Part shown: one piece after another, positions 1 through 64,000 of the stretch
Layout of the letters: each line of letters begins with the position of its first letter
Position numbering within the stretch: the first letter of the stretch is position 1
Origin: Deltaproteobacteria bacterium
GTDB lineage: Bacteria; Myxococcota_A; Polyangia; Polyangiales; JADJMO01
Length of the DNA stretch: 64,000 nucleotides
Reading direction: 5' to 3'
Assembly (NCBI GenBank): GCA_025363655.1
Contig: JANYDK010000139.1
Location: 1 to 64,000, forward strand
Position numbers and translations under genes: made by a program
The notes under the pieces: generated by a model
Told to the model about the DNA's origin: nothing
What the model saw: the letters and a program-made list of their open reading frames with translations, nothing else
The model's database searches: none

Positions 1-123
1 GCGCGCACCATCACCCGTCGCTCCTACGGTCTGCACAGCGCCTCGAGCCTCATCGCGATGCTCTTCCTCTGCTGCTCAGGCCTCACGCTGCGCCCAGCGC
101 ACGCCGTGCCGAGCTTCCACTAA
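1..123 (+). CDS. Transposase C-terminal fragment, ISL3-like
   Basis: Forty codons of an incomplete frame end at TAA (121-123). The motif TRRSYGLHSASSLIAM followed by a short Cys- and Leu-rich tail resembles the C-terminus of ISL3/IS1165-group DDE transposases, where an R-R-x-Y/F-G-x-H-S stretch precedes the last hydrophobic helix. No catalytic residues are visible because they would lie upstream of the window. The assignment rests on this short tail plus the repeat-like sequence behind the stop codon, so it is moderately secure. Another transposase family with a similar tail cannot be excluded. Confidence 0.5.
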   Translation, partial: ARTITRRSYGLHSASSLIAMLFLCCSGLTLRPAHAVPSFH

Positions 124-138
124 ACCTCTCGGAGAGCC
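1..138 (+). mobile_element. Right end of an ISL3-like insertion sequence (partial)
   Basis: The window opens inside an open frame that stops at 121-123 and reads like the C-terminus of an ISL3-family transposase. Right after the stop, bases 124-138 read on the minus strand as GGCTCTCCGAGAGGT, which has the GGCTCT start typical of ISL3-family terminal inverted repeats. Homology to a sigma factor resumes at about 142. The left end, left repeat and target duplication lie outside the window, so the element boundary is inferred from one end only. Confidence 0.55.
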
Positions 139-141
139 CGA

Positions 142-1128
142 TTTCTCGAGACCTACGAGCCGCTTCGCTCAGAGCTGTATCGATATTGTCGCCACCTCAC
201 CCGCAGCCCGTGGGACGCCGAAGATTTGGCGCAAGACACGCTCGCACGCGCGTTCGTGACGCTCGCCCAAATGGGAAGCGCGCCCGATCACCCGCGCGCT
301 TGGCTCTTTCGCGTGGCGTCGAATCTCTGGATCGATTCGCGACGTCGACGGCGCGAAGAGCTGGTGGGCGATGCCCTCGATGACGTGAGCGGCGAAGCAA
401 ACGCGGGCGCCTCGCCCGTACATCCGAGAACTTCGCGTGAGGTCGCGGGGACTTTGCTCGGAGCGCTCGCACCTCGGGAACGCGCGGCGGTAGTGCTGAA
501 AGATGCCTTCGAGCTCTCCCTCGAGGAAGTCGCCGAGGCGCTCTCGACCAGCACCGGCGCGGTGAAAGCTGCGCTGCATCGCGGTCGAGGCAAGCTCGTC
601 GAGCCGAGCGAGGAGTTGCCCAAGCGGCCTGCCCCCGGCGTCCTCGATGCCTTCTGCACGGCCTTCAACGCGGCCGATTTGGAAGCTCTGACGGCCCTCT
701 TGCTCGATACCGCGTCCGTCGAAGTGGTGGGCGCGACGACGCAATACGGACCTGCGGCGGCGAAGGCGACGGTGCTCTTCGGCATGCTCTTCGGGAGCCA
801 ACGTCTGGCAGCGGCGGCGACGCGAGGTGGCATCGAAGCGCGCTTCGTCCAAAGGGCGTTGCCGAGCGCGCCACGGGTCGAAGCGCGCGAGCACCGCGGC
901 CAATGGCTGCTCCTTCATTGGTATGCGCACGAAGATGGCGAAGCGGTGCGAGCGATCACGCGGCTCACCGTCGAGGACGATCGCGTCGCCCGTCTGCAAA
1001 ACTATTTCTTCAACCCCGACTTCCTCGGCGAGGTCTGCGCGGAGCTGGAAGTGCCCTTTCGCATCAACGGCCACCGCTGGTGGCTCCCTGGACAAGCACC
1101 GACGAACACGCCTGAAAACAAGGCTTGA
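142..1128 (+). pseudogene. ECF-type sigma factor with SnoaL-like tail, start removed by IS insertion
   Basis: The frame is open from the codon after the transposase stop and shows sigma-70 region 2 at once (FLETYEPLRSELYRYCRHLT, then DAEDLAQDTLARAF). A region 4 helix-turn-helix lies near LSLEEVAEALSTSTGAVKAA. The C-terminal third (PAPGVLDAFCTAFNAADLEA onward) is an NTF2/SnoaL-like fold, as in ECF41-type sigma factors, where the tail modulates core binding. No ATG or GTG precedes region 2; the first in-frame start is TTG at 226, which would cut region 2.1-2.2. The native first 10-20 codons therefore appear to lie beyond the insertion. The gene is probably inactive, unless transcription and translation are supplied by the IS. 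It is followed 17 bp later by a glutathione S-transferase gene, perhaps its former operon partner. Confidence 0.75.
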
Positions 1129-1145
1129 AAGCAGGAGATTTGACC

Positions 1146-1790
1146 ATGTCGCTGACGTTGCATCACCACCCGCTGTCGTCGTTTTGCCAGAAGGTCTCGA
1201 TTGGCCTCTACGAGTTGGAGGTTCCCTTCGGGGCGAACCTCGTCGACCTCGGAGATCCCGCGCAGCGTGCCGCGCTGGTGAAGCTCTGGCCCTTCGGAAA
1301 GTTTCCCGCGATTCACGACGCGTCGAGCGGCGCCGTCGTCGCCGAGTCCACCACCATCCTCGAGTGGCTCGACGCACGCGCCGGTGGAGGGAAGCTCATT
1401 CCGCGGGATGCCGAGCGCGCGGCACGCGTGCGATTCCTCGATCGCATCCTCGACCTGCACGTGCACTTGCCGATGCAGAAGGCGGTCGGCGACAAGCTCC
1501 GACCCGAGGGCTCGAAAGACCCTGTCGGCGTCGCGCAGGCCAAAGCGCAAATCGCCACTTCCTACGATTGGCTGGAAATGCAGTTGAACGAGCGTGATTG
1601 GGCGGCGGGGCCCGAGTTCACGATGGCCGACTGCGCGGCTGCGCCGGCGTTGCAATATGCGCAGCACGCCGTCGCCTTCGGAGAGCGACCACGCCTCTCG
1701 GCCTATTACGAGAGGCTGACGAAGCGTCCGTCGTTCGCGCGCGTGCTCGCCGAGGCGAAGCCGTATTGGGAGATGTTTCCCGGGGCCTGA
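1146..1790 (+). CDS. Glutathione S-transferase family protein
   Basis: A 214-aa cytosolic GST-fold protein. The N-terminal thioredoxin-like half carries SSFCQKV, where the Ser/Cys cluster can activate glutathione, then FPAIHD with the cis-proline and AESTTILEWLD, which contacts the gamma-glutamyl group. The C-terminal half is all helical, with WLEMQLNERDWAAG and FTMADCAAAP (the N-capping box/ADC motif). The ATG at 1146 was chosen because an AGGAG ribosome-binding site sits 8 bases upstream; a TTG at 1125 in the same frame is less likely. Likely activity is conjugation or reduction of electrophiles; the substrate cannot be read from sequence. It follows the disrupted sigma gene on the same strand, and its stop lies only 3 bp from the convergent GH64 stop. 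Confidence 0.88.
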   Translation: MSLTLHHHPLSSFCQKVSIGLYELEVPFGANLVDLGDPAQRAALVKLWPFGKFPAIHDASSGAVVAESTTILEWLDARAGGGKLIPRDAERAARVRFLDRILDLHVHLPMQKAVGDKLRPEGSKDPVGVAQAKAQIATSYDWLEMQLNERDWAAGPEFTMADCAAAPALQYAQHAVAFGERPRLSAYYERLTKRPSFARVLAEAKPYWEMFPGA

Positions 1791-1793
1791 GGC

Positions 1794-2948
1794 TCACCAG
1801 CCGACGGCGACGAGGATGTATTGCGGATTCTTGTGCGAGACGTAACTCGAATAACCGCCGACATCGTCGTAAGGAAATCCGTACGCTTTTCCGCTCAAGC
1901 CATGTGCGTGCCAGAAACGCGCGTAATAGTCGGCAGGGCCCGCCGTGTAGAACTTGGTCGCGTCGTCCCACAGCTTCTTGTCGAGCAGCTTGCCGTCCGC
2001 GCCGAAGGTGCCGGCGACGCCGCCGACGTGACGCATGATCGCGGCCGAGAGATCGGGATACTTGTCGAGACCGCTGCCGCCCGGCCCCGGCTTGGCGACG
2101 GTGACGCCGTTGGCCGACCAAATCTGATCGACCCAGCTGTCGTAGTAGTGCGCGTTGGCGCCGCCGGTCTTGAAGTCGAGGGCGCCGGGCTCGACGATGC
2201 GATAGGGCGCGAACGGCGCGTCGGCGAGCTTCTTGAACTCCGCTGGCACCTCCGCTTGGAACTTCGCGAACGTCGCCTCGCGCGTCTCGGCGAACGTCTC
2301 GTAGTCCTCGCCGACCGCGACGTCGTAGCCGTCGGCGCAATGCAAACGGAGCGCGATTTTGAGGCCGAACGCGTCGACGCGCGTGGTGTTGCCGTTGTAG
2401 ACGTCGGTGCCGATGGTGTGCTCGATGAAGTCGAAATATTTGCTCGTGCGCGGCGCGGCGTTGCACGCGGCGTCGTCCTTGGCGCAGATGTAGAGATAAA
2501 GTCGCCCCGAGCTGTTGGCGGGCATGTCGTAGGTCGACTCCGCGGCAATCGAATGCAGCTCGTCGATGGTGGCGTTCTTGAAGCTCCAATAGACGTTGGC
2601 GTCGGCGGACTTGCCGTTGGTGCGATTGAGGAAGCGGAACATCATCACGTTCTTCGCCGCCGGAATCGGGTCGGTCGCCCAGAAGTCCTTCGGCGCAGTG
2701 GCGTCGCCGGGTGGCGCCGAGTCGGGGACGATCGCGTCACCGGGCGTCGACGTCGTGTCGGCCTTCGCGCTGTCTGCTGCGTCGCTACCTGGAGAGTCCG
2801 CCACGACATGCGTATCGGTCACCGCTGCGTCTTCCCCCGCCGTGCCAGTGTCGGTGCCGTCTCCCGCTCCATCGCTGCTACCGCTCGAGCAAGCAGCGGT
2901 GGTGGCGAGGACGAGGAGCGTGGCCCAATGGATCGTCTTCATGTTCAT
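1794..2948 (-). CDS. GH64-like beta-1,3-glucanase lipoprotein
   Basis: A 384-aa predicted lipoprotein: MNMKTIHW, a hydrophobic core, then the lipobox TTAAC, with Cys about residue 20. A low-complexity Asp/Ser/Thr/Ala linker follows to about residue 85. The catalytic part resembles glycoside hydrolase family 64 (laminaripentaose-producing beta-1,3-glucanases): a thaumatin-like beta-sandwich start (VYWSFKNATIDELHSIAA), the central VGEDYETFAETREATFAKF, and the closing FPYDDVGGYSSYVSHKNPQ, which is characteristic of the family. Expected action is endolytic release of beta-1,3-glucan oligosaccharides at the cell surface. It lies 118 bp downstream of the TOS1-like gene on the same strand, at the end of the wall-hydrolase block. 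Catalytic residues were not assigned individually. Confidence 0.8.
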   Translation of the reverse strand: MNMKTIHWATLLVLATTAACSSGSSDGAGDGTDTGTAGEDAAVTDTHVVADSPGSDAADSAKADTTSTPGDAIVPDSAPPGDATAPKDFWATDPIPAAKNVMMFRFLNRTNGKSADANVYWSFKNATIDELHSIAAESTYDMPANSSGRLYLYICAKDDAACNAAPRTSKYFDFIEHTIGTDVYNGNTTRVDAFGLKIALRLHCADGYDVAVGEDYETFAETREATFAKFQAEVPAEFKKLADAPFAPYRIVEPGALDFKTGGANAHYYDSWVDQIWSANGVTVAKPGPGGSGLDKYPDLSAAIMRHVGGVAGTFGADGKLLDKKLWDDATKFYTAGPADYYARFWHAHGLSGKAYGFPYDDVGGYSSYVSHKNPQYILVAVGW

Positions 2949-3066
2949 CGGTCGCTTCGAAAGGCGAAACAGCTCAGGAAATCGTGTGTCATACGCGCGT
3001 GTCGACGCTGAGGCTCACGGTCCTCGATCACACGTGGTCGCACTTGCGCCAGGCCACGTCGGCGCG

Positions 3067-4413
3067 TCACTTGGGCAGCTGCAAACCGCGCAACGTGGCG
3101 ATCGTCGCGCCGTCGAGTGAGCCGGGGAGCGACACCAACGCGGCCGGAGCGGCGCCTGGATGCACCATCCCGACTTTGATCGTGCGTGAGGACACATCGA
3201 GGAAGGCGAAGAGAATGCGTTCACCGGAGGGACGATGCCAGACGGGACAGGGCCCGTTCTTGGCGCCGTAGGTGAGCGTGACGCCAGCGGTGGCGGCGGC
3301 CTTGGTGCAGGCGTCGACGAGATCGACCTCGGGGGCGAACATGTCTGGCTTGCAGCTGCCGAAGCCGCAGACGTTTCCGCCGAACGAGCCGACCTGATAC
3401 GAGCGAAGCCCGGTGCTCATGATCGTTCGATTGCCATACGCAGCGCCTTCGCTCTCGGGGACCGTTTCGAAGACGTTGATCTCGCCGCAGCCGGCGCCGA
3501 CGGTGCCGTCGGTGTTGTCGTAGCAATGGCAGGGGAAGTACTTGCCCCAACCGTCGCGCATCAGCTCCGAGGCCGAGAAGCCGATCCACGGCGCGTCCAC
3601 CGGAGCGCCAGAACCGCATGATTTCCCGTACGAAGTGGGAGCGCCGGCGACCATCGTCGCGCGAAAGACGAGGAGCTTGCTCCCGGCCCATCCTTGGAAG
3701 TCGACGTCGGGGCCGCTCGCCGGACAGTACGGATCGCTCGACGGCCCACAGGGAAAGGCCTCGGCGCGCATGGCGTACCAGCTGCACGAATCGCCGATGT
3801 CGCCGGTGAAGGCGTGCGTGCCTCCCGGACCGGTGAAGTGCAAGTCGGTCATCGCCGTCGGCGTGCGGGCATCGAAGTACGATGTGCGCGCCCACGCGTC
3901 GGTGCTCGTCGGCTGATAGACCGCGAGCTGCGCGATGTGCATCGGACCTCGTAAAATCAAGGTCATCGGTGAATCGAAGGGCGTGAGGGTATCGGCCGTG
4001 ACGGTGTGCTTTTGGCGACAGCAGTAGTCGGTGCCACCGGCGGCGCCGAGATCGATTGCCTTCGATTCGACGTCGCAGCGAGGATCACCTGCGCCCGCGA
4101 GGACGCGTCTTCCCCAATAGCCGGGCGCGCCGATGTTGGCGAAGGTGATGGTGCCGCCCTTCGAGGTCGGACCGGCGTCGCCGCCGTCGAGCGGCGGAAG
4201 GGTCGGCACGTCGACGCCATTCGTGTCGCCCGGCACGTGACCATCCGCGGGCGATGCCGAGTCGCGTGTCACCGAGCTGTCGCCGCTCGGATCGACAGCG
4301 GAGTCCGAAGCGTCGGCGCCCCCGCCGTTCGCGGAGCCATCGTCGCCGCCGCATCCGACGACGAGCAGCGCGAATGCGACCACGGTTTCTCGTGCGAACG
4401 CGCTCGGCCTCAC
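3067..4413 (-). CDS. TOS1-like (DUF2403/DUF2401) putative glucan-acting lipoprotein
   Basis: A 448-aa protein starting at GTG in a GTGA overlap with the stop of the GH128 gene, so the two are translationally coupled. It has a signal peptide ending in LLVVGC (lipobox), then an Asp/Ser/Gly-rich linker. The rest resembles fungal TOS1 cell-wall proteins. The N-terminal part shows TFANIGAPGYWGR and ILRGPMHIAQLAVYQPTS, like the fungal RGPL..QFAVY segment. The C-terminal part is GH16-like, with CHCYDNTDGTVG followed by CGEINVFETVPESEG, matching the CSCW..GCGEFDIFEVL region of fungal TOS1, whose acidic residues are the likely catalytic ones. Fungal homologues act on beta-1,3-glucan. It has numerous paired Cys, as expected for a secreted enzyme. 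Function here is inferred from family and neighbours. Confidence 0.7.
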   Translation of the reverse strand: MRPSAFARETVVAFALLVVGCGGDDGSANGGGADASDSAVDPSGDSSVTRDSASPADGHVPGDTNGVDVPTLPPLDGGDAGPTSKGGTITFANIGAPGYWGRRVLAGAGDPRCDVESKAIDLGAAGGTDYCCRQKHTVTADTLTPFDSPMTLILRGPMHIAQLAVYQPTSTDAWARTSYFDARTPTAMTDLHFTGPGGTHAFTGDIGDSCSWYAMRAEAFPCGPSSDPYCPASGPDVDFQGWAGSKLLVFRATMVAGAPTSYGKSCGSGAPVDAPWIGFSASELMRDGWGKYFPCHCYDNTDGTVGAGCGEINVFETVPESEGAAYGNRTIMSTGLRSYQVGSFGGNVCGFGSCKPDMFAPEVDLVDACTKAAATAGVTLTYGAKNGPCPVWHRPSGERILFAFLDVSSRTIKVGMVHPGAAPAALVSLPGSLDGATIATLRGLQLPK

Positions 4414-5417
4414 TTGCAGGTCTCCGGCAGCGACACGTAGAGCTTGCCCAACTCGGTGAGCTCGCCGCTCGCTCCGAGGAGGTTGATGCTCGGCGTCTTG
4501 GGGAATCGCCCAGAAAACCACGAGTAGCGCTCGACCATCGGATCGGCCTCGAGCACCGCGAGCGCGTCTTTCATATAGGCCTGTTGCACGGCGACCGAGG
4601 TGTCGCTGCCATCGAGGCAGGAGAACTCGGTGAGCCAAATCGGTTTGCCGTATTTGCTCTCGAACTTCGAGAGATAGTCGACGAGCGCGCTCTTGGTACA
4701 CGCGTACCAATGCACCGCAATTGCGTCGATTTTGCAGCCTTTGCAGGCGGCGAAGAATTGATCGAAGTAGTCGTAGGGGTTCGTCACGCTGCAGCCGCCA
4801 CCGCAGTAGTTGAGCGCGGGCGAGACGATTTTCAGGCCCTTCGCGGCGGCGATGGCCTCGACCTTGGGCCAGAGCGCAGCGGCCTGCGTCGGCGTCAGGT
4901 TCGCTTGCGAGAAGAAGTTGGGCTCGTTGAAGCCGAGGAGATACTTGCTCCCCGCGGGCACCTTCGACTCGATGTCGCTCTCGGTGAAGGTTCCGCCCCA
5001 GACCATCGGCGCGAACTCGTAGCCGAGGCCACCGAATGCACTGCCGATGGTCGCGTCGTCCGGCGCGGGGGACCAGTTGTACCACCAGTGCACTGTCGGC
5101 TTCAGCGCGGTGAGATCAGCGACGCTGTTGTGACCGTAGGCGAGCCCGCGCTTGCAACGGAACGACGTCGGACCCGAGTCACCTCCGGTGTCGGTGGCGG
5201 GCGCGTCGACTTTGGGAGTGCCCGTGTCGCCGGTGCCCGTGTCGCCGCTTCCGGAATCGGCGCCTCCGCTGCTGTCGCGCACGACGGCGTCATCGACCGC
5301 GCTGTCGGTGACTGCGATGGCGTCGTCGAAGAGCACCTGCGACTCGGAGCTACCGCAGCCAAAGAGCGCGAGGACCGCGAGGATCCCGCTGAGTCCAGCA
5401 CGCGTGGAAGTGCTCAT
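4410..5417 (-). CDS. GH128 endo-beta-1,3-glucanase lipoprotein
   Basis: A 335-aa predicted lipoprotein beginning MSTSTRAGLSG, with lipid Cys at about residue 21 (LALFGC). A Ser/Asp/Thr/Gly/Pro linker runs to about residue 85, then a TIM-barrel of the glycoside hydrolase 128 (Glyco_hydro_cc) type. Visible family hallmarks are WWYNWSPAP, FAPMVWGG, LGFNEPNF (acid/base Glu about 165), AVHWYAC and WLTEFSC (nucleophile Glu about 264). The start at 5417 puts the signal peptide directly at the N-terminus; an upstream in-frame ATG at 5468 would add basic residues and is less likely. GH128 enzymes cleave beta-1,3-glucan internally. The gene lies 41 bp behind the barrel-like protein and overlaps the TOS1-like gene. 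Confidence 0.85.
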   Translation of the reverse strand: MSTSTRAGLSGILAVLALFGCGSSESQVLFDDAIAVTDSAVDDAVVRDSSGGADSGSGDTGTGDTGTPKVDAPATDTGGDSGPTSFRCKRGLAYGHNSVADLTALKPTVHWWYNWSPAPDDATIGSAFGGLGYEFAPMVWGGTFTESDIESKVPAGSKYLLGFNEPNFFSQANLTPTQAAALWPKVEAIAAAKGLKIVSPALNYCGGGCSVTNPYDYFDQFFAACKGCKIDAIAVHWYACTKSALVDYLSKFESKYGKPIWLTEFSCLDGSDTSVAVQQAYMKDALAVLEADPMVERYSWFSGRFPKTPSINLLGASGELTELGKLYVSLPETCK

Positions 5418-5458
5418 GCTTCGTTGGTCGCGCGAGCGGGAATTTCGGCTCATGCAGC

Positions 5459-6541
5459 TCATAGCCACCCTCCGAACCCAAGAGAGAATGCCACGCCGAG
5501 GCCTTCGCGGGAGGCGAGCACCTGGCCGAGGGCATCGTCGGCGCGCACCGGTCGCAAGACGAGGAAGGGCGAGGCTTCGAGGGAGGCTTCGAAGCGATCG
5601 AAACTATCCAGCCGACCAAGCCGAACGAACGCGCGGAGGGCCGCGCGGGCCATCGCCGAGAGCACGCTCGCATCGGTACCCACCGCATGACCCGAGGCGT
5701 CGGCGACGAAACGAACCCAAATTGCGTCGACACCAGCCGAAGCACGAAGGCCGAATCGTGAGCTGCGCGTGCTCGTTACATAACCTATCGATGCACCTGA
5801 GTGCAGATCTTCGCTGTGCACCACGCCGCCGATGCCTTCGTGCGCGATTCCTCGGTCGTAGCCGAACGAGACACCGACGAAGGCCGGGCCACCGAGACGC
5901 GCGAGGGACCAGAGCGAGGCGCCGACGGAGGTGTCGTGCTTCGGGAGCACGAACGCTTGCGCATCGATACCGAGGGCCCACGTGCGCTCTGCAGCTCCAG
6001 ATGCACCCGGTGAGACGCGCGCCTCCGTCTCGAGGACGCGGACCAGCGCAGGCGGAGGCGCCATCGCCGGGGGAGGTGCATCGGCGAGGGTGAGCTCGAT
6101 CCAACTCGCGCGCAGGAGCTCGTCGGCGGCCGAGGCCACCACCAGCGCACGCGTCTCGATCGGCATCTTTCCAAGCTCGATCGTGCGTTCGAGCCGCTTG
6201 TCGGTGACCTCGTCGCGGACCTCGATGGTCGCCATCACCGAGGCACCTTGGCGGGTGACGTGGAGACGCACGCGCGCAATCGGCTTCGCGCTCGCCGGCC
6301 AGCTCGTGCACACGTCCATCTCGCGGGGGGTGAGCTCGCCGCGCAGGTGACGGGCGAGGTTGTCGGCGAGGATTTGATCGGGCGGTTCCACCTCGAGGAC
6401 GACGGCGACGATGGGCCTTCCCGTGTCGGTGGCGCAGGCAAAATCTTCGGCGTCGACGCGCGCGCTGATGAGCGCGAGGGCGAGGCTGACGGCGAACGCG
6501 ACTGCGAAGAGCGGTGTCGCTCCCAGCCTGCGACGTCTCAC
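5459..6541 (-). CDS. Secreted protein with a probable C-terminal beta-barrel; downstream partner of sigma/FecR
   Basis: A 360-aa protein of no family I recognise. The GTG start overlaps the FecR stop (GTGA), implying coupled translation. A signal peptide (PLFAVAFAVSLALALISA) is followed by a soluble N-terminal domain to about residue 130 (IVAVVLEVEPPDQILADNLA...), a short Pro/Ala-rich hinge, and then about 180 residues of alternating hydrophobic/polar Gly- and aromatic-rich sequence. The chain ends GVAFSLGFGGWL, as expected of an outer-membrane barrel. Position behind a sigma factor and FecR suggests a surface sensor or signal-transfer partner, as FecA is for FecR, but it has no TonB-receptor features. 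That role is inference. Confidence 0.6.
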   Translation of the reverse strand: MRRRRLGATPLFAVAFAVSLALALISARVDAEDFACATDTGRPIVAVVLEVEPPDQILADNLARHLRGELTPREMDVCTSWPASAKPIARVRLHVTRQGASVMATIEVRDEVTDKRLERTIELGKMPIETRALVVASAADELLRASWIELTLADAPPPAMAPPPALVRVLETEARVSPGASGAAERTWALGIDAQAFVLPKHDTSVGASLWSLARLGGPAFVGVSFGYDRGIAHEGIGGVVHSEDLHSGASIGYVTSTRSSRFGLRASAGVDAIWVRFVADASGHAVGTDASVLSAMARAALRAFVRLGRLDSFDRFEASLEASPFLVLRPVRADDALGQVLASREGLGVAFSLGFGGWL

Positions 6542-7734
6542 GGGCACCGCTTGGTCACGAGGGAACCCAGCGTACTCGCCGGATGATCGGCGAGGAAGCG
6601 CGCTCGAGCCGCTTGGCAGAGGGACACTTGCCCGGAACGTTCGAGCGCTTCGACGCGGCGTGCTTCCGCGTTCTCGCGAAACGGAGCCGCGGGGGCGAGT
6701 TGGATCGCCGATGCGAACGCTTCTGCGGCGCCGGCAGGATCGCCCAGGGAATCGAGCCGAATGCGCCCGAGCTCGTAGGCGGCGACCCCTGCGCGAGGGT
6801 CTCCCGGAAAGTCCATATAGACATGATGGAACGCGTCGGCGGCCTCTTTTTGTCGTCCCGCGAGGCGTGCTTCGTCGGCCAGCGCGTACCATCCGGCGGC
6901 ATCGGTCGGCGTGGTGTCGCTGGCCTTCGGCACCACCGTGGCGCTGGGCGTGACCGAGGTACTCGTCGTGCTCGATAGTGCCGCGGGAGCGATCGGCGGT
7001 CCGTTCACGCTGGTGCTCGCGGCTGCCGAGAGGGTCGAAGGCTTCGTGCTCGAAGGATCGGGCAAGTGCTGCGAGATGCTCGGATCGGTCGGATCGCTCG
7101 GCTCGAATGAGTCCTTCGACTTCGTCCATTGCTGGCCAGCGCCGAGGATGGCGTCGGTGTCGCCGCTCTTGCCGTGGAGTCGCACGGTTCCCCGCGAGAC
7201 CGACACCGCGAGGTCACCCGAGGGCGTCACGCTGGCGACGAAGCGCGCATCGCGGGCCGTGATTTCCAGGCTTGCCGCCGAGCCGAGGGTGAGCCGAAGC
7301 CCGTGGCCGTCGCGCGCGAGATCGCAGTCGACGCTTCCTCGTTCGAGATGGAGACGAAGCGTGTCGTCGGACGTGCCATCGACCCGGAGCTTGCTCCCCG
7401 CGGCGAGCTCGAGCGCGCTGCCGTCGGGAAATTGGGTGCGCTCGGAGGCGCCGGCGGTTTCGAAGACCCAACCCTCGATGGGATCACGACGGGCTTCGAG
7501 CGCAGGTTCGTGGCGGGCATGTCTCGCACGAAGCGCCGCGAACGAGAGCGCGCCGAGCCCGAGCAGCACGACGGCGGCCGCGGCAAAGACCCTGAGGAAG
7601 CGAGGACCACGACCTGCACGACCTGACTGAGTCGAACCGCTCGACCCGATGGCCGACCACATCCGATCGACGCGCGCCGGGCTGAGCCGAGGACGCACGT
7701 AGTCGGCCAGCCGATCGTGTCGAGCCGGTTTCAT
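6538..7734 (-). CDS. FecR-domain membrane protein with C-terminal TPR region
   Basis: A 398-aa protein, start in an ATGA overlap with the sigma-factor stop. A cytoplasmic N-terminus (about 45 residues, with RLSPARVDRMWSAI resembling the anti-sigma helix) precedes one membrane span (FLRVFAAAAVVLLGLGALSF). The FecR beta domain follows: FPDGSALELAAGSKLRV, LHLERGSVDCDLA, VSVSRGTVRLHGKSG. A Ser/Thr/Pro linker leads to a TPR/BamD-like helical tail (WYALADEARLAGRQKEAADA, then YELGRIRL). FecR proteins hold or license a partner ECF sigma factor in response to an envelope signal, so the partner should be the overlapping upstream gene. The TPR tail is an addition to classical FecR and may bind periplasmic proteins. 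Confidence 0.82.
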   Translation of the reverse strand: MKPARHDRLADYVRPRLSPARVDRMWSAIGSSGSTQSGRAGRGPRFLRVFAAAAVVLLGLGALSFAALRARHARHEPALEARRDPIEGWVFETAGASERTQFPDGSALELAAGSKLRVDGTSDDTLRLHLERGSVDCDLARDGHGLRLTLGSAASLEITARDARFVASVTPSGDLAVSVSRGTVRLHGKSGDTDAILGAGQQWTKSKDSFEPSDPTDPSISQHLPDPSSTKPSTLSAAASTSVNGPPIAPAALSSTTSTSVTPSATVVPKASDTTPTDAAGWYALADEARLAGRQKEAADAFHHVYMDFPGDPRAGVAAYELGRIRLDSLGDPAGAAEAFASAIQLAPAAPFRENAEARRVEALERSGQVSLCQAARARFLADHPASTLGSLVTKRCP

Positions 7735-8342
7735 CGCTCACCCCGCGAGCGCGATCGGGCTGGAGGCTCGACCAAATAGCCCTCGGCGCGTACGAGACGA
7801 CGCTTCACCGTCGCCAGCGACCAGCCCGTCTGCTGCACGATTTCGTCGAAGGAGAACTGCTCGACGCGACGAAGGACGAGCACCACGCGCTCACGCGTCG
7901 GCATCGCCTCGATCGCTCGGTAGATGGCCGAGAGCTCGGCGGCGACGTCGGGCGGTGCGTTCGGCGCGAGGATGCGTTCGAGATCGATCGCCTGCCGCGG
8001 ACCGATGCCGAGACGCCGGAGGAGACGTCGCTTGCGAATCACCGAGATGGTGCGACCAGTGACGATGGCGCCGAGCCAGGTGGAGAATGCCGCCGCCGAC
8101 TCGAGCTTGTGGAGCCCGGCGAAGGCCGCCACGAACGTCTCTTGGACGATGTCCTCGAGCTCGTGATCGTCGCCGAGGAGCCGGAACGCCATTCCCGAGA
8201 CCATCGTCACGTAGCGACGAAAGAGCGCTTCCTTCGCTTTGAGGTCGCCCGCGCGCGCGCCTTCGACGAGAGCCTCGGCGGAAGGCTGCTCGAGCTTGAA
8301 TACGCGGGCGGTCATCAGGGACATCGGGGGGTGTTGCCTCAT
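7731..8342 (-). CDS. ECF sigma factor (RpoE-like)
   Basis: About 203 aa. Region 2 is clear (LFRRYVTMVSGMAFRLLGDD, HELEDIVQETFVAAFAGL), with the AFSTWLGAIVTGRTISVIRK segment typical of region 2.4. Region 4 reads MPTRERVVLVLRRVEQFSFD then EIVQQTGWSLATVKRRL (helix-turn-helix). The ATG at 8342 is taken; GTG 8351 and ATG 8324 (with GAGG upstream) are alternatives. It overlaps the FecR gene by ATGA and lies 72 bp downstream of the GH18 gene on the same strand. It probably directs transcription of envelope or secreted functions when released by FecR. Whether the neighbouring glycosidase genes are its targets is inference. Confidence 0.85.
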   Translation of the reverse strand: MRQHPPMSLMTARVFKLEQPSAEALVEGARAGDLKAKEALFRRYVTMVSGMAFRLLGDDHELEDIVQETFVAAFAGLHKLESAAAFSTWLGAIVTGRTISVIRKRRLLRRLGIGPRQAIDLERILAPNAPPDVAAELSAIYRAIEAMPTRERVVLVLRRVEQFSFDEIVQQTGWSLATVKRRLVRAEGYLVEPPARSRSRGER

Positions 8343-8414
8343 GGGTCGCACGAGTTCGCAAAATGGCTCAGCGGGACACCTCGACCTTCGAAGAGTACGT
8401 AAAAACAGGCTTCA

Positions 8415-9581
8415 TCACGGGATCTCCTTCGCGATCACGCCCATCAGCGAGTGCGCGCCCGAGGCATCGCCGGTGAGCTCCCAGCTCATGACGCCGCCGT
8501 AATCCTTGGAGAGATCGGCGAGCCGCTTCATCGTCGCTTCGCCGACGTAGAAGAGCTTCGAGCCGTCGGCGTCGACGAGATCTTTGTTCCACGCGTCGGG
8601 GTAGTACTTGAGGACGTCGCGATAGAGCATGTAGTGGCCGGCCTCTTCGGGCTTGTCGCAGGCGCCCGAGCAGTCGGCGTAGAACTTCACTCCGAGCACG
8701 ACCTGCGCCTTCGGCACCCTCGCGGTCTCGGTGAAGTACTTCATGTCGGCGAGCGCATCGTCGTAGGTGCCGTACGACATGACGTTGACGAAATCGAAGA
8801 GCGCATAGGTCGGAGCCGACATGCCCGAACCGCCGTCTTGAATCCATCGCGCCACCGCCGCGGTCAGAAGTTGTCCCTTCGGCTTCACCAAGTCGTGCAG
8901 CTTGGCGACGAAGGTGTCGACGTTTTTGCCCATTTTTCCGGGCGATTCGACGTCGACGTCGACGCCGTCGAGGCCGAGGCGATCGAGGAAGGAGCCGACC
9001 TTGGCGACGAAGGCGTCGACGTTGCCGGGTGCATAGTGGCGCGTCAGCTTGTCGGAGTCGGCGCCTCCGCCGAGCGACGCCATCACCTTCACCTTCGAGG
9101 CGTGCGCCGCGGCGATGAACTTCTTCACGCTGTCGTCGCTGTCGCCGAGCCCGAGCTCGTTGCTCCCGTCGTCGGCGTTGGCGAACGCGAGGTTGATGTG
9201 CGTGAAGCGGGTGAACTCGATCTTCGCGGCCCAGCTCGCGAAGGAGCCGTTCCAGTTGGGCACGTAGGTGATGACGCGGGTCGAGTGGCCCGTGGTGGGC
9301 GGCACGTCGGGTGGACCGCCGTCGGTGCTCGAGGTCCCCGTGTCGTGGGCCGCGTCGAGACCGACGTCGCTCGCGGGCGGGGCATCGTCGATACGCGCGT
9401 CGTCTCCCTCGTGCGGTCTTCCGGTGTCGGGGCTTCCGGCGTCGGTGCCGCCATCGCCCGGCCCGAGCGGGACGTCCTCGGGCCCTTGGCCGCCGGCCCC
9501 GAAACAACCCCCGACTGCGACTGCGAACGCTGCGAACGAGAGGCTCGAGAGGAAAGAGAGGAAAGAGACCCGGGCCGACAT
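8415..9581 (-). CDS. GH18 chitinase-like lipoprotein
   Basis: A 388-aa predicted lipoprotein with lipid Cys near residue 26 (AVAVGGC) and an acidic Gly/Pro/Asp linker to about residue 98. The TIM barrel is of the GH18 type: STRVITYVPNWNG at strand 1, FTHINLAFANAD, KVKVMASLGGGADSD (the SxGG motif), the catalytic DGVDVDVE with Glu about residue 212 intact, FVNVMSYGTYDD and YGGVMSWELTGD at the last strands. Expected substrate is chitin or related N-acetylglucosamine polymers, with action at the cell surface. It heads the co-directional block of wall hydrolases (GH18, GH128, TOS1-like, GH64). Endo versus exo action cannot be read from sequence. Confidence 0.85.
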   Translation of the reverse strand: MSARVSFLSFLSSLSFAAFAVAVGGCFGAGGQGPEDVPLGPGDGGTDAGSPDTGRPHEGDDARIDDAPPASDVGLDAAHDTGTSSTDGGPPDVPPTTGHSTRVITYVPNWNGSFASWAAKIEFTRFTHINLAFANADDGSNELGLGDSDDSVKKFIAAAHASKVKVMASLGGGADSDKLTRHYAPGNVDAFVAKVGSFLDRLGLDGVDVDVESPGKMGKNVDTFVAKLHDLVKPKGQLLTAAVARWIQDGGSGMSAPTYALFDFVNVMSYGTYDDALADMKYFTETARVPKAQVVLGVKFYADCSGACDKPEEAGHYMLYRDVLKYYPDAWNKDLVDADGSKLFYVGEATMKRLADLSKDYGGVMSWELTGDASGAHSLMGVIAKEIP

Positions 9582-9633
9582 GTCGCCGGACTTTGCACGC
9601 GAGGTGCCGCGTCAAAACGTCGATGGAAGACGA

Positions 9634-10449
9634 TCACTCGGCAAAAGAAGGGGCGAATGCATTCCCCCAGCTGCGGTATCGAGCCCCCTCGTCGATGCCG
9701 TCGAGGGTCGATTCGCTACGACCCGCGCCCGTCGCGCGGGCGACCACCTCACCGACGAGAATCAGCGCCGGAGGTTGGAGGTTCTCCTCACGCGCTGCTT
9801 CCTCCAACGTGTCCAGGGTAGCGATGACGATCTTCTCGCGAGGCGTGGTCGCGGAGGCGACGATCGCGGCCGGCGTGCTCGCGGGCCTTCCAGAAGCGAC
9901 GAGAGCCGTGACCGTCTCGGCGAGACGAGCGAGGCCCATGTAGAGCACCAGCGTTCCTTCGGGGGGGAGCGCGGCGATCGCAGGGCTCGCACCGTCGTCT
10001 TGAAAATGCGCCGTCGCGAACGTCACGCTCGACGCGCACTCGCGATGGGTGAGCGGGATGCGCGCCGAGGCGGCGGCGCCGAGCGCAGCGGAGATTCCCG
10101 GGACGATGTCGAAGGGGATCGACGCCGCCTCGAGCTCCTCGGCTTCTTCACCGCCACGCCCGAAAATGAACGGGTCGCCTGCTTTCAGACGCACCACCTC
10201 GCGACCTTCACGCGCTCGCAAAATCACCAGCGGATGAATGCGGCCTTCGTGATGACGGAGCCCTGAGGCGCGGCGACCGACGGGGATCAGCTCGGCCTCG
10301 GGCGGGGCGAGCGCGAGGATCTCCTCGGAGACGAGCTCGTCGTAGGCGATGACCTCGGCACGGGCGAGGAGACGCGCGGCCTTCAGCGTCAAGAGCTCGG
10401 GATCGCCAGGACCCGCACCGACCAGCCACACGGTGCCCGGCGCGCTCAT
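9634..10449 (-). CDS. cobA: Uroporphyrinogen-III C-methyltransferase
   Basis: A 271-aa SUMT enzyme that methylates uroporphyrinogen III at C2 and C7 with S-adenosylmethionine to precorrin-2, the branch toward siroheme. It shows the family signatures WLVGAGPGDPELLTLKA at the N-terminus, RLKAGDPFIFGRGGEEAEEL and the PGISAALGAAASARIPLTHR loop, then GTLVLYMGLARL. The ATG overlaps the narK stop (ATGA). Siroheme is the cofactor of NirB, encoded in the same operon, so the gene is best read as cofactor supply for nitrite reduction. The precorrin-2 dehydrogenase/ferrochelatase half of CysG is not fused here and not seen nearby. Confidence 0.93.
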   Translation of the reverse strand: MSAPGTVWLVGAGPGDPELLTLKAARLLARAEVIAYDELVSEEILALAPPEAELIPVGRRASGLRHHEGRIHPLVILRAREGREVVRLKAGDPFIFGRGGEEAEELEAASIPFDIVPGISAALGAAASARIPLTHRECASSVTFATAHFQDDGASPAIAALPPEGTLVLYMGLARLAETVTALVASGRPASTPAAIVASATTPREKIVIATLDTLEEAAREENLQPPALILVGEVVARATGAGRSESTLDGIDEGARYRSWGNAFAPSFAE

Positions 10450-11705
10450 TCGCCACCTTCGCTCGCGTCGACCGTCACTTCGGCATTCGCGACGGAGACC
10501 GGCGCGGTGACACGAAAACCACCTCGCCATCCACGACGCCAAGCGACGAGGACGCGCAGCGTGACGAAGGCGAAGAGGCCGACGCAACCGAGGACGATGA
10601 AGCCAGCGCTGAACGATCCGAGACGCTGTTTGAGGGTGCCGAGCAGCGTCGGAAGGAAGAAGCCACCGAGCCCACCGAGCGCGCCGACGATCCCGGTGAC
10701 GACGCCAATCTCACGGCGAAAACGCTGTGGAACGAGCTGAAAGACGGCGCCGTTGCCCATCCCGGCGGCGACCATCGCGACGACGAAGACCATCTCCATG
10801 CGCGCGAGCGTCGGGAGGCTGGCAGCGAGAAAGTAGAGACCGGCGAGGGCGAGGAAGATCACGCCGAGCATGCGCACCGCACCGACGCGATCGGCGAACC
10901 ATCCACCGAAGGGTCGCGAGAGGCTCCCCGCGCACGCCGCACCGGCGGTGAGATAGCCTGCGGTCACCGGCGCGATCGCGAACTGATCGCAGAAGAAGAC
11001 AGGCAAGAAGCCGCTGAGGCCGACGTAGCTGCCGAAGGTGACGGCGTAGAAGACGCAGAGCCACCAGAGGTCGGGCTGACGAAGGACGGCGCGCACATCG
11101 ACCGGTTTTTCGTGCTTCTCCAGCGTCGCCGTCGGCGCGTCTTTGGCCATGCGCGCGAAGGCGATGAGCACCAGCGTCAGGGGAATGGTCGCGAGCGCGA
11201 GGACGCCATGCCAACCGACGAGGCGCGCGAGGAGCGGCGCCGAGAGGTTGGCAATCACCGTCCCGCTGTTGCCCGCCGCGGCGATGCCCATCACCAGACC
11301 TTGGCGCTCGGGCGGATACCAACGACTGGCGAGCGGCAACGCGACGGAGAACGAAGCACCGGCGGTGCCGAGGAGCGCGCCGACGGCGAGGAGCGACGGG
11401 AGACCGCGGCCGTAGAGGGCGCCGAGGACGAGCGGTACGTAGAGCACGAGGAGCATCGCGATGCCGACGCGACGACCACCGTAGCGATCGGCGAGGAGCC
11501 CCATCGGAATGCGCGCGATCGAGCCGCCGAGGATCGGCACCGCGACGAGGAGCCCCTTCTGCGCGGCGTTGAACTGGAGGTCGCGGGCGATCACCGCGCC
11601 GAGCGCGCCGAGGAGCACCCAGAGCATGAAGCTGAGATCGAAATGGAGGAAGGAGGCCACCAAGGTCGGGGTGTGGCCTCGTTTGGCGGTGACGGGGAGG
11701 TCCAT
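10446..11705 (-). CDS. narK: Nitrate/nitrite transporter, NarK/NasA-type MFS
   Basis: A 419-aa major facilitator with about 12 membrane spans. It has the nitrate-porter signatures AAGNSGTVIANLSAP in the first half and GNGAVFQLVPQRF then GVVTGIVGALGGLGG in the second, plus the MFS loop motif GLLADRYGGRRVG. It sits between hemD and cobA in the nitrate assimilation operon, with its stop overlapping cobA, which supports uptake of nitrate for NasA. A 43-bp gap separates it from hemD. Direction (nitrate import versus nitrite exchange) is not decidable from sequence, but the assimilatory context favours import. Confidence 0.93.
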   Translation of the reverse strand: MDLPVTAKRGHTPTLVASFLHFDLSFMLWVLLGALGAVIARDLQFNAAQKGLLVAVPILGGSIARIPMGLLADRYGGRRVGIAMLLVLYVPLVLGALYGRGLPSLLAVGALLGTAGASFSVALPLASRWYPPERQGLVMGIAAAGNSGTVIANLSAPLLARLVGWHGVLALATIPLTLVLIAFARMAKDAPTATLEKHEKPVDVRAVLRQPDLWWLCVFYAVTFGSYVGLSGFLPVFFCDQFAIAPVTAGYLTAGAACAGSLSRPFGGWFADRVGAVRMLGVIFLALAGLYFLAASLPTLARMEMVFVVAMVAAGMGNGAVFQLVPQRFRREIGVVTGIVGALGGLGGFFLPTLLGTLKQRLGSFSAGFIVLGCVGLFAFVTLRVLVAWRRGWRGGFRVTAPVSVANAEVTVDASEGGE

Positions 11706-11749
11706 GATTTGGCTCTATTTCTGCTGGATTTCGATGATCGCAGCGGGTC

Positions 11750-12592
11750 TCAGGCGCGCTTCGGCAGCGCGCGGGCAGAGAGGTGGCGGGCGAGGAGCGC
11801 GATCATCGGGCCCATCTTCGGATGATCGGGCTCGACGTCGGCGTGGAGGCCGACCGCCGCGAGCGCCGCGGTGCACGTCGGACCGACCGAGGCGAGGACG
11901 ATGCGTCCACGGAGCGCATCGAGGAGCGCGTCGAGCTCACCGCTCGCGCTCGCGACCTGGAGGAGATGACGGACCTGCACCTGGCTGGTGAAGGCGATGG
12001 CGTCGAGCTCGCCACGAATGACGGCGCCGATCAGCCGCTCGACCGGCGCGCGATCGTCGGGGAGACGCCACTGGTAGAGACAGAGCTCGTCGACGTGGGC
12101 GTCACGCGCGCGCAAGGTCTCGGCGAGCGTGGCGTTGCGCTCACCGTAGTGGAGGAGCGCGACCCGTCGACCTTCGAGATTCAGCGTCGAGAAGGCGTCG
12201 AGGACCTCGGCCGACGTGTACGGGGCCGCGGCCATCACCGTCGGCGGAATGCCCTCTTTTTTGAGCACCGCAGCGGGTTTCGGCCCGCGACAGACGATCG
12301 TCAGACCACGAAGCGCGACGACCACTTCTTCGCGTCGTCCGAAGCGTTCGGCGGCGTCGAGGAGGAGCGTGACGCCGGCGCCGGTGAGGAAGACGACGAC
12401 GTCGTAGCTCCCGCGCGCGAAGCCTTCGAGGAACGGACCGAGCCCGACATCGTCCGGAACCTCGGCCTCTTCGACCGCGGGCGCCGACATCGGCACGCCG
12501 CCATGTCGTTCGACGAGACGCGCGAGCTCGCCGCGCATGCGACCTTCGAGGAGGCCGATGCGCGCTTGGTGGAGGGGCGGCGCGTCGCTCAT
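11750..12592 (-). CDS. hemD: Uroporphyrinogen-III synthase-like protein
   Basis: A 280-aa two-domain U3S protein. The start ATG overlaps the nirD stop (ATGA); longer in-frame starts would run through nirD coding sequence. Family features are the low-conservation bilobed fold with FLTGAGVTLLLDAAERFG, IVCRGPKPAAVLKKEGI, VALLHYGE, AIAFTSQVQVRHLL and ASVGPTCTAALAAVGL. It cyclises hydroxymethylbilane to uroporphyrinogen III, the substrate of the CobA enzyme encoded two genes downstream. In nitrate/nitrite clusters HemD-like proteins are sometimes regulators fused to response domains; no extra domain is present here, so a plain enzymatic role is preferred. Confidence 0.82.
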   Translation of the reverse strand: MSDAPPLHQARIGLLEGRMRGELARLVERHGGVPMSAPAVEEAEVPDDVGLGPFLEGFARGSYDVVVFLTGAGVTLLLDAAERFGRREEVVVALRGLTIVCRGPKPAAVLKKEGIPPTVMAAAPYTSAEVLDAFSTLNLEGRRVALLHYGERNATLAETLRARDAHVDELCLYQWRLPDDRAPVERLIGAVIRGELDAIAFTSQVQVRHLLQVASASGELDALLDALRGRIVLASVGPTCTAALAAVGLHADVEPDHPKMGPMIALLARHLSARALPKRA

Positions 12593-12966
12593 GCGTCCCT
12601 CGATGGCTCCGTCGGCGCGGACTCGACACTCGAAGTCGGACCCGGCGACTCGGGCTCGCGCTCGAGAAGGAGCTCGCCGTCGTCGCGTACGCGAACGCGA
12701 TGGAGACGAAGCGGCGGACCGTCGTGCCCGATCGGCGCGCCGGTGGTGAGGTCCCACTTGCGACCATGGAGCGGACAGACGACGACGCAGCCGCCGAGGA
12801 TGCCGTCCGCGAGCGGTCCACCCTTGTGCGGACACGCCGCGTCGGTCGCGTGGACGCCCCCTTCACGCGGACGAAAGACCGCGAGTTCCAGCGTATTCAG
12901 GCGAAAGCAGCGACCCTCGCCGAGGGCGACGAGACGCAGCGGACCGAGCTGACGGGTGCGCATCAC
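12589..12966 (-). CDS. nirD: Nitrite reductase small subunit, Rieske-type
   Basis: A 125-aa Rieske-fold protein with both cluster motifs intact: CPHKGG (C-x-H) and CPLHGRKWDL (C-x-x-H), which would bind a [2Fe-2S] cluster. Short length and position immediately behind nirB identify it as the NirD subunit of cytoplasmic NAD(P)H nitrite reductase. The GTG start at 12966 overlaps the nirB stop (GTGA), with an ATG three bases later as alternative. The Ser/Pro/Glu-rich tail after residue 105 is not part of the Rieske fold. Some NirD proteins lack the cluster ligands; this one keeps them. Confidence 0.9.
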   Translation of the reverse strand: MMRTRQLGPLRLVALGEGRCFRLNTLELAVFRPREGGVHATDAACPHKGGPLADGILGGCVVVCPLHGRKWDLTTGAPIGHDGPPLRLHRVRVRDDGELLLEREPESPGPTSSVESAPTEPSRDA

Positions 12967-15506
12967 TCGGCCGCGTCCTTGTCATGACCTTGGGCATCGG
13001 CAGGGGCGACCGCTCCGCCGCGCTCGGAGGCCTCGGCGAGCTCGGGGATCTCGAGCACCCGCGCGAACTGCGTCGGATGCACTGGCCAGTCGGCTTCGGT
13101 CCACGGGTCGACGTACGCCGCGACCGCCTTCTCCATCTCGGCATCGAGTCGCGCGCGCTCGGCCGAGTCTCCGAGCTCGCCGTCACTTGCGCCGACGACG
13201 ATCGCGCGCACCTTTTCGATGCCGACTCGTTCGACGAAGTCGTACGTGCGCTCGAGGTAACGTGCCTCTTCGCGGTAGTGCTGGATGAATCGTCCGATGA
13301 CGCGCAGCGCCGCTTCGTGGGAGTCGACGACGCAGAGGAGGTCGCCTTTGCGCACGCGCGAGCCCGCTGCGCCGCCGACGAGGATCTCCCAATGTCCGCC
13401 TTCGATGGCGACGGCGCCGACGTCTTTGGTCGTCGCCTCGCTGCAGTTGCGCGGGCAACCTGCCGTCGCCAACTTGAGCTTCCCCGGCGTCTCGATGCCC
13501 TGAAAGCGCTTCTCGATGGCGATGCCGAGGCCGGTGCTGTCGCCGACGCCATAGCGACAAAACTCGCTGCCGACGCACGTTTTGCAGGTTCGAAAGCTCT
13601 TGGTGTAGGCGTGGCCGGACGGCATGCCGAGCTCGCGCCAGACCTCCGGCAGCTTGTCCTTGGCGATGCCGAGGAGGTCGATGCGCTGGCCGCCGGTGAT
13701 CTTGACCATCGCCACCTGGTGCTTGTCGGCGACGTCGGCGATGCGTCGAAGCTCGGCCGCGCTGGTGACGCCGCCGAAGATGCGGGGGACGACGCTGAAG
13801 GTGCCGTCCTTCTGGATGTTGGCGTGCACGCGATCGTTGATGAAACGTGCGTCACGCTCGTCGTCGTAGTCCTTGCCCCAGAGGCTCTTGAGGAGTGACG
13901 CGAGCCCGGGCTTGCTCGAAGGATCTTCGACGCCGCCGGCGAGAGCCTGAAATACGGCCGAAACGCTGCGCAAATCGCGCGCACGGACCGCGGCGACCAA
14001 GTCGGGTTTCGTCAGAGGGACGCCGGGCACGTAGTAGTGCTGCGAGGGATCGTCGTCGACGAGGCCGTCGGCGGCGGCTTCGAGGATCGCCGCGACCTGC
14101 CCTTTGCACGCGCCGCATCCGGTGCCCGCGCGGGTCGCGTCGCAGAGCATCTTCAGGCTGCGATTCCCCTTGCGCACCGCCGCGACGAGATCGCCTTTGC
14201 TGACGCCGTTGCAGTTGCAGACCTGGGCATCGTCGGCGAGCTCGGCGACGTCGATGCCGGTCTCTCCCTCGCCGCGCGCGCTCGGAAATAGCAGCTCGCC
14301 CCGGGCGGGCGGGAGCTCGGCGCCGCGGTCGAAGGCCTGAAGGAGCGAAGGCGCCGCGCTCGCGTCACCGAGCAAGATCGCCCCGATCAGCTTGCTTTTT
14401 CGTACGATCAGCTTCTTGTAGATACCGCGCGCCGGCTCCGAATACGTCACGACCTCGTCGTCGTCGCGCACCGGATCGCGATCGCCCATCACCGCCAGCT
14501 CGACGCCCATCACCTTGAGCTTGGTCGACGTCTTCGAGCCGACGTAGCGCGCATCGATGCGCCTCTTCGAGAGGTGATCGGCGAGGACGCGCGCTTGATC
14601 CCACAGCGGCGCCACCAGCCCGTAGAGCGCGCCACGGTGCTCGGCACACTCGCCGATGGCGTAGATGTCGGGATCGCTGCTCGCCATCCGATCGTCGACG
14701 ACCACGCCGCGCGCGACCTCGAGCCCGCAGTCCTTGGCGAGGCCGGCGTTGGGCCGAATTCCAGCGGAGATCACCAAGAGCTCGCAGTCGAGCGCGGTGC
14801 CGTCGCGAAAGCGGAGCCCTTCGACGCGATCTTGCCCGCGCACCTCGCGCGTCTGCTTCTCGAGCTGAATCTTCACCTTCATCCGCTCGAGCGTCTGGCG
14901 AAGAATGAGCGACGCCATCACGTCGAGCTGCAGCTCCATCAAGTGCGGCATCAGATGGACGACGTTGACCTCGAGCTCGAAATTGAGGAGACCGCGCGCC
15001 GCCTCGAGGCCGAGGAGACCGCCCCCGAGGACCGCCGCCCGCCGCGTCCCACCCTCGCGGGCGTACTTCGCGATGCCGTGACAATCGTCGAGCGTGCGAA
15101 AGACGAAGACGCCCTTTTTCAAGGCTCCGGATGCGTCTCGAAGCCCCTCGATGGGGGGCAGGAAGGGCGCGCTGCCGGTGGCGAGGACGAGGAGATCGTA
15201 GGGCACGTCGAGGCCGTCGGCGCGCACGAGCTTCGCTTTCCGATCGATCGATCGCACCTGCTTGCCGGCATGGAGCGTGACCCCGTTGCGGTCGTACCAG
15301 GCGAGCGGGTTGAGGAAGATGTCGCCCTCTCGATGCGTACCCGAGAGGACGCCCGAGAGGAGGATGCGGTTGTAGTTGCCATAGGGCTCGTCGCCGAACA
15401 TGACGATCTCGAACTGCTCAGCGCCGCCACGCGCGAGCAGCTCTTCGACGAACCGCGCGCCGGCCATCCCGTTCCCGATGACTACCAGTCGCTGCTTGCG
15501 TTCCAT
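12963..15506 (-). CDS. nirB: Assimilatory nitrite reductase [NAD(P)H] large subunit
   Basis: An 847-aa cytoplasmic enzyme reducing nitrite to ammonium. In order: FAD/NAD domain (LVVIGNGMAGARFVEELL at the start, then ATGSAPFLPP), a BFD-like [2Fe-2S] domain (VCNCNGVSKGD, then GTGCGACKGQ), a ferredoxin-like sulfite/nitrite reductase half-domain, and the siroheme/[4Fe-4S] site (TCKTCVGSEFCRYG with ATAGCPRNCSEA, four Cys). Length matches the family. The ATG at 15506 follows AGGAAAGGT, a strong ribosome-binding site; an in-frame start 24 bases upstream lacks one. It lies 64 bp behind nasA, and that gap is a heptamer repeat. Confidence 0.95.
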   Translation of the reverse strand: MERKQRLVVIGNGMAGARFVEELLARGGAEQFEIVMFGDEPYGNYNRILLSGVLSGTHREGDIFLNPLAWYDRNGVTLHAGKQVRSIDRKAKLVRADGLDVPYDLLVLATGSAPFLPPIEGLRDASGALKKGVFVFRTLDDCHGIAKYAREGGTRRAAVLGGGLLGLEAARGLLNFELEVNVVHLMPHLMELQLDVMASLILRQTLERMKVKIQLEKQTREVRGQDRVEGLRFRDGTALDCELLVISAGIRPNAGLAKDCGLEVARGVVVDDRMASSDPDIYAIGECAEHRGALYGLVAPLWDQARVLADHLSKRRIDARYVGSKTSTKLKVMGVELAVMGDRDPVRDDDEVVTYSEPARGIYKKLIVRKSKLIGAILLGDASAAPSLLQAFDRGAELPPARGELLFPSARGEGETGIDVAELADDAQVCNCNGVSKGDLVAAVRKGNRSLKMLCDATRAGTGCGACKGQVAAILEAAADGLVDDDPSQHYYVPGVPLTKPDLVAAVRARDLRSVSAVFQALAGGVEDPSSKPGLASLLKSLWGKDYDDERDARFINDRVHANIQKDGTFSVVPRIFGGVTSAAELRRIADVADKHQVAMVKITGGQRIDLLGIAKDKLPEVWRELGMPSGHAYTKSFRTCKTCVGSEFCRYGVGDSTGLGIAIEKRFQGIETPGKLKLATAGCPRNCSEATTKDVGAVAIEGGHWEILVGGAAGSRVRKGDLLCVVDSHEAALRVIGRFIQHYREEARYLERTYDFVERVGIEKVRAIVVGASDGELGDSAERARLDAEMEKAVAAYVDPWTEADWPVHPTQFARVLEIPELAEASERGGAVAPADAQGHDKDAAE

Positions 15507-15514
15507 GTCGACCT

Positions 15515-15573
15515 TTCCTTCACGCGTCACACGTCACGCGTCACACCGCACACTTCACGCACTCACGCACTCA
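15515..15573 (-). repeat. Heptamer repeat between nasA and nirB
   Basis: On the plus strand TCAC begins at 15520, 15527, 15534 and 15541 (exact 7-base period), then at 15555, 15563 and 15571 with slight drift. On the coding strand this is a run of CGYGTGA units directly before the nirB ribosome-binding site, the first overlapping the nasA stop. It is a simple-sequence repeat that could vary in length. Confidence 0.8.
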
Positions 15574-17652
15574 CGCGCTCGAGATGCGAACTGCACAGAC
15601 CTTGAATTCAGGCATTCGGCTCACCGGATCGAGCGCTGGGTTGGTGAGTCGATTGGCGCTCTGCGCGCCGCCCCAGTGGAAGGGCGCGAAGATGGTGTCG
15701 CGTCGAATCGTGTCGGTCGCGCGCACGCGAAAGACGGCCGCGCCACGACGCGTCGTCAGCACCGCGCGCTCGCCGGCGACGAGACCGAAGTGGCGCGCCG
15801 TCGCCGGGTGGACCTCGACGAAGGGCTCGGGCGCGAGCGAGAGGAGCTTCTTCGTCCGCCGCGTCTGCGTCCCCGATTGGTACTGCGCGAGGACGCGGCC
15901 TGTCGTGAGGTAGAGCGGATACTCGTCGTCGGGCTCTTCCGCGGGCGAGAGATGCGAGATCGCGTGGAGGCGTGCGCGGCCCGAGGGCGTTGGAAATCGC
16001 TCGGCGAAGAGGCGCGGCGTCCCAGCGTGCTCATCGCTCGGACACGGCCAAAATACGCCCTTCTGTGCGCGAATCTTCTCGTAGGAGATGCCGGCGTAGT
16101 CGGCGATGCCGCCAGCGGTCGCCCACCGAAGCTCCTCGAAGACGGCCTCCGGCGATGCGAACGCGAAGCCTGCCCCACGACCTTCGGGAGCGAGCACCTG
16201 CCCGAGCGCGCCGAGGATCTCCAGATCGGTACGCACACCTGCAGGCGGCTTCATCGCGGCCTCGCGGAGGATCACGCGCCCCTCGAGGTTGGTCATCGTC
16301 CCGCCCTCCTCGGCCCACTGCGCGCTCGGAAGGACGACGTCGGCGAGCGCGGCGGTCTCCGAGAGGAAGAAGTCGACGACCACCAGGAGCTCGAGCGCGC
16401 GGAGACGACGCTCGATGTTCGCCGCGTCGGGCGACGAGACGACGACGTTGGAGCCGAGGACGATCAGCGCCTGCACGCCGCCCTCCGTACCGAGCGCGTC
16501 GAGCATCTCGTAGGCCGAGCGCCCGGCCCCCGGAAGCTCGATTTCAGGCACATTCCACACCTTCGCGAGGTGGGCGCGCGCGGCCGGATCGTCGATGCGT
16601 CGATAGCCGGGGAGCTGATCGCACTTCTGCCCGTGCTCGCGTCCCCCCTGCCCGTTCCCCTGCCCGGTGAGGCACCCGTAGCCAGCGCTCGGCTTGCCGA
16701 CCGCGCCGAGGACGAGCGCGATGTCGATGAACGCGAGCACGTTGCCTACCCCTTGCGACTGCTGCTCGGCGCCACGCGCCGTCAAGATCATCGGACGCTT
16801 CGCCTCGCCGAGGAGACGCGCCGCACGCACGATGTCGGCCTCGCGAATGCCCGTCACCCGCTCGACGCGCTCGGGCCAATAGCCCGCAGAGAGCGCGCGC
16901 ACGTCCTCGAAGCCTTCCGTACGATCGCGGAGATAGTGCTCGTCGATGAGGCCATCGCGTATGAGGACGTGGAGGATCCCATTCGCGAGCGCGGCGTCGC
17001 TCCCGGGCGTCAGCTGCAGATGCATCGTCGCGCCCGCGGCCGTCGTGCTGCGCCTCGGATCGACGACCAAGAGCGCTCCCCCACGCGCGCGTTGGGCCTC
17101 GAAATACTGCATGATCGGCGGCATCGTCTCGGCGACGTTGGCGCCCACGAGGAGGATGGCGTCGGAGTGCTCGAGGTCGGAGACGGGGAACGGCAGTCCG
17201 CGATCGATGCCGAACGCACGCGCGCCGGCCGCAGCCGCGCTCGACATGCAAAATCGACCGTTGTAGTCGATGTTCGAAGTGCCGAGCGCGACGCGCGCGA
17301 ACTTGCCGAGGAGGTAGGCCTTCTCGTTGGTGAGCGACCCGCCGCCGAAGACGCCGACCGCGTCTCTCCCATGCTTGGCCTGCACCGCACGTACACCGTC
17401 GACGATGCGAGCGAGCGCGACCTCCCACGTCGCGGCGACGAGACGCCCTTCCCCATCACGCACGAGCGGCGTCGTCAGTCGCTCGGGGTGCGCGAGCGTC
17501 TCCGGCGCGCTCCATCCTTTGATGCAGAGCGCGCCGCGACTCACGGGCCAGGTCGGATCACCGGCCGCATGCACCGACCCGTCGTCAGCGACGGTGAGCG
17601 CCATCCCGCATTGGAAAGCGCAGTACGGGCAATGCGTCGGAACCGTCACCAC
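15571..17652 (-). CDS. nasA: Assimilatory nitrate reductase catalytic subunit
   Basis: A 693-aa molybdopterin oxidoreductase of the NasA/NarB type, cytoplasmic (no Tat signal). The N-terminus binds a [4Fe-4S] cluster (Cys 8, 11, 15 in CPYCAFQCG and Cys 43 in CIKG). Mo-bisMGD domains follow: FGGGSLTNEKAYLLGKFAR, NGRFCMSSAAAAGARAFG (Cys likely the Mo ligand), HSDAILLVGANVAE, GCLTGQGNGQGGREHGQK, and the C-terminal dinucleotide-binding domain with TTGRVLAQYQSGTQTRRT. It lacks the C-terminal [2Fe-2S] extension some NasA proteins carry. GTG at 17652 (or 17649) must be the start because Cys 8 is essential. It is the first gene of the operon with nirB, nirD, hemD, narK and cobA. Confidence 0.94.
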   Translation of the reverse strand: MVTVPTHCPYCAFQCGMALTVADDGSVHAAGDPTWPVSRGALCIKGWSAPETLAHPERLTTPLVRDGEGRLVAATWEVALARIVDGVRAVQAKHGRDAVGVFGGGSLTNEKAYLLGKFARVALGTSNIDYNGRFCMSSAAAAGARAFGIDRGLPFPVSDLEHSDAILLVGANVAETMPPIMQYFEAQRARGGALLVVDPRRSTTAAGATMHLQLTPGSDAALANGILHVLIRDGLIDEHYLRDRTEGFEDVRALSAGYWPERVERVTGIREADIVRAARLLGEAKRPMILTARGAEQQSQGVGNVLAFIDIALVLGAVGKPSAGYGCLTGQGNGQGGREHGQKCDQLPGYRRIDDPAARAHLAKVWNVPEIELPGAGRSAYEMLDALGTEGGVQALIVLGSNVVVSSPDAANIERRLRALELLVVVDFFLSETAALADVVLPSAQWAEEGGTMTNLEGRVILREAAMKPPAGVRTDLEILGALGQVLAPEGRGAGFAFASPEAVFEELRWATAGGIADYAGISYEKIRAQKGVFWPCPSDEHAGTPRLFAERFPTPSGRARLHAISHLSPAEEPDDEYPLYLTTGRVLAQYQSGTQTRRTKKLLSLAPEPFVEVHPATARHFGLVAGERAVLTTRRGAAVFRVRATDTIRRDTIFAPFHWGGAQSANRLTNPALDPVSRMPEFKVCAVRISSA

Positions 17653-17664
17653 GACGCATCGCGT

Positions 17665-17680
17665 TGCGAACGTCGTACCA
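17665..17680 (-). promoter_or_regulatory. Candidate sigma-54 (-24/-12) promoter of nasA
   Basis: On the minus strand the 16 bases read TGGTACGACGTTCGCA, with GG and GC separated by exactly 10. They match TGGYACG-N4-TTGCA except for one base. The activator gene next door carries the GAFTGA motif needed for sigma-54. Transcription would start near 17654, only 2-5 bases before the nasA GTG, so the message would be almost leaderless; this is a reason for caution. Confidence 0.5.
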
Positions 17681-17718
17681 GGTCATTCAGCCTGAATTTC
17701 GAGGATCTATTGAATAGA

Positions 17719-17738
17719 TTACGACGTTTTTGTCGTAA
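17719..17738. promoter_or_regulatory. 20-bp palindrome, candidate activator site 1
   Basis: TTACGACGTTTTTGTCGTAA has perfect 7-bp arms. It shares the pattern TTnCGAC-N2-TTTTGTCGnAA with the palindrome at 17814-17833 and lies about 50 bp upstream of the candidate -24 element. Two further small palindromes sit between it and the promoter: ATTCAGCCTGAAT (17685-17697) and ATCTATTGAATAGAT (17705-17719). Confidence 0.6.
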
Positions 17739-17749
17739 CGCGCTGCAGA

Positions 17750-17769
17750 AACCGACATTTATGTAGAAT
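17750..17769. promoter_or_regulatory. Degenerate third copy of the 20-bp site
   Basis: AACCGACATTTATGTAGAAT agrees with the site at 17814-17833 in 13 of 20 positions and keeps the CCGACA and TGT cores. Its centre is 31 bp from site 1 and 64 bp from site 3, about three and six helical turns, so the three would face the same side of the DNA. Confidence 0.35.
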
Positions 17770-17813
17770 CGGCTCGGGGACACGCGGTTCGGTCGCGCGG
17801 AGGCCGCTCGCAC

Positions 17814-17833
17814 TTCCGACAGTTTTGTCGGAA
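17814..17833. promoter_or_regulatory. 20-bp palindrome, candidate activator site 2
   Basis: TTCCGACAGTTTTGTCGGAA has perfect 8-bp arms around GTTT. It lies 6 bp after the stop of the sigma-54 activator gene and about 135 bp upstream of the candidate nasA promoter. It could instead be a terminator stem for the activator gene, but no U-tract follows on the minus strand. Confidence 0.55.
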
Positions 17834-17839
17834 CGAAGG

Positions 17840-19384
<1,545 letters not shown>

Positions 19385-19400
19385 GCGGCGAGAGCCCTGC

Positions 19401-19793
19401 TCACCGATCTTCAGGGAGCATGTCGGAGGGGCGCGCCGGATGGGTCGGCGGCACGATGCGCTCGGCGAGCGCACGGATGCGCGCCAGCGTCTGATCGCCG
19501 GAATTGCCTGTTTCGCCGCTCATTCCTTCATCGCAGTGGGCAGCGATTTGTTGCAGCACGCCGCGCGCGCGTCGGACCTCGAAGGCGAGCCACCGCACCT
19601 CGGCGCTCCCGCCGTCGCGCAGCTCGCGTCGCTCTTGCTCGCTCTCGATCGCGCGGAGGCGTGCCTCGACCGTGTCGGCGCCGTCCTCGATGCGACCGTT
19701 GCCCGCGCAGTCGGGGCAGAGGCGAGGACCGGCGTCGCCGTGGATCTCTCCCGCCCCGTAGCACGTGTGACATGACGAGACGGCAGCACTCAT
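19401..19793 (-). CDS. Small zinc-ribbon protein (DnaJ-like CxxCxG motifs)
   Basis: A 130-aa protein of unknown function. The N-terminus holds two Cys pairs, CHTCYGAGEI and CPDCAGNGRI, the CxxCxGxG spacing of DnaJ-type zinc ribbons; the remainder is helical and charged (RLRAIESEQERRELRDGG). It lies 16 bp upstream of the sigma-54 activator on the same strand, so both are probably co-transcribed, and 79 bp downstream of leuB. A zinc-binding regulator or co-chaperone acting with the activator is possible but only inferred from position. Confidence 0.6.
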   Translation of the reverse strand: MSAAVSSCHTCYGAGEIHGDAGPRLCPDCAGNGRIEDGADTVEARLRAIESEQERRELRDGGSAEVRWLAFEVRRARGVLQQIAAHCDEGMSGETGNSGDQTLARIRALAERIVPPTHPARPSDMLPEDR

Positions 19794-19872
19794 GATTCGC
19801 TCATGCTACTTGACGCGACGCATTCAGGAAACCGCGCGCAATTTTCGTGGCATTTGTGCTTGTAGAGCGCTC

Positions 19873-22539
<2,667 letters not shown>

Positions 22540-22562
<23 letters not shown>

Positions 22563-23130
22563 GGGCGGCGATCTCCTTCTCGTGCGACAGCAGGTAGCCG
22601 AGCTCGTCGAGCCCGCTGAGGAGACAATGGCGCGCGAACGGATCGACCGAGAATCTCTGCGCCGTCGCCCCTTCGAGGGTGACCTCTTCGGCGGCGAGAT
22701 CGACGGTCAAGCTGGCGCGCGGCTCACTCGCACGACTTGCCAGAATCGCCGCGTGCATCTCGGCATCGACGACCACCGGCACGAGCCCGTTCTTCAGCGC
22801 GTTGGCGCAGAAAATGTCCGCGAACGAACGAGCGACGATGGCGCGGAAGCCGAACGAGAGGAGCGCCCACGGGGCGTGCTCTCGCGACGAGCCACATCCG
22901 AAGTTGTCACCAGCCACCAAAATAGCTGCCCCGCGGGCTTCTTCAGCGTCGAGCGGAAAGCCCTCGCGAGGCAGGCCTGCCTCGTCCCAACGCCAGTCGG
23001 CGAAGAGGTGCCGCTCGAGACCTTCTTTCGTCGTCACCTTGAGGAAGCGCGCCGGGATGATCTGATCGGTGTCGACGTCGTTGCGATCGAGGACCACGTA
23101 CCGAGAGGTGAGCTTGGTGAACGTAGCCAT
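22540..23130 (-). CDS. leuD: 3-isopropylmalate dehydratase small subunit
   Basis: A 196-aa swivelling-domain subunit that completes the isomerase with LeuC. The N-terminus has RYVVLDRNDVDTDQIIPARF, then GFPLDAEE, GDNFGCGSSREHAPWAL and ARSFADIFCANALKNGL. Its ATG shares one base with the leuC stop (TGATG), and its 3' end overlaps cimA. The length is normal for bacterial LeuD of the two-subunit type. The enzyme isomerises 2- to 3-isopropylmalate, and probably citramalate in this operon. Confidence 0.95.
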
Positions 23131-24611
23131 CAGAGGAGCCCTCGCACGTCGGTGATGCAGCCGGTCACCGCGGCGGCGGCGGCGGTGAGTGGCGAGGCGA
23201 GGAACGTGCGCCCGCCCTTGCCCTGACGACCCTCGAAATTGCGGTTGCTCGTGCTCACCGACCATTCGCCGGGCCGGAGCTGATCGCCGTTCATCGCGAT
23301 GCACATCGAGCATCCTGGATTGCGCCACTCGGCGCCGGCGTCCTCGAAGATGCGATCGAGGCCCTCGGCTTCGGCTTGCCGCTTCACCGCCATCGAGCCA
23401 GGGACGATCAGCGTCCGCACGCCCGCGGCGACCCGCCTCCCGTCGAGCACCCGCGCGGCGGCCCGGAGATCGGCGATGCGCGAGTTGGTGCACGAGCCGA
23501 TGAAGACGACGTCGATCTTCTTCCCGAGGAGCCGCTCGCCCGGCCTCAGCCCCATGTATTCGAGCGCGCGCGCGTGCGCTGCCTGTTCGGCGGAAGAGAG
23601 CATCGACGCATCGGGCACGACGCCGGTGACACCGATGCCCATGCCCGGGTGCGTGCCGTAGGTGATCATCGGCTCGATGCGCGAGGCGTCGATCTGCACG
23701 CGACGATCGAAGCGCGCCTCGGGATCGCTCGGCAGCGCGCGCCACCGGTGCAACGCCTCGTCCCACGCCGCTCCCTTCGGCGCACGCTCGCGACGAGCGA
23801 GGTACTGGAAGGTGACGTCGTCGGGGGCGATCATCCCTGCGCGCGCGCCGGCCTCGATCGACATGTTGCAGACCGTCATCCGCGCCTCCATGTCGAGGGA
23901 CCGCACCGCATCACCGGTGAATTCGAGGACGTGGCCCGTGCCGCCACCGACGCCGATTTCCGCGATGATCGCGAGCACGAGATCCTTCGCCGTGACTCCA
24001 CGGCCGAGGAAGCCGTCGACGCGAATCTCCATCGCCCGCGGTTTGGTCGCGAGGAGACATTGCGTCGCGAGGACGTTCTCGACCTCGCTGGTACCGATGC
24101 CGAACGCGAGGGCGCCGAACGCGCCGTGCGTCGAGGTGTGGCTGTCCCCGCAGACGATCGTCATCCCGGGCTGCGTCAGCCCGAGCTCGGGACCGATGAC
24201 GTGGACGATGCCTTGATGCTCACCGCCGAGCGCGTGCAGCTCGACCCCGAACTCACGACAGTTGTCCTCGAGCTGACGCAGTTGCGCGCGCGCGGCGTCG
24301 TCGAGCGTCAGGTTCGCGAGCGTGACCGGGCCTGCAGTGCTCGTGGGGAAGCTCGCCCTGTTCGTCGGAATCGAGTGGTCCATCGTCGCGACGGTTCGAT
24401 CGGGCCTTCGCACGCGCAGACCGCGCGCCCGAAGACCAGCGAAGGCCTGCGGGGACGTCACCTCGTGGAGGAGGTGGAGATCGACGTAGAGCATCGGCGG
24501 CGCTCCCGGACCTTGCGCCACGAGGTGTTCGGAGAAGACGCGATCGAGCATGGTTTTGGAGCTCGGATGAAGATCTTCGGACTCGGTCTTCGCGGCCTTC
24601 GCGGCGTTCAT
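23130..24611 (-). CDS. leuC: 3-isopropylmalate dehydratase large subunit
   Basis: A 493-aa aconitase-family protein. The [4Fe-4S] ligands are visible: Cys in [10 protein letters not shown] and two Cys in [14 protein letters not shown]. Other family marks are [49 protein letters not shown] and [19 protein letters not shown]. The first 20 residues (Ala/Lys-rich) are an extension compared with typical LeuC. The start ATG overlaps the leuA stop (ATGA). It works with LeuD. Confidence 0.96.
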
Positions 24612-26182
24612 TGGCGACTCCCTGTGGCGAGCAGACGGTTGAGGGCGGCGAGGTAGGCGCGTGCGCTCGCGACGAGGACGTCGGTGTCGGCGCCATGCCC
24701 GTGGAAAATCGAATTGCGACCGCTCCGATCCGCGCGATCGCCCTGAACCCGCACGCTCACCTCGCCGAGCGCGTCGATGCCGGAGGTGACCGCGCGCACC
24801 GAAAACTCGAGGAGCGTGCTCGGCACCTGGACGATCTCTTCGATCGCGCGATAGACCGCGTGCACCGGTCCGGTGCCGACCGCCGCGTGGACGTGGACGA
24901 CGCCACCCGGATCACGAAGGCGCACCGTCGCCGTCGGCATCCCGGTGGTGCCGCATGCGACCTGAAGACCGGTGAGCTCGTAGAGGGCTTCCGGCTCTCG
25001 CGAGGTGCTGAGGGCGATCGCGTCGAGATCGGCGTCGGTGATCTCGCGCCTCTTCTCTGCCAACGCCTTGAAGCGAATCAGCACCTCTTCGAGCGCGCCC
25101 TCCGCGAGCCGATGCCCAAGGCTCTCGAGACGCGACTTCAGCGCATGTTTTCCCGAGTGTTTGCCGAGCACGAGGCGCGTCTGCTGCGCGCCAACGCTCT
25201 CTGGTCGCATGATTTCGTAGGTCTCTTCGTGCTTCAGCATTCCGTCTTGGTGGATGCCCGACTCGTGCGCGAAGGCGTTGGCGCCGACCACCGCCTTGTT
25301 CGGCGGCACGGCGATGCCGGTGATCGCGGTGAGGAGTCGGCTCACCGAGGCGAGTTGCGTGGTGTCGATTTCGGTGCGAACGCCGAAGTGCTTGGCGCGG
25401 GTGGCGAGCGCCATCACCACCTCTTCGAGCGCGCAATTTCCGGCCCGTTCGCCGATGCCGTTGATCGTCACCTCGGCTTGGCGCGCACCGGCGGCGAGAC
25501 CGGCGAGCGTGTTCGCCGTCGCCATGCCGAGATCGTCGTGGCAGTGCACCGAGACGATCGCCTTCTCGATGCCTGGTACGCGCGTGCAAATGCCGGAGAT
25601 GAGCGCACCGAATTCATCGGGCGTGGTGAAGCCGACGGTGTCGGGCACGTTGAGCGTGGTCGCGCCGGCAGCGATGGCGACGGCGAGCACCTCGTGGAGG
25701 AACTCGGGATCGCTCCGCGTCGCGTCCTCGGGGCTGAACTCGACGTCGGCGCAAAGGCTCCGTGCGTGGGTCACCGCGACACGCACCCGGTCGAGCACTT
25801 CGGCGCGCGTCATCCGCAATTTGTGCCGCAGGTGAAGATCGCTCGTCGCGAGGAAGGTGTGGATGCGTGGATGCGCGGCCTCGCGGACGGCTTCGAAGGC
25901 GCGATCGATGTCTGCCGTGGTCGCCCGCGCGAGCGCACAGATCGTCGGCGGCGCATCGCGCTTTCGTCCGCGCGAAACGCTCCCTCCTACTTCGCGGGCG
26001 ATCGTCTGCACGGCGGCGAAGTCACCGAGCGAAGCCGCTGGAAATCCGGCCTCGATGACGTCGACGCCGAGGCGCGCGATGGCGACGGCGATCTCCAGCT
26101 TCTCGGGCCCGGTCATGGTCGCGCCCGGGGACTGCTCCCCATCGCGCAGCGTGGTGTCGAAGATTCGGACGGCGGGCTCCAT
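24608..26182 (-). CDS. leuA: 2-isopropylmalate synthase
   Basis: A 524-aa enzyme condensing 2-oxoisovalerate with acetyl-CoA, first committed step to leucine. Signatures: [29 protein letters not shown], the central [17 protein letters not shown] metal-binding motif, [20 protein letters not shown] and [20 protein letters not shown]. The C-terminal LeuA dimer domain, site of leucine feedback, is complete. ATG at 26182 lies two bases after the ilvC stop. The presence of both leuA and cimA in one operon separates the leucine and isoleucine entry steps. Confidence 0.96.
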
Positions 26183-26184
26183 CG

Positions 26185-27198
26185 CTAATCTCCCGGCTTG
26201 ATCGAGACCGGCTCGAGGAAGGGCATCATCGCGCGCAGCTTCGCGCCCACGCGCTCGAGGGAGAGCTCGCGCTCGGCGGCGCGCCTGGTTTCGAACTGCG
26301 GCCTGCCCGCTTCGTTCTCGGCGATCCAACGGCGCGCGAACTCGCCGTCCTTGATCTCGGCGAGGATGCGCTTCATCTCCGCGCGCGTTCGGGCGTCGAC
26401 GACGCGTGGACCGGAGACGTAGTCACCCCACTCGGCGGTGTCGCTGACCGAGTAGCGCATGTAGTTGAGCCCGCCGCGATACATCAAGTCGACGATCAAC
26501 TTGAGCTCGTGCATGCACTCGAAATAGGCGATTTCCGGCTGATATCCGGCCTCGCAGAGGGTTTCGAAGCCCGCCTTCACCAGCTCGCTGACGCCTCCGC
26601 AGAGCACCGCTTGCTCACCGAAGAGATCGGTCTCGGTCTCCTCGGAGAAGGTGGTGGTGAGGACGCCCGCACGGGTCGCGCCGATCGCCTTCGCGTACGA
26701 GAGCGCGTCCGCCTCGGCACCGCCGCTCGCGTCTTGATGAATCGCCAGCAGCGCCGGCACACCGCCTCCTTGCGCGAACGTCTCGCGGACGCGGTGGCCT
26801 GGCCCCTTGGGCGCGATCATCGAGACGTCGATCGCGCGATCGGGAGCGATGGTCGCGTAACGGATGTTGAAGCCGTGGGCGAACATCAACGTCTTGCCCT
26901 TGCCGAGGTGGGGCGCCACGTGGTCGCGATAGATGCGCGGCTGCGACGTATCGGGCGCGAGCATCATCACCACGTCGCAGGCAGCCGCGGCTTCGGCCGG
27001 CGTGAGAATGGTGAAGCCGGCCGCCTCGGCACGCGCGCGCGATCGACTCTTTTCCGGAAGCGCGATGGTGACGGCGACGCCGCTGTCGCGAAGGTTCTGT
27101 GCGTGCGCGTGTCCTTGGGAGCCGTAGCCGACGATGGCCACCTTCTTCAGTTGGATACGGGCGAGATCGGCGTCGGCTTCGTAGCGAATCTGGGCCAT
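26185..27198 (-). CDS. ilvC: Ketol-acid reductoisomerase
   Basis: A 337-aa class I enzyme that converts acetolactate and acetohydroxybutyrate with NADPH. The Rossmann fingerprint is [20 protein letters not shown]; the beta2-alphaB loop ([11 protein letters not shown]) is rich in Ser/Arg, fitting NADPH preference. The C-terminal knotted domain shows [39 protein letters not shown] and [12 protein letters not shown]. The ATG at 27198 is preceded by GAGGAGAG. It follows ilvN by 64 bp. Confidence 0.96.
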
Positions 27199-27262
27199 GA
27201 GAAACTCTCCTCGTTGCAGGTCGCAGTGCGAAACTCTCGGGTATTTGCACGCATTCGTGCGT

Positions 27263-27871
27263 TCAGGCCGCGGCCGGCTCACCACTCGGCGCCCCGTCTT
27301 CGGCCCCGCGGGGCTCGTGGCTCTCGAGCGAGAGGTCGGGGGCGTCGGCGCCGCGGGTCATCGCCACCATCCCGGTGCGAACGGTCTCGAGGATGCCGAG
27401 CGGCCGCAGTTGCTCGAGGAACGAATCGAGCTTGTCGGCGGTGCCGCTGATCTCGAGGACCATCGCACCGTCGGCGACGTCGACCACGTGCGCGCGGAAC
27501 GTCTCGCAGAGATGAAGGACCGAGGCGCGCGTCTCGGACGAAGCCCTGACCTTGACCAGCGCGAGATCACGCGAGATCGACGCCACGCGGGTGATGTCGC
27601 GCACCCAGAGGATGTCGATCAATTTGTAGACGTTGGCCTCGATGCGCCGCGCGCCGTCGTCGTCTGCCTCGAGCGAGAGCGTGACGCGGGAGACGCCTTC
27701 GAGGTGCGAGCGACCGACGGTGACCGACTCGATGTTGTAGGCGCGCCTTCGCAAGAGCGACATCACGCGGTTGAGGACGCCGGGGCGATCTTCGACGTAG
27801 GCGACGAACGTGCGCAGCGTCATCGTGGAGCTCGTGGAGCTCGTCGAGCTCGTGTTGCTCATGGGACTCAT
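27263..27871 (-). CDS. ilvN: Acetolactate synthase small (regulatory) subunit
   Basis: A 202-aa ACT-domain subunit conferring activity and valine sensitivity on IlvB. The ACT core is [20 protein letters not shown], then [20 protein letters not shown]; the second half binds the catalytic subunit ([28 protein letters not shown]). The first 16 residues are an unusual Ser/Thr repeat encoded by AGCTC-rich repeats; a downstream ATG (27823) would remove them but has no ribosome-binding site, whereas 27871 follows AGGAAG. A Gly/Ala/Glu-rich tail extends past the family core. Confidence 0.93.
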
Positions 27872-27908
27872 GGAACTTCCTTTCGCATCTGCAACTCGTG
27901 TCGCCCGC

Positions 27909-29663
27909 TCATCGGCTGATCGGACGGCGGATCATGTCGCCGAGGTCGGCGCCGGAAGGGACCATCGGATAGACGCTGTCTTCACCCTCGACGCGGAAGT
28001 CGATGACGACGGTGCCCGCTGCGCTTCGAGCGGCAGCGACGGCGCCGGCGATTTCCTCGCGCTTGGTGACACGGAGCCCTGTGAGCCCGTGCGCCTCCGC
28101 CAGCTTGACGAAGTCGGGGCTGACCATCGGCGTCGCCGAGTAGCGTCGATCGTAGAAGAACTCCTGCCACTGCCGGACCATGCCGAGATAGCCGTTGTTG
28201 ATGATCGCGACGGTGACCTTCGCGCCCTCTTGGGCGCACGTCGCCAGCTCGCACGCGGTCATCTGGAAGCCGCCGTCACCGACGACGACCCACACCTCTT
28301 GATCGGGCATCGCCAGGTGCGCGCCGAGGGCCGCCGGGAGCGCGAAGCCCATCGTCCCGAGCCCCCCCGAGGTGATCAGCTTTCGCGGATGATCGTGCTT
28401 GTAATACTGGGCTTCCCACATCTGGTGTTGACCGACGTCGGTGACGACGAGTGCCTTGCCTTCGGTGATGCGCCAGAGATCGTGGATGACGTGGGCCGCG
28501 AAGAGGCGCCCGTGGTGAGGGAGCGATTGGATGTCGCGCACCGCGCTGTCGCCCTTCAGCGCGGTGATCCGATCGAGCCAGGCGCGTCGCGTGCGCGTGG
28601 TCAGCCGCGGCGAGAGGGAAGCGAGCACCTCGCGGACGTCACCGACGAGCCCGACGTCGACCTTGACGTTCTTGTTCAGCTCGGAGGGATCGATCTCGAC
28701 GTGGATCTTCTTCGCCTTCAGCGCATAGGTCGCGAGCTTGCCTGTCACCCGATCGTCGAAGCGCATGCCGAGCGCGACGAGCAGATCGGCCTCCTGAATC
28801 GCCTGGTTGACCCACGCCTCGCCGTGCATGCCCATCATGCCGAGCGAGAGCGGATGGGTCGCGGGAAAGCCACCGAGACCGAGCAAGGTCGCAGCGACGG
28901 GGATCTCGCTCTTCTCGACCAACGCCCTCAGCTCGTGCGATGCCCCCGCGCGGACGATCCCCTGCCCCGCCAGCACCAGCGGGCGCTCCGCGGCCTCGAT
29001 CAGCGCCGCCGCCTCTGCCAGCTCCTCTTCACCGATCGGCGTCGAAATACGCGCCGCGCGACGTCGTCGCTTCCGTTCGCCAGCGAGCGCGTCGATCGCT
29101 TCCTCCGTCAGCGACGCCTGTTGCACGTCCTTGGTGATGTCGACGAGCACGGGACCTGGCCTCCCCGAACGCGCCACCGCGAAGGCCTCGTGAATCACCG
29201 ACGCCAGCTCGCGGATGTCGGTCACCAGATAGTTGTGCTTGGTGATCGGCAGCGTGACGCCGGTGATGTCCGTCTCTTGAAAGGCATCGGTGCCGAGCAG
29301 GTGTGAGGGAACCTGACCCGTGATGCAGACGATCGGCGAGGAATCGAGCATCGCCGTCGCGATCCCGGTCACCAGGTTGGTGGCTCCGGGGCCCGTGGTG
29401 GCGATCGCCACCCCGACCTTGCCCGAGGCGCGCGCGTACCCGTCGGCCATGTGGGCCGCGCCTTGTTCGTGGCGCACGAGCACGTGCCTGATGTTCGACT
29501 CCAGCATCGCGTCGTAGGCCGGCATGATCGCGCCGCCGGGGTAGCCGAAGACCACCTCGACGCCCTCACGAGCGAGGGAGTCCCAGAGAATCTGTGCGCC
29601 GGTGCGGTGGTGACCCCGCGCCCTTTCACGCTCGGTTTTGGTCGCGCTGTTCATGGCGATCAC
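27909..29663 (-). CDS. ilvB: Acetolactate synthase large subunit
   Basis: A 584-aa ThDP enzyme that makes acetolactate or acetohydroxybutyrate. Features: FGYPGGAIMPAYDAM, the catalytic Glu in VRHEQGAAHMADGYARAS, the FAD/ubiquinone-like middle domain (RPLVLAGQGIVRAGA), and the ThDP motif GDGGFQMTACELAT followed by INNGYLGMVRQWQEFFYDRR. The GTG start overlaps the stop of the 110-aa gene upstream (GTGA); ATG at 29654 is the alternative. It is followed 37 bp later by ilvN. Confidence 0.96.
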   Translation of the reverse strand: MIAMNSATKTERERARGHHRTGAQILWDSLAREGVEVVFGYPGGAIMPAYDAMLESNIRHVLVRHEQGAAHMADGYARASGKVGVAIATTGPGATNLVTGIATAMLDSSPIVCITGQVPSHLLGTDAFQETDITGVTLPITKHNYLVTDIRELASVIHEAFAVARSGRPGPVLVDITKDVQQASLTEEAIDALAGERKRRRRAARISTPIGEEELAEAAALIEAAERPLVLAGQGIVRAGASHELRALVEKSEIPVAATLLGLGGFPATHPLSLGMMGMHGEAWVNQAIQEADLLVALGMRFDDRVTGKLATYALKAKKIHVEIDPSELNKNVKVDVGLVGDVREVLASLSPRLTTRTRRAWLDRITALKGDSAVRDIQSLPHHGRLFAAHVIHDLWRITEGKALVVTDVGQHQMWEAQYYKHDHPRKLITSGGLGTMGFALPAALGAHLAMPDQEVWVVVGDGGFQMTACELATCAQEGAKVTVAIINNGYLGMVRQWQEFFYDRRYSATPMVSPDFVKLAEAHGLTGLRVTKREEIAGAVAAARSAAGTVVIDFRVEGEDSVYPMVPSGADLGDMIRRPISR

Positions 29664-29992
29664 GCCAGCGCACGTTGCATGTCTTGGCCGGGACCATCGT
29701 CGCGCTCGCGGCGGATCGCCTCGAGCACGCGTCGCGCATCCTCGAGCGAGATCACCCTCTTGTCGGTGGAGCCGGGCGCCTCCTCACAGCTCGGCGAGCT
29801 CGGCGAAGCGGCGAGCGCGACGCGCACGCGTTCGCTGATCACGTGCAGCTCGTCGGCCTCGCGCGGCAGGCCATTGCGCCGCACGAACCCCTCGATGGCT
29901 TCGAACTCGTGGAGAACGGCCTCGCTTTCTGCGGCTTCCGCGCTCTGGTCATCGTTGCCATTCTTGCCATTCTTGCCATTCGACTTGCTCAT
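29660..29992 (-). CDS. 110-aa protein of unknown function inside the ilv operon
   Basis: A small hydrophilic protein locked between ilvD and ilvB by an ATGA overlap at its start and a GTGA overlap at its end, so it is almost certainly translated with them. The N-terminus is Asn/Gly/Lys-rich ([14 protein letters not shown]), encoded by a 9-base tandem repeat at about 29952-29980. A helical, acidic remainder ([20 protein letters not shown], then [20 protein letters not shown]) follows. There is no signal peptide and no recognisable domain. It might be an accessory factor for acetolactate synthase or dihydroxyacid dehydratase, but only position supports this. Confidence 0.7.
29952..29980. repeat. 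9-base tandem repeat in the unknown ilv-operon gene
   Basis: Units close to ATTCTTGCC repeat about three times on the plus strand and encode the NGK repeats at the N-terminus of the 110-aa protein. The unit length keeps the frame, so changes in copy number would alter protein length only. Confidence 0.7.
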
Positions 29993-31674
29993 CGTGACCT
30001 CCTGCCAGTGATGGCGCCGTCCGACGCCGAAGAGACGAGCTGGGCGTACTTCGCCATGACTCCGCGGAGCGCGGGCCTGGTCGGGGGAACTTGGTGCGCG
30101 CGGCGCGCTTCGAGGTCGGCGTCGACGTCGAGCCTGCGCGCGGTGATGTCGAAGGTGATGCGATCGCCGTCGCGGACGAGCGCGATCGGTCCACCGCAGG
30201 CGGCCTCGGGCGCGACGTGTCCGGCCATCAGGCCGTGGGTGGCGCCGCTGAAGCGACCGTCGGTGACGAGCGCCACAGAGTCGCCGAGGCCACGACCGAC
30301 GAGCGCCGCGGTGACGGCGAGCATCTCGCGCATCCCTGGTCCGCCCTTCGGTCCCTCCCAGCGAATCACCACCACGTCGCCGGCTTGCACCTCGCCGCGT
30401 TGCACCGCCTCGAAGGCCGCCTCTTCGCCGTCGAAGACGCGCGCTGGACCTTCATGACGAAGGCGCGCATGCCCCGCGAGCTTGACCACGCACCCCTCGG
30501 GCGCGAGGTGACCGCGGAGCACCGCGAACCCACCATGCGGCTTCAGCGGCGTGGCCACCGGCAGGAGAACGCGCTTCGAATTCGGTTGGCTCGCGGTGAC
30601 GTCCGTCGCGTCGGCACTCTCTTCGACGAGCGTTCTCCCGGTGATCGTCGGCGCATCGCGAAGAAGCCCAGCCTCGAGCATCCGTCGCACGAGCAGCGCG
30701 GTCCCTCCGGCGCGATACATGTCGACCGCGGTGAAGGCTCCTCCCGGTTTGAGATCGGCGATCACCGGCGTGCGCGCGGCGATGGCGTCGAAATCGTCGA
30801 TCGAGAGCGGCACGTCGGCCTCGCGGGCGATCGCGAGGAGGTGAAGCACGGCGTTGGTCGAGCCTCCGGTCGCTGCCACCGAGGCGATCGCGTTCTCCAT
30901 CGACGCACGCGTCAGCAGCTTGCTCGGCCGAAGATCTTCGCGGAGCGCGCGCATCAAGATCTCGCCACACCGATAGGCGACGTCGTCTTTCGCACCGTCG
31001 ACCGCGGGCACGTCGTTGGTCCCCATCGGCGAGAGGCCGAGCACCGTCAGCACGGTCGCCATCGTGTTGGCGGTGAACTGACCACCGCACGCCCCGGCGC
31101 CGGGACACGCGTGGTTCTCCAGCTCGCGGAGCTCGGACTCCGAAATCTTGCCGGCCGCGCAGGCGCCGACCGCTTCGAACACGTCTTGGATGGTGACGTC
31201 GCGACCACGATGTCGTCCGGGCGCGATGGCGCCGCCGTAGAGCACGAGCGCCGGCACGTCGAGACGCGCGATCGCCATCATCGCCGCCGGGATCGTCTTG
31301 TCGCAGCCGACGATGACGATGAGCGCATCGAACGAGTGCCCAAAGACGGCGAGCTCGATCGAGTCGGCGATCACCTCACGCGAGACGAGCGAGGCGCGCA
31401 TGCCGTCGGTGCCCATCGAGATCCCGTCGGAGACGGCGATGGTGTTGAACTCGATCGGCGTTCCGCCGGCCGCGCGAAGGCCGTCTTTGACGACGCCGCC
31501 GAGCATCCGGAGGTGCACGTTGCAAGGCGTCACCTCGGTCCACGTGTTGACCACCGCCACCAGCGGCTTCTCGAGGTCGGCATCTCGAAGCCCGGTCGCC
31601 TTCAACATCGCGCGCGCCGGCGCCCTCGCCGTACCTCGCGTGATCGCGTCGCTCTTCTTCTCTTTCCTACTCAT
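29989..31674 (-). CDS. ilvD: Dihydroxy-acid dehydratase
   Basis: A 561-aa IlvD/Edd enzyme converting dihydroxy acids to 2-oxo acids for valine, isoleucine and leucine. Cluster Cys residues are visible in [22 protein letters not shown] and [17 protein letters not shown]. Other marks are [36 protein letters not shown] and [22 protein letters not shown]. Three near-N-terminal Cys motifs suggest the [2Fe-2S] type, but the cluster type was not determined. The ATG at 31674 follows GGAAACGAGG and lies about 25 bases after the U-tract of an attenuator. First structural gene of the operon. Confidence 0.95.
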
Positions 31675-31698
31675 CCGGTGCCTCGTTTCCTTGCGTGG

Positions 31699-31737
31699 AA
31701 AAAACGAAGCCCCCGTCACCTTTTCGGGTGCGGGGGC
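31699..31737 (-). terminator. Attenuator terminator in the ilvD leader
   Basis: On the minus strand the stem GCCCCCG / CGGGGGC (7 bp), a bulged A, then CACC / GGTG (4 bp) close a six-base loop CGAAAA. The hairpin is followed by TTCGTTTTTT (six T at 31704-31699). This is a strong intrinsic terminator only about 25 bases before the ilvD start, as expected for transcription attenuation rather than operon ending. Confidence 0.88.
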
Positions 31738-31781
31738 CGTTCTGCTCAGCGGGGGTCTTTTCAGAACGGCGGCCCGCACCC
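31726..31781 (-). promoter_or_regulatory. Antiterminator arms of the ilv attenuator
   Basis: The 5' arm (31781-31762) covers the last codons and stop of the leader peptide. The 3' arm (31744-31726) covers the left half of the terminator stem. The two can pair as a 9-bp helix (GGGTGCGGG) and an 8-bp helix (CCGTTCTG) around a small internal loop. Pairing excludes the terminator. A ribosome that reaches the leader stop would block the 5' arm, while one stalled at the Leu/Val/Ile codons just upstream would leave it free. Confidence 0.8.
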
Positions 31782-31898
31782 AAGCGCAATGAGCGCAATA
31801 AGAACGACGACGACGACGAGAAGCGCGCCCGCAAAACCCCGTACCGGCACGGCCGCAAAGGGCGGCGTGCTCGAGAAGGTGGCGGCGGCTTCCTGCAT
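31761..31898 (-). CDS. ilv operon leader (attenuation) peptide
   Basis: A 45-codon frame whose last third reads [20 protein letters not shown] and stop: 12 of 14 consecutive codons are Leu, Val or Ile (CTT/CTC, GTC x4 + GTT, ATT). This is the codon set expected of an ilvG/ilvB-type leader peptide that senses charging of all three branched-chain tRNAs. A GTG at 31850 in the same frame would give a 29-aa peptide, closer to the usual leader size, and leaves a reasonable untranslated leader. The ATG at 31898 lies only a few bases from the predicted transcription start. The stop overlaps the antiterminator 5' arm. Confidence 0.85.
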
Positions 31899-31908
31899 CA
31901 CGAGACTC

Positions 31909-31936
31909 AAGATACCGACCTAACGCGACACGTCAA
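31909..31936 (-). promoter_or_regulatory. Promoter of the ilv-leu operon
   Basis: On the minus strand TTGACG (31936-31931) and TATCTT (31914-31909) are separated by 16 bp, a fair match to a housekeeping sigma promoter. Transcription would begin near 31902, just ahead of the leader peptide. No other convincing promoter was seen between here and leuB. Confidence 0.6.
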
Positions 31937-32179
31937 GTCAATGACGCGAGGCGTTGTTGGGCGACAAGGTGTGAATGTAGGCGAAAATCGTGCAATCCCT
32001 GGGACTTCGGGCACTTCGAGGCACGCTGATCCAAGAGTGATTCTCTCGAACTCAGGCCCGAGTGCGACGAGGCGCACCCGCCCCGCCATCGGAACTGTGG
32101 ACAAACAACTCGAGAGGAAGCCGCCTTTCCGCTCGATCAATTCGCGGCCTGCCTTACCATCTTATCCGGGGAGGCTGCG
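31937..32179. other. Intergenic region between divergent ilv operon and diguanylate cyclase gene
   Basis: Beyond the ilv promoter no gene, clear hairpin or repeat was recognised. The only clear feature is GGGGAGG at about 32164, the ribosome-binding site for the plus-strand gene. The promoter of that gene was not identified with confidence. Confidence 0.5.
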
Positions 32180-33319
32180 ATGCAAGGGCCGCGCGGTAGG
32201 GGCGACCATCCGACGACGCGCGGACGCGCGCGTGTGAAACAACATCCGACGGTGCGGATGCTTCGCGTCTCGTCGCCACACGAGGGTCTCGTCCCCAGCG
32301 ACGCGCGCGACGCGCGTGACGGGCGCGACGGGGGCGACGGGGGCGACGGCGACGAGACGAGCGAGACGCCATTTGCACGGCTCGTGACCGCACCTATACC
32401 GGCGGTGGTGACGAAATCGTCGACGGTTCCCGCGCTGCAGCGGCACGATACGCCGGCCGAGGAGGTCACGCCGATCGGCTCCGGCGGCGAACGCGCGACG
32501 CTTTCGATGATCTGCGGACCGTCGGCCGGCGCGTCCTTCACGCTCGACGAGCAGACGTTGATCGGGCGCGACGAGGACGTCGACGTCTTCATCGAGGACG
32601 CCGCGATGAGCCGCAAGCACGCGTCGATCCGCAAACGTATCGACGGACGCTACGTGCTGCGTGATCTCGACTCCACCAACGGCACCTTCGTCTCCGGCCT
32701 CCGGGCCCGCGAGGTCGTGCTCGAGAACGGCGATCGTATCCAGCTCGGTCCCAACATCGTCCTTCGCTTCGCGGTCATCGACGAGCTCGAGGACGTCTTG
32801 CAGAAGCGGATGTACGAATCGGCGACGCGCGACGCGCTGACGGGCGCGCTGAATCGGCAGGCGCTCGCCGATCGCCTGGAAATCGAGGTCACCCACGCGC
32901 GGCGGACGCGAGCGCAGCTCTCGGCGCTGATGCTCGACGTCGACGAGTTCAAGCTGGTCAACGACCACCACGGGCACCTCGCCGGCGACGCGGTCTTGCG
33001 ATCGATCGGGCGCTGCGTCACCGACCACCTCCGCCGCGAAGACCTCGTCGCCCGCTATGGAGGGGAGGAGCTGGTGGTCATCGCTCGCGCTACCGCACTC
33101 GAAGACGCGCGTGTCCTCTCCGAGCGCATCCGCAAGGCCATCGAGTCGCTGCGCCTGGAGTTCGAGGGCGCGATCATCTCCACCACGGTGAGCATCGGCG
33201 TCGCCGCACTCTCGGAGCTCGTCGCCGACGCCACCATCGACGCCCTCCTCGCCCGCGCCGACGCGCGCCTGTACTGCGCGAAGCTCGCCGGACGTAATCG
33301 TACCTGCGCGCAGGGCTGA
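32180..33319 (+). CDS. FHA-GGDEF diguanylate cyclase
   Basis: A 379-aa cytoplasmic protein. The first 65 residues are disordered with an Asp/Gly/Arg repeat (DARDGRDGGDGGDGD). An FHA domain follows (about 105-200), with TLIGRDEDVD, MSRKHASI and STNGTFVSG holding the phosphothreonine-binding Arg, Ser and Asn. The C-terminal GGDEF domain (about 215-375) has DALTGALNRQALADRL and an active-site RYGGEELVVIA; GGEEL is a functional variant. No clear RxxD inhibitory site precedes it. It should make cyclic di-GMP in response to a phosphothreonine partner, which could be one of the Ser/Thr kinases such as that at 41633-43516. Preceded by GGGGAGG. Confidence 0.9.
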   Translation: MQGPRGRGDHPTTRGRARVKQHPTVRMLRVSSPHEGLVPSDARDARDGRDGGDGGDGDETSETPFARLVTAPIPAVVTKSSTVPALQRHDTPAEEVTPIGSGGERATLSMICGPSAGASFTLDEQTLIGRDEDVDVFIEDAAMSRKHASIRKRIDGRYVLRDLDSTNGTFVSGLRAREVVLENGDRIQLGPNIVLRFAVIDELEDVLQKRMYESATRDALTGALNRQALADRLEIEVTHARRTRAQLSALMLDVDEFKLVNDHHGHLAGDAVLRSIGRCVTDHLRREDLVARYGGEELVVIARATALEDARVLSERIRKAIESLRLEFEGAIISTTVSIGVAALSELVADATIDALLARADARLYCAKLAGRNRTCAQG

Positions 33320-33354
33320 AACCGCGAGGCCCGAGTTCGGCTAGCCTGACGAGA

Positions 33355-35067
33355 ATGCAGGCAGTCACCTCTCTCGCGGTGGGTCTGGTCGGTCTCGTGG
33401 CTGTCGGTTGCGGCGGCTCCAGCAGCAGCAGTGATCCGGCCAGTGACGGCGGATCCGGCGAAACGGCGATCGGCACGGACGCGACGAGCGACACCACGCC
33501 GAGCGATGGCGCGCCAACGGACACCACGCCGAGCGATGGCGCGCCTCCTTCGAGCTGCGAGCCGTTTGGCCATTACGGCGTGCCGATGACGACGTTCACG
33601 CTCCCGGCGGGGAAGCCGAACGTGAACTATCCCGACGTGCAGAAGTCGTTCCCAGAGGTCGATTGGTCGAAGCTCGATCGACTCTACATCCCGGCCGGAA
33701 CCTACAAATTCTTCAACCTCGGCAACCTGCCGACGCGCGACCCTTCGCGGCCGCTGGTGATCACCAACCTCGGCGGTCAGGTCCAGGTCGGCCCCAACGA
33801 CGTCGGCGCCAATTACCTCTGGACGATGGGCGGTGGCTCGGGCTGGGTGCTCACCGGCCGCTACGATCCCGACTCGAAGACCGGCGACGTCGGCTTTCAA
33901 GGGCATCGGTGCGGGAAATATGCCGAATCGCGCGGCAAGTACGGCTTTGCCAGCGACGACGATTACGCGAAGGGCACGTATCTCCACATGGGCGTCTTCG
34001 TCGGCGCCGCCACCTCGTTCGAGCTCGAGTTCCTAGAGGTCAGTCGCTCGGGGTTCGCGGGAATTCGGCTCTTGAACGCCGTCGACGCGCCGGGGGGACC
34101 GAAGCCGATGGAGAACGTGCGCGTGCACGATACCTATGTCCACGACACCGACGGGGAAGGTTATTACTTCGGTTGGACGGGCACGCCCCCGTCGGGCCTC
34201 TTTCCCAAGTTGCAGGTCTACAACAACCGCATCATTCGATGCGGCAACGAAGGATTGCAGATTCAAGACCTCGGTGATGGCACCGAGGTCCATCACAACG
34301 TGGTCGCCTTCACCGCCCTTCACTATCGCGACAACGGCCTCGGCAAATACCAAGATGGCAACGCGCAGGTCTCGACGCGAGAGGGCACCATCAGCCTTCA
34401 TCACAATGTCTTCCTCGGCGGGGCCGGCACGCTTTTGAGCCTATTTTCCGCGCCACAAACGGGGGACGGAGAGCGTCACGTGACGTTCGCCGACAACTAC
34501 TTCGGCGAGACGATGTCACTCGGCGCCTACCTCAATGGCACCGCCAGCGAAGCGTCGAGCTACACGTGGAGTCACAACTATTTCCACGCCATCGACTTCG
34601 GCTACGACAAGCTCGATCCCACCGCCAAAGACCCAGGCATCGTCTTCGGTCAGAATCCCCCGTTCAAGGCCGTCACTACTTTCTCCAACAACGCGTGGGA
34701 CGGGGCGCGCAAGCTCTTCGCAGGGCTCACCGGCGGCAGTGGCACCGTCGGCACCTTCACCGCCACCGGCAACACCAACGCCGCCGTCGCGCCGTTCACC
34801 TTCGTCGCCTCCGACGATTACGACACTGACGCTCGCAAGCACCTCGAGGCCTGGGCAGCGAAGGCGACGGTCTCCCCGGGCGCTCCCGCAATCACCTACG
34901 CGCCCGGCGATCGCGTGACCGACGGGGGCGATGTCTACGAGTGCCTCACCACCAGCACGAACGAGACGCCCCACGACCATCCGGCAGCTTGGAAGAAGTT
35001 GCCGACTCCCGTCGACGACGTGCGTGCCCCCGCGGGGTCGGTGTATGCCGACCTCGGTGTGCACTGA
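33355..35067 (+). CDS. Beta-helix lipoprotein with C-terminal chitin-binding-like module
   Basis: A 570-aa predicted lipoprotein (GLVALVAVGC-type lipobox, actual GLVAVGC). The Ser/Asp/Thr linker contains a 30-bp tandem repeat (33490 and 33520) giving TDTTPSDGAP twice. The core from about 70 to 480 looks like a right-handed parallel beta-helix (repeated VRVHDTYVHDTDGEGYYFG, QVYNNRIIRCGNEGLQI and EGTISLHHNVFLGG), as in pectate-lyase-like and polysaccharide-degrading proteins. The C-terminus (ITYAPGDRVTDGGDVYECL, then HPAAWKKL) matches the spacing of CBM5/12 chitin-binding modules. Substrate not known. Catalytic residues were not identified. Confidence 0.75.
   Translation: MQAVTSLAVGLVGLVAVGCGGSSSSSDPASDGGSGETAIGTDATSDTTPSDGAPTDTTPSDGAPPSSCEPFGHYGVPMTTFTLPAGKPNVNYPDVQKSFPEVDWSKLDRLYIPAGTYKFFNLGNLPTRDPSRPLVITNLGGQVQVGPNDVGANYLWTMGGGSGWVLTGRYDPDSKTGDVGFQGHRCGKYAESRGKYGFASDDDYAKGTYLHMGVFVGAATSFELEFLEVSRSGFAGIRLLNAVDAPGGPKPMENVRVHDTYVHDTDGEGYYFGWTGTPPSGLFPKLQVYNNRIIRCGNEGLQIQDLGDGTEVHHNVVAFTALHYRDNGLGKYQDGNAQVSTREGTISLHHNVFLGGAGTLLSLFSAPQTGDGERHVTFADNYFGETMSLGAYLNGTASEASSYTWSHNYFHAIDFGYDKLDPTAKDPGIVFGQNPPFKAVTTFSNNAWDGARKLFAGLTGGSGTVGTFTATGNTNAAVAPFTFVASDDYDTDARKHLEAWAAKATVSPGAPAITYAPGDRVTDGGDVYECLTTSTNETPHDHPAAWKKLPTPVDDVRAPAGSVYADLGVH
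33490..33545 (+). repeat. 30-bp tandem repeat in lipoprotein linker
   Basis: The unit starting GACACCACGCCGAGCGATGG occurs at 33490 and again at 33520, exact over at least 26 bases. It encodes two copies of a Thr/Pro/Ser/Asp/Gly linker decapeptide. Confidence 0.9.
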
Positions 35068-36625
35068 GATTCAGCTTCACGTGCGGCGAGCGCGGATCCT
35101 CGTAGGACTGTTCGCGGCGGCCAAACTGCTGCTGCATGCCTTCGCCATCGGTCACTATGGCTATTTCCGCGACGAGCTCTATTACGTCGCTTGCAGCGAG
35201 CGACTGGCCTTCGGCTATGTCGATCATCCGCCGTTCTCGATTCTCGTTCTGAGAATTTCGCGCGCGCTCTTCGGTGACTCGCTGGTGGCGCTCCGTGTCG
35301 TCCCCCTCTCGTGCGGGGTCCTGCAAATCCTGCTCGCGGGCCTCCTCGCGCATCGACTCGGGGCGCGCATCCTGGGGATCGGACTGGCCTGCGCGGCGAC
35401 GCTGGGGGCGCCGATCCTCATGGCGTTCTCGCACCACACGTCGATGAACCCGATCGATGGCGTGCTCTGGACAGGCGCCGCTCTCTTGCTTCAAGCCGCC
35501 CTCGCTCCCACCGGCAATCCGATGGGCAACCGAACGCGTGTCTTCGTCGGGCTCGGGGTCGTCCTCGGCATCGGACTGATGAACAAGGCGAGCGTGCTCT
35601 TGCTCGGGACGGGCATCGCGGTCTCACTCCTCGCGTTTCATCGAGACGTCCTGCGCACCCGCGGACCTTGGCTCGCCCTCGGCCTCGCGATCGTCATCTT
35701 CCTCCCCAACGTCATCTGGCAGATGCAGCACGACTGGCCGACGGTCGAGTTCGCGCGCAACGCTCTGACCGAGAAATACCGGCCCATCTCGCGCCTCGAC
35801 TTCGTGAAAGAGGTAGCGCTCCTGGCGGGACCTGCGTCGGCGATGCTCTTCGTCGTCGGGCTCTTCGGTCCCTTCTTCGCCGTCACGCTGCGACCGCATC
35901 GTTGGCTCTCGGTGGCGCTCGCCACGGTCTTTGCCATCTTGATGCTTCAGCGCGCGAGCAAGCCCGAGTATCTCGCGGCGGCATTTCCCGCGGCGTTCGC
36001 TCTTGGCGCGACGTCGTTCGAGCACTTCGTCACCGGTTCGCGCGCACGCACGCTCGGCCTGACGATTCCCCCCGCCTGCCTGCTCGTCGCCTACGCCGTA
36101 GTCAGCGCGCCGCTCGCGCTGCCGCTCCTCTCGATCGATCGCTTCGTGCGCTACCAAGCCGCCCTCGGGCTCACGCCGCAGACGAGCGAGAAGAAAGAGC
36201 TCGGCCGGCTCCCGCAATACTACGCGGACATGCTCGGCTGGCCCGAGCTCGAGGCCGCGGTCGAACGCGCGCTGACCAAGCTCTCTCCCGACGAACGTTC
36301 GCACGCGGTCATCGCTTCTGCATCAGGAGGTTATGGACCGGCGAGCGCGATCGAATTCTTCGGCCGGGGCCGCGGTCTGCCGCGCGTCGTCTCGGGTCAC
36401 AACAACTTCTGGCTCTGGGGCTACGGCGATGGCACCGCGACGAATGCGATCGTCGTCGGAGGCTCGCGCGAGAGCCTCGAACGCGTCTTCGTCAACCTCG
36501 AGCAGGTCGAGACCTTCGAGTGCGGTGATTGCATGCCCTTCGAGAATCACAAGCCGATTTGGGCGGCGCGCGGGATGAAGATGTCGTGGGCCGAGCTGTG
36601 GCCGACGGTGAAGCACTACGAGTGA
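35045..36625 (+). CDS. GT39/ArnT-like membrane glycosyltransferase
   Basis: A 526-aa polytopic protein with about ten or more membrane spans. The first lumenal loop shows the family hallmark YGYFRDELYYVACSERLAFG then GYVDHPPF, with the acidic pair used in catalysis by dolichyl- or undecaprenyl-phosphate sugar transferases (PMT_2/GT39). The hydrophobic body is followed by a soluble C-terminal domain of about 130 residues. The ATG at 35045 overlaps the end of the preceding gene by 23 bp; GTG 35057 and GTG 35081 are alternatives. It transfers a sugar from a polyprenyl-phosphate donor to an envelope lipid, polysaccharide or protein; the acceptor is unknown. Confidence 0.83.
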   Translation: MPTSVCTEIQLHVRRARILVGLFAAAKLLLHAFAIGHYGYFRDELYYVACSERLAFGYVDHPPFSILVLRISRALFGDSLVALRVVPLSCGVLQILLAGLLAHRLGARILGIGLACAATLGAPILMAFSHHTSMNPIDGVLWTGAALLLQAALAPTGNPMGNRTRVFVGLGVVLGIGLMNKASVLLLGTGIAVSLLAFHRDVLRTRGPWLALGLAIVIFLPNVIWQMQHDWPTVEFARNALTEKYRPISRLDFVKEVALLAGPASAMLFVVGLFGPFFAVTLRPHRWLSVALATVFAILMLQRASKPEYLAAAFPAAFALGATSFEHFVTGSRARTLGLTIPPACLLVAYAVVSAPLALPLLSIDRFVRYQAALGLTPQTSEKKELGRLPQYYADMLGWPELEAAVERALTKLSPDERSHAVIASASGGYGPASAIEFFGRGRGLPRVVSGHNNFWLWGYGDGTATNAIVVGGSRESLERVFVNLEQVETFECGDCMPFENHKPIWAARGMKMSWAELWPTVKHYE

Positions 36626-36683
36626 CGTCGGACGCGGGAAGGCTTCCGCAGTCGCCCGATCGCGGGCATTCTGTCGCGAGCCG

Positions 36684-37991
36684 ATGTCTCCTCCCCGCCG
36701 CGCCGATGCAAGCTCTCTCGCCGACGAATATCGGCGTGTGCGTGCGCTCACCGAGCGGCTCGCGGCGCCTCTCTCGGCAGAAGATCAAGGGCTGCAATCG
36801 ATGCCCGCGTGTAGCCCGACGAAGTGGCACCGCGCGCATACGACCTGGTTTTTCGAGACGTTCGTCCTCGAGCCGCGCGGCGTTCCGGTGCATGACGCGC
36901 GCTACGGCGTGCTCTTCAACTCGTACTACGTCGCCATCGGAGCGCGTCACGCACGCCCCGCCCGTGGGCTCCTCTCACGCCCTTCCGCCGAAGAGGTCAC
37001 CGTCTATCGGCGGGCCGTCGACGCCCGCATGCTCGAGCTCCTCGAGCGAGTCGAAGGGCCAGACGCTACCGAGGCAAAACGCCCCGACCTGCGCGCGCTC
37101 GTCGAGCTCGGCCTCGCGCACGAGCAGCAACACCAAGAGCTGATCCTCACCGACGTCCTCCACGCCTTCGCGCAGAACCCGCTTCGCCCAGCGTATCGAG
37201 CGCGCGATGCGAGCTCCCCGTCGGGCCCGTACGCGGAGAACTCGCCGGGGAAATCGAGCTTCATCGCCTTCGAGGGGGGGCTCGTGGAGATCGGCGCCGG
37301 CGAGGGTGCGTCGTTTCGCTTCGACAACGAGGAGCCGCGCCATCGCACCTGGCTCGAGCCCTTCGCGCTCGCCGATCGTCTCCTCACCGTCGGTGAGTGG
37401 AAAGAGTTCGCGCGCGCCAAGGGATACGAGCGCGCAGGGCTCTGGCTCTCGGAAGGCTTCGATTGGGCGAGCGCCCATCAGGTGCAGACGCCGTTGCACA
37501 GCCGGCTCGATGGCGACGCGCTGATCCGCTTCGGACTCCGTGGCGAGCACCAGGCTCACGACGACGAGCCGATCACCCATCTCAGCTTCTACGAAGCCGA
37601 CGCGCTCGCTCGCTTCTTCGACGCGCGGCTACCGACCGAGGCCGAGTGGGAGCACGCCGCGTGTCACGCCGCCGGCCCCGTCGTGGGCAATTTTCTGGAG
37701 GACGACGCGCTCGAGGCTCTCCCCGCGCGCGCAGGCGACGGGCTTCGTCAACTCCATGGCGATGCTTGGGAATGGACCTCGTCGGGGTACTCGCCCTACC
37801 CCGGCTTTCGCGCGCCGGCCGGTGCCCTCGGTGAGTACAACGGGAAATTCATGGTCAATCAGCTCGTCCTCCGCGGCGGCTCCTGCCTCACCCCGCGGGG
37901 TCATGTTCGCCCGAGCTATCGTAATTTTTGGCACCCTGACACTCGATTCCAACGAACGGGCGTGCGCCTCGCCCGCTCGGGGAAGCGCTGA
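36684..37991 (+). CDS. egtB: Hercynine oxygenase (sulfoxide synthase), ergothioneine pathway
   Basis: A 435-aa protein with an N-terminal DinB_2 domain and C-terminal FGE-sulfatase domain, the EgtB layout. The three iron ligands are visible: His 52 in HRAHTTWFFE and His 146/150 in HEQQHQEL. The C-terminal half shows LPTEAEWEHAA, DAWEWTSSGYSPYPGF, MVNQLVLRGGSCLTPRGH and RPSYRNFWHPDTRFQRTGVR. It couples hercynine with gamma-glutamylcysteine or cysteine using oxygen. It lies 2 bp before egtD. The pathway also needs EgtC/EgtE functions, which are not in the window; variants that use cysteine directly do not need EgtC. Confidence 0.92.
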   Translation: MSPPRRADASSLADEYRRVRALTERLAAPLSAEDQGLQSMPACSPTKWHRAHTTWFFETFVLEPRGVPVHDARYGVLFNSYYVAIGARHARPARGLLSRPSAEEVTVYRRAVDARMLELLERVEGPDATEAKRPDLRALVELGLAHEQQHQELILTDVLHAFAQNPLRPAYRARDASSPSGPYAENSPGKSSFIAFEGGLVEIGAGEGASFRFDNEEPRHRTWLEPFALADRLLTVGEWKEFARAKGYERAGLWLSEGFDWASAHQVQTPLHSRLDGDALIRFGLRGEHQAHDDEPITHLSFYEADALARFFDARLPTEAEWEHAACHAAGPVVGNFLEDDALEALPARAGDGLRQLHGDAWEWTSSGYSPYPGFRAPAGALGEYNGKFMVNQLVLRGGSCLTPRGHVRPSYRNFWHPDTRFQRTGVRLARSGKR

Positions 37992-37993
37992 GC

Positions 37994-38971
37994 ATGTCGG
38001 CGGCCGAGCACGCCGAGCGCCCCCAGCTCTCGGGAATCGCCGAGATCGTGCGCGCCGGGCTCACCGCGCCCGTGAAGCGATTGCCTCCCTATCTCTTTTA
38101 CGACGCGCCGGGCTCTGCACTCTTCGAGGAGATCACCGAGCTCGCCGAGTACTACCCGACGCGCACCGAGCGCGCGATCTTCGAGCGCGAAGGGGACGCG
38201 ATCGTCGCCGAGGCGATGCGACTCGCGGGCGCTAAGCTCGATGTCCTCGAGCTCGGCGCCGGGAGCGCGACCAAGTCGCAACTGCTCCTTCGGGCGCTCG
38301 CTCGGAGGCAACAGCAGACGCACTTCCTCCCTGCCGACGTCTCGCGCGCCGCCCTCGACGACGCCGTCGCGCGGCTCCGTCGGGAAGAGCCTGCGCTCTC
38401 GGTGCTGCCGCTGGTGGGCACGCACGACGCAGCCCTCGCTCGCGCGCGGAGGTGGGAGGGCAACCTCCTCGTGCTCTTCATCGGGAGCTCGATCGGCAAT
38501 TGGGACGACGGCGACGCAGTGCCCCTCCTGGCCGACATTCGCCTTACGCTCGGAGCCCGGGGCGTCTTGCTCCTCGGCACCGACTTGCGAAAACCCCTCG
38601 AGGTGCTTCTCCCTGCCTACGACGATGCGCGCGGCGTGACGGCGGCCTTCAACCGCAACGTCCTCGCGCGCATCAACCGCGAGCTCGGCGGACACTTCGT
38701 GCTCGGTCGATTTCGGCACGTCGCGCTGTGGAACGAGGCGGCCTCGAGCGTCGAGATGCACCTCGAGAGCACCGTCGAGCAGCGCGTCCGCATCGACGCG
38801 CTGGAGCTGGAAATTCCCTTCCGCGCTGGCGAACGCATCCACACCGAGTCGAGCCACAAGTACGACGAGCCGCGGATCGATCGCTTGCTCGGTGCCGCAG
38901 GCCTCGTCCGCGAGCGCTCGTTCTTCGATGAACGAAGGTGGTTCGGCGTCCACCTCGCGCGCGCGATCTAG
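37994..38971 (+). CDS. egtD: L-histidine N-alpha-methyltransferase
   Basis: A 325-aa methyltransferase making hercynine from histidine with three S-adenosylmethionine. EgtD features are LPPYLFYDAPGSALFEEITE, YYPTRTERAIFE, the SAM-binding VLELGAGSATKSQLLL, FIGSSIGNWDDGDA and GTDLRKPLEVLLPAYDDA. HTESSHKYDEPRID near the C-terminus matches the substrate-binding region. It starts 2 bp after egtB and ends 3 bp before the convergent TPR-PEGA gene. Regulation is not visible. Confidence 0.95.
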   Translation: MSAAEHAERPQLSGIAEIVRAGLTAPVKRLPPYLFYDAPGSALFEEITELAEYYPTRTERAIFEREGDAIVAEAMRLAGAKLDVLELGAGSATKSQLLLRALARRQQQTHFLPADVSRAALDDAVARLRREEPALSVLPLVGTHDAALARARRWEGNLLVLFIGSSIGNWDDGDAVPLLADIRLTLGARGVLLLGTDLRKPLEVLLPAYDDARGVTAAFNRNVLARINRELGGHFVLGRFRHVALWNEAASSVEMHLESTVEQRVRIDALELEIPFRAGERIHTESSHKYDEPRIDRLLGAAGLVRERSFFDERRWFGVHLARAI

Positions 38972-38974
38972 GCC

Positions 38975-39967
38975 TCAAAACACGCCAGAGAGCCCCATCG
39001 AGCCGACGCCGATCCAGGGGTGGACGCTTGCGTGCGTCGGCGTCGGTGCCGCCTCGGGCGTGCTGCTCCCCGACTGCAAGAGCCCGTAGATGCCGAGGCC
39101 GACGCCGACCAGACCGACGCCGAATCCGACGGTCGAGACGGTCGCGTCGCGGCTCATCGCATCGAGCGTCGATTGCCGTCCGCTGGGACAGACCTTGTCA
39201 CGACAGGCGCCGTCGAGGTCGGACTTCTTGCCGAGCGCGAGGACGCCGAAGACGGTACCGACGGAGAAGCCGACGACCGCCGTCGCCGCCCCGACATACA
39301 TGAGAGGCGAGAGTTTCGCGGGCGCGGGCTTCTCGCCGAGGGTCGCCCCCGAGGCCACGAGGGCCATCTCGACGGTCGTGACGTCACCTCCCGCGACGTC
39401 GATCGTCTTCGTCGTAGGCTCGAATCCCGCTTTCGTCGCGCGCAGTTGCCGTCGCCCGGTGTTGAGGCGAATCGGCTTGCCGAGCGGCGTCGTGCCGACG
39501 AGCGCGTCGTCGACGAAGACCTCCACACCAGGAATCGCGACCTCGATCGTCACCGTCGCGACGCGCCCGCGCAGCTCGGCGAGGTCCTTGTCGACTTTGG
39601 TGCGCCGCTCGGGCGGGATCTGCGCTCCACCCTCGGCGACGTAGCGCTCGAAGGCATCGAGCGCGCCTGCGTAGTCGAGCAGCTGATATTCGCATTGGGC
39701 GATGTTGTAGAGCACGGCGAAGCTGGGCGTCAGTTGGTAGGCGCGTTTGAATTCGATCAGCGCCGCCCGATAGTCCTGCTCGTCGAAGAGCTTCACACCT
39801 TGTTTCCAGTGGGCGCGAGCCTGATCGAGGGCGCCGTCGTCGGCGGCAGCGCCGTGCGGAGCGACAGCCGCGAGCGGAAGCGTGAGCGCGACCGACAGCC
39901 CGAGCGCAATTGCCGCTCGACGACGCGCCGACCCCGAACTCTCGATGATCTCGAAACTCGTGCTCAT
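38975..39967 (-). CDS. Secreted TPR-PEGA protein
   Basis: A 330-aa exported protein. A signal peptide (about residues 15-42, ALGLSVALTLPLAAVAPHGA) is followed by TPR-like helices (ALDQARAHWKQGVKLFDEQD, LYNIAQCEYQLLDYAGALDA) and a PEGA domain (EVFVDDALVGTTPLGKPIRL). Two membrane spans near the C-terminus (PLMYVGAATAVVGFSVG and VGFGVGLVGVGLGIYGLL) complete it. The ATG overlaps the stop of the PstS-like gene (ATGA). Such TPR-PEGA proteins accompany Ser/Thr kinases in myxobacteria; here the kinase is two genes upstream. Envelope scaffold or signal partner is the likely role. Confidence 0.75.
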   Translation of the reverse strand: MSTSFEIIESSGSARRRAAIALGLSVALTLPLAAVAPHGAAADDGALDQARAHWKQGVKLFDEQDYRAALIEFKRAYQLTPSFAVLYNIAQCEYQLLDYAGALDAFERYVAEGGAQIPPERRTKVDKDLAELRGRVATVTIEVAIPGVEVFVDDALVGTTPLGKPIRLNTGRRQLRATKAGFEPTTKTIDVAGGDVTTVEMALVASGATLGEKPAPAKLSPLMYVGAATAVVGFSVGTVFGVLALGKKSDLDGACRDKVCPSGRQSTLDAMSRDATVSTVGFGVGLVGVGLGIYGLLQSGSSTPEAAPTPTHASVHPWIGVGSMGLSGVF

Positions 39968-41622
39968 GGTTCGCAATACCCCGTGGTCTGACCTTCGAAC
40001 TTGTTGCAATTGGGTCGATCTCCTCCGCAATCGCTGGCCCCTGCGCACGTCTTGCAACCGGGGGGCGGAACGATGGCGGTCGATTTCTCTTCGAAGTAGC
40101 AACTGCACGATTTGTCGGGCTTGAAGGACTTGATCTCGCCGCCATCTTGCTCGCGCGTGACGGTCATGGCGCAGAGGGGAATCAGGTGGCTGGCGGCGTA
40201 CGAGCCGATGGTGTCGACCTTGGGCAATTCGATGTTGCCGGCGATGATCCCGATCAGACGCTGCGCCGCCGCTTTGACGGGAATCGTGCTCAGGTCGACG
40301 TGGGCGAGCATGTGGAGCGGGCTCCAAATCGGATAGTGCCCATCTCGCACGTTGCGCTTGTCGAACGACTTCGGCGTCGAATCCGGCCAGAACGCGCACT
40401 TCTGCTTGTAATCCTGAAAGCCGAGGATGCGCAGCTTGTCACGGAGCGCGTCGGTGAAGTCGGCGCTGAGGGGTCCAATCGCCTTGTTCGCTGCATCCTT
40501 CCCCGCGCTGCCGGCGGCGATGAGCGCGTCACGAACGTCGCCGCTGCCCTTGTTGCTCTTGCCGAACCAACGGGTGGCAGGCACGTTGATCGCGGCGGCG
40601 ATCATCGCCTGCGTACCGCTCGACGCGTTGCGCTGAAAAATGAACGCCGGATCGTTCCACGGCGTCACCTGGTAGGGTGATGCGCCGCCGAAACCGTACA
40701 CCAGATACGCGGCCTGTGCGCTGATCGTCTGTTCGTCCGAGTTCTGCGGCACGGTCAGGGTCATCGTCTGCACCGGGCCGAAGAAGTCGTGCAGCGACTT
40801 GTCGAGCCCGCCTGGAAGACTGAGACAGCTCTGCGGAAAGACGTCCGAAAAGCCGATGTCGGCGTTGGTCGGCCCATCGAGCGTGCACGTCAATTGGGCC
40901 GAGGCGCTGGTCGGATCGACGATCGGGTTCGGATCCCAATAGATGGCAGTGCCCGTCATCTGCTGACTACCGGGATTGACGGCGGCGCTGATGCCGACGC
41001 ACGAGCCTGCCGATTGATAGACGACGGTGACCGGCGGCGACGTGTTCTCGAGCGCCTGCGCGATGCGACCGAGGAAGAGGGTCACCGCGCTCGAGCCCGT
41101 CGCATACACGACGTTGCCGCCGCTCAGGCTACTGCACTTGGGAAACGTCGGCCCGGTGTCGACGGGTCCCGTGTCGGAGGCGTCCGGGGTCGGCGTCGTA
41201 TCCGGCGTCGGGGCAGTGTCGGGCGGCGGCGCGCTGTCGGTCGACGGGAGTGGCGGCAAGACGCCTCCGTCGAGCGTAGGAAGCTTGCGCTCGTCGAACG
41301 GAGAGCATTGCGAGCCCGTGCAGGCGTTCTCGCGATCTTCCGTCGTCGTCGGCGGACAGGAATAGCAGCCCTTTCCGCCGAAGCCCGCCTCGTCGATGCA
41401 TCCAGTCGAAGAATCGACGGGAGCGGTCGCGGTATCGGTCTCCGCAGCGCCGGTGTCGGCGCCTACCGCGCTGTCGGTCTTCGCACCGGCATCGTCGCTC
41501 ACCGAATACGAGCCCGGATCGACGACGAGGTTGCACGCCGCGAAGGCGACGCCAACGCTCGTGAGGCCCGCGAGAGTCCACTTCGTCTTGAACCCCAAAG
41601 GTCGTTCGCTCGAATTGATCAC
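39964..41622 (-). CDS. PstS-like substrate-binding lipoprotein with Cys-rich ends
   Basis: A 552-aa predicted lipoprotein (GVAFAACN lipobox near residue 30). The linker region contains a Cys cluster (GFGGKGCYSCPP) and a Pro/Asp/Thr tract (DTAPTPDTTPTPDASDTGP). The central part resembles the type II periplasmic-binding fold of PstS: VVYATGSSAVTLFLGRIAQA, QMTGTAIYWDPNPI, ADIGFSDVFP and FQRNASSGTQAMIAAAINV. The C-terminus holds another Cys cluster (CSCYFEEKS, CKTCAGASDCGGDRPNC). No ABC transporter genes are nearby, so it may be a sensor or adhesive protein rather than an importer. It lies 10 bp after the kinase gene. Confidence 0.7.
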   Translation of the reverse strand: MINSSERPLGFKTKWTLAGLTSVGVAFAACNLVVDPGSYSVSDDAGAKTDSAVGADTGAAETDTATAPVDSSTGCIDEAGFGGKGCYSCPPTTTEDRENACTGSQCSPFDERKLPTLDGGVLPPLPSTDSAPPPDTAPTPDTTPTPDASDTGPVDTGPTFPKCSSLSGGNVVYATGSSAVTLFLGRIAQALENTSPPVTVVYQSAGSCVGISAAVNPGSQQMTGTAIYWDPNPIVDPTSASAQLTCTLDGPTNADIGFSDVFPQSCLSLPGGLDKSLHDFFGPVQTMTLTVPQNSDEQTISAQAAYLVYGFGGASPYQVTPWNDPAFIFQRNASSGTQAMIAAAINVPATRWFGKSNKGSGDVRDALIAAGSAGKDAANKAIGPLSADFTDALRDKLRILGFQDYKQKCAFWPDSTPKSFDKRNVRDGHYPIWSPLHMLAHVDLSTIPVKAAAQRLIGIIAGNIELPKVDTIGSYAASHLIPLCAMTVTREQDGGEIKSFKPDKSCSCYFEEKSTAIVPPPGCKTCAGASDCGGDRPNCNKFEGQTTGYCEP

Positions 41623-41632
41623 GTTTCGCCGG

Positions 41633-43516
41633 TCATTTCTTGTTGAAAGGATCGTCCTTGTCGATGTCGTGCTTCGGCTTGCCGCCTGGCTTGTCGGTAG
41701 AGGCAGCCGTCGCGCTCGCCGTCGGAGCCGTCGTCGTCGTGGTGGGGGCAGTGGCGACCGCGGTCGCAGTCGTGCTCGTCGCCGTGACCGTCGTCGCCGG
41801 CGACTTGATGAAGACCCCTGGTTTGGTCGTGACCACCATCGGCGGCTTGTCGCTCTCGGGCATCTCTTGCTTCTCGAGGATCATCAGCACGTCGCGATCT
41901 CGGTCGAAGCGCACGGTGCGCTCGTCCGCGACGTAGCCGTCCGCCTCGGCGCGGACGACGTGATCGCGATCGTCGCGCGCGTAGGTCGAGGTCGCGTTCC
42001 AAGCCGCGCCATCGACCGTCACCCGCGCGGTCTTCGGATTGACCTGCAATCCGAGCCGAATCGAGCTTTCACCCGCCGGGCTCGGGCTCGCGCTCGACGA
42101 CGACAGGGCAGGTTTGCCCGCAGGCTCGACGATCGCGGAAGTCCCCTCCGGCTTCGACGCCGAACCGCCACGCATGACCAGGAGCGCGATCACCGCACCG
42201 ACCAAGGCCAGACCGAGGATCGCCGGCACGATCGGAAGTCGACGCGGCGGCGCCGTGGGGATTGGGGCCGGTGTCGCCTCCGCCTTCGGAGGTCTCCAAG
42301 TCGGGCGATCAGCACCCGGCGGCGTGCCCGTCGTCCCCGCCGGCGTCAGACTCGGAGCGGCGGCGCTCGGCGTGTTGCTGGTGACGATGTTGCCGCTGAA
42401 GGTGCCCGAGGGCGTCACGTTGACCGACGAGCTGCCGCGCGGGAGGTCGAGCTTGAGGATATCGGAGGCCCGATATTCCCCGGTCGCGAGGCTCCGCGTC
42501 ACCTTCATCTGGTTGTCGACGAGGGCCCGGAGACGCGCGCGATCTTCGAAAAAGAGCTCGGTCACCAGCTTCCCGATCTCTCGTCCTCTGGTCAGCTTGA
42601 CGCCCGTGTCGGTGAGCCAACCTTCGAGTGCATGCGCCATCTCCGCGGCCGTCGCGTAACGATCGTCGGGAGCGACGGAGGTCGCCTTGATCACGATCGC
42701 CTCCAGCCCCGGCGGCACGTCGGCGGCGACTTCGCTCGGCTTCGGGATCGTGCCGCCGACGAGGCGACTGATGATGTGCATGTCCGAGAGCCCGTCCCAC
42801 ATCCGACGTCCAGTGAGCGCCTGGAAGAGGATGACCCCGACCGCGAAGAGATCGGCACGCCGATCGACGGGGAGGCCCTGCGCCTGCTCGGGCGCGAGAT
42901 ACGCGACCTTGCCTTTGAGGACTCCAGTGCGCGTCTCGGTCGTCGAATCGAGCGCCTTGGCGATGCCGAAGTCGACGATCTTCACGAGGCCGCTGTAGGT
43001 GACGAAGATGTTCTGCGGCGAGACGTCGCGATGTACGACGCCCAGCGATTGCCCGTCGAAGTCGGCGAGCTCATGCGCGTAGTGAAGCCCGGCGAGTGCG
43101 TCGATCGTCGCGCGGACGTGGACGTCGATGGGAATCGGAATCTGCTTGTTGCGCGCGCGAGCGATGAGGCGATGGAGCGTCTGCCCGTCGAGATGCTCCA
43201 TGACGATGTAGTGGCGCCCGTCCTCGCTCCCGACCTCCAGCGTCTGCACGACGTTCTCGTGCGCGAGCCGCGCCGCGAGTCGCGCTTCGTCGAGGAACAT
43301 CCCGAGAATTCCCGGCTCGTCGGCGAGGCTCGGCTTGAGCTCTTTGACGACGAGGAGCTTGTTGAAGCCCGCCGGTCCACGCGCGAGGGCGAGATAGACG
43401 ACGCCCATTCCACCGCGCGCCAGCTCGGCGATCAGTCGATATTTGCCCAAGTCGCCCAGCTTCGGCGCGGCCGGAGCGGGCTCGGATTCACGTGCGTTCG
43501 TTGGCACGATGTTCAC
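41633..43516 (-). CDS. Transmembrane Ser/Thr protein kinase (PknB type)
   Basis: About 627 aa. The kinase domain (about 30-300) has GGMGVVYLA (glycine loop), VVKEL (ATP Lys), VVHRDVSPQNIFVT (catalytic loop) and VDFGIAKAL with YLAPEQAQG (activation segment). A Pro/Thr linker precedes one membrane span (VPAILGLALVGAVIALLV). The extracytoplasmic part is PEGA-like (VTVDGAAWNATSTYARDDRD), then a Thr/Ala-rich tail. The start is uncertain: GTG at 43516 is used, TTG at 43546 extends the frame. It heads an operon with the PstS-like and TPR-PEGA genes, suggesting one signalling unit across the inner membrane. Confidence 0.87.
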   Translation of the reverse strand: MNIVPTNARESEPAPAAPKLGDLGKYRLIAELARGGMGVVYLALARGPAGFNKLLVVKELKPSLADEPGILGMFLDEARLAARLAHENVVQTLEVGSEDGRHYIVMEHLDGQTLHRLIARARNKQIPIPIDVHVRATIDALAGLHYAHELADFDGQSLGVVHRDVSPQNIFVTYSGLVKIVDFGIAKALDSTTETRTGVLKGKVAYLAPEQAQGLPVDRRADLFAVGVILFQALTGRRMWDGLSDMHIISRLVGGTIPKPSEVAADVPPGLEAIVIKATSVAPDDRYATAAEMAHALEGWLTDTGVKLTRGREIGKLVTELFFEDRARLRALVDNQMKVTRSLATGEYRASDILKLDLPRGSSSVNVTPSGTFSGNIVTSNTPSAAAPSLTPAGTTGTPPGADRPTWRPPKAEATPAPIPTAPPRRLPIVPAILGLALVGAVIALLVMRGGSASKPEGTSAIVEPAGKPALSSSSASPSPAGESSIRLGLQVNPKTARVTVDGAAWNATSTYARDDRDHVVRAEADGYVADERTVRFDRDRDVLMILEKQEMPESDKPPMVVTTKPGVFIKSPATTVTATSTTATAVATAPTTTTTAPTASATAASTDKPGGKPKHDIDKDDPFNKK

Positions 43517-43638
43517 GTTAGGGCGACGCGAAGGCTCAGCAAGCAAACAGCTCGACAGTTCTGCGTGGCGCGCTGCGTCTCACTCGTCGAATGGCCACAC
43601 GTTCGTCACTGAATGGACACTTCCGTCGCAACTGGCCC

Positions 43639-44136
43639 TCAACTCACGTCGCGACTGTCTTCGACGGCGCGTTTGACGTGCGCGAGATGTGTCTCGCCGG
43701 GAAGACTGTGATCGTCACCGAAGACGGTCGACAATGCCCGTTGCACCCAGCTGCGCTCGTGGACGATGGTACGGAGTTGAAGGCGCGCCTGCGACCCGCG
43801 CGCAGTCAGTACGTAGTCCACCTCGAGCGTGCGTCGTGACGTGGTGAGCGACACCCGGAGATGGCTCGGGCGCTCACAAGCCAGCACTTCGCCCTCGTAT
43901 TCGACGAGTTGCTCTTCCTCACGCAGGCACTGTCGAAAAATCGATCCGGTCCGCTCCGGGCCCCCGCTGACGAATCGCACCTCGTCGACGTCGTGCGCCC
44001 AAGTGCGCATGCGTTGCGGGTCGACGAGAAAATCGAACACCACGTCGACGGAGGCCCCCACGTCGACCTCGACGACCTTGCTGGATTTGTTCGAGGTCGG
44101 AGCGATCGAGCTTCGAGTTTTGTCGGCTTGGTTCAT
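43639..44136 (-). CDS. SRPBCC-family protein (polyketide cyclase/START-like)
   Basis: A 165-aa protein with the START/Bet v1-like pattern: VVEVDVGASVDVVFDFLVDP at the first strand, RMRTWAHDVDEVRFVSGGPE, SHLRVSLTTSRRTLEVDYVL and LQLRTIVHERSW, ending in a long helix. The ATG at 44136 is preferred; a longer frame upstream has no family similarity. Such proteins bind hydrophobic ligands or act as cyclases or cytokinin-like carriers; nothing specific can be said. It is divergent from the GNAT gene with a 173-bp gap. Confidence 0.75.
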   Translation of the reverse strand: MNQADKTRSSIAPTSNKSSKVVEVDVGASVDVVFDFLVDPQRMRTWAHDVDEVRFVSGGPERTGSIFRQCLREEEQLVEYEGEVLACERPSHLRVSLTTSRRTLEVDYVLTARGSQARLQLRTIVHERSWVQRALSTVFGDDHSLPGETHLAHVKRAVEDSRDVS

Positions 44137-44309
44137 GCCACACCATCGTGCGCTCGCACTGCCACCAGATCTCGGCACTTGGGCAACGTTTGCGTGACAG
44201 TCGTCGAATCGTGCGTCGGGAGAGCTTTGCGATGAAGCGACGCCGACGTCACGGCACCCCGTCATGCTGCCCGGCAGACGATTCCACAATCCATGAGGAG
44301 GTTGAGCAG

Positions 44310-44840
44310 ATGGCGCGCTACACCATTCGGCCGCTCGGCGGCGACGACTTCCCGGCGATCATGGGGCTCGAAGAGACCGTCTTCGGCACCAAGGGCGAAG
44401 GCACGCTCGGACCTTATTACGTCAGGCTCTGTTGCGAGTTCTTCTCCGACTCGTGCTTCGTCGCCACCGAAGGCGGACGTGCGGTCGGTTACATCCTCTC
44501 GTTCGTCAAGGAGCGCGAGGCCTATTGCACGACGCTCGCCGTGATCCCCGAGTTCCAAGGCACGCGCGTCGTTCACCAGCTCCTCCGTGCGTTCATTCGG
44601 GCCATCTCGGTGCGAGCAGATTCGTGCTTCTTCACCGTGCAAGAGAGCAACACCGCGGCGCGCGCGCTCCACGCGGTCCTCGGCGCCAAGGAGGTCGACG
44701 TCCGCAAGGACTTCTACGGCCCAGGCGACGATCGCATCCTTTCGCGCATCGACCGCGACTGCTTCGAGCTTCTCCGCGCGAAATTCGAAAGACTCGGCCT
44801 CGTCGATGCGACGTCGCCCTCGCTGGCGGATGTCGCGTGA
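44310..44840 (+). CDS. GNAT-family N-acetyltransferase
   Basis: A 176-aa protein with the GNAT fold: TIRPLGGDDFPAIMGLEETV, AVGYILSFVK, then the acetyl-CoA-binding AVIPEFQGTRVVHQLLRAFI (motif A, RxxG/A-like Q-G-T-R) and FTVQESNTAARALHAVLGAK (motif B). The ATG at 44310 has an excellent AGGAGG ribosome-binding site; an ATG upstream at 44231 is in frame but lacks one. The stop overlaps the plsC start (GTGA). Substrate unknown; a polyamine is conceivable because agmatinase is encoded two genes on, but that is inference. Confidence 0.85.
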   Translation: MARYTIRPLGGDDFPAIMGLEETVFGTKGEGTLGPYYVRLCCEFFSDSCFVATEGGRAVGYILSFVKEREAYCTTLAVIPEFQGTRVVHQLLRAFIRAISVRADSCFFTVQESNTAARALHAVLGAKEVDVRKDFYGPGDDRILSRIDRDCFELLRAKFERLGLVDATSPSLADVA

Positions 44841-45547
44841 GCGATGCGATCGAGCTGGCCGCACGAGCGTCACGGGTGGCGCGCTCTTCCTTCGTCGCGT
44901 TCGGAATGGCAGTTCGTCGCGGCACCATGACCAACGCGCGGGAGCGGGCAATTGCCCTCCGCGGGCTCTGCCGCAAGCTACGAGCGATTCATCGGCTCGA
45001 GCTCGACGTCGAGGGGCGCTTCCCCGACGGCCCCGCGATCCTCGTCGCCAATCACCTCGGATATCTCGACCCGGTCGCGATCGGCGCGCTTCGCGCGTGC
45101 ATGCCGATCGCGAAACGAGAAGTCGGCACTTGGCCGGTGATCGGCGGGCGCGCCGACGAGCTCGGGGTCGCCTTCGTCGAGCGCGGTAGCGGGTCGTCCG
45201 GCGCACGCGTCCTCAAACGAGCGCTCGAGGTCCTCGCCGCCGGCGTCTCGATCCTCAACTTTCCCGAGGGGACGACGACGCACGGAGACTCGGTGTTGCC
45301 ATTTCGACGGGGAATCTTCGGCCTCGCCCGTCACGCGAACGTCCCCGTCGTCCCCATTCGCCTCGCCTTCGAGGACCGCTCGATGTGTTGGGTCGGCGAC
45401 GAGACGTTCCTCCCTCACTATCTCCGTTTCGCGGGTCGCCCCTCGACGCGCATGCAGGTGCGCATCGGCGCGCCGCTCGATCGTCCCGACTTGGATGCCG
45501 ACGCCCTCGCGCAGCTCGCCCGGCTGCGAATCTTGGAGATGCGATGA
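44837..45547 (+). CDS. plsC: 1-acyl-sn-glycerol-3-phosphate acyltransferase-like protein
   Basis: A 236-aa PlsC-type acyltransferase: the catalytic NHLGYLDP (H-x4-D), GVAFVERGSGSSGARVLKRA and FPEGTTTHGDSVLPFRRGIF (motif III), then VPVVPIRLAF. GTG start in a GTGA overlap with the GNAT stop; its own stop overlaps the agmatinase start (ATGA). It would acylate lysophosphatidic acid or a related acceptor such as ornithine lipid. A GNAT gene directly upstream is reminiscent of OlsB/OlsA gene pairs, but the upstream protein does not show clear OlsB features. Confidence 0.85.
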   Translation: MSDAIELAARASRVARSSFVAFGMAVRRGTMTNARERAIALRGLCRKLRAIHRLELDVEGRFPDGPAILVANHLGYLDPVAIGALRACMPIAKREVGTWPVIGGRADELGVAFVERGSGSSGARVLKRALEVLAAGVSILNFPEGTTTHGDSVLPFRRGIFGLARHANVPVVPIRLAFEDRSMCWVGDETFLPHYLRFAGRPSTRMQVRIGAPLDRPDLDADALAQLARLRILEMR

Positions 45548-46494
45548 GCCAACAGTCTGCTTTCACCTACATACGCAGTGGGGTGACTCCGTTCTTCCGA
45601 CTCCCCAGCGGGGAGGCGCCCTATGACGCATACGACGCCGTCGTCCTCGGCGTCCCCTACGACGGTGGCACGACGATGCGCCCCGGCGCGCGCTTCGCTC
45701 CCTACGAGGTGCGACGCGCGAGCGCACGCATCCAGTGCTTTCATCCGCAACATCGGCTGGACGTCTTTCGCGCGCTCCGCGTCGTCGACGGCGGCAACGT
45801 ACCCGCTCCGCCCTTTTCCGGTGCTGCGGTCCGCGAGCTGGTCGAGGGAATGCTCCTCGCGGTGGTCGAGAGCGATGCGACGCCATTCGTCGTCGGTGGC
45901 GATCACTCGATCACGCTCCCGATTCTCCGTGCCATCGCGCGTAAGCACGGCCCGGTCGCGGTGATCCACGTCGATGCCCACCTCGACACCAGCACCGGGG
46001 AGCTCTGGGGGGACGAGTTCCACCACGGGACACCCATTCGCCACGCGCTCCTCGAGGGTCTGATCGAGCGCGGCCAGCTGCACCAAGTCGGCATCCGCGC
46101 GAGCTTCGGTCATCCGGAAGAGTCGGCGCTCTCGCTGGCATACGACGCGCGTATTTACGATATGGACGCGATCGACGATCGCGGCGTCGTCGCCGTCGCC
46201 GACCAGATCCGGTCCGACGTCGGCGATCGCGCCGTCTATCTCACCTTCGACGTCGACGGCGTCGATCCCTCCTTCGCGCCCGGCACCGGCACACCGGAGT
46301 CGGGCGGGATGAGCGCGCGCGAAGCCCTGCGTTTCGTCCGCGCGCTCGCCGGCGTCCGTCTCGTCGGAATGGACGTGGTCGAGGTCCTCCCCGCGCTCGA
46401 TCACGCAGACTTGACCGTCGATTTGGCCGCGCGTCTGCTCTTCGAGGGACTCGCGCTCCGCGCCGTACGGGCGAGTCGCACATCACCAGCGTGA
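45544..46494 (+). CDS. speB: Agmatinase / ureohydrolase family enzyme
   Basis: A 316-aa Mn-dependent ureohydrolase. All three metal motifs are present: GGDHSITLPI, DAHLDTST and TFDVDGVDPSFAPGTGTPE; GVPYDGGTTMRPGARFAPYEVR near the N-terminus is typical of agmatinase. Arginase is less likely given this N-terminus and FHHGTPIRHALLEG. Product would be putrescine and urea, or the related guanidino substrate product. It overlaps plsC by ATGA, so GNAT, PlsC and agmatinase form one transcription unit. Confidence 0.9.
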   Translation: MSQQSAFTYIRSGVTPFFRLPSGEAPYDAYDAVVLGVPYDGGTTMRPGARFAPYEVRRASARIQCFHPQHRLDVFRALRVVDGGNVPAPPFSGAAVRELVEGMLLAVVESDATPFVVGGDHSITLPILRAIARKHGPVAVIHVDAHLDTSTGELWGDEFHHGTPIRHALLEGLIERGQLHQVGIRASFGHPEESALSLAYDARIYDMDAIDDRGVVAVADQIRSDVGDRAVYLTFDVDGVDPSFAPGTGTPESGGMSAREALRFVRALAGVRLVGMDVVEVLPALDHADLTVDLAARLLFEGLALRAVRASRTSPA

Positions 46495-46570
46495 CGAATG
46501 TGACCGAGCGTGTGTCGGTATCGCGAATTCACAATCGAACGTTCACGCGCATGTCACTCTTGCGACGGAA

Positions 46571-47512
46571 ATGTCATCCGTCGCCTCCCGCGCGCCCCTC
46601 GTCGCCTATCGCAGCGCCTCTACGTTCGTAGACCGCTTCCGCGCACTCGTGGCGTGGGCAGGTGGTCGCGAAAAGATCCTCGGCCACTCCTGCGAAGGCC
46701 GTCCGATCTTCGGCTTCGAGCTCGGTCGAGAAGATTCCGACGTCCAAACGGTCCTCCTCACCTCCCTCGTCCACGGCATCGAGGTCATCGGCGCGATCGC
46801 GCTCCAGGCGCTGATCCCCCGCATCGCCGGCTCGTCGCTCGGTGACCGCGCGCGCTTCGTGGTCGTGCCGGTAGTCAACCCCGACGCCTTTGCCGACAAC
46901 ATCGCGCGCGTCGAGAGCGGACGCATCGCGTGGCGACGGTGCAACGCGCGCGGCGTCGACCTCAATCGCAATTTCCCCTTCGTCGGTGCGTCACGTCCGA
47001 CCCACCCGTTCGCCGGCTCGCGCATCGCGCTCTCACCGCACTACGCCGGTCCCGCCGAGGCCTCCGAACCCGAGACGCGTGCGCTCATGGAGCTGGCAGC
47101 TGCGATTCGGCCCGACCTCTCGATTGGCTTCCACAGCTTCGGCGAGCTCTTGCTCCACCCGTGGGCACACACCGACGCCCCGCCGCCGCGCAAGGCCGAA
47201 TACCGCCGCCTCGGCGACGTATTTGCAGACTCGGTGACGTCGCGACGCTACGCAGTGAAACAGGCTTCCGCGTTCTATCCGACGATCGGCGATCTCGACG
47301 ATTGGCTCGACGCCACCTTCGACTGCTTGTCGTTCACCGTCGAGGTCGGCGCGCTCGATCGCCGCCTCGTGGATCCGCGCCGCCTCTTCAATCCGTTCTG
47401 GTGGATGAACCCGACCCGCGTCGACGAGACCGTCGACGACGTCGTGCCGGGCGTCCTCGCGTTGCTCGAAGCTGCAATTTCTCGGGCGCCGACTTTCCGC
47501 TCGGTGGCCTGA
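46571..47512 (+). CDS. M14-family zinc carboxypeptidase
   Basis: A 313-aa peptidase. Zinc ligands His 68 and Glu 71 in LVHGIEVIG, a later His in IGFHSFGELLLHPW, substrate-binding Asn/Arg in DLNRNFPF, and the catalytic Glu in CLSFTVEVGALDR are all present, so it should be active. No signal peptide is apparent, so it may act in the cytoplasm on peptides such as murein tripeptide or other C-terminal acidic residues. It stands alone, 76 bp after the agmatinase gene and 76 bp before the kinase operon. Confidence 0.87.
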   Translation: MSSVASRAPLVAYRSASTFVDRFRALVAWAGGREKILGHSCEGRPIFGFELGREDSDVQTVLLTSLVHGIEVIGAIALQALIPRIAGSSLGDRARFVVVPVVNPDAFADNIARVESGRIAWRRCNARGVDLNRNFPFVGASRPTHPFAGSRIALSPHYAGPAEASEPETRALMELAAAIRPDLSIGFHSFGELLLHPWAHTDAPPPRKAEYRRLGDVFADSVTSRRYAVKQASAFYPTIGDLDDWLDATFDCLSFTVEVGALDRRLVDPRRLFNPFWWMNPTRVDETVDDVVPGVLALLEAAISRAPTFRSVA

Positions 47513-47588
47513 GCCTTGTTCCGCAAAGACAGCGATTGCCCAGGGACTACGCTACTTTCGATCCCCGGAGTGAGGGAGGGGAACGAAC

Positions 47589-49379
47589 ATGCCCGATTTC
47601 TTGAGGCGACTCTTTTCCACCGACGAGTTCATGCCTCATGGTCACTGTTACTTCTGGCGACCAGGCATCGTCTGGCTCCATGTCGTCTCGGACAGTCTGA
47701 TCACGCTCGCCTACGTGGCAATCCCGCTCCTCCTCGTGCGCTTCGTCCGACTCCGACGCGACCTCCCGTTTCACTGGATGTTCTGGTGCTTCGGGCTCTT
47801 CATCGTCTCGTGCGGGATGACGCACCTGATGGAGATTTGGACGCTTTGGCATCCGACCTATTGGCTTTCGGGGTCGGTGAAGGCGGTGACCGCGGTGGCT
47901 TCGGTGTCGACGGCGGCGCTGCTGGTACCGCTGATTCCGCAGGCGCTGGCGCTGCCGAGCCCGGCCGAGATGCGCAAGGCGATGACCGCGCTTCGGCGCA
48001 GCGAGTCCCGCTTTCGTGCGGCGATGGAGGGGGCGCCCGATACGTTCCTCGTCCTCGAGAGCGTGCGCGACGAGCACGGCGACCTCGTCGATCTCGAGTA
48101 CGTCGACCTCAACGCGCAGGCAGAAGAATTGTTCGAAAGGCCGCGTGAGTCGGTGCTCGGAACGAAGCTGAGCGAGCTCGTCCCGCCCGACGCCGACGGC
48201 GACTTCTTCGAGAAGGCGCTCGCCGTCGCCACGAGTGGCAAGCGCGTCGACGAAGAGGTGAAGACCTGCGGCGACGACGGCCGCGCGCATTGGGTGCATC
48301 AGCAGATCGTGCCGCTCGTCGACGGCGTGGCGGTGAAATGGCGTGACGTCACCGAGCGTCATCGCGCAGAAGAAAAATTTCGCGCGCTCCTCGAATCGGC
48401 ACCCGACGCGATGGTCATCGTCGACGCTGACGGCAAGATTGCGCTCGTCAACGCGCAAACCGAGCGCCTCTTCGGTCACCGACGTGAGGAGCTCACGGGG
48501 CAAGCGGTCGAGACGCTGGTCCCCGAGCGCTTCCGCAGCCAACACCCCGCGCATCGCAACGCGTACTTCACGGAACAGAAGGCGCGGGTCATCGGCTCGG
48601 GCCTCGAGCTCTTCGCCCTCCGGCGCGACGGCTCGGAATTTCCGGTTGAAATCAGCCTGAGCCCGCTCGTCACGGAGGAAGGCGTCCTCGTCTCGGCTGC
48701 GATTCGGGACGTCACCGAGCGGCAGCGCACCCGCGAGCTCCACGCCACCCTTCGCGAGAAGGAGACGCTGCTGAAAGAGATTCACCACCGCGTGAAGAAC
48801 AATCTGCAGGTCATCTCCAGTCTCCTCAACCTCCAGGCGCAACACGTCGACGACGAGAAGGCGCGGCGCGCCTTCGCCGACAGCCAGGCTCGCGTGCGCT
48901 CGATCGCCCTCCTCCACGAACGCCTCTATCGTACGGACACGCCCGCGCGCATCGACATGGACGACTACCTGAAGAGCCTCGTGCACGTCGTCGTCCGGAC
49001 CAACGGCGGGGCCGGCGTCGATGCGCGGGTCGAGGCCTCGGCGACGGGAATCTGGCTCGACATCGACAGCGCCGTGCCCTGCGCGCTGATCGTCAACGAG
49101 CTCGTCACCAACGCGCTCAAGCATGCATTTTCGCTGGGCACCGAGCAGCCGACGGTGTCGGTCGAGGCGGTCGAACGCGAGAACGGAATCGAGCTCTCGG
49201 TCACCGACAACGGCAAGGGCTGGGAGCCGAAGAGCGACGAAGAGCGCGCCCCGACGCTCGGCTTGCAACTCGTGGAGGCGCTCTCCGAACAATTGGAAGG
49301 ACGCCTCGAGATCCGCAGAGTCGGCGAAGAGAGCGGGACGCGCGTCAGCGTCACGTTCCAGCCGAAAGAGGCGAGCTGA
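47589..49379 (+). CDS. Histidine kinase with ethylene-receptor-like N-terminal domain
   Basis: A 596-aa sensor kinase. Three N-terminal membrane helices align with the plant ETR1 ethylene-binding domain: [13 protein letters not shown] (Asp 35, like ETR1 Asp 25) and [18 protein letters not shown] (Cys 75 and His 79, like the copper ligands Cys 65 and His 69), each offset by exactly ten. Two PAS domains follow (about 140-260 and 265-385), then HisKA_2 with [20 protein letters not shown] and an HATPase region ([23 protein letters not shown]). A GGGAGGGG ribosome-binding site precedes the ATG. It lies one base before the hybrid kinase gene. Ligand unknown; ethylene binding is a hypothesis from conserved residues. 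Confidence 0.88.
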
Positions 49380-49380
49380 C

Positions 49381-51333
49381 ATGGCCGAGGTCACGATCCT
49401 GGTCGTCGAGGACGAGAGCCTCGTCGCCATGGACATCCAGCGCACGCTGTCGCGCCTCGGCTATCACGTGCCGAAGACCGCGCGCACGGGGAGCGCAGCG
49501 CTCGAGCTCGCGGCGACGCTGAAGCCGCACCTCGCCCTCATGGACATCAAGCTCGCCGGACCGATGGACGGCATCGAGACCGCGCAGCTCCTGCGGCAGC
49601 GTTGGAACATTCCGGTCGTCTATCTCTCGTCCTATTCCGACGACAGCAGCCTCGCGCGTGCGAAGGCGACGGAACCCTTCGGCTATCTCCTCAAGCCGTT
49701 CAACGAGCGCGATTTGCGCACCGCCATCGAGGTCGCGCTCCACAAACACCAACTCGAATCACAGCTCGCCGCGCGCGAGCGTTGGTTTTCGACCACGCTC
49801 CGCTCCATCGGTGACGCGGTGATCGCGACCGGGCCGTACGCGACGATCACCTTCATGAATCCCGTCGCCGAAAGGCTCACCGGCTGGCTCCTCGCCGACG
49901 CGCGAGGGAAGAAGCTCGCCGAGGTGCTGCGACTCGTCGATGCCAAGGGGACGCCGCTGCGCGACCCGATCGAGCGCGCCGTCGCCCAAGGGTTCGCCGT
50001 CGAGCTTCCGCCCAACTCGGCGCTCCTCGCGCGGACGGGAGCTCGCCTCGCCGTCGACGACAGCGCAGCGCCGATCCTCGACGAGGACGGGAGCCTGCTC
50101 GGTGGCGTCGTCGTCTTCCGCGACGTCACCGACCGCAAGAAGCTCGAGCATCGCCTCGCCAACGCCGAACGCCTGGCGGCGATCGGGACGATGGCCGCAG
50201 CGATGAGCCACGAAATCAACAACCCGATGGCCTACGTGGTCGCCAACCTCGCGTTCTGTCGCGACGGGCTGCAGCAGATCCTCGATCGCCTGGCGAGCCT
50301 CGAGAGCGGCGTCGACGTCGTCGAGACCGCCAAAGGCCTGCGCGCGCTCACCGCGGAGCTCAGCGAAGCGCTCTCCGAGGCCGACGAAGGCGCCGATCGC
50401 GTGCGTCGCATCGTGAAGAATCTGAGCAAATTCTCCTACGTCGACGAACTCGAGGAATCCCTCCTCGATCTGCCGGCGGTGCTCGATTCAGCGATGAAAC
50501 TGACCGCCAACGAGGTGCGCCACCACGCACGTCTGCGCTGCGAGTACGGCACCACGCCGTTCGTGCGCGCGAACGAGGGACAGCTCGTCCAGGTCTTCAC
50601 CAACCTCCTCGTCAACGCCGCCCAAGCCATCGATCAAGGGCGCGCCGACGCGCACGAAATCGTCGTCAGCACGACGGTCGACGACGCTGGTCGCGCCGTC
50701 GTGCGCGTCCGCGACACCGGCCGGGGCATGAGCGAAGAGCAGCGCCTGCGCGCCTTCGAGCCCTTCTTCACCACCAAAGAGAGCGGCGCCGGGCTCGGGC
50801 TCGGACTCTCCATCACGCAGTCGATCCTAGCCGCCTTGGGCGGAGAAATCAGTCTCGAAAGCAAGGTCGGCGTAGGCACTACATTTTCCGTAGCGCTACC
50901 CGCGGCCTCCGCCGAAGAGACCAAACGTCGGGGCTCGCGACAGAGCCCGACGCCGACGCGCAGAGGACGCGTGCTCATCATCGACGACGAGCCGGCGATT
51001 GGCCGCTCGCTGGCGAGGATGTTGCGAAGCCACCACGACGTCGTCTGCGAGGACGATGCTCGCAAGGCGGAGGCCCGCATCGCCACCGGCGAGACCTTCG
51101 ACGTCGTCTTCTGCGACCTGATGATGCCAGTGATGACCGGCATCGAGCTCTTCGAATCGGTGCGCGCCTCACGGCCCGAGCTCAGCCAGCGCTTCGTCTT
51201 CCTCACCGGCGGAGCGTTCTCGGAGAGCGCCCAGGCGTTTCTCCAGGCGACGTCGCAGCTGGTGGTCAGCAAGCCGTTTCAGGCCGCCGCGCTGCGAAAG
51301 ATCGTCAACGACTTCGTGGCGCTACGGGCTTAG
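49381..51333 (+). CDS. Hybrid regulator REC-PAS-histidine kinase-REC
   Basis: A 650-aa soluble protein. The N-terminal receiver has VEDESLVAMDIQ and LALMDIKLAGPMDG (phospho-acceptor Asp) with LLKPFNE. A PAS domain follows (about 130-260). The HisKA helix has AAIGTMAAAMSHEINNPMAYV, and the ATPase domain NLLVNAAQAI, DTGRGMSEEQ and GLGLGLSIT. The C-terminal receiver has IIDDEPAIGRSLARM, DVVFCDLMMPVMTG and VSKPFQ. The first receiver is probably the target of the ethylene-receptor-like kinase encoded one base upstream, so the two form a phosphorelay. There is no DNA-binding output domain. Confidence 0.92.
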   Translation: MAEVTILVVEDESLVAMDIQRTLSRLGYHVPKTARTGSAALELAATLKPHLALMDIKLAGPMDGIETAQLLRQRWNIPVVYLSSYSDDSSLARAKATEPFGYLLKPFNERDLRTAIEVALHKHQLESQLAARERWFSTTLRSIGDAVIATGPYATITFMNPVAERLTGWLLADARGKKLAEVLRLVDAKGTPLRDPIERAVAQGFAVELPPNSALLARTGARLAVDDSAAPILDEDGSLLGGVVVFRDVTDRKKLEHRLANAERLAAIGTMAAAMSHEINNPMAYVVANLAFCRDGLQQILDRLASLESGVDVVETAKGLRALTAELSEALSEADEGADRVRRIVKNLSKFSYVDELEESLLDLPAVLDSAMKLTANEVRHHARLRCEYGTTPFVRANEGQLVQVFTNLLVNAAQAIDQGRADAHEIVVSTTVDDAGRAVVRVRDTGRGMSEEQRLRAFEPFFTTKESGAGLGLGLSITQSILAALGGEISLESKVGVGTTFSVALPAASAEETKRRGSRQSPTPTRRGRVLIIDDEPAIGRSLARMLRSHHDVVCEDDARKAEARIATGETFDVVFCDLMMPVMTGIELFESVRASRPELSQRFVFLTGGAFSESAQAFLQATSQLVVSKPFQAAALRKIVNDFVALRA

Positions 51334-51343
51334 GGACAAGGCG

Positions 51344-52090
51344 ATGCGCATCGCCCCGATTCTCCGTGACTTCCTCGCCCCAGCACGCGCCTTCGAGCCG
51401 TGCGAGCTGGCGGGGGTGATTCGCGGCGTCGCGGTGACGGTACGTTTCCTCGTCGAGACCTACGGGAGCATCACGCTCCGGCCGGTGGAGATCGAGGTCC
51501 CCTACGCGCACGGCGAGCCCAAGGTGCGCTTTGCCATCTTCCCGGGACAGGCGGTGACCGCGAGCGAGATACGCGAAGGACTGATGCGCGATCTCGAATT
51601 CGGCGATCCGGCGTTCGACGCCGAATACGTCGTCAACGCAGCCCCCGCCGACGTCGTGCGCGAGCTCCTCGACGGTCCGACGCGGGCGAGTTTGCTCGAG
51701 AGCCGGCTGGCGATTCGCACCAGCCCCAAAGCGCTGATCATCCGCCACGACTCTTGGATCGACGACGCGGCGAAGCTCGAATCCGCCGTCGAATTCGCGC
51801 TCTCCTTCGCGGCGCGCATTGGCCCTGCCGCCGAGTCGGCGAGCGCGAATGCGAGGGCCGCCGCGCTCACCGAGCCCTATCGCGACCACAAGACCGACGA
51901 CGAAATCGCCCTCGAACGCACGCTCGACGTCGCGGCCGTCAAGGCGATCGACGAGCGTCGGCTCGCCGTCTCGAAGCTCCGCAGCGCCCGCTGGCAAGTC
52001 TTCTTCTGGCTCCTCGTCTTCGCGATCGTCGGTGGGATACTTCTCCTGGTGGTCGTGTTCGGCCGGCGCGACACAGGAGGTTACGAATGA
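51344..52090 (+). CDS. Unknown protein with C-terminal membrane anchor
   Basis: A 248-aa protein without a domain I recognise. The N-terminal 140 residues are mixed alpha/beta (CELAGVIRGVAVTVRFLVET, PVEIEVPYAHGEPKVRFAIF). A helical stretch follows, then one C-terminal membrane span (WQVFFWLLVFAIVGGILLLV) with a short basic/acidic tail, so the bulk would face the cytoplasm. It starts 10 bp after the hybrid kinase and overlaps the next gene by ATGA, so it belongs to the signalling operon. AGGGACAAGG precedes the start. Confidence 0.7.
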   Translation: MRIAPILRDFLAPARAFEPCELAGVIRGVAVTVRFLVETYGSITLRPVEIEVPYAHGEPKVRFAIFPGQAVTASEIREGLMRDLEFGDPAFDAEYVVNAAPADVVRELLDGPTRASLLESRLAIRTSPKALIIRHDSWIDDAAKLESAVEFALSFAARIGPAAESASANARAAALTEPYRDHKTDDEIALERTLDVAAVKAIDERRLAVSKLRSARWQVFFWLLVFAIVGGILLLVVVFGRRDTGGYE

Positions 52091-53073
52091 CGCGCAGGAC
52101 CACGCAAATTCGACGAGTCGGTCGTCTCGGGCTTCTCGCTCTACTGGCTTTGCCGACCGCGGCCTGCCCGCGTCGATCGACCTCCGAGGGCCCGGGCGGG
52201 GCCGCATCTTCGAGCGTGAATTCGAGCGTGAAGTCCAGCGCCGTTGCCCCGCCCGAGCCGCCGCTACCCTCACCTGCATTGGAGGCCGCGCTCGACGCCG
52301 CGCTGGTCGCGCTCGCGAGCGGCGACACCAAGACGGCCGATACGGAGCTCGCGAAGGCCGACCCGCTCGCCGGCGCCGATCCGCACTTCGCATTCCTGGT
52401 CGCGCGCGTACGTGCGACGCGCTTCGCGATGGCGGCCGATTTCGACCAAGCTGCTGCGGCCTTGGTGAAAGTCCTTCCCGCGCTCGCCCGTCACCCCGAG
52501 CTGCGCGACGAGTTCTCGGCGCACAACACCTTGATGATGATCCGCGAGGCGCAGGGCGATCCTGCCTCTGCGCTCGCCGAGAACGATCAAGCGACGCTCT
52601 GCGCGGCACGGGGAACCTGGGATCCGGAGACGCGCGACGAGCTCGCCTTCCAGAAAGACCGTTGGCACCGCGCCTATCTCACCCGCATGCTCGCCGAATC
52701 GCGCACCGGCTCCGCGAAGGAGGCGCTCGTCGCCTACGCGCGCGCCTCGCTGGACGAATATCGAACCCGAGGATTTCCCGACTCGGTAGCGGTCCTCGAT
52801 GCCTATTTCGCCGCGCTCGATGGTCGACCCGAGGCCGCGCTCGCCGCCGCCCGGCGCGTCGATCTCGAGAAGGACGACGACATCGAAGACCTCTACCTCG
52901 TCGTCGTCGGCCTCTCGGCCGGAGGAGACGCCGCCGGTGCGGAGGCGGTGCGCAAGGCGATGCGTCGAGACTCCGAGCCACGCATCTCCTCGGCCGTGAT
53001 GTTGCGATGGGTCGATCTCGACGCGAAGGGAACGGCGGGATTCACGCCCTTCCACGCGAAGACGTCACTGTGA
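52087..53073 (+). CDS. Lipoprotein with TPR-like helical repeats
   Basis: A 328-aa predicted lipoprotein (LLALPTAACP lipobox). A short Ser/Val linker precedes helical repeats consistent with TPR (ALVALASGDTKTADTELAKA, FLVARVRATRFAMAADFDQA, DSVAVLDAYFAALDGRPEAA). It lies last in the kinase operon, with an ATGA overlap at its start. Its 3' end overlaps the convergent MarR gene by 9 bp (53065-53073). Periplasmic or surface partner of the operon's sensor is possible; no direct evidence. Confidence 0.72.
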   Translation: MTRRTTQIRRVGRLGLLALLALPTAACPRRSTSEGPGGAASSSVNSSVKSSAVAPPEPPLPSPALEAALDAALVALASGDTKTADTELAKADPLAGADPHFAFLVARVRATRFAMAADFDQAAAALVKVLPALARHPELRDEFSAHNTLMMIREAQGDPASALAENDQATLCAARGTWDPETRDELAFQKDRWHRAYLTRMLAESRTGSAKEALVAYARASLDEYRTRGFPDSVAVLDAYFAALDGRPEAALAAARRVDLEKDDDIEDLYLVVVGLSAGGDAAGAEAVRKAMRRDSEPRISSAVMLRWVDLDAKGTAGFTPFHAKTSL

Positions 53074-53553
53074 ATCCTCCGTCGCCCCGCCTTTCGCGAG
53101 CTCGTTGCCGACGATCGCGGCGAGCATCGCGTGGAGGGATCGAAGCTTGGTCTCGCCCAGGGTGTCGCGCATCTCGCGCTCGAGCTCGCCGAGGACTCCG
53201 AGACCCTCGAGCATCGCGGCCCTTCCGCGCTTGCTGAAGCGCACCAACTTGGCCCGCGCGTCGGTCGGATCGGGCGCGCGCTCGAGGGTGCCCATGGCGA
53301 CGAGGTCGTCGACCAACTGTCCGGCCGCTTGCTTGCTGACCCCGAGCCGTTGCGCGAGCTCGGTGAGCCGGGTTCCTTCGAGCGCTACGTGGGGCAAGAG
53401 CGAGGTGTGCACCGACCGAAGGGGTTGACGCGTTCGGCGCCGCACCTGCGCGACCGCGCGCTCGTTGAGGAGCCGCGCCGCCTTGAAGAGAAGCTGCAGC
53501 GTCGACTGCGCCTTCTCGCGCTCGAGGAGCTCGGCATACGCGTCGGCGGCCAC
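53065..53553 (-). CDS. MarR-family transcriptional regulator
   Basis: A 162-aa winged-helix protein. The recognition region is LTELAQRLGVSKQAAGQLVD then DLVAMGTLERAPDPTDARAK (wing with the conserved D-x-R), flanked by dimer helices at both ends. It is divergent from the DUF4336 gene, and the gap holds two matching palindromes, a typical arrangement for a MarR repressor that controls itself and its neighbour. Ligand unknown. Confidence 0.9.
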   Translation of the reverse strand: MAADAYAELLEREKAQSTLQLLFKAARLLNERAVAQVRRRTRQPLRSVHTSLLPHVALEGTRLTELAQRLGVSKQAAGQLVDDLVAMGTLERAPDPTDARAKLVRFSKRGRAAMLEGLGVLGELEREMRDTLGETKLRSLHAMLAAIVGNELAKGGATEDSQ

Positions 53554-53583
53554 GTCTCGAGTCGACCACGCGCCGCATATTTG

Positions 53584-53599
53584 GTCAAGGTACCTTGAC
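53584..53599. promoter_or_regulatory. MarR operator 1
   Basis: GTCAAGGTACCTTGAC, a perfect 16-bp palindrome. Same arms (GTCAAG-N4-CTTGAC) as the second site 22 bp away. It lies 31 bp upstream of the marR start. Confidence 0.75.
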
Positions 53600-53605
53600 T
53601 ATTTC

Positions 53606-53621
53606 GTCAAGTCTGCTTGAC
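53606..53621. promoter_or_regulatory. MarR operator 2
   Basis: GTCAAGTCTGCTTGAC, perfect 6-bp arms around TCTG. Centre-to-centre distance to the first site is 22 bp, about two helical turns. The CTTGAC arm overlaps possible TTGAC-type -35 hexamers, consistent with repression. Confidence 0.75.
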
Positions 53622-53657
53622 TAATGTCCCAAGGTCACTCACAGAGGCAAACCAACG

Positions 53658-54374
53658 ATGCTCACGCAAATCGCCAAAGACGTTTGGTCGCAAGACGAAG
53701 ACCTCCGCCTCCGAGGAGGAATGATCATGCCCGCCCGCGCGACCATCGTGCGTCTCCCCGGCGGCGAATTGGTCATCCACTCACCGCTCCCCATCGACGA
53801 CCAGGTGGCCGCGGAGCTCGCGTCCCTCGGCGAAGTTCGCTTCCTCGTCGCGCCCAACCGGCTTCATTGGATGTTCGTGAAAGGCGCGATCACCCGCTAT
53901 CCGAACGCTCGCGTGATCGCCGCGCCGGGTCTCGAGCGCAAGCTGCCCGACGTCGCACTCACGCCGCTTCCCGCGTCGGGAAGGATCGAGGGCATGGGCG
54001 ACGACCTACGCGTCCAGCGAATCGAAGGCGCACCGACCATGACCGAGCACGCGCTCTATCACGAGCGCTCGCAATCGCTGATCGTCACCGACCTGCTCTT
54101 CAACGTGCAGCGCAGCAAAGGGTTCATGGCCGGGCTCTTCCTGCGCCTCGTCGGTGCTCACGGGAAGACGGCGCAGAGCCGGGTCTGGCGGATGGTCGTC
54201 GCCGATCGCGTCGCCGCAGCCCGCAGCGCGGCCGCCGTGCTCAGCTGGGATTTCGAGCGAATCGTCGTCGCCCACGGCGACGTCGTGAGCGACGCGGCCC
54301 ATGAACGCGCGAGGCTCGCGCTCGCGTGGATGACCGCGAGGGCGCCGGAGCGACTGCTGGGCGCATCGACGTAG
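53658..54374 (+). CDS. DUF4336 (metallo-beta-lactamase-like) protein
   Basis: A 238-aa protein with the DUF4336 pattern: an N-terminal beta segment (TIVRLPGGELVIHSPLPIDD), LVAPNRLHWMFVKGAI, YPNARVIAAPGLERKLPD, MTEHALYHERSQSLIVTDLL and FERIVVAHGDVV. The family has a metallo-beta-lactamase-like fold with altered metal ligands; one His (LHWM) and HGD remain visible. AGAGG precedes the ATG by about 10 bases. Divergent from marR and probably its target. Substrate unknown. Confidence 0.8.
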   Translation: MLTQIAKDVWSQDEDLRLRGGMIMPARATIVRLPGGELVIHSPLPIDDQVAAELASLGEVRFLVAPNRLHWMFVKGAITRYPNARVIAAPGLERKLPDVALTPLPASGRIEGMGDDLRVQRIEGAPTMTEHALYHERSQSLIVTDLLFNVQRSKGFMAGLFLRLVGAHGKTAQSRVWRMVVADRVAAARSAAAVLSWDFERIVVAHGDVVSDAAHERARLALAWMTARAPERLLGAST

Positions 54375-54481
54375 GTTCGTTGCGTGATTTTTCGCGACGC
54401 TTCGGAACCGCGAGGGCAGTGACGGATTTACGAACGACGGCGCACGACCACCTGACGTGATCGACTACCATCGGCGACGCT

Positions 54482-54826
54482 TTGAAGGTCGATCACGTCG
54501 CGCGCGTCCAGCAGTTGCTAGCCCTGGCCGGTCATCCCGACACGCCGCTCGAGGAGGCACGCACTGCCGCGCACCAGGCGGCGAAGCTCTTCGCCAAGCA
54601 CAAGATGACGATCGGTCGATCGAGCACGCACGCGACGCAGAGCGCGGAGTCGACGGCCGCGCGTCGCGATCACGAACGACGAGACGACCCCGATCGACCG
54701 CGGGAGCCGTGGGAGTCCTCGCCCGAGGAGCGCGCAGCGGCGAATCGCGCGTACGAGGCGAGGATGGCGGCCGAGAGGGCGGAGAAGGCGGCTGAGAACG
54801 CGAAGAAGAATCGTGAACGAGGCTGA
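54482..54826 (+). CDS. DUF2786-containing small protein
   Basis: A 114-aa protein from a TTG start. The first 45 residues match the DUF2786 helical pattern (VQQLLALAGHPDTPLEEART, then AAHQAAKLFAKHKM). The rest is highly charged (Arg/Glu/Ala) and likely a coiled coil (RAYEARMAAERAEKAAENAK). No ATG or GTG is available in frame and no ribosome-binding site is obvious, so the start is uncertain. DUF2786 occurs in many phage and genomic proteins with unknown role. Confidence 0.6.
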   Translation: MKVDHVARVQQLLALAGHPDTPLEEARTAAHQAAKLFAKHKMTIGRSSTHATQSAESTAARRDHERRDDPDRPREPWESSPEERAAANRAYEARMAAERAEKAAENAKKNRERG

Positions 54827-54861
54827 AATCGGGCTGCGCCGTAACGCGACCCGGATCCACC

Positions 54862-57800
54862 TCAGCGGCGTCGGCGTCGGCGCGCCATGGCACCGAGGCC
54901 CGTCACCAGCATCGCCGCCAGACCAATCAGCGGCAGGCTCGCCGAACGGGGGGCGCCGATCGCGCATCCGCCGGAGCTGCCCGCGTCGGGAACCGCGCCG
55001 GGCACGCAAGCCTTGCCGTCACAGGTGTAGCTCGGCTGGCACTGATCGGCCGAGGTGCAGGCTGCGAAGCAGTTGCCGGCCGCCTTGTCGCAGAGATAAG
55101 GCGCGCACGGTTTGTCGGAGCTGCCGTCGGAGGGCTTGGCCGCGGTGAGGTCGTCGGTGCACTTCGACGACTGCGGGACGCAAGTCTTGCTCGTCGGGTC
55201 GCAGTCGTAGCCGCTCGCGCAGTCGGAGCCTTTGACGCACGAGGTGTTGCACGCCTTGCCGCTGCAGGCGTACGCGCCGCACGCCGACGTCGAGCCTGGC
55301 TTGCAGGTGCCCGCGCCGTCGCACGTCGGTGCGTTCGTCGCGGTGCCGGAGACGCAGGTCCCGTCGCCGCACCTGGTGCCGAGAGAGGCCTTGAACGAGG
55401 CGCACTTCAATCGATCGACCGCGCCGTCGCACTGCAGCGCCTTGCAGACGTCGCCGCTGCCGTCGGCGCACTTGGTCCGCGAGCCGTGCACGTCTCCGCG
55501 CACGCCCGAGCACTTGCCCGCCGTGCCCGAGCCGTCACACGCCTCGCATTGGCCGTCGCAAATCTTGTCGCAGCAGACTCCGTCGACACAGAAGCCGGTC
55601 GCGCACTCGCCGCTGCCGCCGCACGCCTGGCCCTCGGGCTTGGTGCACGAGCCCGCCGTCGCCGTACCACCCGCTGCCGCGCAGACCGCGCCCGACGGAC
55701 AGGTGGCGGTGCTGCAGCAGACTCGCCCCGAACCGCCACCGTCGACGCAGTGCGTGCTGGTGCACTCCGAGTCGTCGAGGCAGACGGTACCGAGGCCGCC
55801 CGTGGTGACGCACACGCTGCCTTTGCAGACGTACCCGTCGTTGCAATCGGTGGTGGTCGTCGCCGTCGTACACGTCGTTTTGCACGCCGTGCCACCGCAG
55901 CGATAGGCGCCGCAGCTCGAGGCTGAGCCGGCGGCGCAGGCGCCGAGGCCGTCGCAGAACGCGGTCGAGGTCACGGTGACACCCGTGCAGCTCGCGGCCG
56001 CGCAGATGGTCGAGGTGCCCGGTGCGGCGCCGCATGCCGTTCGCGACGAGCCGTCGCACTTGCCTTGGCACGCGCCAGTGCCCGCACACTTGGTTCGAGC
56101 CGCGTGGGGCGCGCCCGAGATGACCTGCGTGCAGGTGCCCTCGCTGCCCGAGACGTCGCACGCCTCGCATTGCCCGGTGCAGGTGCTGTTGCAGCAGAGT
56201 CCGTCGACGCAGTGACCCTTTCCGCATTCACCATCGGCCGCGCAAGTCGCGCCGAGCGGTTTGCTGCAGGTGCCGTCGAGGGTGGCGTTGCACTTCGTCG
56301 GCGCCGCGCACGAGCTCACGGTGCAACAGACGCCGTCGACGCAGTGCTTGCTGCCGCACTGATCGTCGGTCGCGCAGGTCGAGCCCGCGGCGCCAGTCGA
56401 GACGCACGTGGTGCCGCTGCAGAAGTAGCCCGTCGAGCAGTCGGCCGTCGTCCCGCAGTTGGTCTTGCAGGCCGTCGTCGCGCAGACGTAGGGGTTGCAC
56501 GCCGTCGAGCTGACCGGCGTACAGGCGCCGAAGCCATTGCAGGTCGAGCCCGGCGTCGCCGAGCCGCTCGAGCACGAGGGTGCGCTGCACGGGGTGGCGC
56601 CTCCCGGGAAGGCCCCGCAAGCGGTGCGGGTCGAGCCGTTGCACTGCGCGTCGCAGGTGCCCGAACCGCCGCAGCCGCCGCGACCACCGTGCGGCGCGCC
56701 GACCACCGCCGTGCAAGCGCCCGCGACCGGGGCATCGCAGGCCTCGCATTTGCCCGTGCATGCGGTGTCGCAGCAAACGCCGTCGACACAGTTGCCGGTC
56801 GCGCACTGCGTCGCCGTCGCGACACTGCAGGTCGTGCCGTAGGGGAGCTTGCACGTGCCGGCCGAAGGGGCGACGTTGCACTTCTGGCCGCCCGGGCAGA
56901 CCGAGCTCGAGCAGCAGACGCCGTCGAGACAGGTCAAAGTGCCGCTGCATTCGGCCGTGAGGGTGCATGCCGCGCCGGGGCCGCCGGTGGTCACGCAGTG
57001 GTTCGACCCGTCGCACTTGTAGCCGGTGGCGCAGTCGCTGATCGACGTGCACGTGAGGAGACAGGCCGTCGCGCCGAGGTTGCACTTGTAAGGAAGGCAC
57101 GGCGCCGTCGTCGCGGTGTTGCATCCGCCCGAACCGTCGCAAGTGGTCGCGTGGGTCTCGCTGCCTCCGGCGCACGAAGCCGCGCCACACGAGACACTCG
57201 ACACCGCGTAGTGGCACTTGTCGGGGAACGTGCCGTCGCAGCTCGAGCCGCACGTCGTTCCAAACTTGTCGCACGCGGTGCGGCCGCCGACGGCGTTGCC
57301 CGAGCCGACCGTGGAGCACGTGCCCTTGCTCGACGCGAGATTGCACGCCTGACACTGGCCCGTGCAGGTGGTGTTGCAACAGACGCCATCGACGCAATGC
57401 GTGGAGTCACAATCGAAGTCGCCGCCGCAGCCCGCGCCGTTGGGGAGGGCGAGGAAGAGCTCTTCGCTCGTCGGGTAGGTGATCGCCGTGTCGAACTTGA
57501 GGAAGCCGCCGGTGACGAGCGCGCTGCCGTCCGGCAATGTCGAGGCCTGCGCGTAGTCGCGCGCGAACGCCATGTCGCCGGAGAGCACCGAGCCGCCGGT
57601 GGTGAGCACGTCGCTCTTGCTGGTGCCGAGGATGGCAGGGCTGTTGGCGATTTCGCCGCCGGCGAAGAGCGCGCGCAGAGTCGTTTTGCCGACTGTCGCC
57701 GACGCCGGGTAGCCGCGCGGCGTCGTCAACGTCGCCGAGTAGGAGATCATCGCTTGCGTGGAAAAGAGGAACTTGTCGACGTTGAGCGAGTAGGCGCCCG

Positions 57801-59397
57801 CCGCGCCGATGCCGCCTCCAAAGAGGACGCCGTCGCCGACCACCACGGCGCCGAGCCCTTTGCGACCCGACGAGAGACCGACGCCGAGCTCGGTCCAAAA
57901 GCCACCCGCACCGAGTCCGCTGCTCGGCTCGATGTCGACCGACGCTTCGGGGGTCGGTCCGCCACCGCCGACGACGTACCAACTGACCGAGCCGACCAGG
58001 AAGCCCGCCATCGCGTGCGCGAAACGCGCTGTTTTCAAGGTCGCGCCGGTGCTTCGCCAGTTGGCCGGCGAGGGGAGCGGGATGGAGATGGCGTCGACCG
58101 CGTTGAGCCCGGCGGTGCCGTTGGCGGTTCCGCCGGTGACGACGACCTCGCGCGCGGTGCCGTTGAAGGTCATCGCGCCGGCGAGCTGCGCGCGCGCCAC
58201 GCCGAGGGAGCCGAGCGCGGTCCAGGCGCCCGTCGCCGGTGAGTAGATCGCCGTCGAGGCGGTGGTGTTGACCGCAGAGGCGCCGTATTGCCCGCCAGCG
58301 ATGATGACGCGGCCTTCGCCGGTGTCGATGCACGCGTGGTTGAAGCGCGTGTGCGCCAAGGCCGCGGACTCGGGGATGACCGGCATGTCGGCGGCAGCGG
58401 CGAACGTCTTCGTGCTGGCGTTGTAGAGCTCGGTGCTGGCGAGGAGCGTGGCGAAGTCGACGCCGCCGGTGACGAGCACGCAGCCCGACGTACACGCCGC
58501 GACGCCGCTCGTGCCTGTGATGGCCGCTTGGCGGTGCTTCGAGCGCTTCTGCGCAAGCACGCCGGTCGTGGTCCAGGCCGGATCGACGAGGAGCGGATAG
58601 GTGAGCCCTTCGTCGCTCCAACTCGTGACGACCGTGCAGTGGCTGCTGCCCGGAGGAGTCGTCGGACGGCCCCACGGCAATGCGGCAGAGGTGTCGGCGG
58701 CGCATCCCTCGAGCGCGAGGGTACCGACCGTGACCGTGCCGTTCGCGTCGACGACCTTCGGCGCCGTCGTGCGGAGCATTGGATTGCCCGCCGCGTCGAG
58801 GACCTCGAGGACGCCGGAGACGAGCCGCAGCCCAGCGACAGAGGCCAACGCGACGTCGTAGCGAAGCTGCGATTGCGCTGGTTTTTGCGGGACGACGACG
58901 AACTCTTCGGTGCCGACGCGGAGCGGGACGTGCACGAGCGTGCCGCCGAGCACTGCGCCTTCGTAGAGGACGGCGTCACCGGCGAGCTCGGCCGACGCGG
59001 AAGTCGCGCCGATCATCCGGACGTCGATCGCGACGTCACCGACGCCGACGTGGAAGGCTTGGTCGGCGTGGATCGGCAACGACACGTCGGCGGCGCGAGG
59101 CGCTGTCATCGGCCGAGGGCCGAAAGAGGGAAGGATGCGCTGCTCGGCGGTCTCGAGCTTGGTCGCCTCCCCGCGCGGGATCACAGAGAAGCGGAGCCCC
59201 TCTTCATCGACTGTGACGAAACGGCGACGGAGATGGCTCACTCGCTCGAGCGCCGAGGAGGCGCCAGTCGACGCCATTGACCCCGCGGGGGTATGCCCGG
59301 GGTCCGTCGACTTGCCCTTGTCGTCGCGTCCACAGCCCGAGGCCAAAACGCCGATGAGCGGCGCGACGAAAGCGAAACGGAGCGCAGATGAGCGCAT
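54862..59397 (-). CDS. 1511-aa Cys-rich surface protein with Kelch-like head and MYXO-CTERM-like tail
   Basis: The N-terminus has a signal with lipobox GVLASGC. Residues about 290-640 resemble Kelch propeller repeats (VLVTGGVDFATLLASTELYN, VIIAGGQYG, REVVVTGGTANG). About 800 residues of Cys-rich modules follow: four full units of CVDGVCC or CVDGLCC followed by a C-x-G-x-C-x-A-C pair, and three reduced ones, separated by segments such as CDGSSRTACG. The C-terminus is GGCAIGAPRSASLPL, a hydrophobic span and RRRRRR, the Gly-Cys/span/Arg layout of MYXO-CTERM sorting tails. The start has GGGGGAGG in front. A large adhesive or matrix-binding surface protein is the best guess. Having sorting signals at both ends is unusual. 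Confidence 0.8.
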   Translation of the reverse strand: MRSSALRFAFVAPLIGVLASGCGRDDKGKSTDPGHTPAGSMASTGASSALERVSHLRRRFVTVDEEGLRFSVIPRGEATKLETAEQRILPSFGPRPMTAPRAADVSLPIHADQAFHVGVGDVAIDVRMIGATSASAELAGDAVLYEGAVLGGTLVHVPLRVGTEEFVVVPQKPAQSQLRYDVALASVAGLRLVSGVLEVLDAAGNPMLRTTAPKVVDANGTVTVGTLALEGCAADTSAALPWGRPTTPPGSSHCTVVTSWSDEGLTYPLLVDPAWTTTGVLAQKRSKHRQAAITGTSGVAACTSGCVLVTGGVDFATLLASTELYNASTKTFAAAADMPVIPESAALAHTRFNHACIDTGEGRVIIAGGQYGASAVNTTASTAIYSPATGAWTALGSLGVARAQLAGAMTFNGTAREVVVTGGTANGTAGLNAVDAISIPLPSPANWRSTGATLKTARFAHAMAGFLVGSVSWYVVGGGGPTPEASVDIEPSSGLGAGGFWTELGVGLSSGRKGLGAVVVGDGVLFGGGIGAAGAYSLNVDKFLFSTQAMISYSATLTTPRGYPASATVGKTTLRALFAGGEIANSPAILGTSKSDVLTTGGSVLSGDMAFARDYAQASTLPDGSALVTGGFLKFDTAITYPTSEELFLALPNGAGCGGDFDCDSTHCVDGVCCNTTCTGQCQACNLASSKGTCSTVGSGNAVGGRTACDKFGTTCGSSCDGTFPDKCHYAVSSVSCGAASCAGGSETHATTCDGSGGCNTATTAPCLPYKCNLGATACLLTCTSISDCATGYKCDGSNHCVTTGGPGAACTLTAECSGTLTCLDGVCCSSSVCPGGQKCNVAPSAGTCKLPYGTTCSVATATQCATGNCVDGVCCDTACTGKCEACDAPVAGACTAVVGAPHGGRGGCGGSGTCDAQCNGSTRTACGAFPGGATPCSAPSCSSGSATPGSTCNGFGACTPVSSTACNPYVCATTACKTNCGTTADCSTGYFCSGTTCVSTGAAGSTCATDDQCGSKHCVDGVCCTVSSCAAPTKCNATLDGTCSKPLGATCAADGECGKGHCVDGLCCNSTCTGQCEACDVSGSEGTCTQVISGAPHAARTKCAGTGACQGKCDGSSRTACGAAPGTSTICAAASCTGVTVTSTAFCDGLGACAAGSASSCGAYRCGGTACKTTCTTATTTTDCNDGYVCKGSVCVTTGGLGTVCLDDSECTSTHCVDGGGSGRVCCSTATCPSGAVCAAAGGTATAGSCTKPEGQACGGSGECATGFCVDGVCCDKICDGQCEACDGSGTAGKCSGVRGDVHGSRTKCADGSGDVCKALQCDGAVDRLKCASFKASLGTRCGDGTCVSGTATNAPTCDGAGTCKPGSTSACGAYACSGKACNTSCVKGSDCASGYDCDPTSKTCVPQSSKCTDDLTAAKPSDGSSDKPCAPYLCDKAAGNCFAACTSADQCQPSYTCDGKACVPGAVPDAGSSGGCAIGAPRSASLPLIGLAAMLVTGLGAMARRRRRR

Positions 59398-59693
59398 GGC
59401 GACCTCCCCCTAGTGAAAGCGGAGGATGCACGGCGCGAGCGGTTTCGGCAAGGCCGACGACGACTTGGCAATCAGATTGTTGGCGCAACATTGCGGCCCG
59501 ACAAGCTCGTGCGATTTCGGTTGCCCACGGCTTCGATAGCTGATGGCTTAGCCGCGCAAACAGTCAATTGGCGATGAGCGCCAGTTGCTACGTGCGTGAC
59601 GCAGTGAGCGGCTTCGAAGCGTGTGTTGCGGTATCGACGCGCGCGCGCCGAGCGCGTTCGTCCGCCGCACCCGTTCGGGAGGGACACGAGACA
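59398..59693. other. Divergent intergenic region upstream of the Cys-rich giant and the 771-aa orphan
   Basis: It holds an inverted repeat at 59565-59587 (CAATTGGCG, five bases, CGCCAGTTG; 8 of 9 positions pair) and a small palindrome TGTTGGCGCAACA (59478-59490). Either could be an operator or RNA hairpin. No promoter was identified with confidence; GGGAGGG at about 59678 serves the orphan. Confidence 0.45.
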
Positions 59694-62009
59694 ATGACAA
59701 CCACGGTCTACCTCAATCGCAGTCTTTATGCGTTGGATACGGTGACGACGACGTCGTTCCCGCAAGCGGTTCTCGTCGTCACCGATCACGTGGTCGATCC
59801 GAACAACCCCGGCGCCACGCTCGGCGTCGGCAACGCGTTCAACAACATCGGCTGTCAGAACGTCAACCCGCCCAACGCGCCCGCCGCCGGCGATCTCGGC
59901 CCGTGGGGTCTCTCGCTCGCGACCACCCAGGGCGACGTCTACGCCGACGGGAACGTCACCGCCGTGATGTATTCGCTCGGCTTCGGCACGTGGAACCCCG
60001 ATTCGCCGCCAGCGCCGGTCGGTGCGCACCTCGCCAACGTCGACAGCTACATCGAGGCCACCGGTCCGATCGTCATCACCACCAGCGGCGATCCGAACCC
60101 GGCCGATCAAGTGGCGCGTCCGCGGTTCACCAACCTCGGCGGCTTCGGCATGGTCAGCGTCCAGAAGGACCCGAACAGCCCTGATTTTCCGAACCAGTAC
60201 AACCCTGGCTGGCTCAGCGCCGACACGCGTGACTTTCAAATCATCGCCGGCGCGAGCTCACCGCTCGGGCAGTCGGGCGTCGTCTTCAACACGCCGATGG
60301 GGACGAGCACGAACTGGAGCGCCGACGACGCGAAGAACTTCATCGCCGCGCTCAGCACCTTTGCCAACGCCAACCCGGTCGCCTTCGACGCGCTCTTCAG
60401 CAAGCTGCACGACAACGAATCTCCTTCGACGGTGACCGAGCGCCCCAACGACCCGACCTCGGGCAAGCCGGTCTACAACATCGCGCTCGCCCGCGTGAAC
60501 GCGTCGAACAGCGGCGCGGCGACCACCAACGCGCAGATCGCCTTCCGTCTCTTCACCACGCTCAACGCCGGCCTCACCTATGACGGATTCGGCGGGCCGA
60601 ATTTCGGAGCCGTCAACCCGGGTGCCAATCCCGCGTATCCGCCGGGGTGGCCGGCGGCGACCAACCTGATCGGCGTTGCCGGTCGGGTGAATACCAACCT
60701 CGTTTGCTTCCCTTGCTTCGGCGACAAGCGCGTCGCCTCGGGCACCGCCGAGAATCTGCAGACCGACGTGGTCAACGCGCTGACCTTCACCAACGCGACA
60801 GGCGTGAACGCGACGCGAAAATTCTTCGGAGTCGCGCACCTCGACATCAACGATCCGACGAGCACGCCGTACGACAACAAGCTCATCCACCAGCTGATCA
60901 ACGGCGCGCACGTCTGCATGGTCGCCGAGATCATCGACGCGAAAAACCATACCCAGACGGGGATGTCGCCGGGGAACTCGGGGAACCTCGCGCAGCGAAA
61001 CCTCGCCATCGATTACATTCCGAACCCCGGCCCCGATCCGCGCGTGCGCGCCGTGCAGCACACGTTCGAGTTCGTGCCGGTGGCGCACGACGGTAAACCG
61101 GAAAAAGCACCGCCGCCGAACGAGCTCCTCTTCCTCTCGAAGAAGCTCCCGCCGGGGACGACGATCGATCTCTTCATGCCGGGGCTCCCGGCGAAGAAGA
61201 CCTTCCACCCGGCGCCTTTCCCGCTGCTCCCGGGTCACCCGCTGCCGCATCCGGTGGCTGTCGACGATCACACCGTTCACTTCGGCCTCCGTCACGCCGC
61301 GCGCATTCCCATCGCCGTACCCGCGGGGACTCGCTATCCGGGGCTCCTCACGGTGACGCTCCCAGGCGGCGCCGACGTCGGACAGCGATACGACATCGAC
61401 GTGCTTCAGCTCGACCCGGCGTCGGGCAAGGTCGTCGGCGCGTTCCGCATCTCGACGCCGGTGGTGAAGGCGCGCACGCGCGTCGGGCCGGCGTTCGACG
61501 ATGCCGACGCGGCGATACGTCGAGTGGCAAACGCGCCGCCCGGCTCGCCGTGGAGCCAAGTGCTGGCGAAGTCGGCGCATTTCGCCCAAGTGAAGGCGCG
61601 CGTGATGGCGACCGAGCTCGTGAAAGACGTCGGCGCAATCGCTCGCAGGCAAGTGGCCGTCGTGCTCGACCGCATCGAGGTGCCGATCGCGCGGAAGAGT
61701 CCGATCACCGTCGACGCGATCGTGCTCGAGGGCGGCTATCGCGTGGCGACGCACGCCATCACCATCCCGCGCGGCGAGCCGGGCATCGTCCCCATCGGCC
61801 AGGTCCTCTTCGATGGTCCGATGTTCGACAGCTTGGTCGTCAAGCTCCTCGACCACGCCAACCCGGCCGGTCCGGTGCTCTTGCACGAGCGCGCATGGAC
61901 TGTCCTCGGCGGCCGGCCCGTCGATCACATCGAGGCCTCGGCCGGCTCGGACCCGGCGCACCCCTCGAGCTGGCGCGTCTGGTTCCACGTCGTGAACAAG
62001 TCAGGCTGA
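59694..62009 (+). CDS. 771-aa protein of unknown function
   Basis: No family recognised. The ATG at 59694 (MTTTVYLNRSLYALDTV) follows GGGAGGGAC; an upstream in-frame start at 59568 would add 42 residues of poor coding character. There is no signal peptide and no membrane span. The first 450 residues are Asn/Pro/Gly-rich (NPPNAPAAGDLGPWGLSLAT, FTNLGGFGMVSVQKDPNSPD). A Cys pair occurs in CFPCFGDKR. After about 480 a Pro-rich region (FHPAPFPLLPGHPLPHPVAV) leads to beta-rich domains and a helical part (VLAKSAHFAQVKARVMATEL). It may be a large structural or secreted protein exported without a Sec signal; this is only a possibility. Confidence 0.75.
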   Translation: MTTTVYLNRSLYALDTVTTTSFPQAVLVVTDHVVDPNNPGATLGVGNAFNNIGCQNVNPPNAPAAGDLGPWGLSLATTQGDVYADGNVTAVMYSLGFGTWNPDSPPAPVGAHLANVDSYIEATGPIVITTSGDPNPADQVARPRFTNLGGFGMVSVQKDPNSPDFPNQYNPGWLSADTRDFQIIAGASSPLGQSGVVFNTPMGTSTNWSADDAKNFIAALSTFANANPVAFDALFSKLHDNESPSTVTERPNDPTSGKPVYNIALARVNASNSGAATTNAQIAFRLFTTLNAGLTYDGFGGPNFGAVNPGANPAYPPGWPAATNLIGVAGRVNTNLVCFPCFGDKRVASGTAENLQTDVVNALTFTNATGVNATRKFFGVAHLDINDPTSTPYDNKLIHQLINGAHVCMVAEIIDAKNHTQTGMSPGNSGNLAQRNLAIDYIPNPGPDPRVRAVQHTFEFVPVAHDGKPEKAPPPNELLFLSKKLPPGTTIDLFMPGLPAKKTFHPAPFPLLPGHPLPHPVAVDDHTVHFGLRHAARIPIAVPAGTRYPGLLTVTLPGGADVGQRYDIDVLQLDPASGKVVGAFRISTPVVKARTRVGPAFDDADAAIRRVANAPPGSPWSQVLAKSAHFAQVKARVMATELVKDVGAIARRQVAVVLDRIEVPIARKSPITVDAIVLEGGYRVATHAITIPRGEPGIVPIGQVLFDGPMFDSLVVKLLDHANPAGPVLLHERAWTVLGGRPVDHIEASAGSDPAHPSSWRVWFHVVNKSG

Positions 62010-62070
62010 CAGCCGCGAGACGACTGTGACCGCGCGGCAGCTCCTCACCGAGCTGCCGCGTGTTCTGTTT

Positions 62071-62465
62071 TTGTCGCGGTTCTTCGCATCGACGTTGCTG
62101 CCTGCACTGGCAGCAGCAGCGGACAACCAAACTGTTCGGGCGTCGCGCATGACCAGGGCGAAGCCTTCGCCGTGAAGAACGACGCCGACCTCACCAAGTA
62201 TCCCGAATGCTCACCACGCTGCGGCGTTGGTGAGTCGCCAGGAGCAGTGGGGTACCCGATGGCGGCACTCCCCGCGGGGTCATGCTCGGAAGCACCGAGC
62301 TGCGCGATGCCCGTGGAGTATTCGTGCGGTTGCCCGGCGTCGACGGGGCCGGTGAATGGATTTCGCTGTGACTGCGTCGGGGGGAAGTGGCAGTGCGTGA
62401 TCGCGCAGCCAGGCGCGTCGGTGTGTGCGGCCGGTTGTGCCGACGCCGGCGGCGACGGCGGCTGA
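62071..62465 (+). pseudogene. Small Cys-rich lipoprotein, probably frameshifted near 62100
   Basis: From 62172 (GTG) an intact frame of 97 codons encodes a Cys-rich protein (YPECSPRCGVG, EYSCGCPASTGP, GFRCDCVGGKWQC). The same frame is open upstream and reads ACTGSSSGQPNCSG, which looks like the start of a mature lipoprotein, but it has no start codon. A signal-peptide-like segment (SRFFASTLL, from TTG 62071) lies just before it in another frame. Adding one base after 62100 would join them as STLLACTGSSS, a perfect lipobox. Either a real frameshift mutation or a sequence error. If not frameshifted, the GTG frame alone would be a cytosolic Cys-rich protein, which is unlikely. Confidence 0.5.
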
Positions 62466-62480
62466 GGCTGCTCTTCGAAG

Positions 62481-62553
62481 CGCCCCCGGCAGGAATCGGA
62501 CCTGCGACCTTCGGTTTAGGAAACCGCTGCTCTATCCACTGAGCTACGGGGGC
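62481..62553 (-). tRNA. tRNA-Arg (anticodon CCT)
   Basis: The minus strand from 62553 folds as a cloverleaf: acceptor GCCCCCG / CGGGGGC (7 bp), D-arm GCTC / GAGC, anticodon loop TTCCTAA (anticodon CCT), five-base variable loop and T-arm GCAGG / CCTGC. The discriminator is G, and no CCA is encoded. Base pair 27-43 is G-A, a mismatch at the top of the anticodon stem, where related tRNAs have G-C. It decodes AGG. Confidence 0.95.
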
Positions 62554-62667
62554 ACGCGGCTCTCCTCGAGCCGCTCCCCATCAGGTGCCACACCGCCCGC
62601 CGGCCTTCAACGCTTCGCCCGCCCCTCCCCTTGATTCACCCCCCTGACGTCCCTCCATACTCTCCAC

Positions 62668-63237
62668 ATGAGCCCGTACGAGCTCGCTGCCTTCTTCATC
62701 ATCCTCCCGATCGTCACCACGGTCGTGTGGTTCGTCCGCCGGTTCGAGGCCGATGGCGCCTCCGTCCCGGAGTTCGAGGCCTGGTGTCGCACGGAGCGAC
62801 CGGTGCTCTTCGCGCTTCGTTGCGCGCGCGGCGGTGCAGCCCTCGTCGCCGCGAAGATGACCGAGGCGCTCGGAGCCCGGCTCGAGGTCGAGCATCACCG
62901 GGGGCGGCATCCGTGGACGCTCTACGTCTTCTCGCTCGAGCTCGAGGTCGACACCGGGGACGACGTTGTGGTCGGGCGCGTGCGTCGATGCGCGATCCGG
63001 CGCGGCAGGGTCGAGCGGCCGGAGCTCGGCGCGATGATCGACGAGGTCACTACGACGATGGGCGATCGCCTGACGACGATGTGGCTGCACGCCGAGCTGA
63101 TCGACGCAGAAGCGGCCCCTTTCGCCGAAAGGCGGCGCAGTGGCTGGCTCGTGGCGGTCGGGCGCGCGGCCGTGGGGGAGCTCTCGCCGACGCCAACGGA
63201 GGATCGCCCGACGTGGGCACGAGCTCGCGCAGCGTGA
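62668..63237 (+). CDS. Membrane-anchored protein of unknown function
   Basis: A 189-aa protein with one N-terminal membrane helix (LAAFFIILPIVTTVVWFV) and a soluble domain facing the cytoplasm or periplasm. Mixed alpha/beta sequence follows (EFEAWCRTERPVLFALRCAR, PWTLYVFSLELEVDTGDDVV, AMIDEVTTTMGDRLTTMWLH). No domain recognised and no strong ribosome-binding site. It lies downstream of the tRNA gene on the opposite strand and 70 bp before a tiny lipoprotein gene. Confidence 0.6.
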   Translation: MSPYELAAFFIILPIVTTVVWFVRRFEADGASVPEFEAWCRTERPVLFALRCARGGAALVAAKMTEALGARLEVEHHRGRHPWTLYVFSLELEVDTGDDVVVGRVRRCAIRRGRVERPELGAMIDEVTTTMGDRLTTMWLHAELIDAEAAPFAERRRSGWLVAVGRAAVGELSPTPTEDRPTWARARAA

Positions 63238-63307
63238 TCGGGAGTCGCGCCAGCGGGCGCAGCGAGGGTTGCCGCACCCAGGTTCCGTGCTTCACAATGT
63301 GCAACCG

Positions 63308-63433
63308 ATGCTCGTGCACCGCCGGCTCTCGCTCTTCGCGCTCTTCGCGCCCTTCGCGTACGGTACCGTCGGGTGCACGGCCGTGACCGGCATCTCCAAG
63401 TACGAGGAGAACGTCGGCGACACCTCCCACTGA
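63308..63433 (+). CDS. 41-aa predicted lipoprotein
   Basis: The ATG frame encodes MLVHRRLSLFALFAPFAY followed by GTVGCTAVTGISKYEENVGD and a stop: a positively charged start, a short hydrophobic core, a lipobox with Cys at position 23, and only 19 mature residues. The TAVTGISKYEE..VGD start is similar to N-termini of larger myxobacterial lipoproteins, so this could be a truncated relative or a genuine micro-lipoprotein. It ends 7 bases before the AraC regulator frame. Confidence 0.5.
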   Translation: MLVHRRLSLFALFAPFAYGTVGCTAVTGISKYEENVGDTSH

Positions 63434-63440
63434 GTCGCAT

Positions 63441-64000
63441 TTGCGCATCGCGCCCAACTCGCCCTCGACCGACTCTGCCAGCGAACGCGGCTCGAAGCCG
63501 TTGCAGCTGTGGCCTCCCGTCCTCGCGTTGCGCGGTCCCGGTACGCGCAGCGCGCGTCATGCGCATCACGCGATGCACGTCGTCGTCGCGCTCGAGGGCG
63601 AGCTGAAAGTCACCAGCGCCAAAGGCACTGCGCACGCGGCCGGGGTGGTGACGACGCCGAACGTTCCGCACGCGATCGACTCGGAGGGCGCAGAGGTCCT
63701 GCTCGTCTTCCTCGATCCCGAGAGCGACGCGGGAACGGCGCTGCGTGAAGCGATGATCTCCGAAGTGCGGCTCCTCGGCGCCGGCGAACGCACCAAGCTA
63801 CGCGCGCTCGGCCTCGAGCCCGCGCGCTTCGTCGGCGAGGGAGGCGTCGAGTGGGCACGCGGCGCTGCGGCGATCCTCGGGGGCGTGCAGCTCCCGCGAC
63901 GCAAGGTCGATCCGCGTGTGCGCCGTGTCGTGCGTCGATTGCGGGAGTCGGCACCGGGCGACGACCTCTCGCTCGAAGCGCTGGCAGCCTCGGTCGACCT
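63441..64000 (+). CDS. AraC-family transcriptional regulator with cupin domain (runs off the window)
   Basis: The frame from about TTG 63441 is open to the window end. The N-terminal part has a cupin-like fold (SARHAHHAMHVVVALEGELK, TTPNVPHAIDSEGAEVLLVF). After a helical linker (DPRVRRVVRRLRES) the DNA-binding domain begins (DDLSLEALAASVD), matching the first helix-turn-helix of AraC/XylS proteins. The second helix-turn-helix is outside the window. The start is uncertain because only TTG is available near the homology start. Ligand and targets unknown; no neighbour to the right is visible. Confidence 0.8.
   Translation, partial: MRIAPNSPSTDSASERGSKPLQLWPPVLALRGPGTRSARHAHHAMHVVVALEGELKVTSAKGTAHAAGVVTTPNVPHAIDSEGAEVLLVFLDPESDAGTALREAMISEVRLLGAGERTKLRALGLEPARFVGEGGVEWARGAAAILGGVQLPRRKVDPRVRRVVRRLRESAPGDDLSLEALAASVD

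Follow-up and report, generated by a model that had tools for sequence, protein, structure and literature searches.

In a stretch of 64,000 nucleotides (hereafter the window), we found a co-directional gene block that likely encodes a dedicated ECF-sigma regulon for the breakdown of beta-1,3-glucan at the cell surface. Sigma control of the beta-1,3-glucanases, read from sequence comparison, is the well-supported part of this proposal. The tie between ECF/FecR and beta-1,3-glucanases made in a preliminary description of this DNA was borne out by linkage across bacterial families and by a shared promoter motif, and it was confirmed in Polyangium and Minicystis. The same description counted a GH18 chitinase in the sigma-controlled set, which the data did not bear out.

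A hydrolase locus around an ECF-FecR-barrel set

From 9581 down to 1794, the minus strand carries genes for GH18, ECF, FecR (with a TPR), a barrel protein, GH128, a TOS1-like protein and GH64 (Table 1). Profile matches agreed with the order, strand and families first described for this block. The 4-base overlaps reported at the same time were present in the sequence, as ATGA at the ECF/FecR and barrel/GH128 junctions and as GTGA at the FecR/barrel and GH128/TOS1 junctions. Translation probably starts at ATG 8324 for the ECF gene and at 2942 for GH64.

Table 1 Features of the locus and their positions in the window
Feature	Position	Strand	Basis
GH18 chitinase-like lipoprotein	8415-9581	minus	PF00704 5e-26, 92.4 bits; DGVDVDVE residues 205-212
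Promoter element 1 TGAGCCATTTTGCGAACTCGTGCGACC, upstream of ECF	8344..8370	minus	Exact TGAGCY-N15-GCGACC match
ECF sigma factor	7731..8324, open frame to 8351	minus	Sigma70_r2 3e-15, Sigma70_r4_2 2e-14
FecR-type anti-sigma/regulator	6538-7734	minus	PF04773 6e-7; one membrane helix; C-terminal TPR
Outer-membrane barrel protein, predicted	5459-6541	minus	AlphaFold2 model and structure matches
Promoter element 2 TGAGCCGAAATTCCCGCTCGCGCGACC, upstream of GH128	5426-5452	minus	Family-wide pattern, then exact match
GH128 endo-beta-1,3-glucanase-like lipoprotein	4410..5417, open frame to 5462	minus	PF11790 1e-61, 208.9 bits
TOS1-like lipoprotein	3067-4413	minus	PF10290 6e-8; PF10287 0.002, below cut-off
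Promoter element 3 TGAGCTGTTTCGCCTTTCGAAGCGACC, upstream of GH64	2950..2976	minus	Exact TGAGCY-N15-GCGACC match
GH64 beta-1,3-glucanase-like lipoprotein	1794..2942, open frame to 2948	minus	PF16483 4e-29, 102.6 bits (cut-off 27)

Pattern and family searches of the source genome (9.03 Mb, 150 contigs) showed GH64, GH128 and the TOS1-like gene to be single-copy and to lie together within 3.7 kb; the same genome has four GH18 genes and ten FecR matches in all. Three genes placed at random would fall within 3.7 kb with a probability of about 5e-7, so the clustering of these single-copy genes is not due to chance. On the minus strand upstream of GH18, positions 9634-12835 carry uroporphyrinogen methyltransferase, MFS transporter and HemD-like genes, a tetrapyrrole/siroheme-type set. 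A second ECF-type sigma frame with a SnoaL-like C-terminal domain lies at 256-1128 on the plus strand and is unrelated to the finding. The only Rfam match in the window was to a tRNA.

Three of the hydrolases had been described as lipoproteins. The lipoprotein assignment held and the count did not, as all four carry a lipobox (VGGC, LFGC, VVGC and TAAC, with LFGC that of GH128). Catalytic motifs or family hallmarks had been claimed for each of them, and GH18, GH128 and GH64 showed their motifs. GH18 resembles solved chitinases and contains the DxxDxDxE motif within its profile match. The catalytic glutamate pair of GH128 consists of E165 in FNEPN and E264 in LTEFS. Its nearest solved relative, of the same GH128 family, is 6uax (E 6e-81), titled 'hypothetical serine rich protein', which we take to be a Sorangium cellulosum enzyme and for which we know of no regulatory context. 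GH64 matched the solved GH64 chains 9vp9 (E 5e-43) and 5h9x (E 1e-35), and retains E176 and D192, 16 residues apart, the same spacing as in the E154/D170 pair of the LPHase enzyme.

For the TOS1-like protein, the hallmark was limited to the N-terminal Tos1/YJL171C profile (33.5 bits, cut-off 27), the C-terminal profile scoring 18.1 bits against the same cut-off of 27. Invariant residues were identified across 18 homologues. Its sequence matched no solved structure and a Foldseek search with its model returned nothing significant; in a second structural comparison of the model, GH16 structures headed a set of weak matches (best Z 7.8). The model suggests that this protein may be a circularly permuted GH16-type beta-1,3-glucanase. 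By family, GH128, TOS1-like and GH64 are thus all predicted to be of the beta-1,3-glucanase type. Beta-1,3-glucan is the chief polymer of fungal and oomycete walls, and is also found in algae, plants and some bacteria.

A promoter motif shared by the sigma and glucanase genes

A matrix was built from Polyangium and Minicystis sites only and applied to both strands of the window. The site upstream of the ECF gene (8370-8343, minus strand) ranked first of all positions on both strands, with a score of 12.8. When the -35 half of this foreign matrix was used alone across the whole window, the ECF site again came first and the GH64 site second. With the full Polyangium matrix the GH64 and GH128 sites scored only 3.1 and 0.8, because their -10 half differs from that of Polyangium. 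A looser pattern derived from the whole triad family (ECF-FecR-barrel, described below) revealed the third site, just upstream of GH128. The shared promoter predicted at the outset was therefore found upstream of ECF and GH64, and also upstream of GH128, but not upstream of GH18 at 9581, where the best foreign-matrix score was -5.2.

The window contains three copies of the strict pattern TGAGCY-N15-GCGACC, one each in front of ECF, GH128 and GH64. Shuffled sequences contained 0.08 copies on average and none of 100 shuffles reached three, a figure that flatters the motif since two of the three sites had served to shape the pattern; the foreign matrix is free of this weakness. The rest of the 9.03-Mb genome holds five further copies, at least three of them inside genes: L211, L231 and L232 lie within genes or open frames, and L230 and L233 are less clear cases that overlap the end of a gene or a called frame. 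A broader pattern allowing 3 mismatches was tried on this genome and dropped, its counts being at the level of the reversed control.

Element 2 bears on how GH128 is expressed, as it falls inside the version of the gene that starts at the ATGA overlap. ATG 5417 gives the protein a normal lipoprotein signal peptide and is probably the true start. This better start and the internal promoter-like element make simple coupling of GH128 to the barrel gene improbable, and they weaken the idea of a single operon running through the ATGA overlap. At 2942 and 5417 in the window, as well as at the TOS1 and GH128 genes of the Polyangium locus L037, the start codon follows the -10-like element by only about 7-9 bases, so the transcripts may be nearly leaderless.

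The same element precedes TOS1, ECF and GH128 in the Polyangium cluster, and in both Polyangium and Minicystis it lies before GH128 at the equivalent place. Each of four Polyangium genomes (12.4-13.3 Mb) contains three copies of the exact Polyangium-Minicystis motif, all at the TOS1, ECF and GH128 genes of this locus. In Minicystis rosea (16 Mb), a search allowing up to 2 mismatches returned four sites, two of them before ECF and GH128 of the locus and two before unlinked genes, a GH64 about 6.9 Mb away in coordinate and a second ECF. Although the M. rosea sites had been used in broadening the pattern, the 2-mismatch search would have revealed others. A matrix made from Polyangium alone gave 30.5 for the M. 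rosea GH128 site and 22.4 for the GH64 site, and no more than 5.4 for any glucanase gene of genomes lacking a close triad. Several glucanase genes within the same Polyangium genomes (L149, L150) do not carry the motif. The presence of this motif only before the predicted surface beta-1,3-glucan enzymes and the sigma gene suggests that the enzymes are probably made on demand.

In the wider family, TGAGCC was found upstream of ECF in most triads, as expected for autoregulation, and in most other triads the wider family pattern gave no site ahead of the cargo gene. The second M. rosea ECF gene (L042:13885-14397) has no FecR and stands under the motif ahead of a TOS1-GH128 pair, which suggests a sigma cascade. 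TOS1-GH128 is also preceded by ECF genes in L151 and L152, but by different ones. A weaker copy of the motif is present downstream of the M. rosea GH64 gene (L143:8562), before an open frame with a lipoprotein-like start.

The triad in relatives and a signalling model

Relatives from the same order were searched for the TOS1 profile, GH64 and the barrel protein, and the flanking DNA was compared. The ECF-FecR-barrel set proved to be a recurrent cassette, mostly joined by 4-base overlaps. The cassette is followed by GH128 in the same direction in six genomes: that of the window, four of Polyangium (y55x31, 6x1, P. fumosum DSM 14668 and one further of the same genus) and Minicystis rosea DSM 24000. 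M. rosea belongs to a different family, so the core linkage spans families, and the conservation of ECF/FecR next to glucanases that the preliminary description had anticipated is observed. The Polyangium cluster reads TOS1, GH128, an uncharacterised lipoprotein, TOS1, ECF, FecR, barrel and GH128, with TOS1 thus also directly upstream of ECF. Pairs of TOS1 and GH128 without the triad are common among relatives, and TOS1-GH64-GH128 was found once. In the M. rosea locus L135, the ECF frame has no stop at the ATGA of the ECF/FecR junction and the neighbouring frame has one, as if there were a frameshift near the end of ECF.

The uncharacterised Polyangium lipoprotein (L037:7802-9160, minus strand) has about 450 residues, no Pfam match and a position between two TOS1/GH128 blocks. 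Sequences upstream of TOS1 in several other Polyangiaceae loci resemble the 3' end of its gene, and we regard it as a candidate new wall-active protein.

The cassette is older than its pairing with GH128 and elsewhere carries other lipoproteins. These include Cys-rich lipoproteins without a Pfam match (L081:7029-8315, L082:8817-10037 and L136:2873-4168) and RCC1-repeat lipoproteins (L083:8945-10519 and L085:7694-9157). The triad resembles a general-purpose module with surface lipoproteins as its cargo, and because its cargo varies, its presence alone is not evidence of glucan sensing. In the tree, the window triad groups with those of Polyangium/Minicystis and those followed by Cys-rich lipoproteins (support 100/100). 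Support for joining it to Polyangium/Minicystis rather than to the Cys-rich-lipoprotein triads was lacking; as the tree does not settle the branching order among these triads, the link with GH128 may go back to their common ancestor or have arisen on two occasions.

The FecR protein has a short cytoplasmic N-terminus with an RMWSAI motif, one membrane helix, a FecR domain, a Ser/Thr/Pro linker and a TPR. All triad FecRs in the alignment (n = 16) share this layout, with an RMWSAI-like motif; the TPR tail, first described as added, is therefore not an addition. The AlphaFold2 model of the barrel protein, built with 17 homologues (pLDDT 85.7), shows eight long strands preceded by a signal helix and an alpha/beta domain. 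Foldseek matched it to 1bxw (E 7e-6). VIA-align gave a Z of about 17 for residues 182-360 against OmpA/NspA/OprF/OmpW and of 9.3-9.5 for residues 26-148 against TolB/PqiC. The third gene of the triad is accordingly predicted from its model to encode an 8-strand OmpA/OmpW-like barrel behind a TolB-N/PqiC-like periplasmic domain. Both ends of OmpA-type 8-strand barrels are in the periplasm, hence the TolB-N-like domain would face the periplasmic FecR/TPR part. The Pfam scan of ten genes at the locus and its flanks gave no TonB or STN match, and together with the structure comparison it found no carbohydrate-binding domain in FecR or the barrel protein. The modelled ECF-FecR-barrel set may thus represent FecIR-type signalling without a TonB-dependent transducer.

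In the mechanism that we propose, the ECF sigma factor would drive the operon to which it belongs, ECF-FecR-barrel, with transcription probably continuing into GH128, as well as extra promoters for GH128-TOS1 and for GH64. That this sigma factor reads the motif is a strong inference from the sequence comparisons. The membrane FecR would hold the sigma factor, restraining or activating it, and the sigma factor would be paired with the small outer-membrane barrel protein. The cell would meet an external cue at its surface, in the simplest case beta-1,3-glucan or fragments of it; the periplasmic domain of the barrel would pass this cue to FecR, freeing the sigma factor and raising the amount of the three lipoprotein glucanases. 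The sensor role of the barrel, glucan as the cue and the surface location of the glucanases are all suggested less firmly than the link between sigma factor and promoter. A wider idea, that a class of small OmpA/OmpW-like barrels in Myxococcota senses insoluble polysaccharide and signals via FecR-TPR to ECF as a plug-in module for lipoprotein cargos, is one that we put forward tentatively and would not yet favour.

Alternative explanations and comparison with known systems

The block was initially read as one induced wall-lysis operon of four hydrolases, GH18 included. Co-direction and the gap of just 63 bases between GH18 and the ECF frame are in keeping with that reading, but the ECF promoter falls between the two genes and no GH18 homologue was found near any of the related clusters compared. 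We consider such an operon very unlikely: lacking both an upstream motif and a conserved linkage, GH18 is a neighbour, and it was rejected as a member of the regulon. The chitin half of the original reading, which had joined chitin to beta-1,3-glucan, falls away with it. GH18 does illustrate that an unrelated hydrolase can adjoin the locus, as would be expected if the whole were an accidental or loosely selected cluster, expressed constitutively and without a common regulator. Cross-family linkage and a shared promoter that is limited to these genes, the unlinked ones of M. rosea among them, leave that explanation with hardly any credibility.

A dedicated glucanase regulon could also serve nutrition, with algal, plant or detrital glucan (laminarin, callose or dead wall material) being used under the same regulation and no live prey involved. 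We regard this as a real contender, somewhat short of an even chance. The regulon enzymes all belong to beta-1,3-glucanase families, the sole part specific to chitin walls, GH18, stands outside, and ECF-sigma/anti-sigma control of carbohydrate enzymes is established in this setting (PMC10766802). Against it, the lipoboxes indicate that the enzymes stay attached to the cell, and the locus genes examined included no SusC/D-like gene or other gene for sugar import. Moreover, Polyangium and its relatives are known predators. Together with the outer-membrane beta-1,6-glucanase GluM, which Corallococcus sp. EGB is reported to use in predation of fungi (PMC10800785), this general knowledge of myxobacteria makes use against fungal or oomycete walls plausible; wall contact as the signal and predation as the outcome, both put forward in the preliminary description, may then be part of the picture. 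The triad might instead sense envelope or barrel-assembly stress, or general surface contact, the glucanases being mere lipoprotein cargo and no glucan being sensed. The other lipoprotein neighbours of the triad across the order and the lack of a detected carbohydrate-binding domain are consistent with this; nevertheless, every exact Polyangium/Minicystis motif site, unlinked ones included, is at a beta-1,3-glucanase or sigma gene, and folding or envelope genes would be the expected targets of a stress system. We consider it unlikely, without dismissing it.

Should the proposed regulon for surface beta-1,3-glucan breakdown prove right, its sigma factor, readable promoter and small target set would give genetic access, in the cultivated strains P. 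fumosum DSM 14668 and M. rosea DSM 24000, to the way in which predatory myxobacteria may recognise and breach walls of beta-1,3-glucan. FecIR-type signalling would then also include a receptor other than a TonB-dependent transporter. Our literature search returned no match on ECF/FecR in Myxococcota, on ECF with fungal prey in myxobacteria or on GH128 in Sorangium.

FecR signalling is known with other receptors (PMC11637429). The FecIRA systems (FecI/FecR/FecA and FoxI/FoxR/FoxA) and the window share an ECF sigma factor, a single-pass FecR regulator and an outer-membrane barrel with a periplasmic domain (predicted, in the window), all co-encoded; target promoters read by the sigma factor are part of the FecIRA scheme, and the motif suggests that the window may have them too. 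In contrast to the 22-strand TonB-dependent FecIRA transducer with its plug and STN, the window barrel is predicted to have 8 strands and a TolB-N/PqiC-like domain, with no STN detected. The window FecR bears a TPR, unlike that of FecIRA, and the output would be glucanases instead of iron uptake. Polysaccharide utilization loci of Bacteroidota likewise place carbohydrate-degrading enzymes under ECF/anti-sigma control, with other receptors (PMC10766802). They have a SusC/SusD pair, whereas none was found among the ten window genes scanned with Pfam in and around the locus, where the predicted receptor is a small barrel and the regulon enzymes are all of the beta-1,3-glucanase type. GluM is, like the window enzymes with their putative surface location, a myxobacterial cell-surface enzyme directed at fungal wall glucan (PMC10800785). 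GluM is both barrel and enzyme, with beta-1,6-glucan as its substrate, whereas the window appears to encode three lipoproteins of beta-1,3-glucanase families under a dedicated sigma factor.
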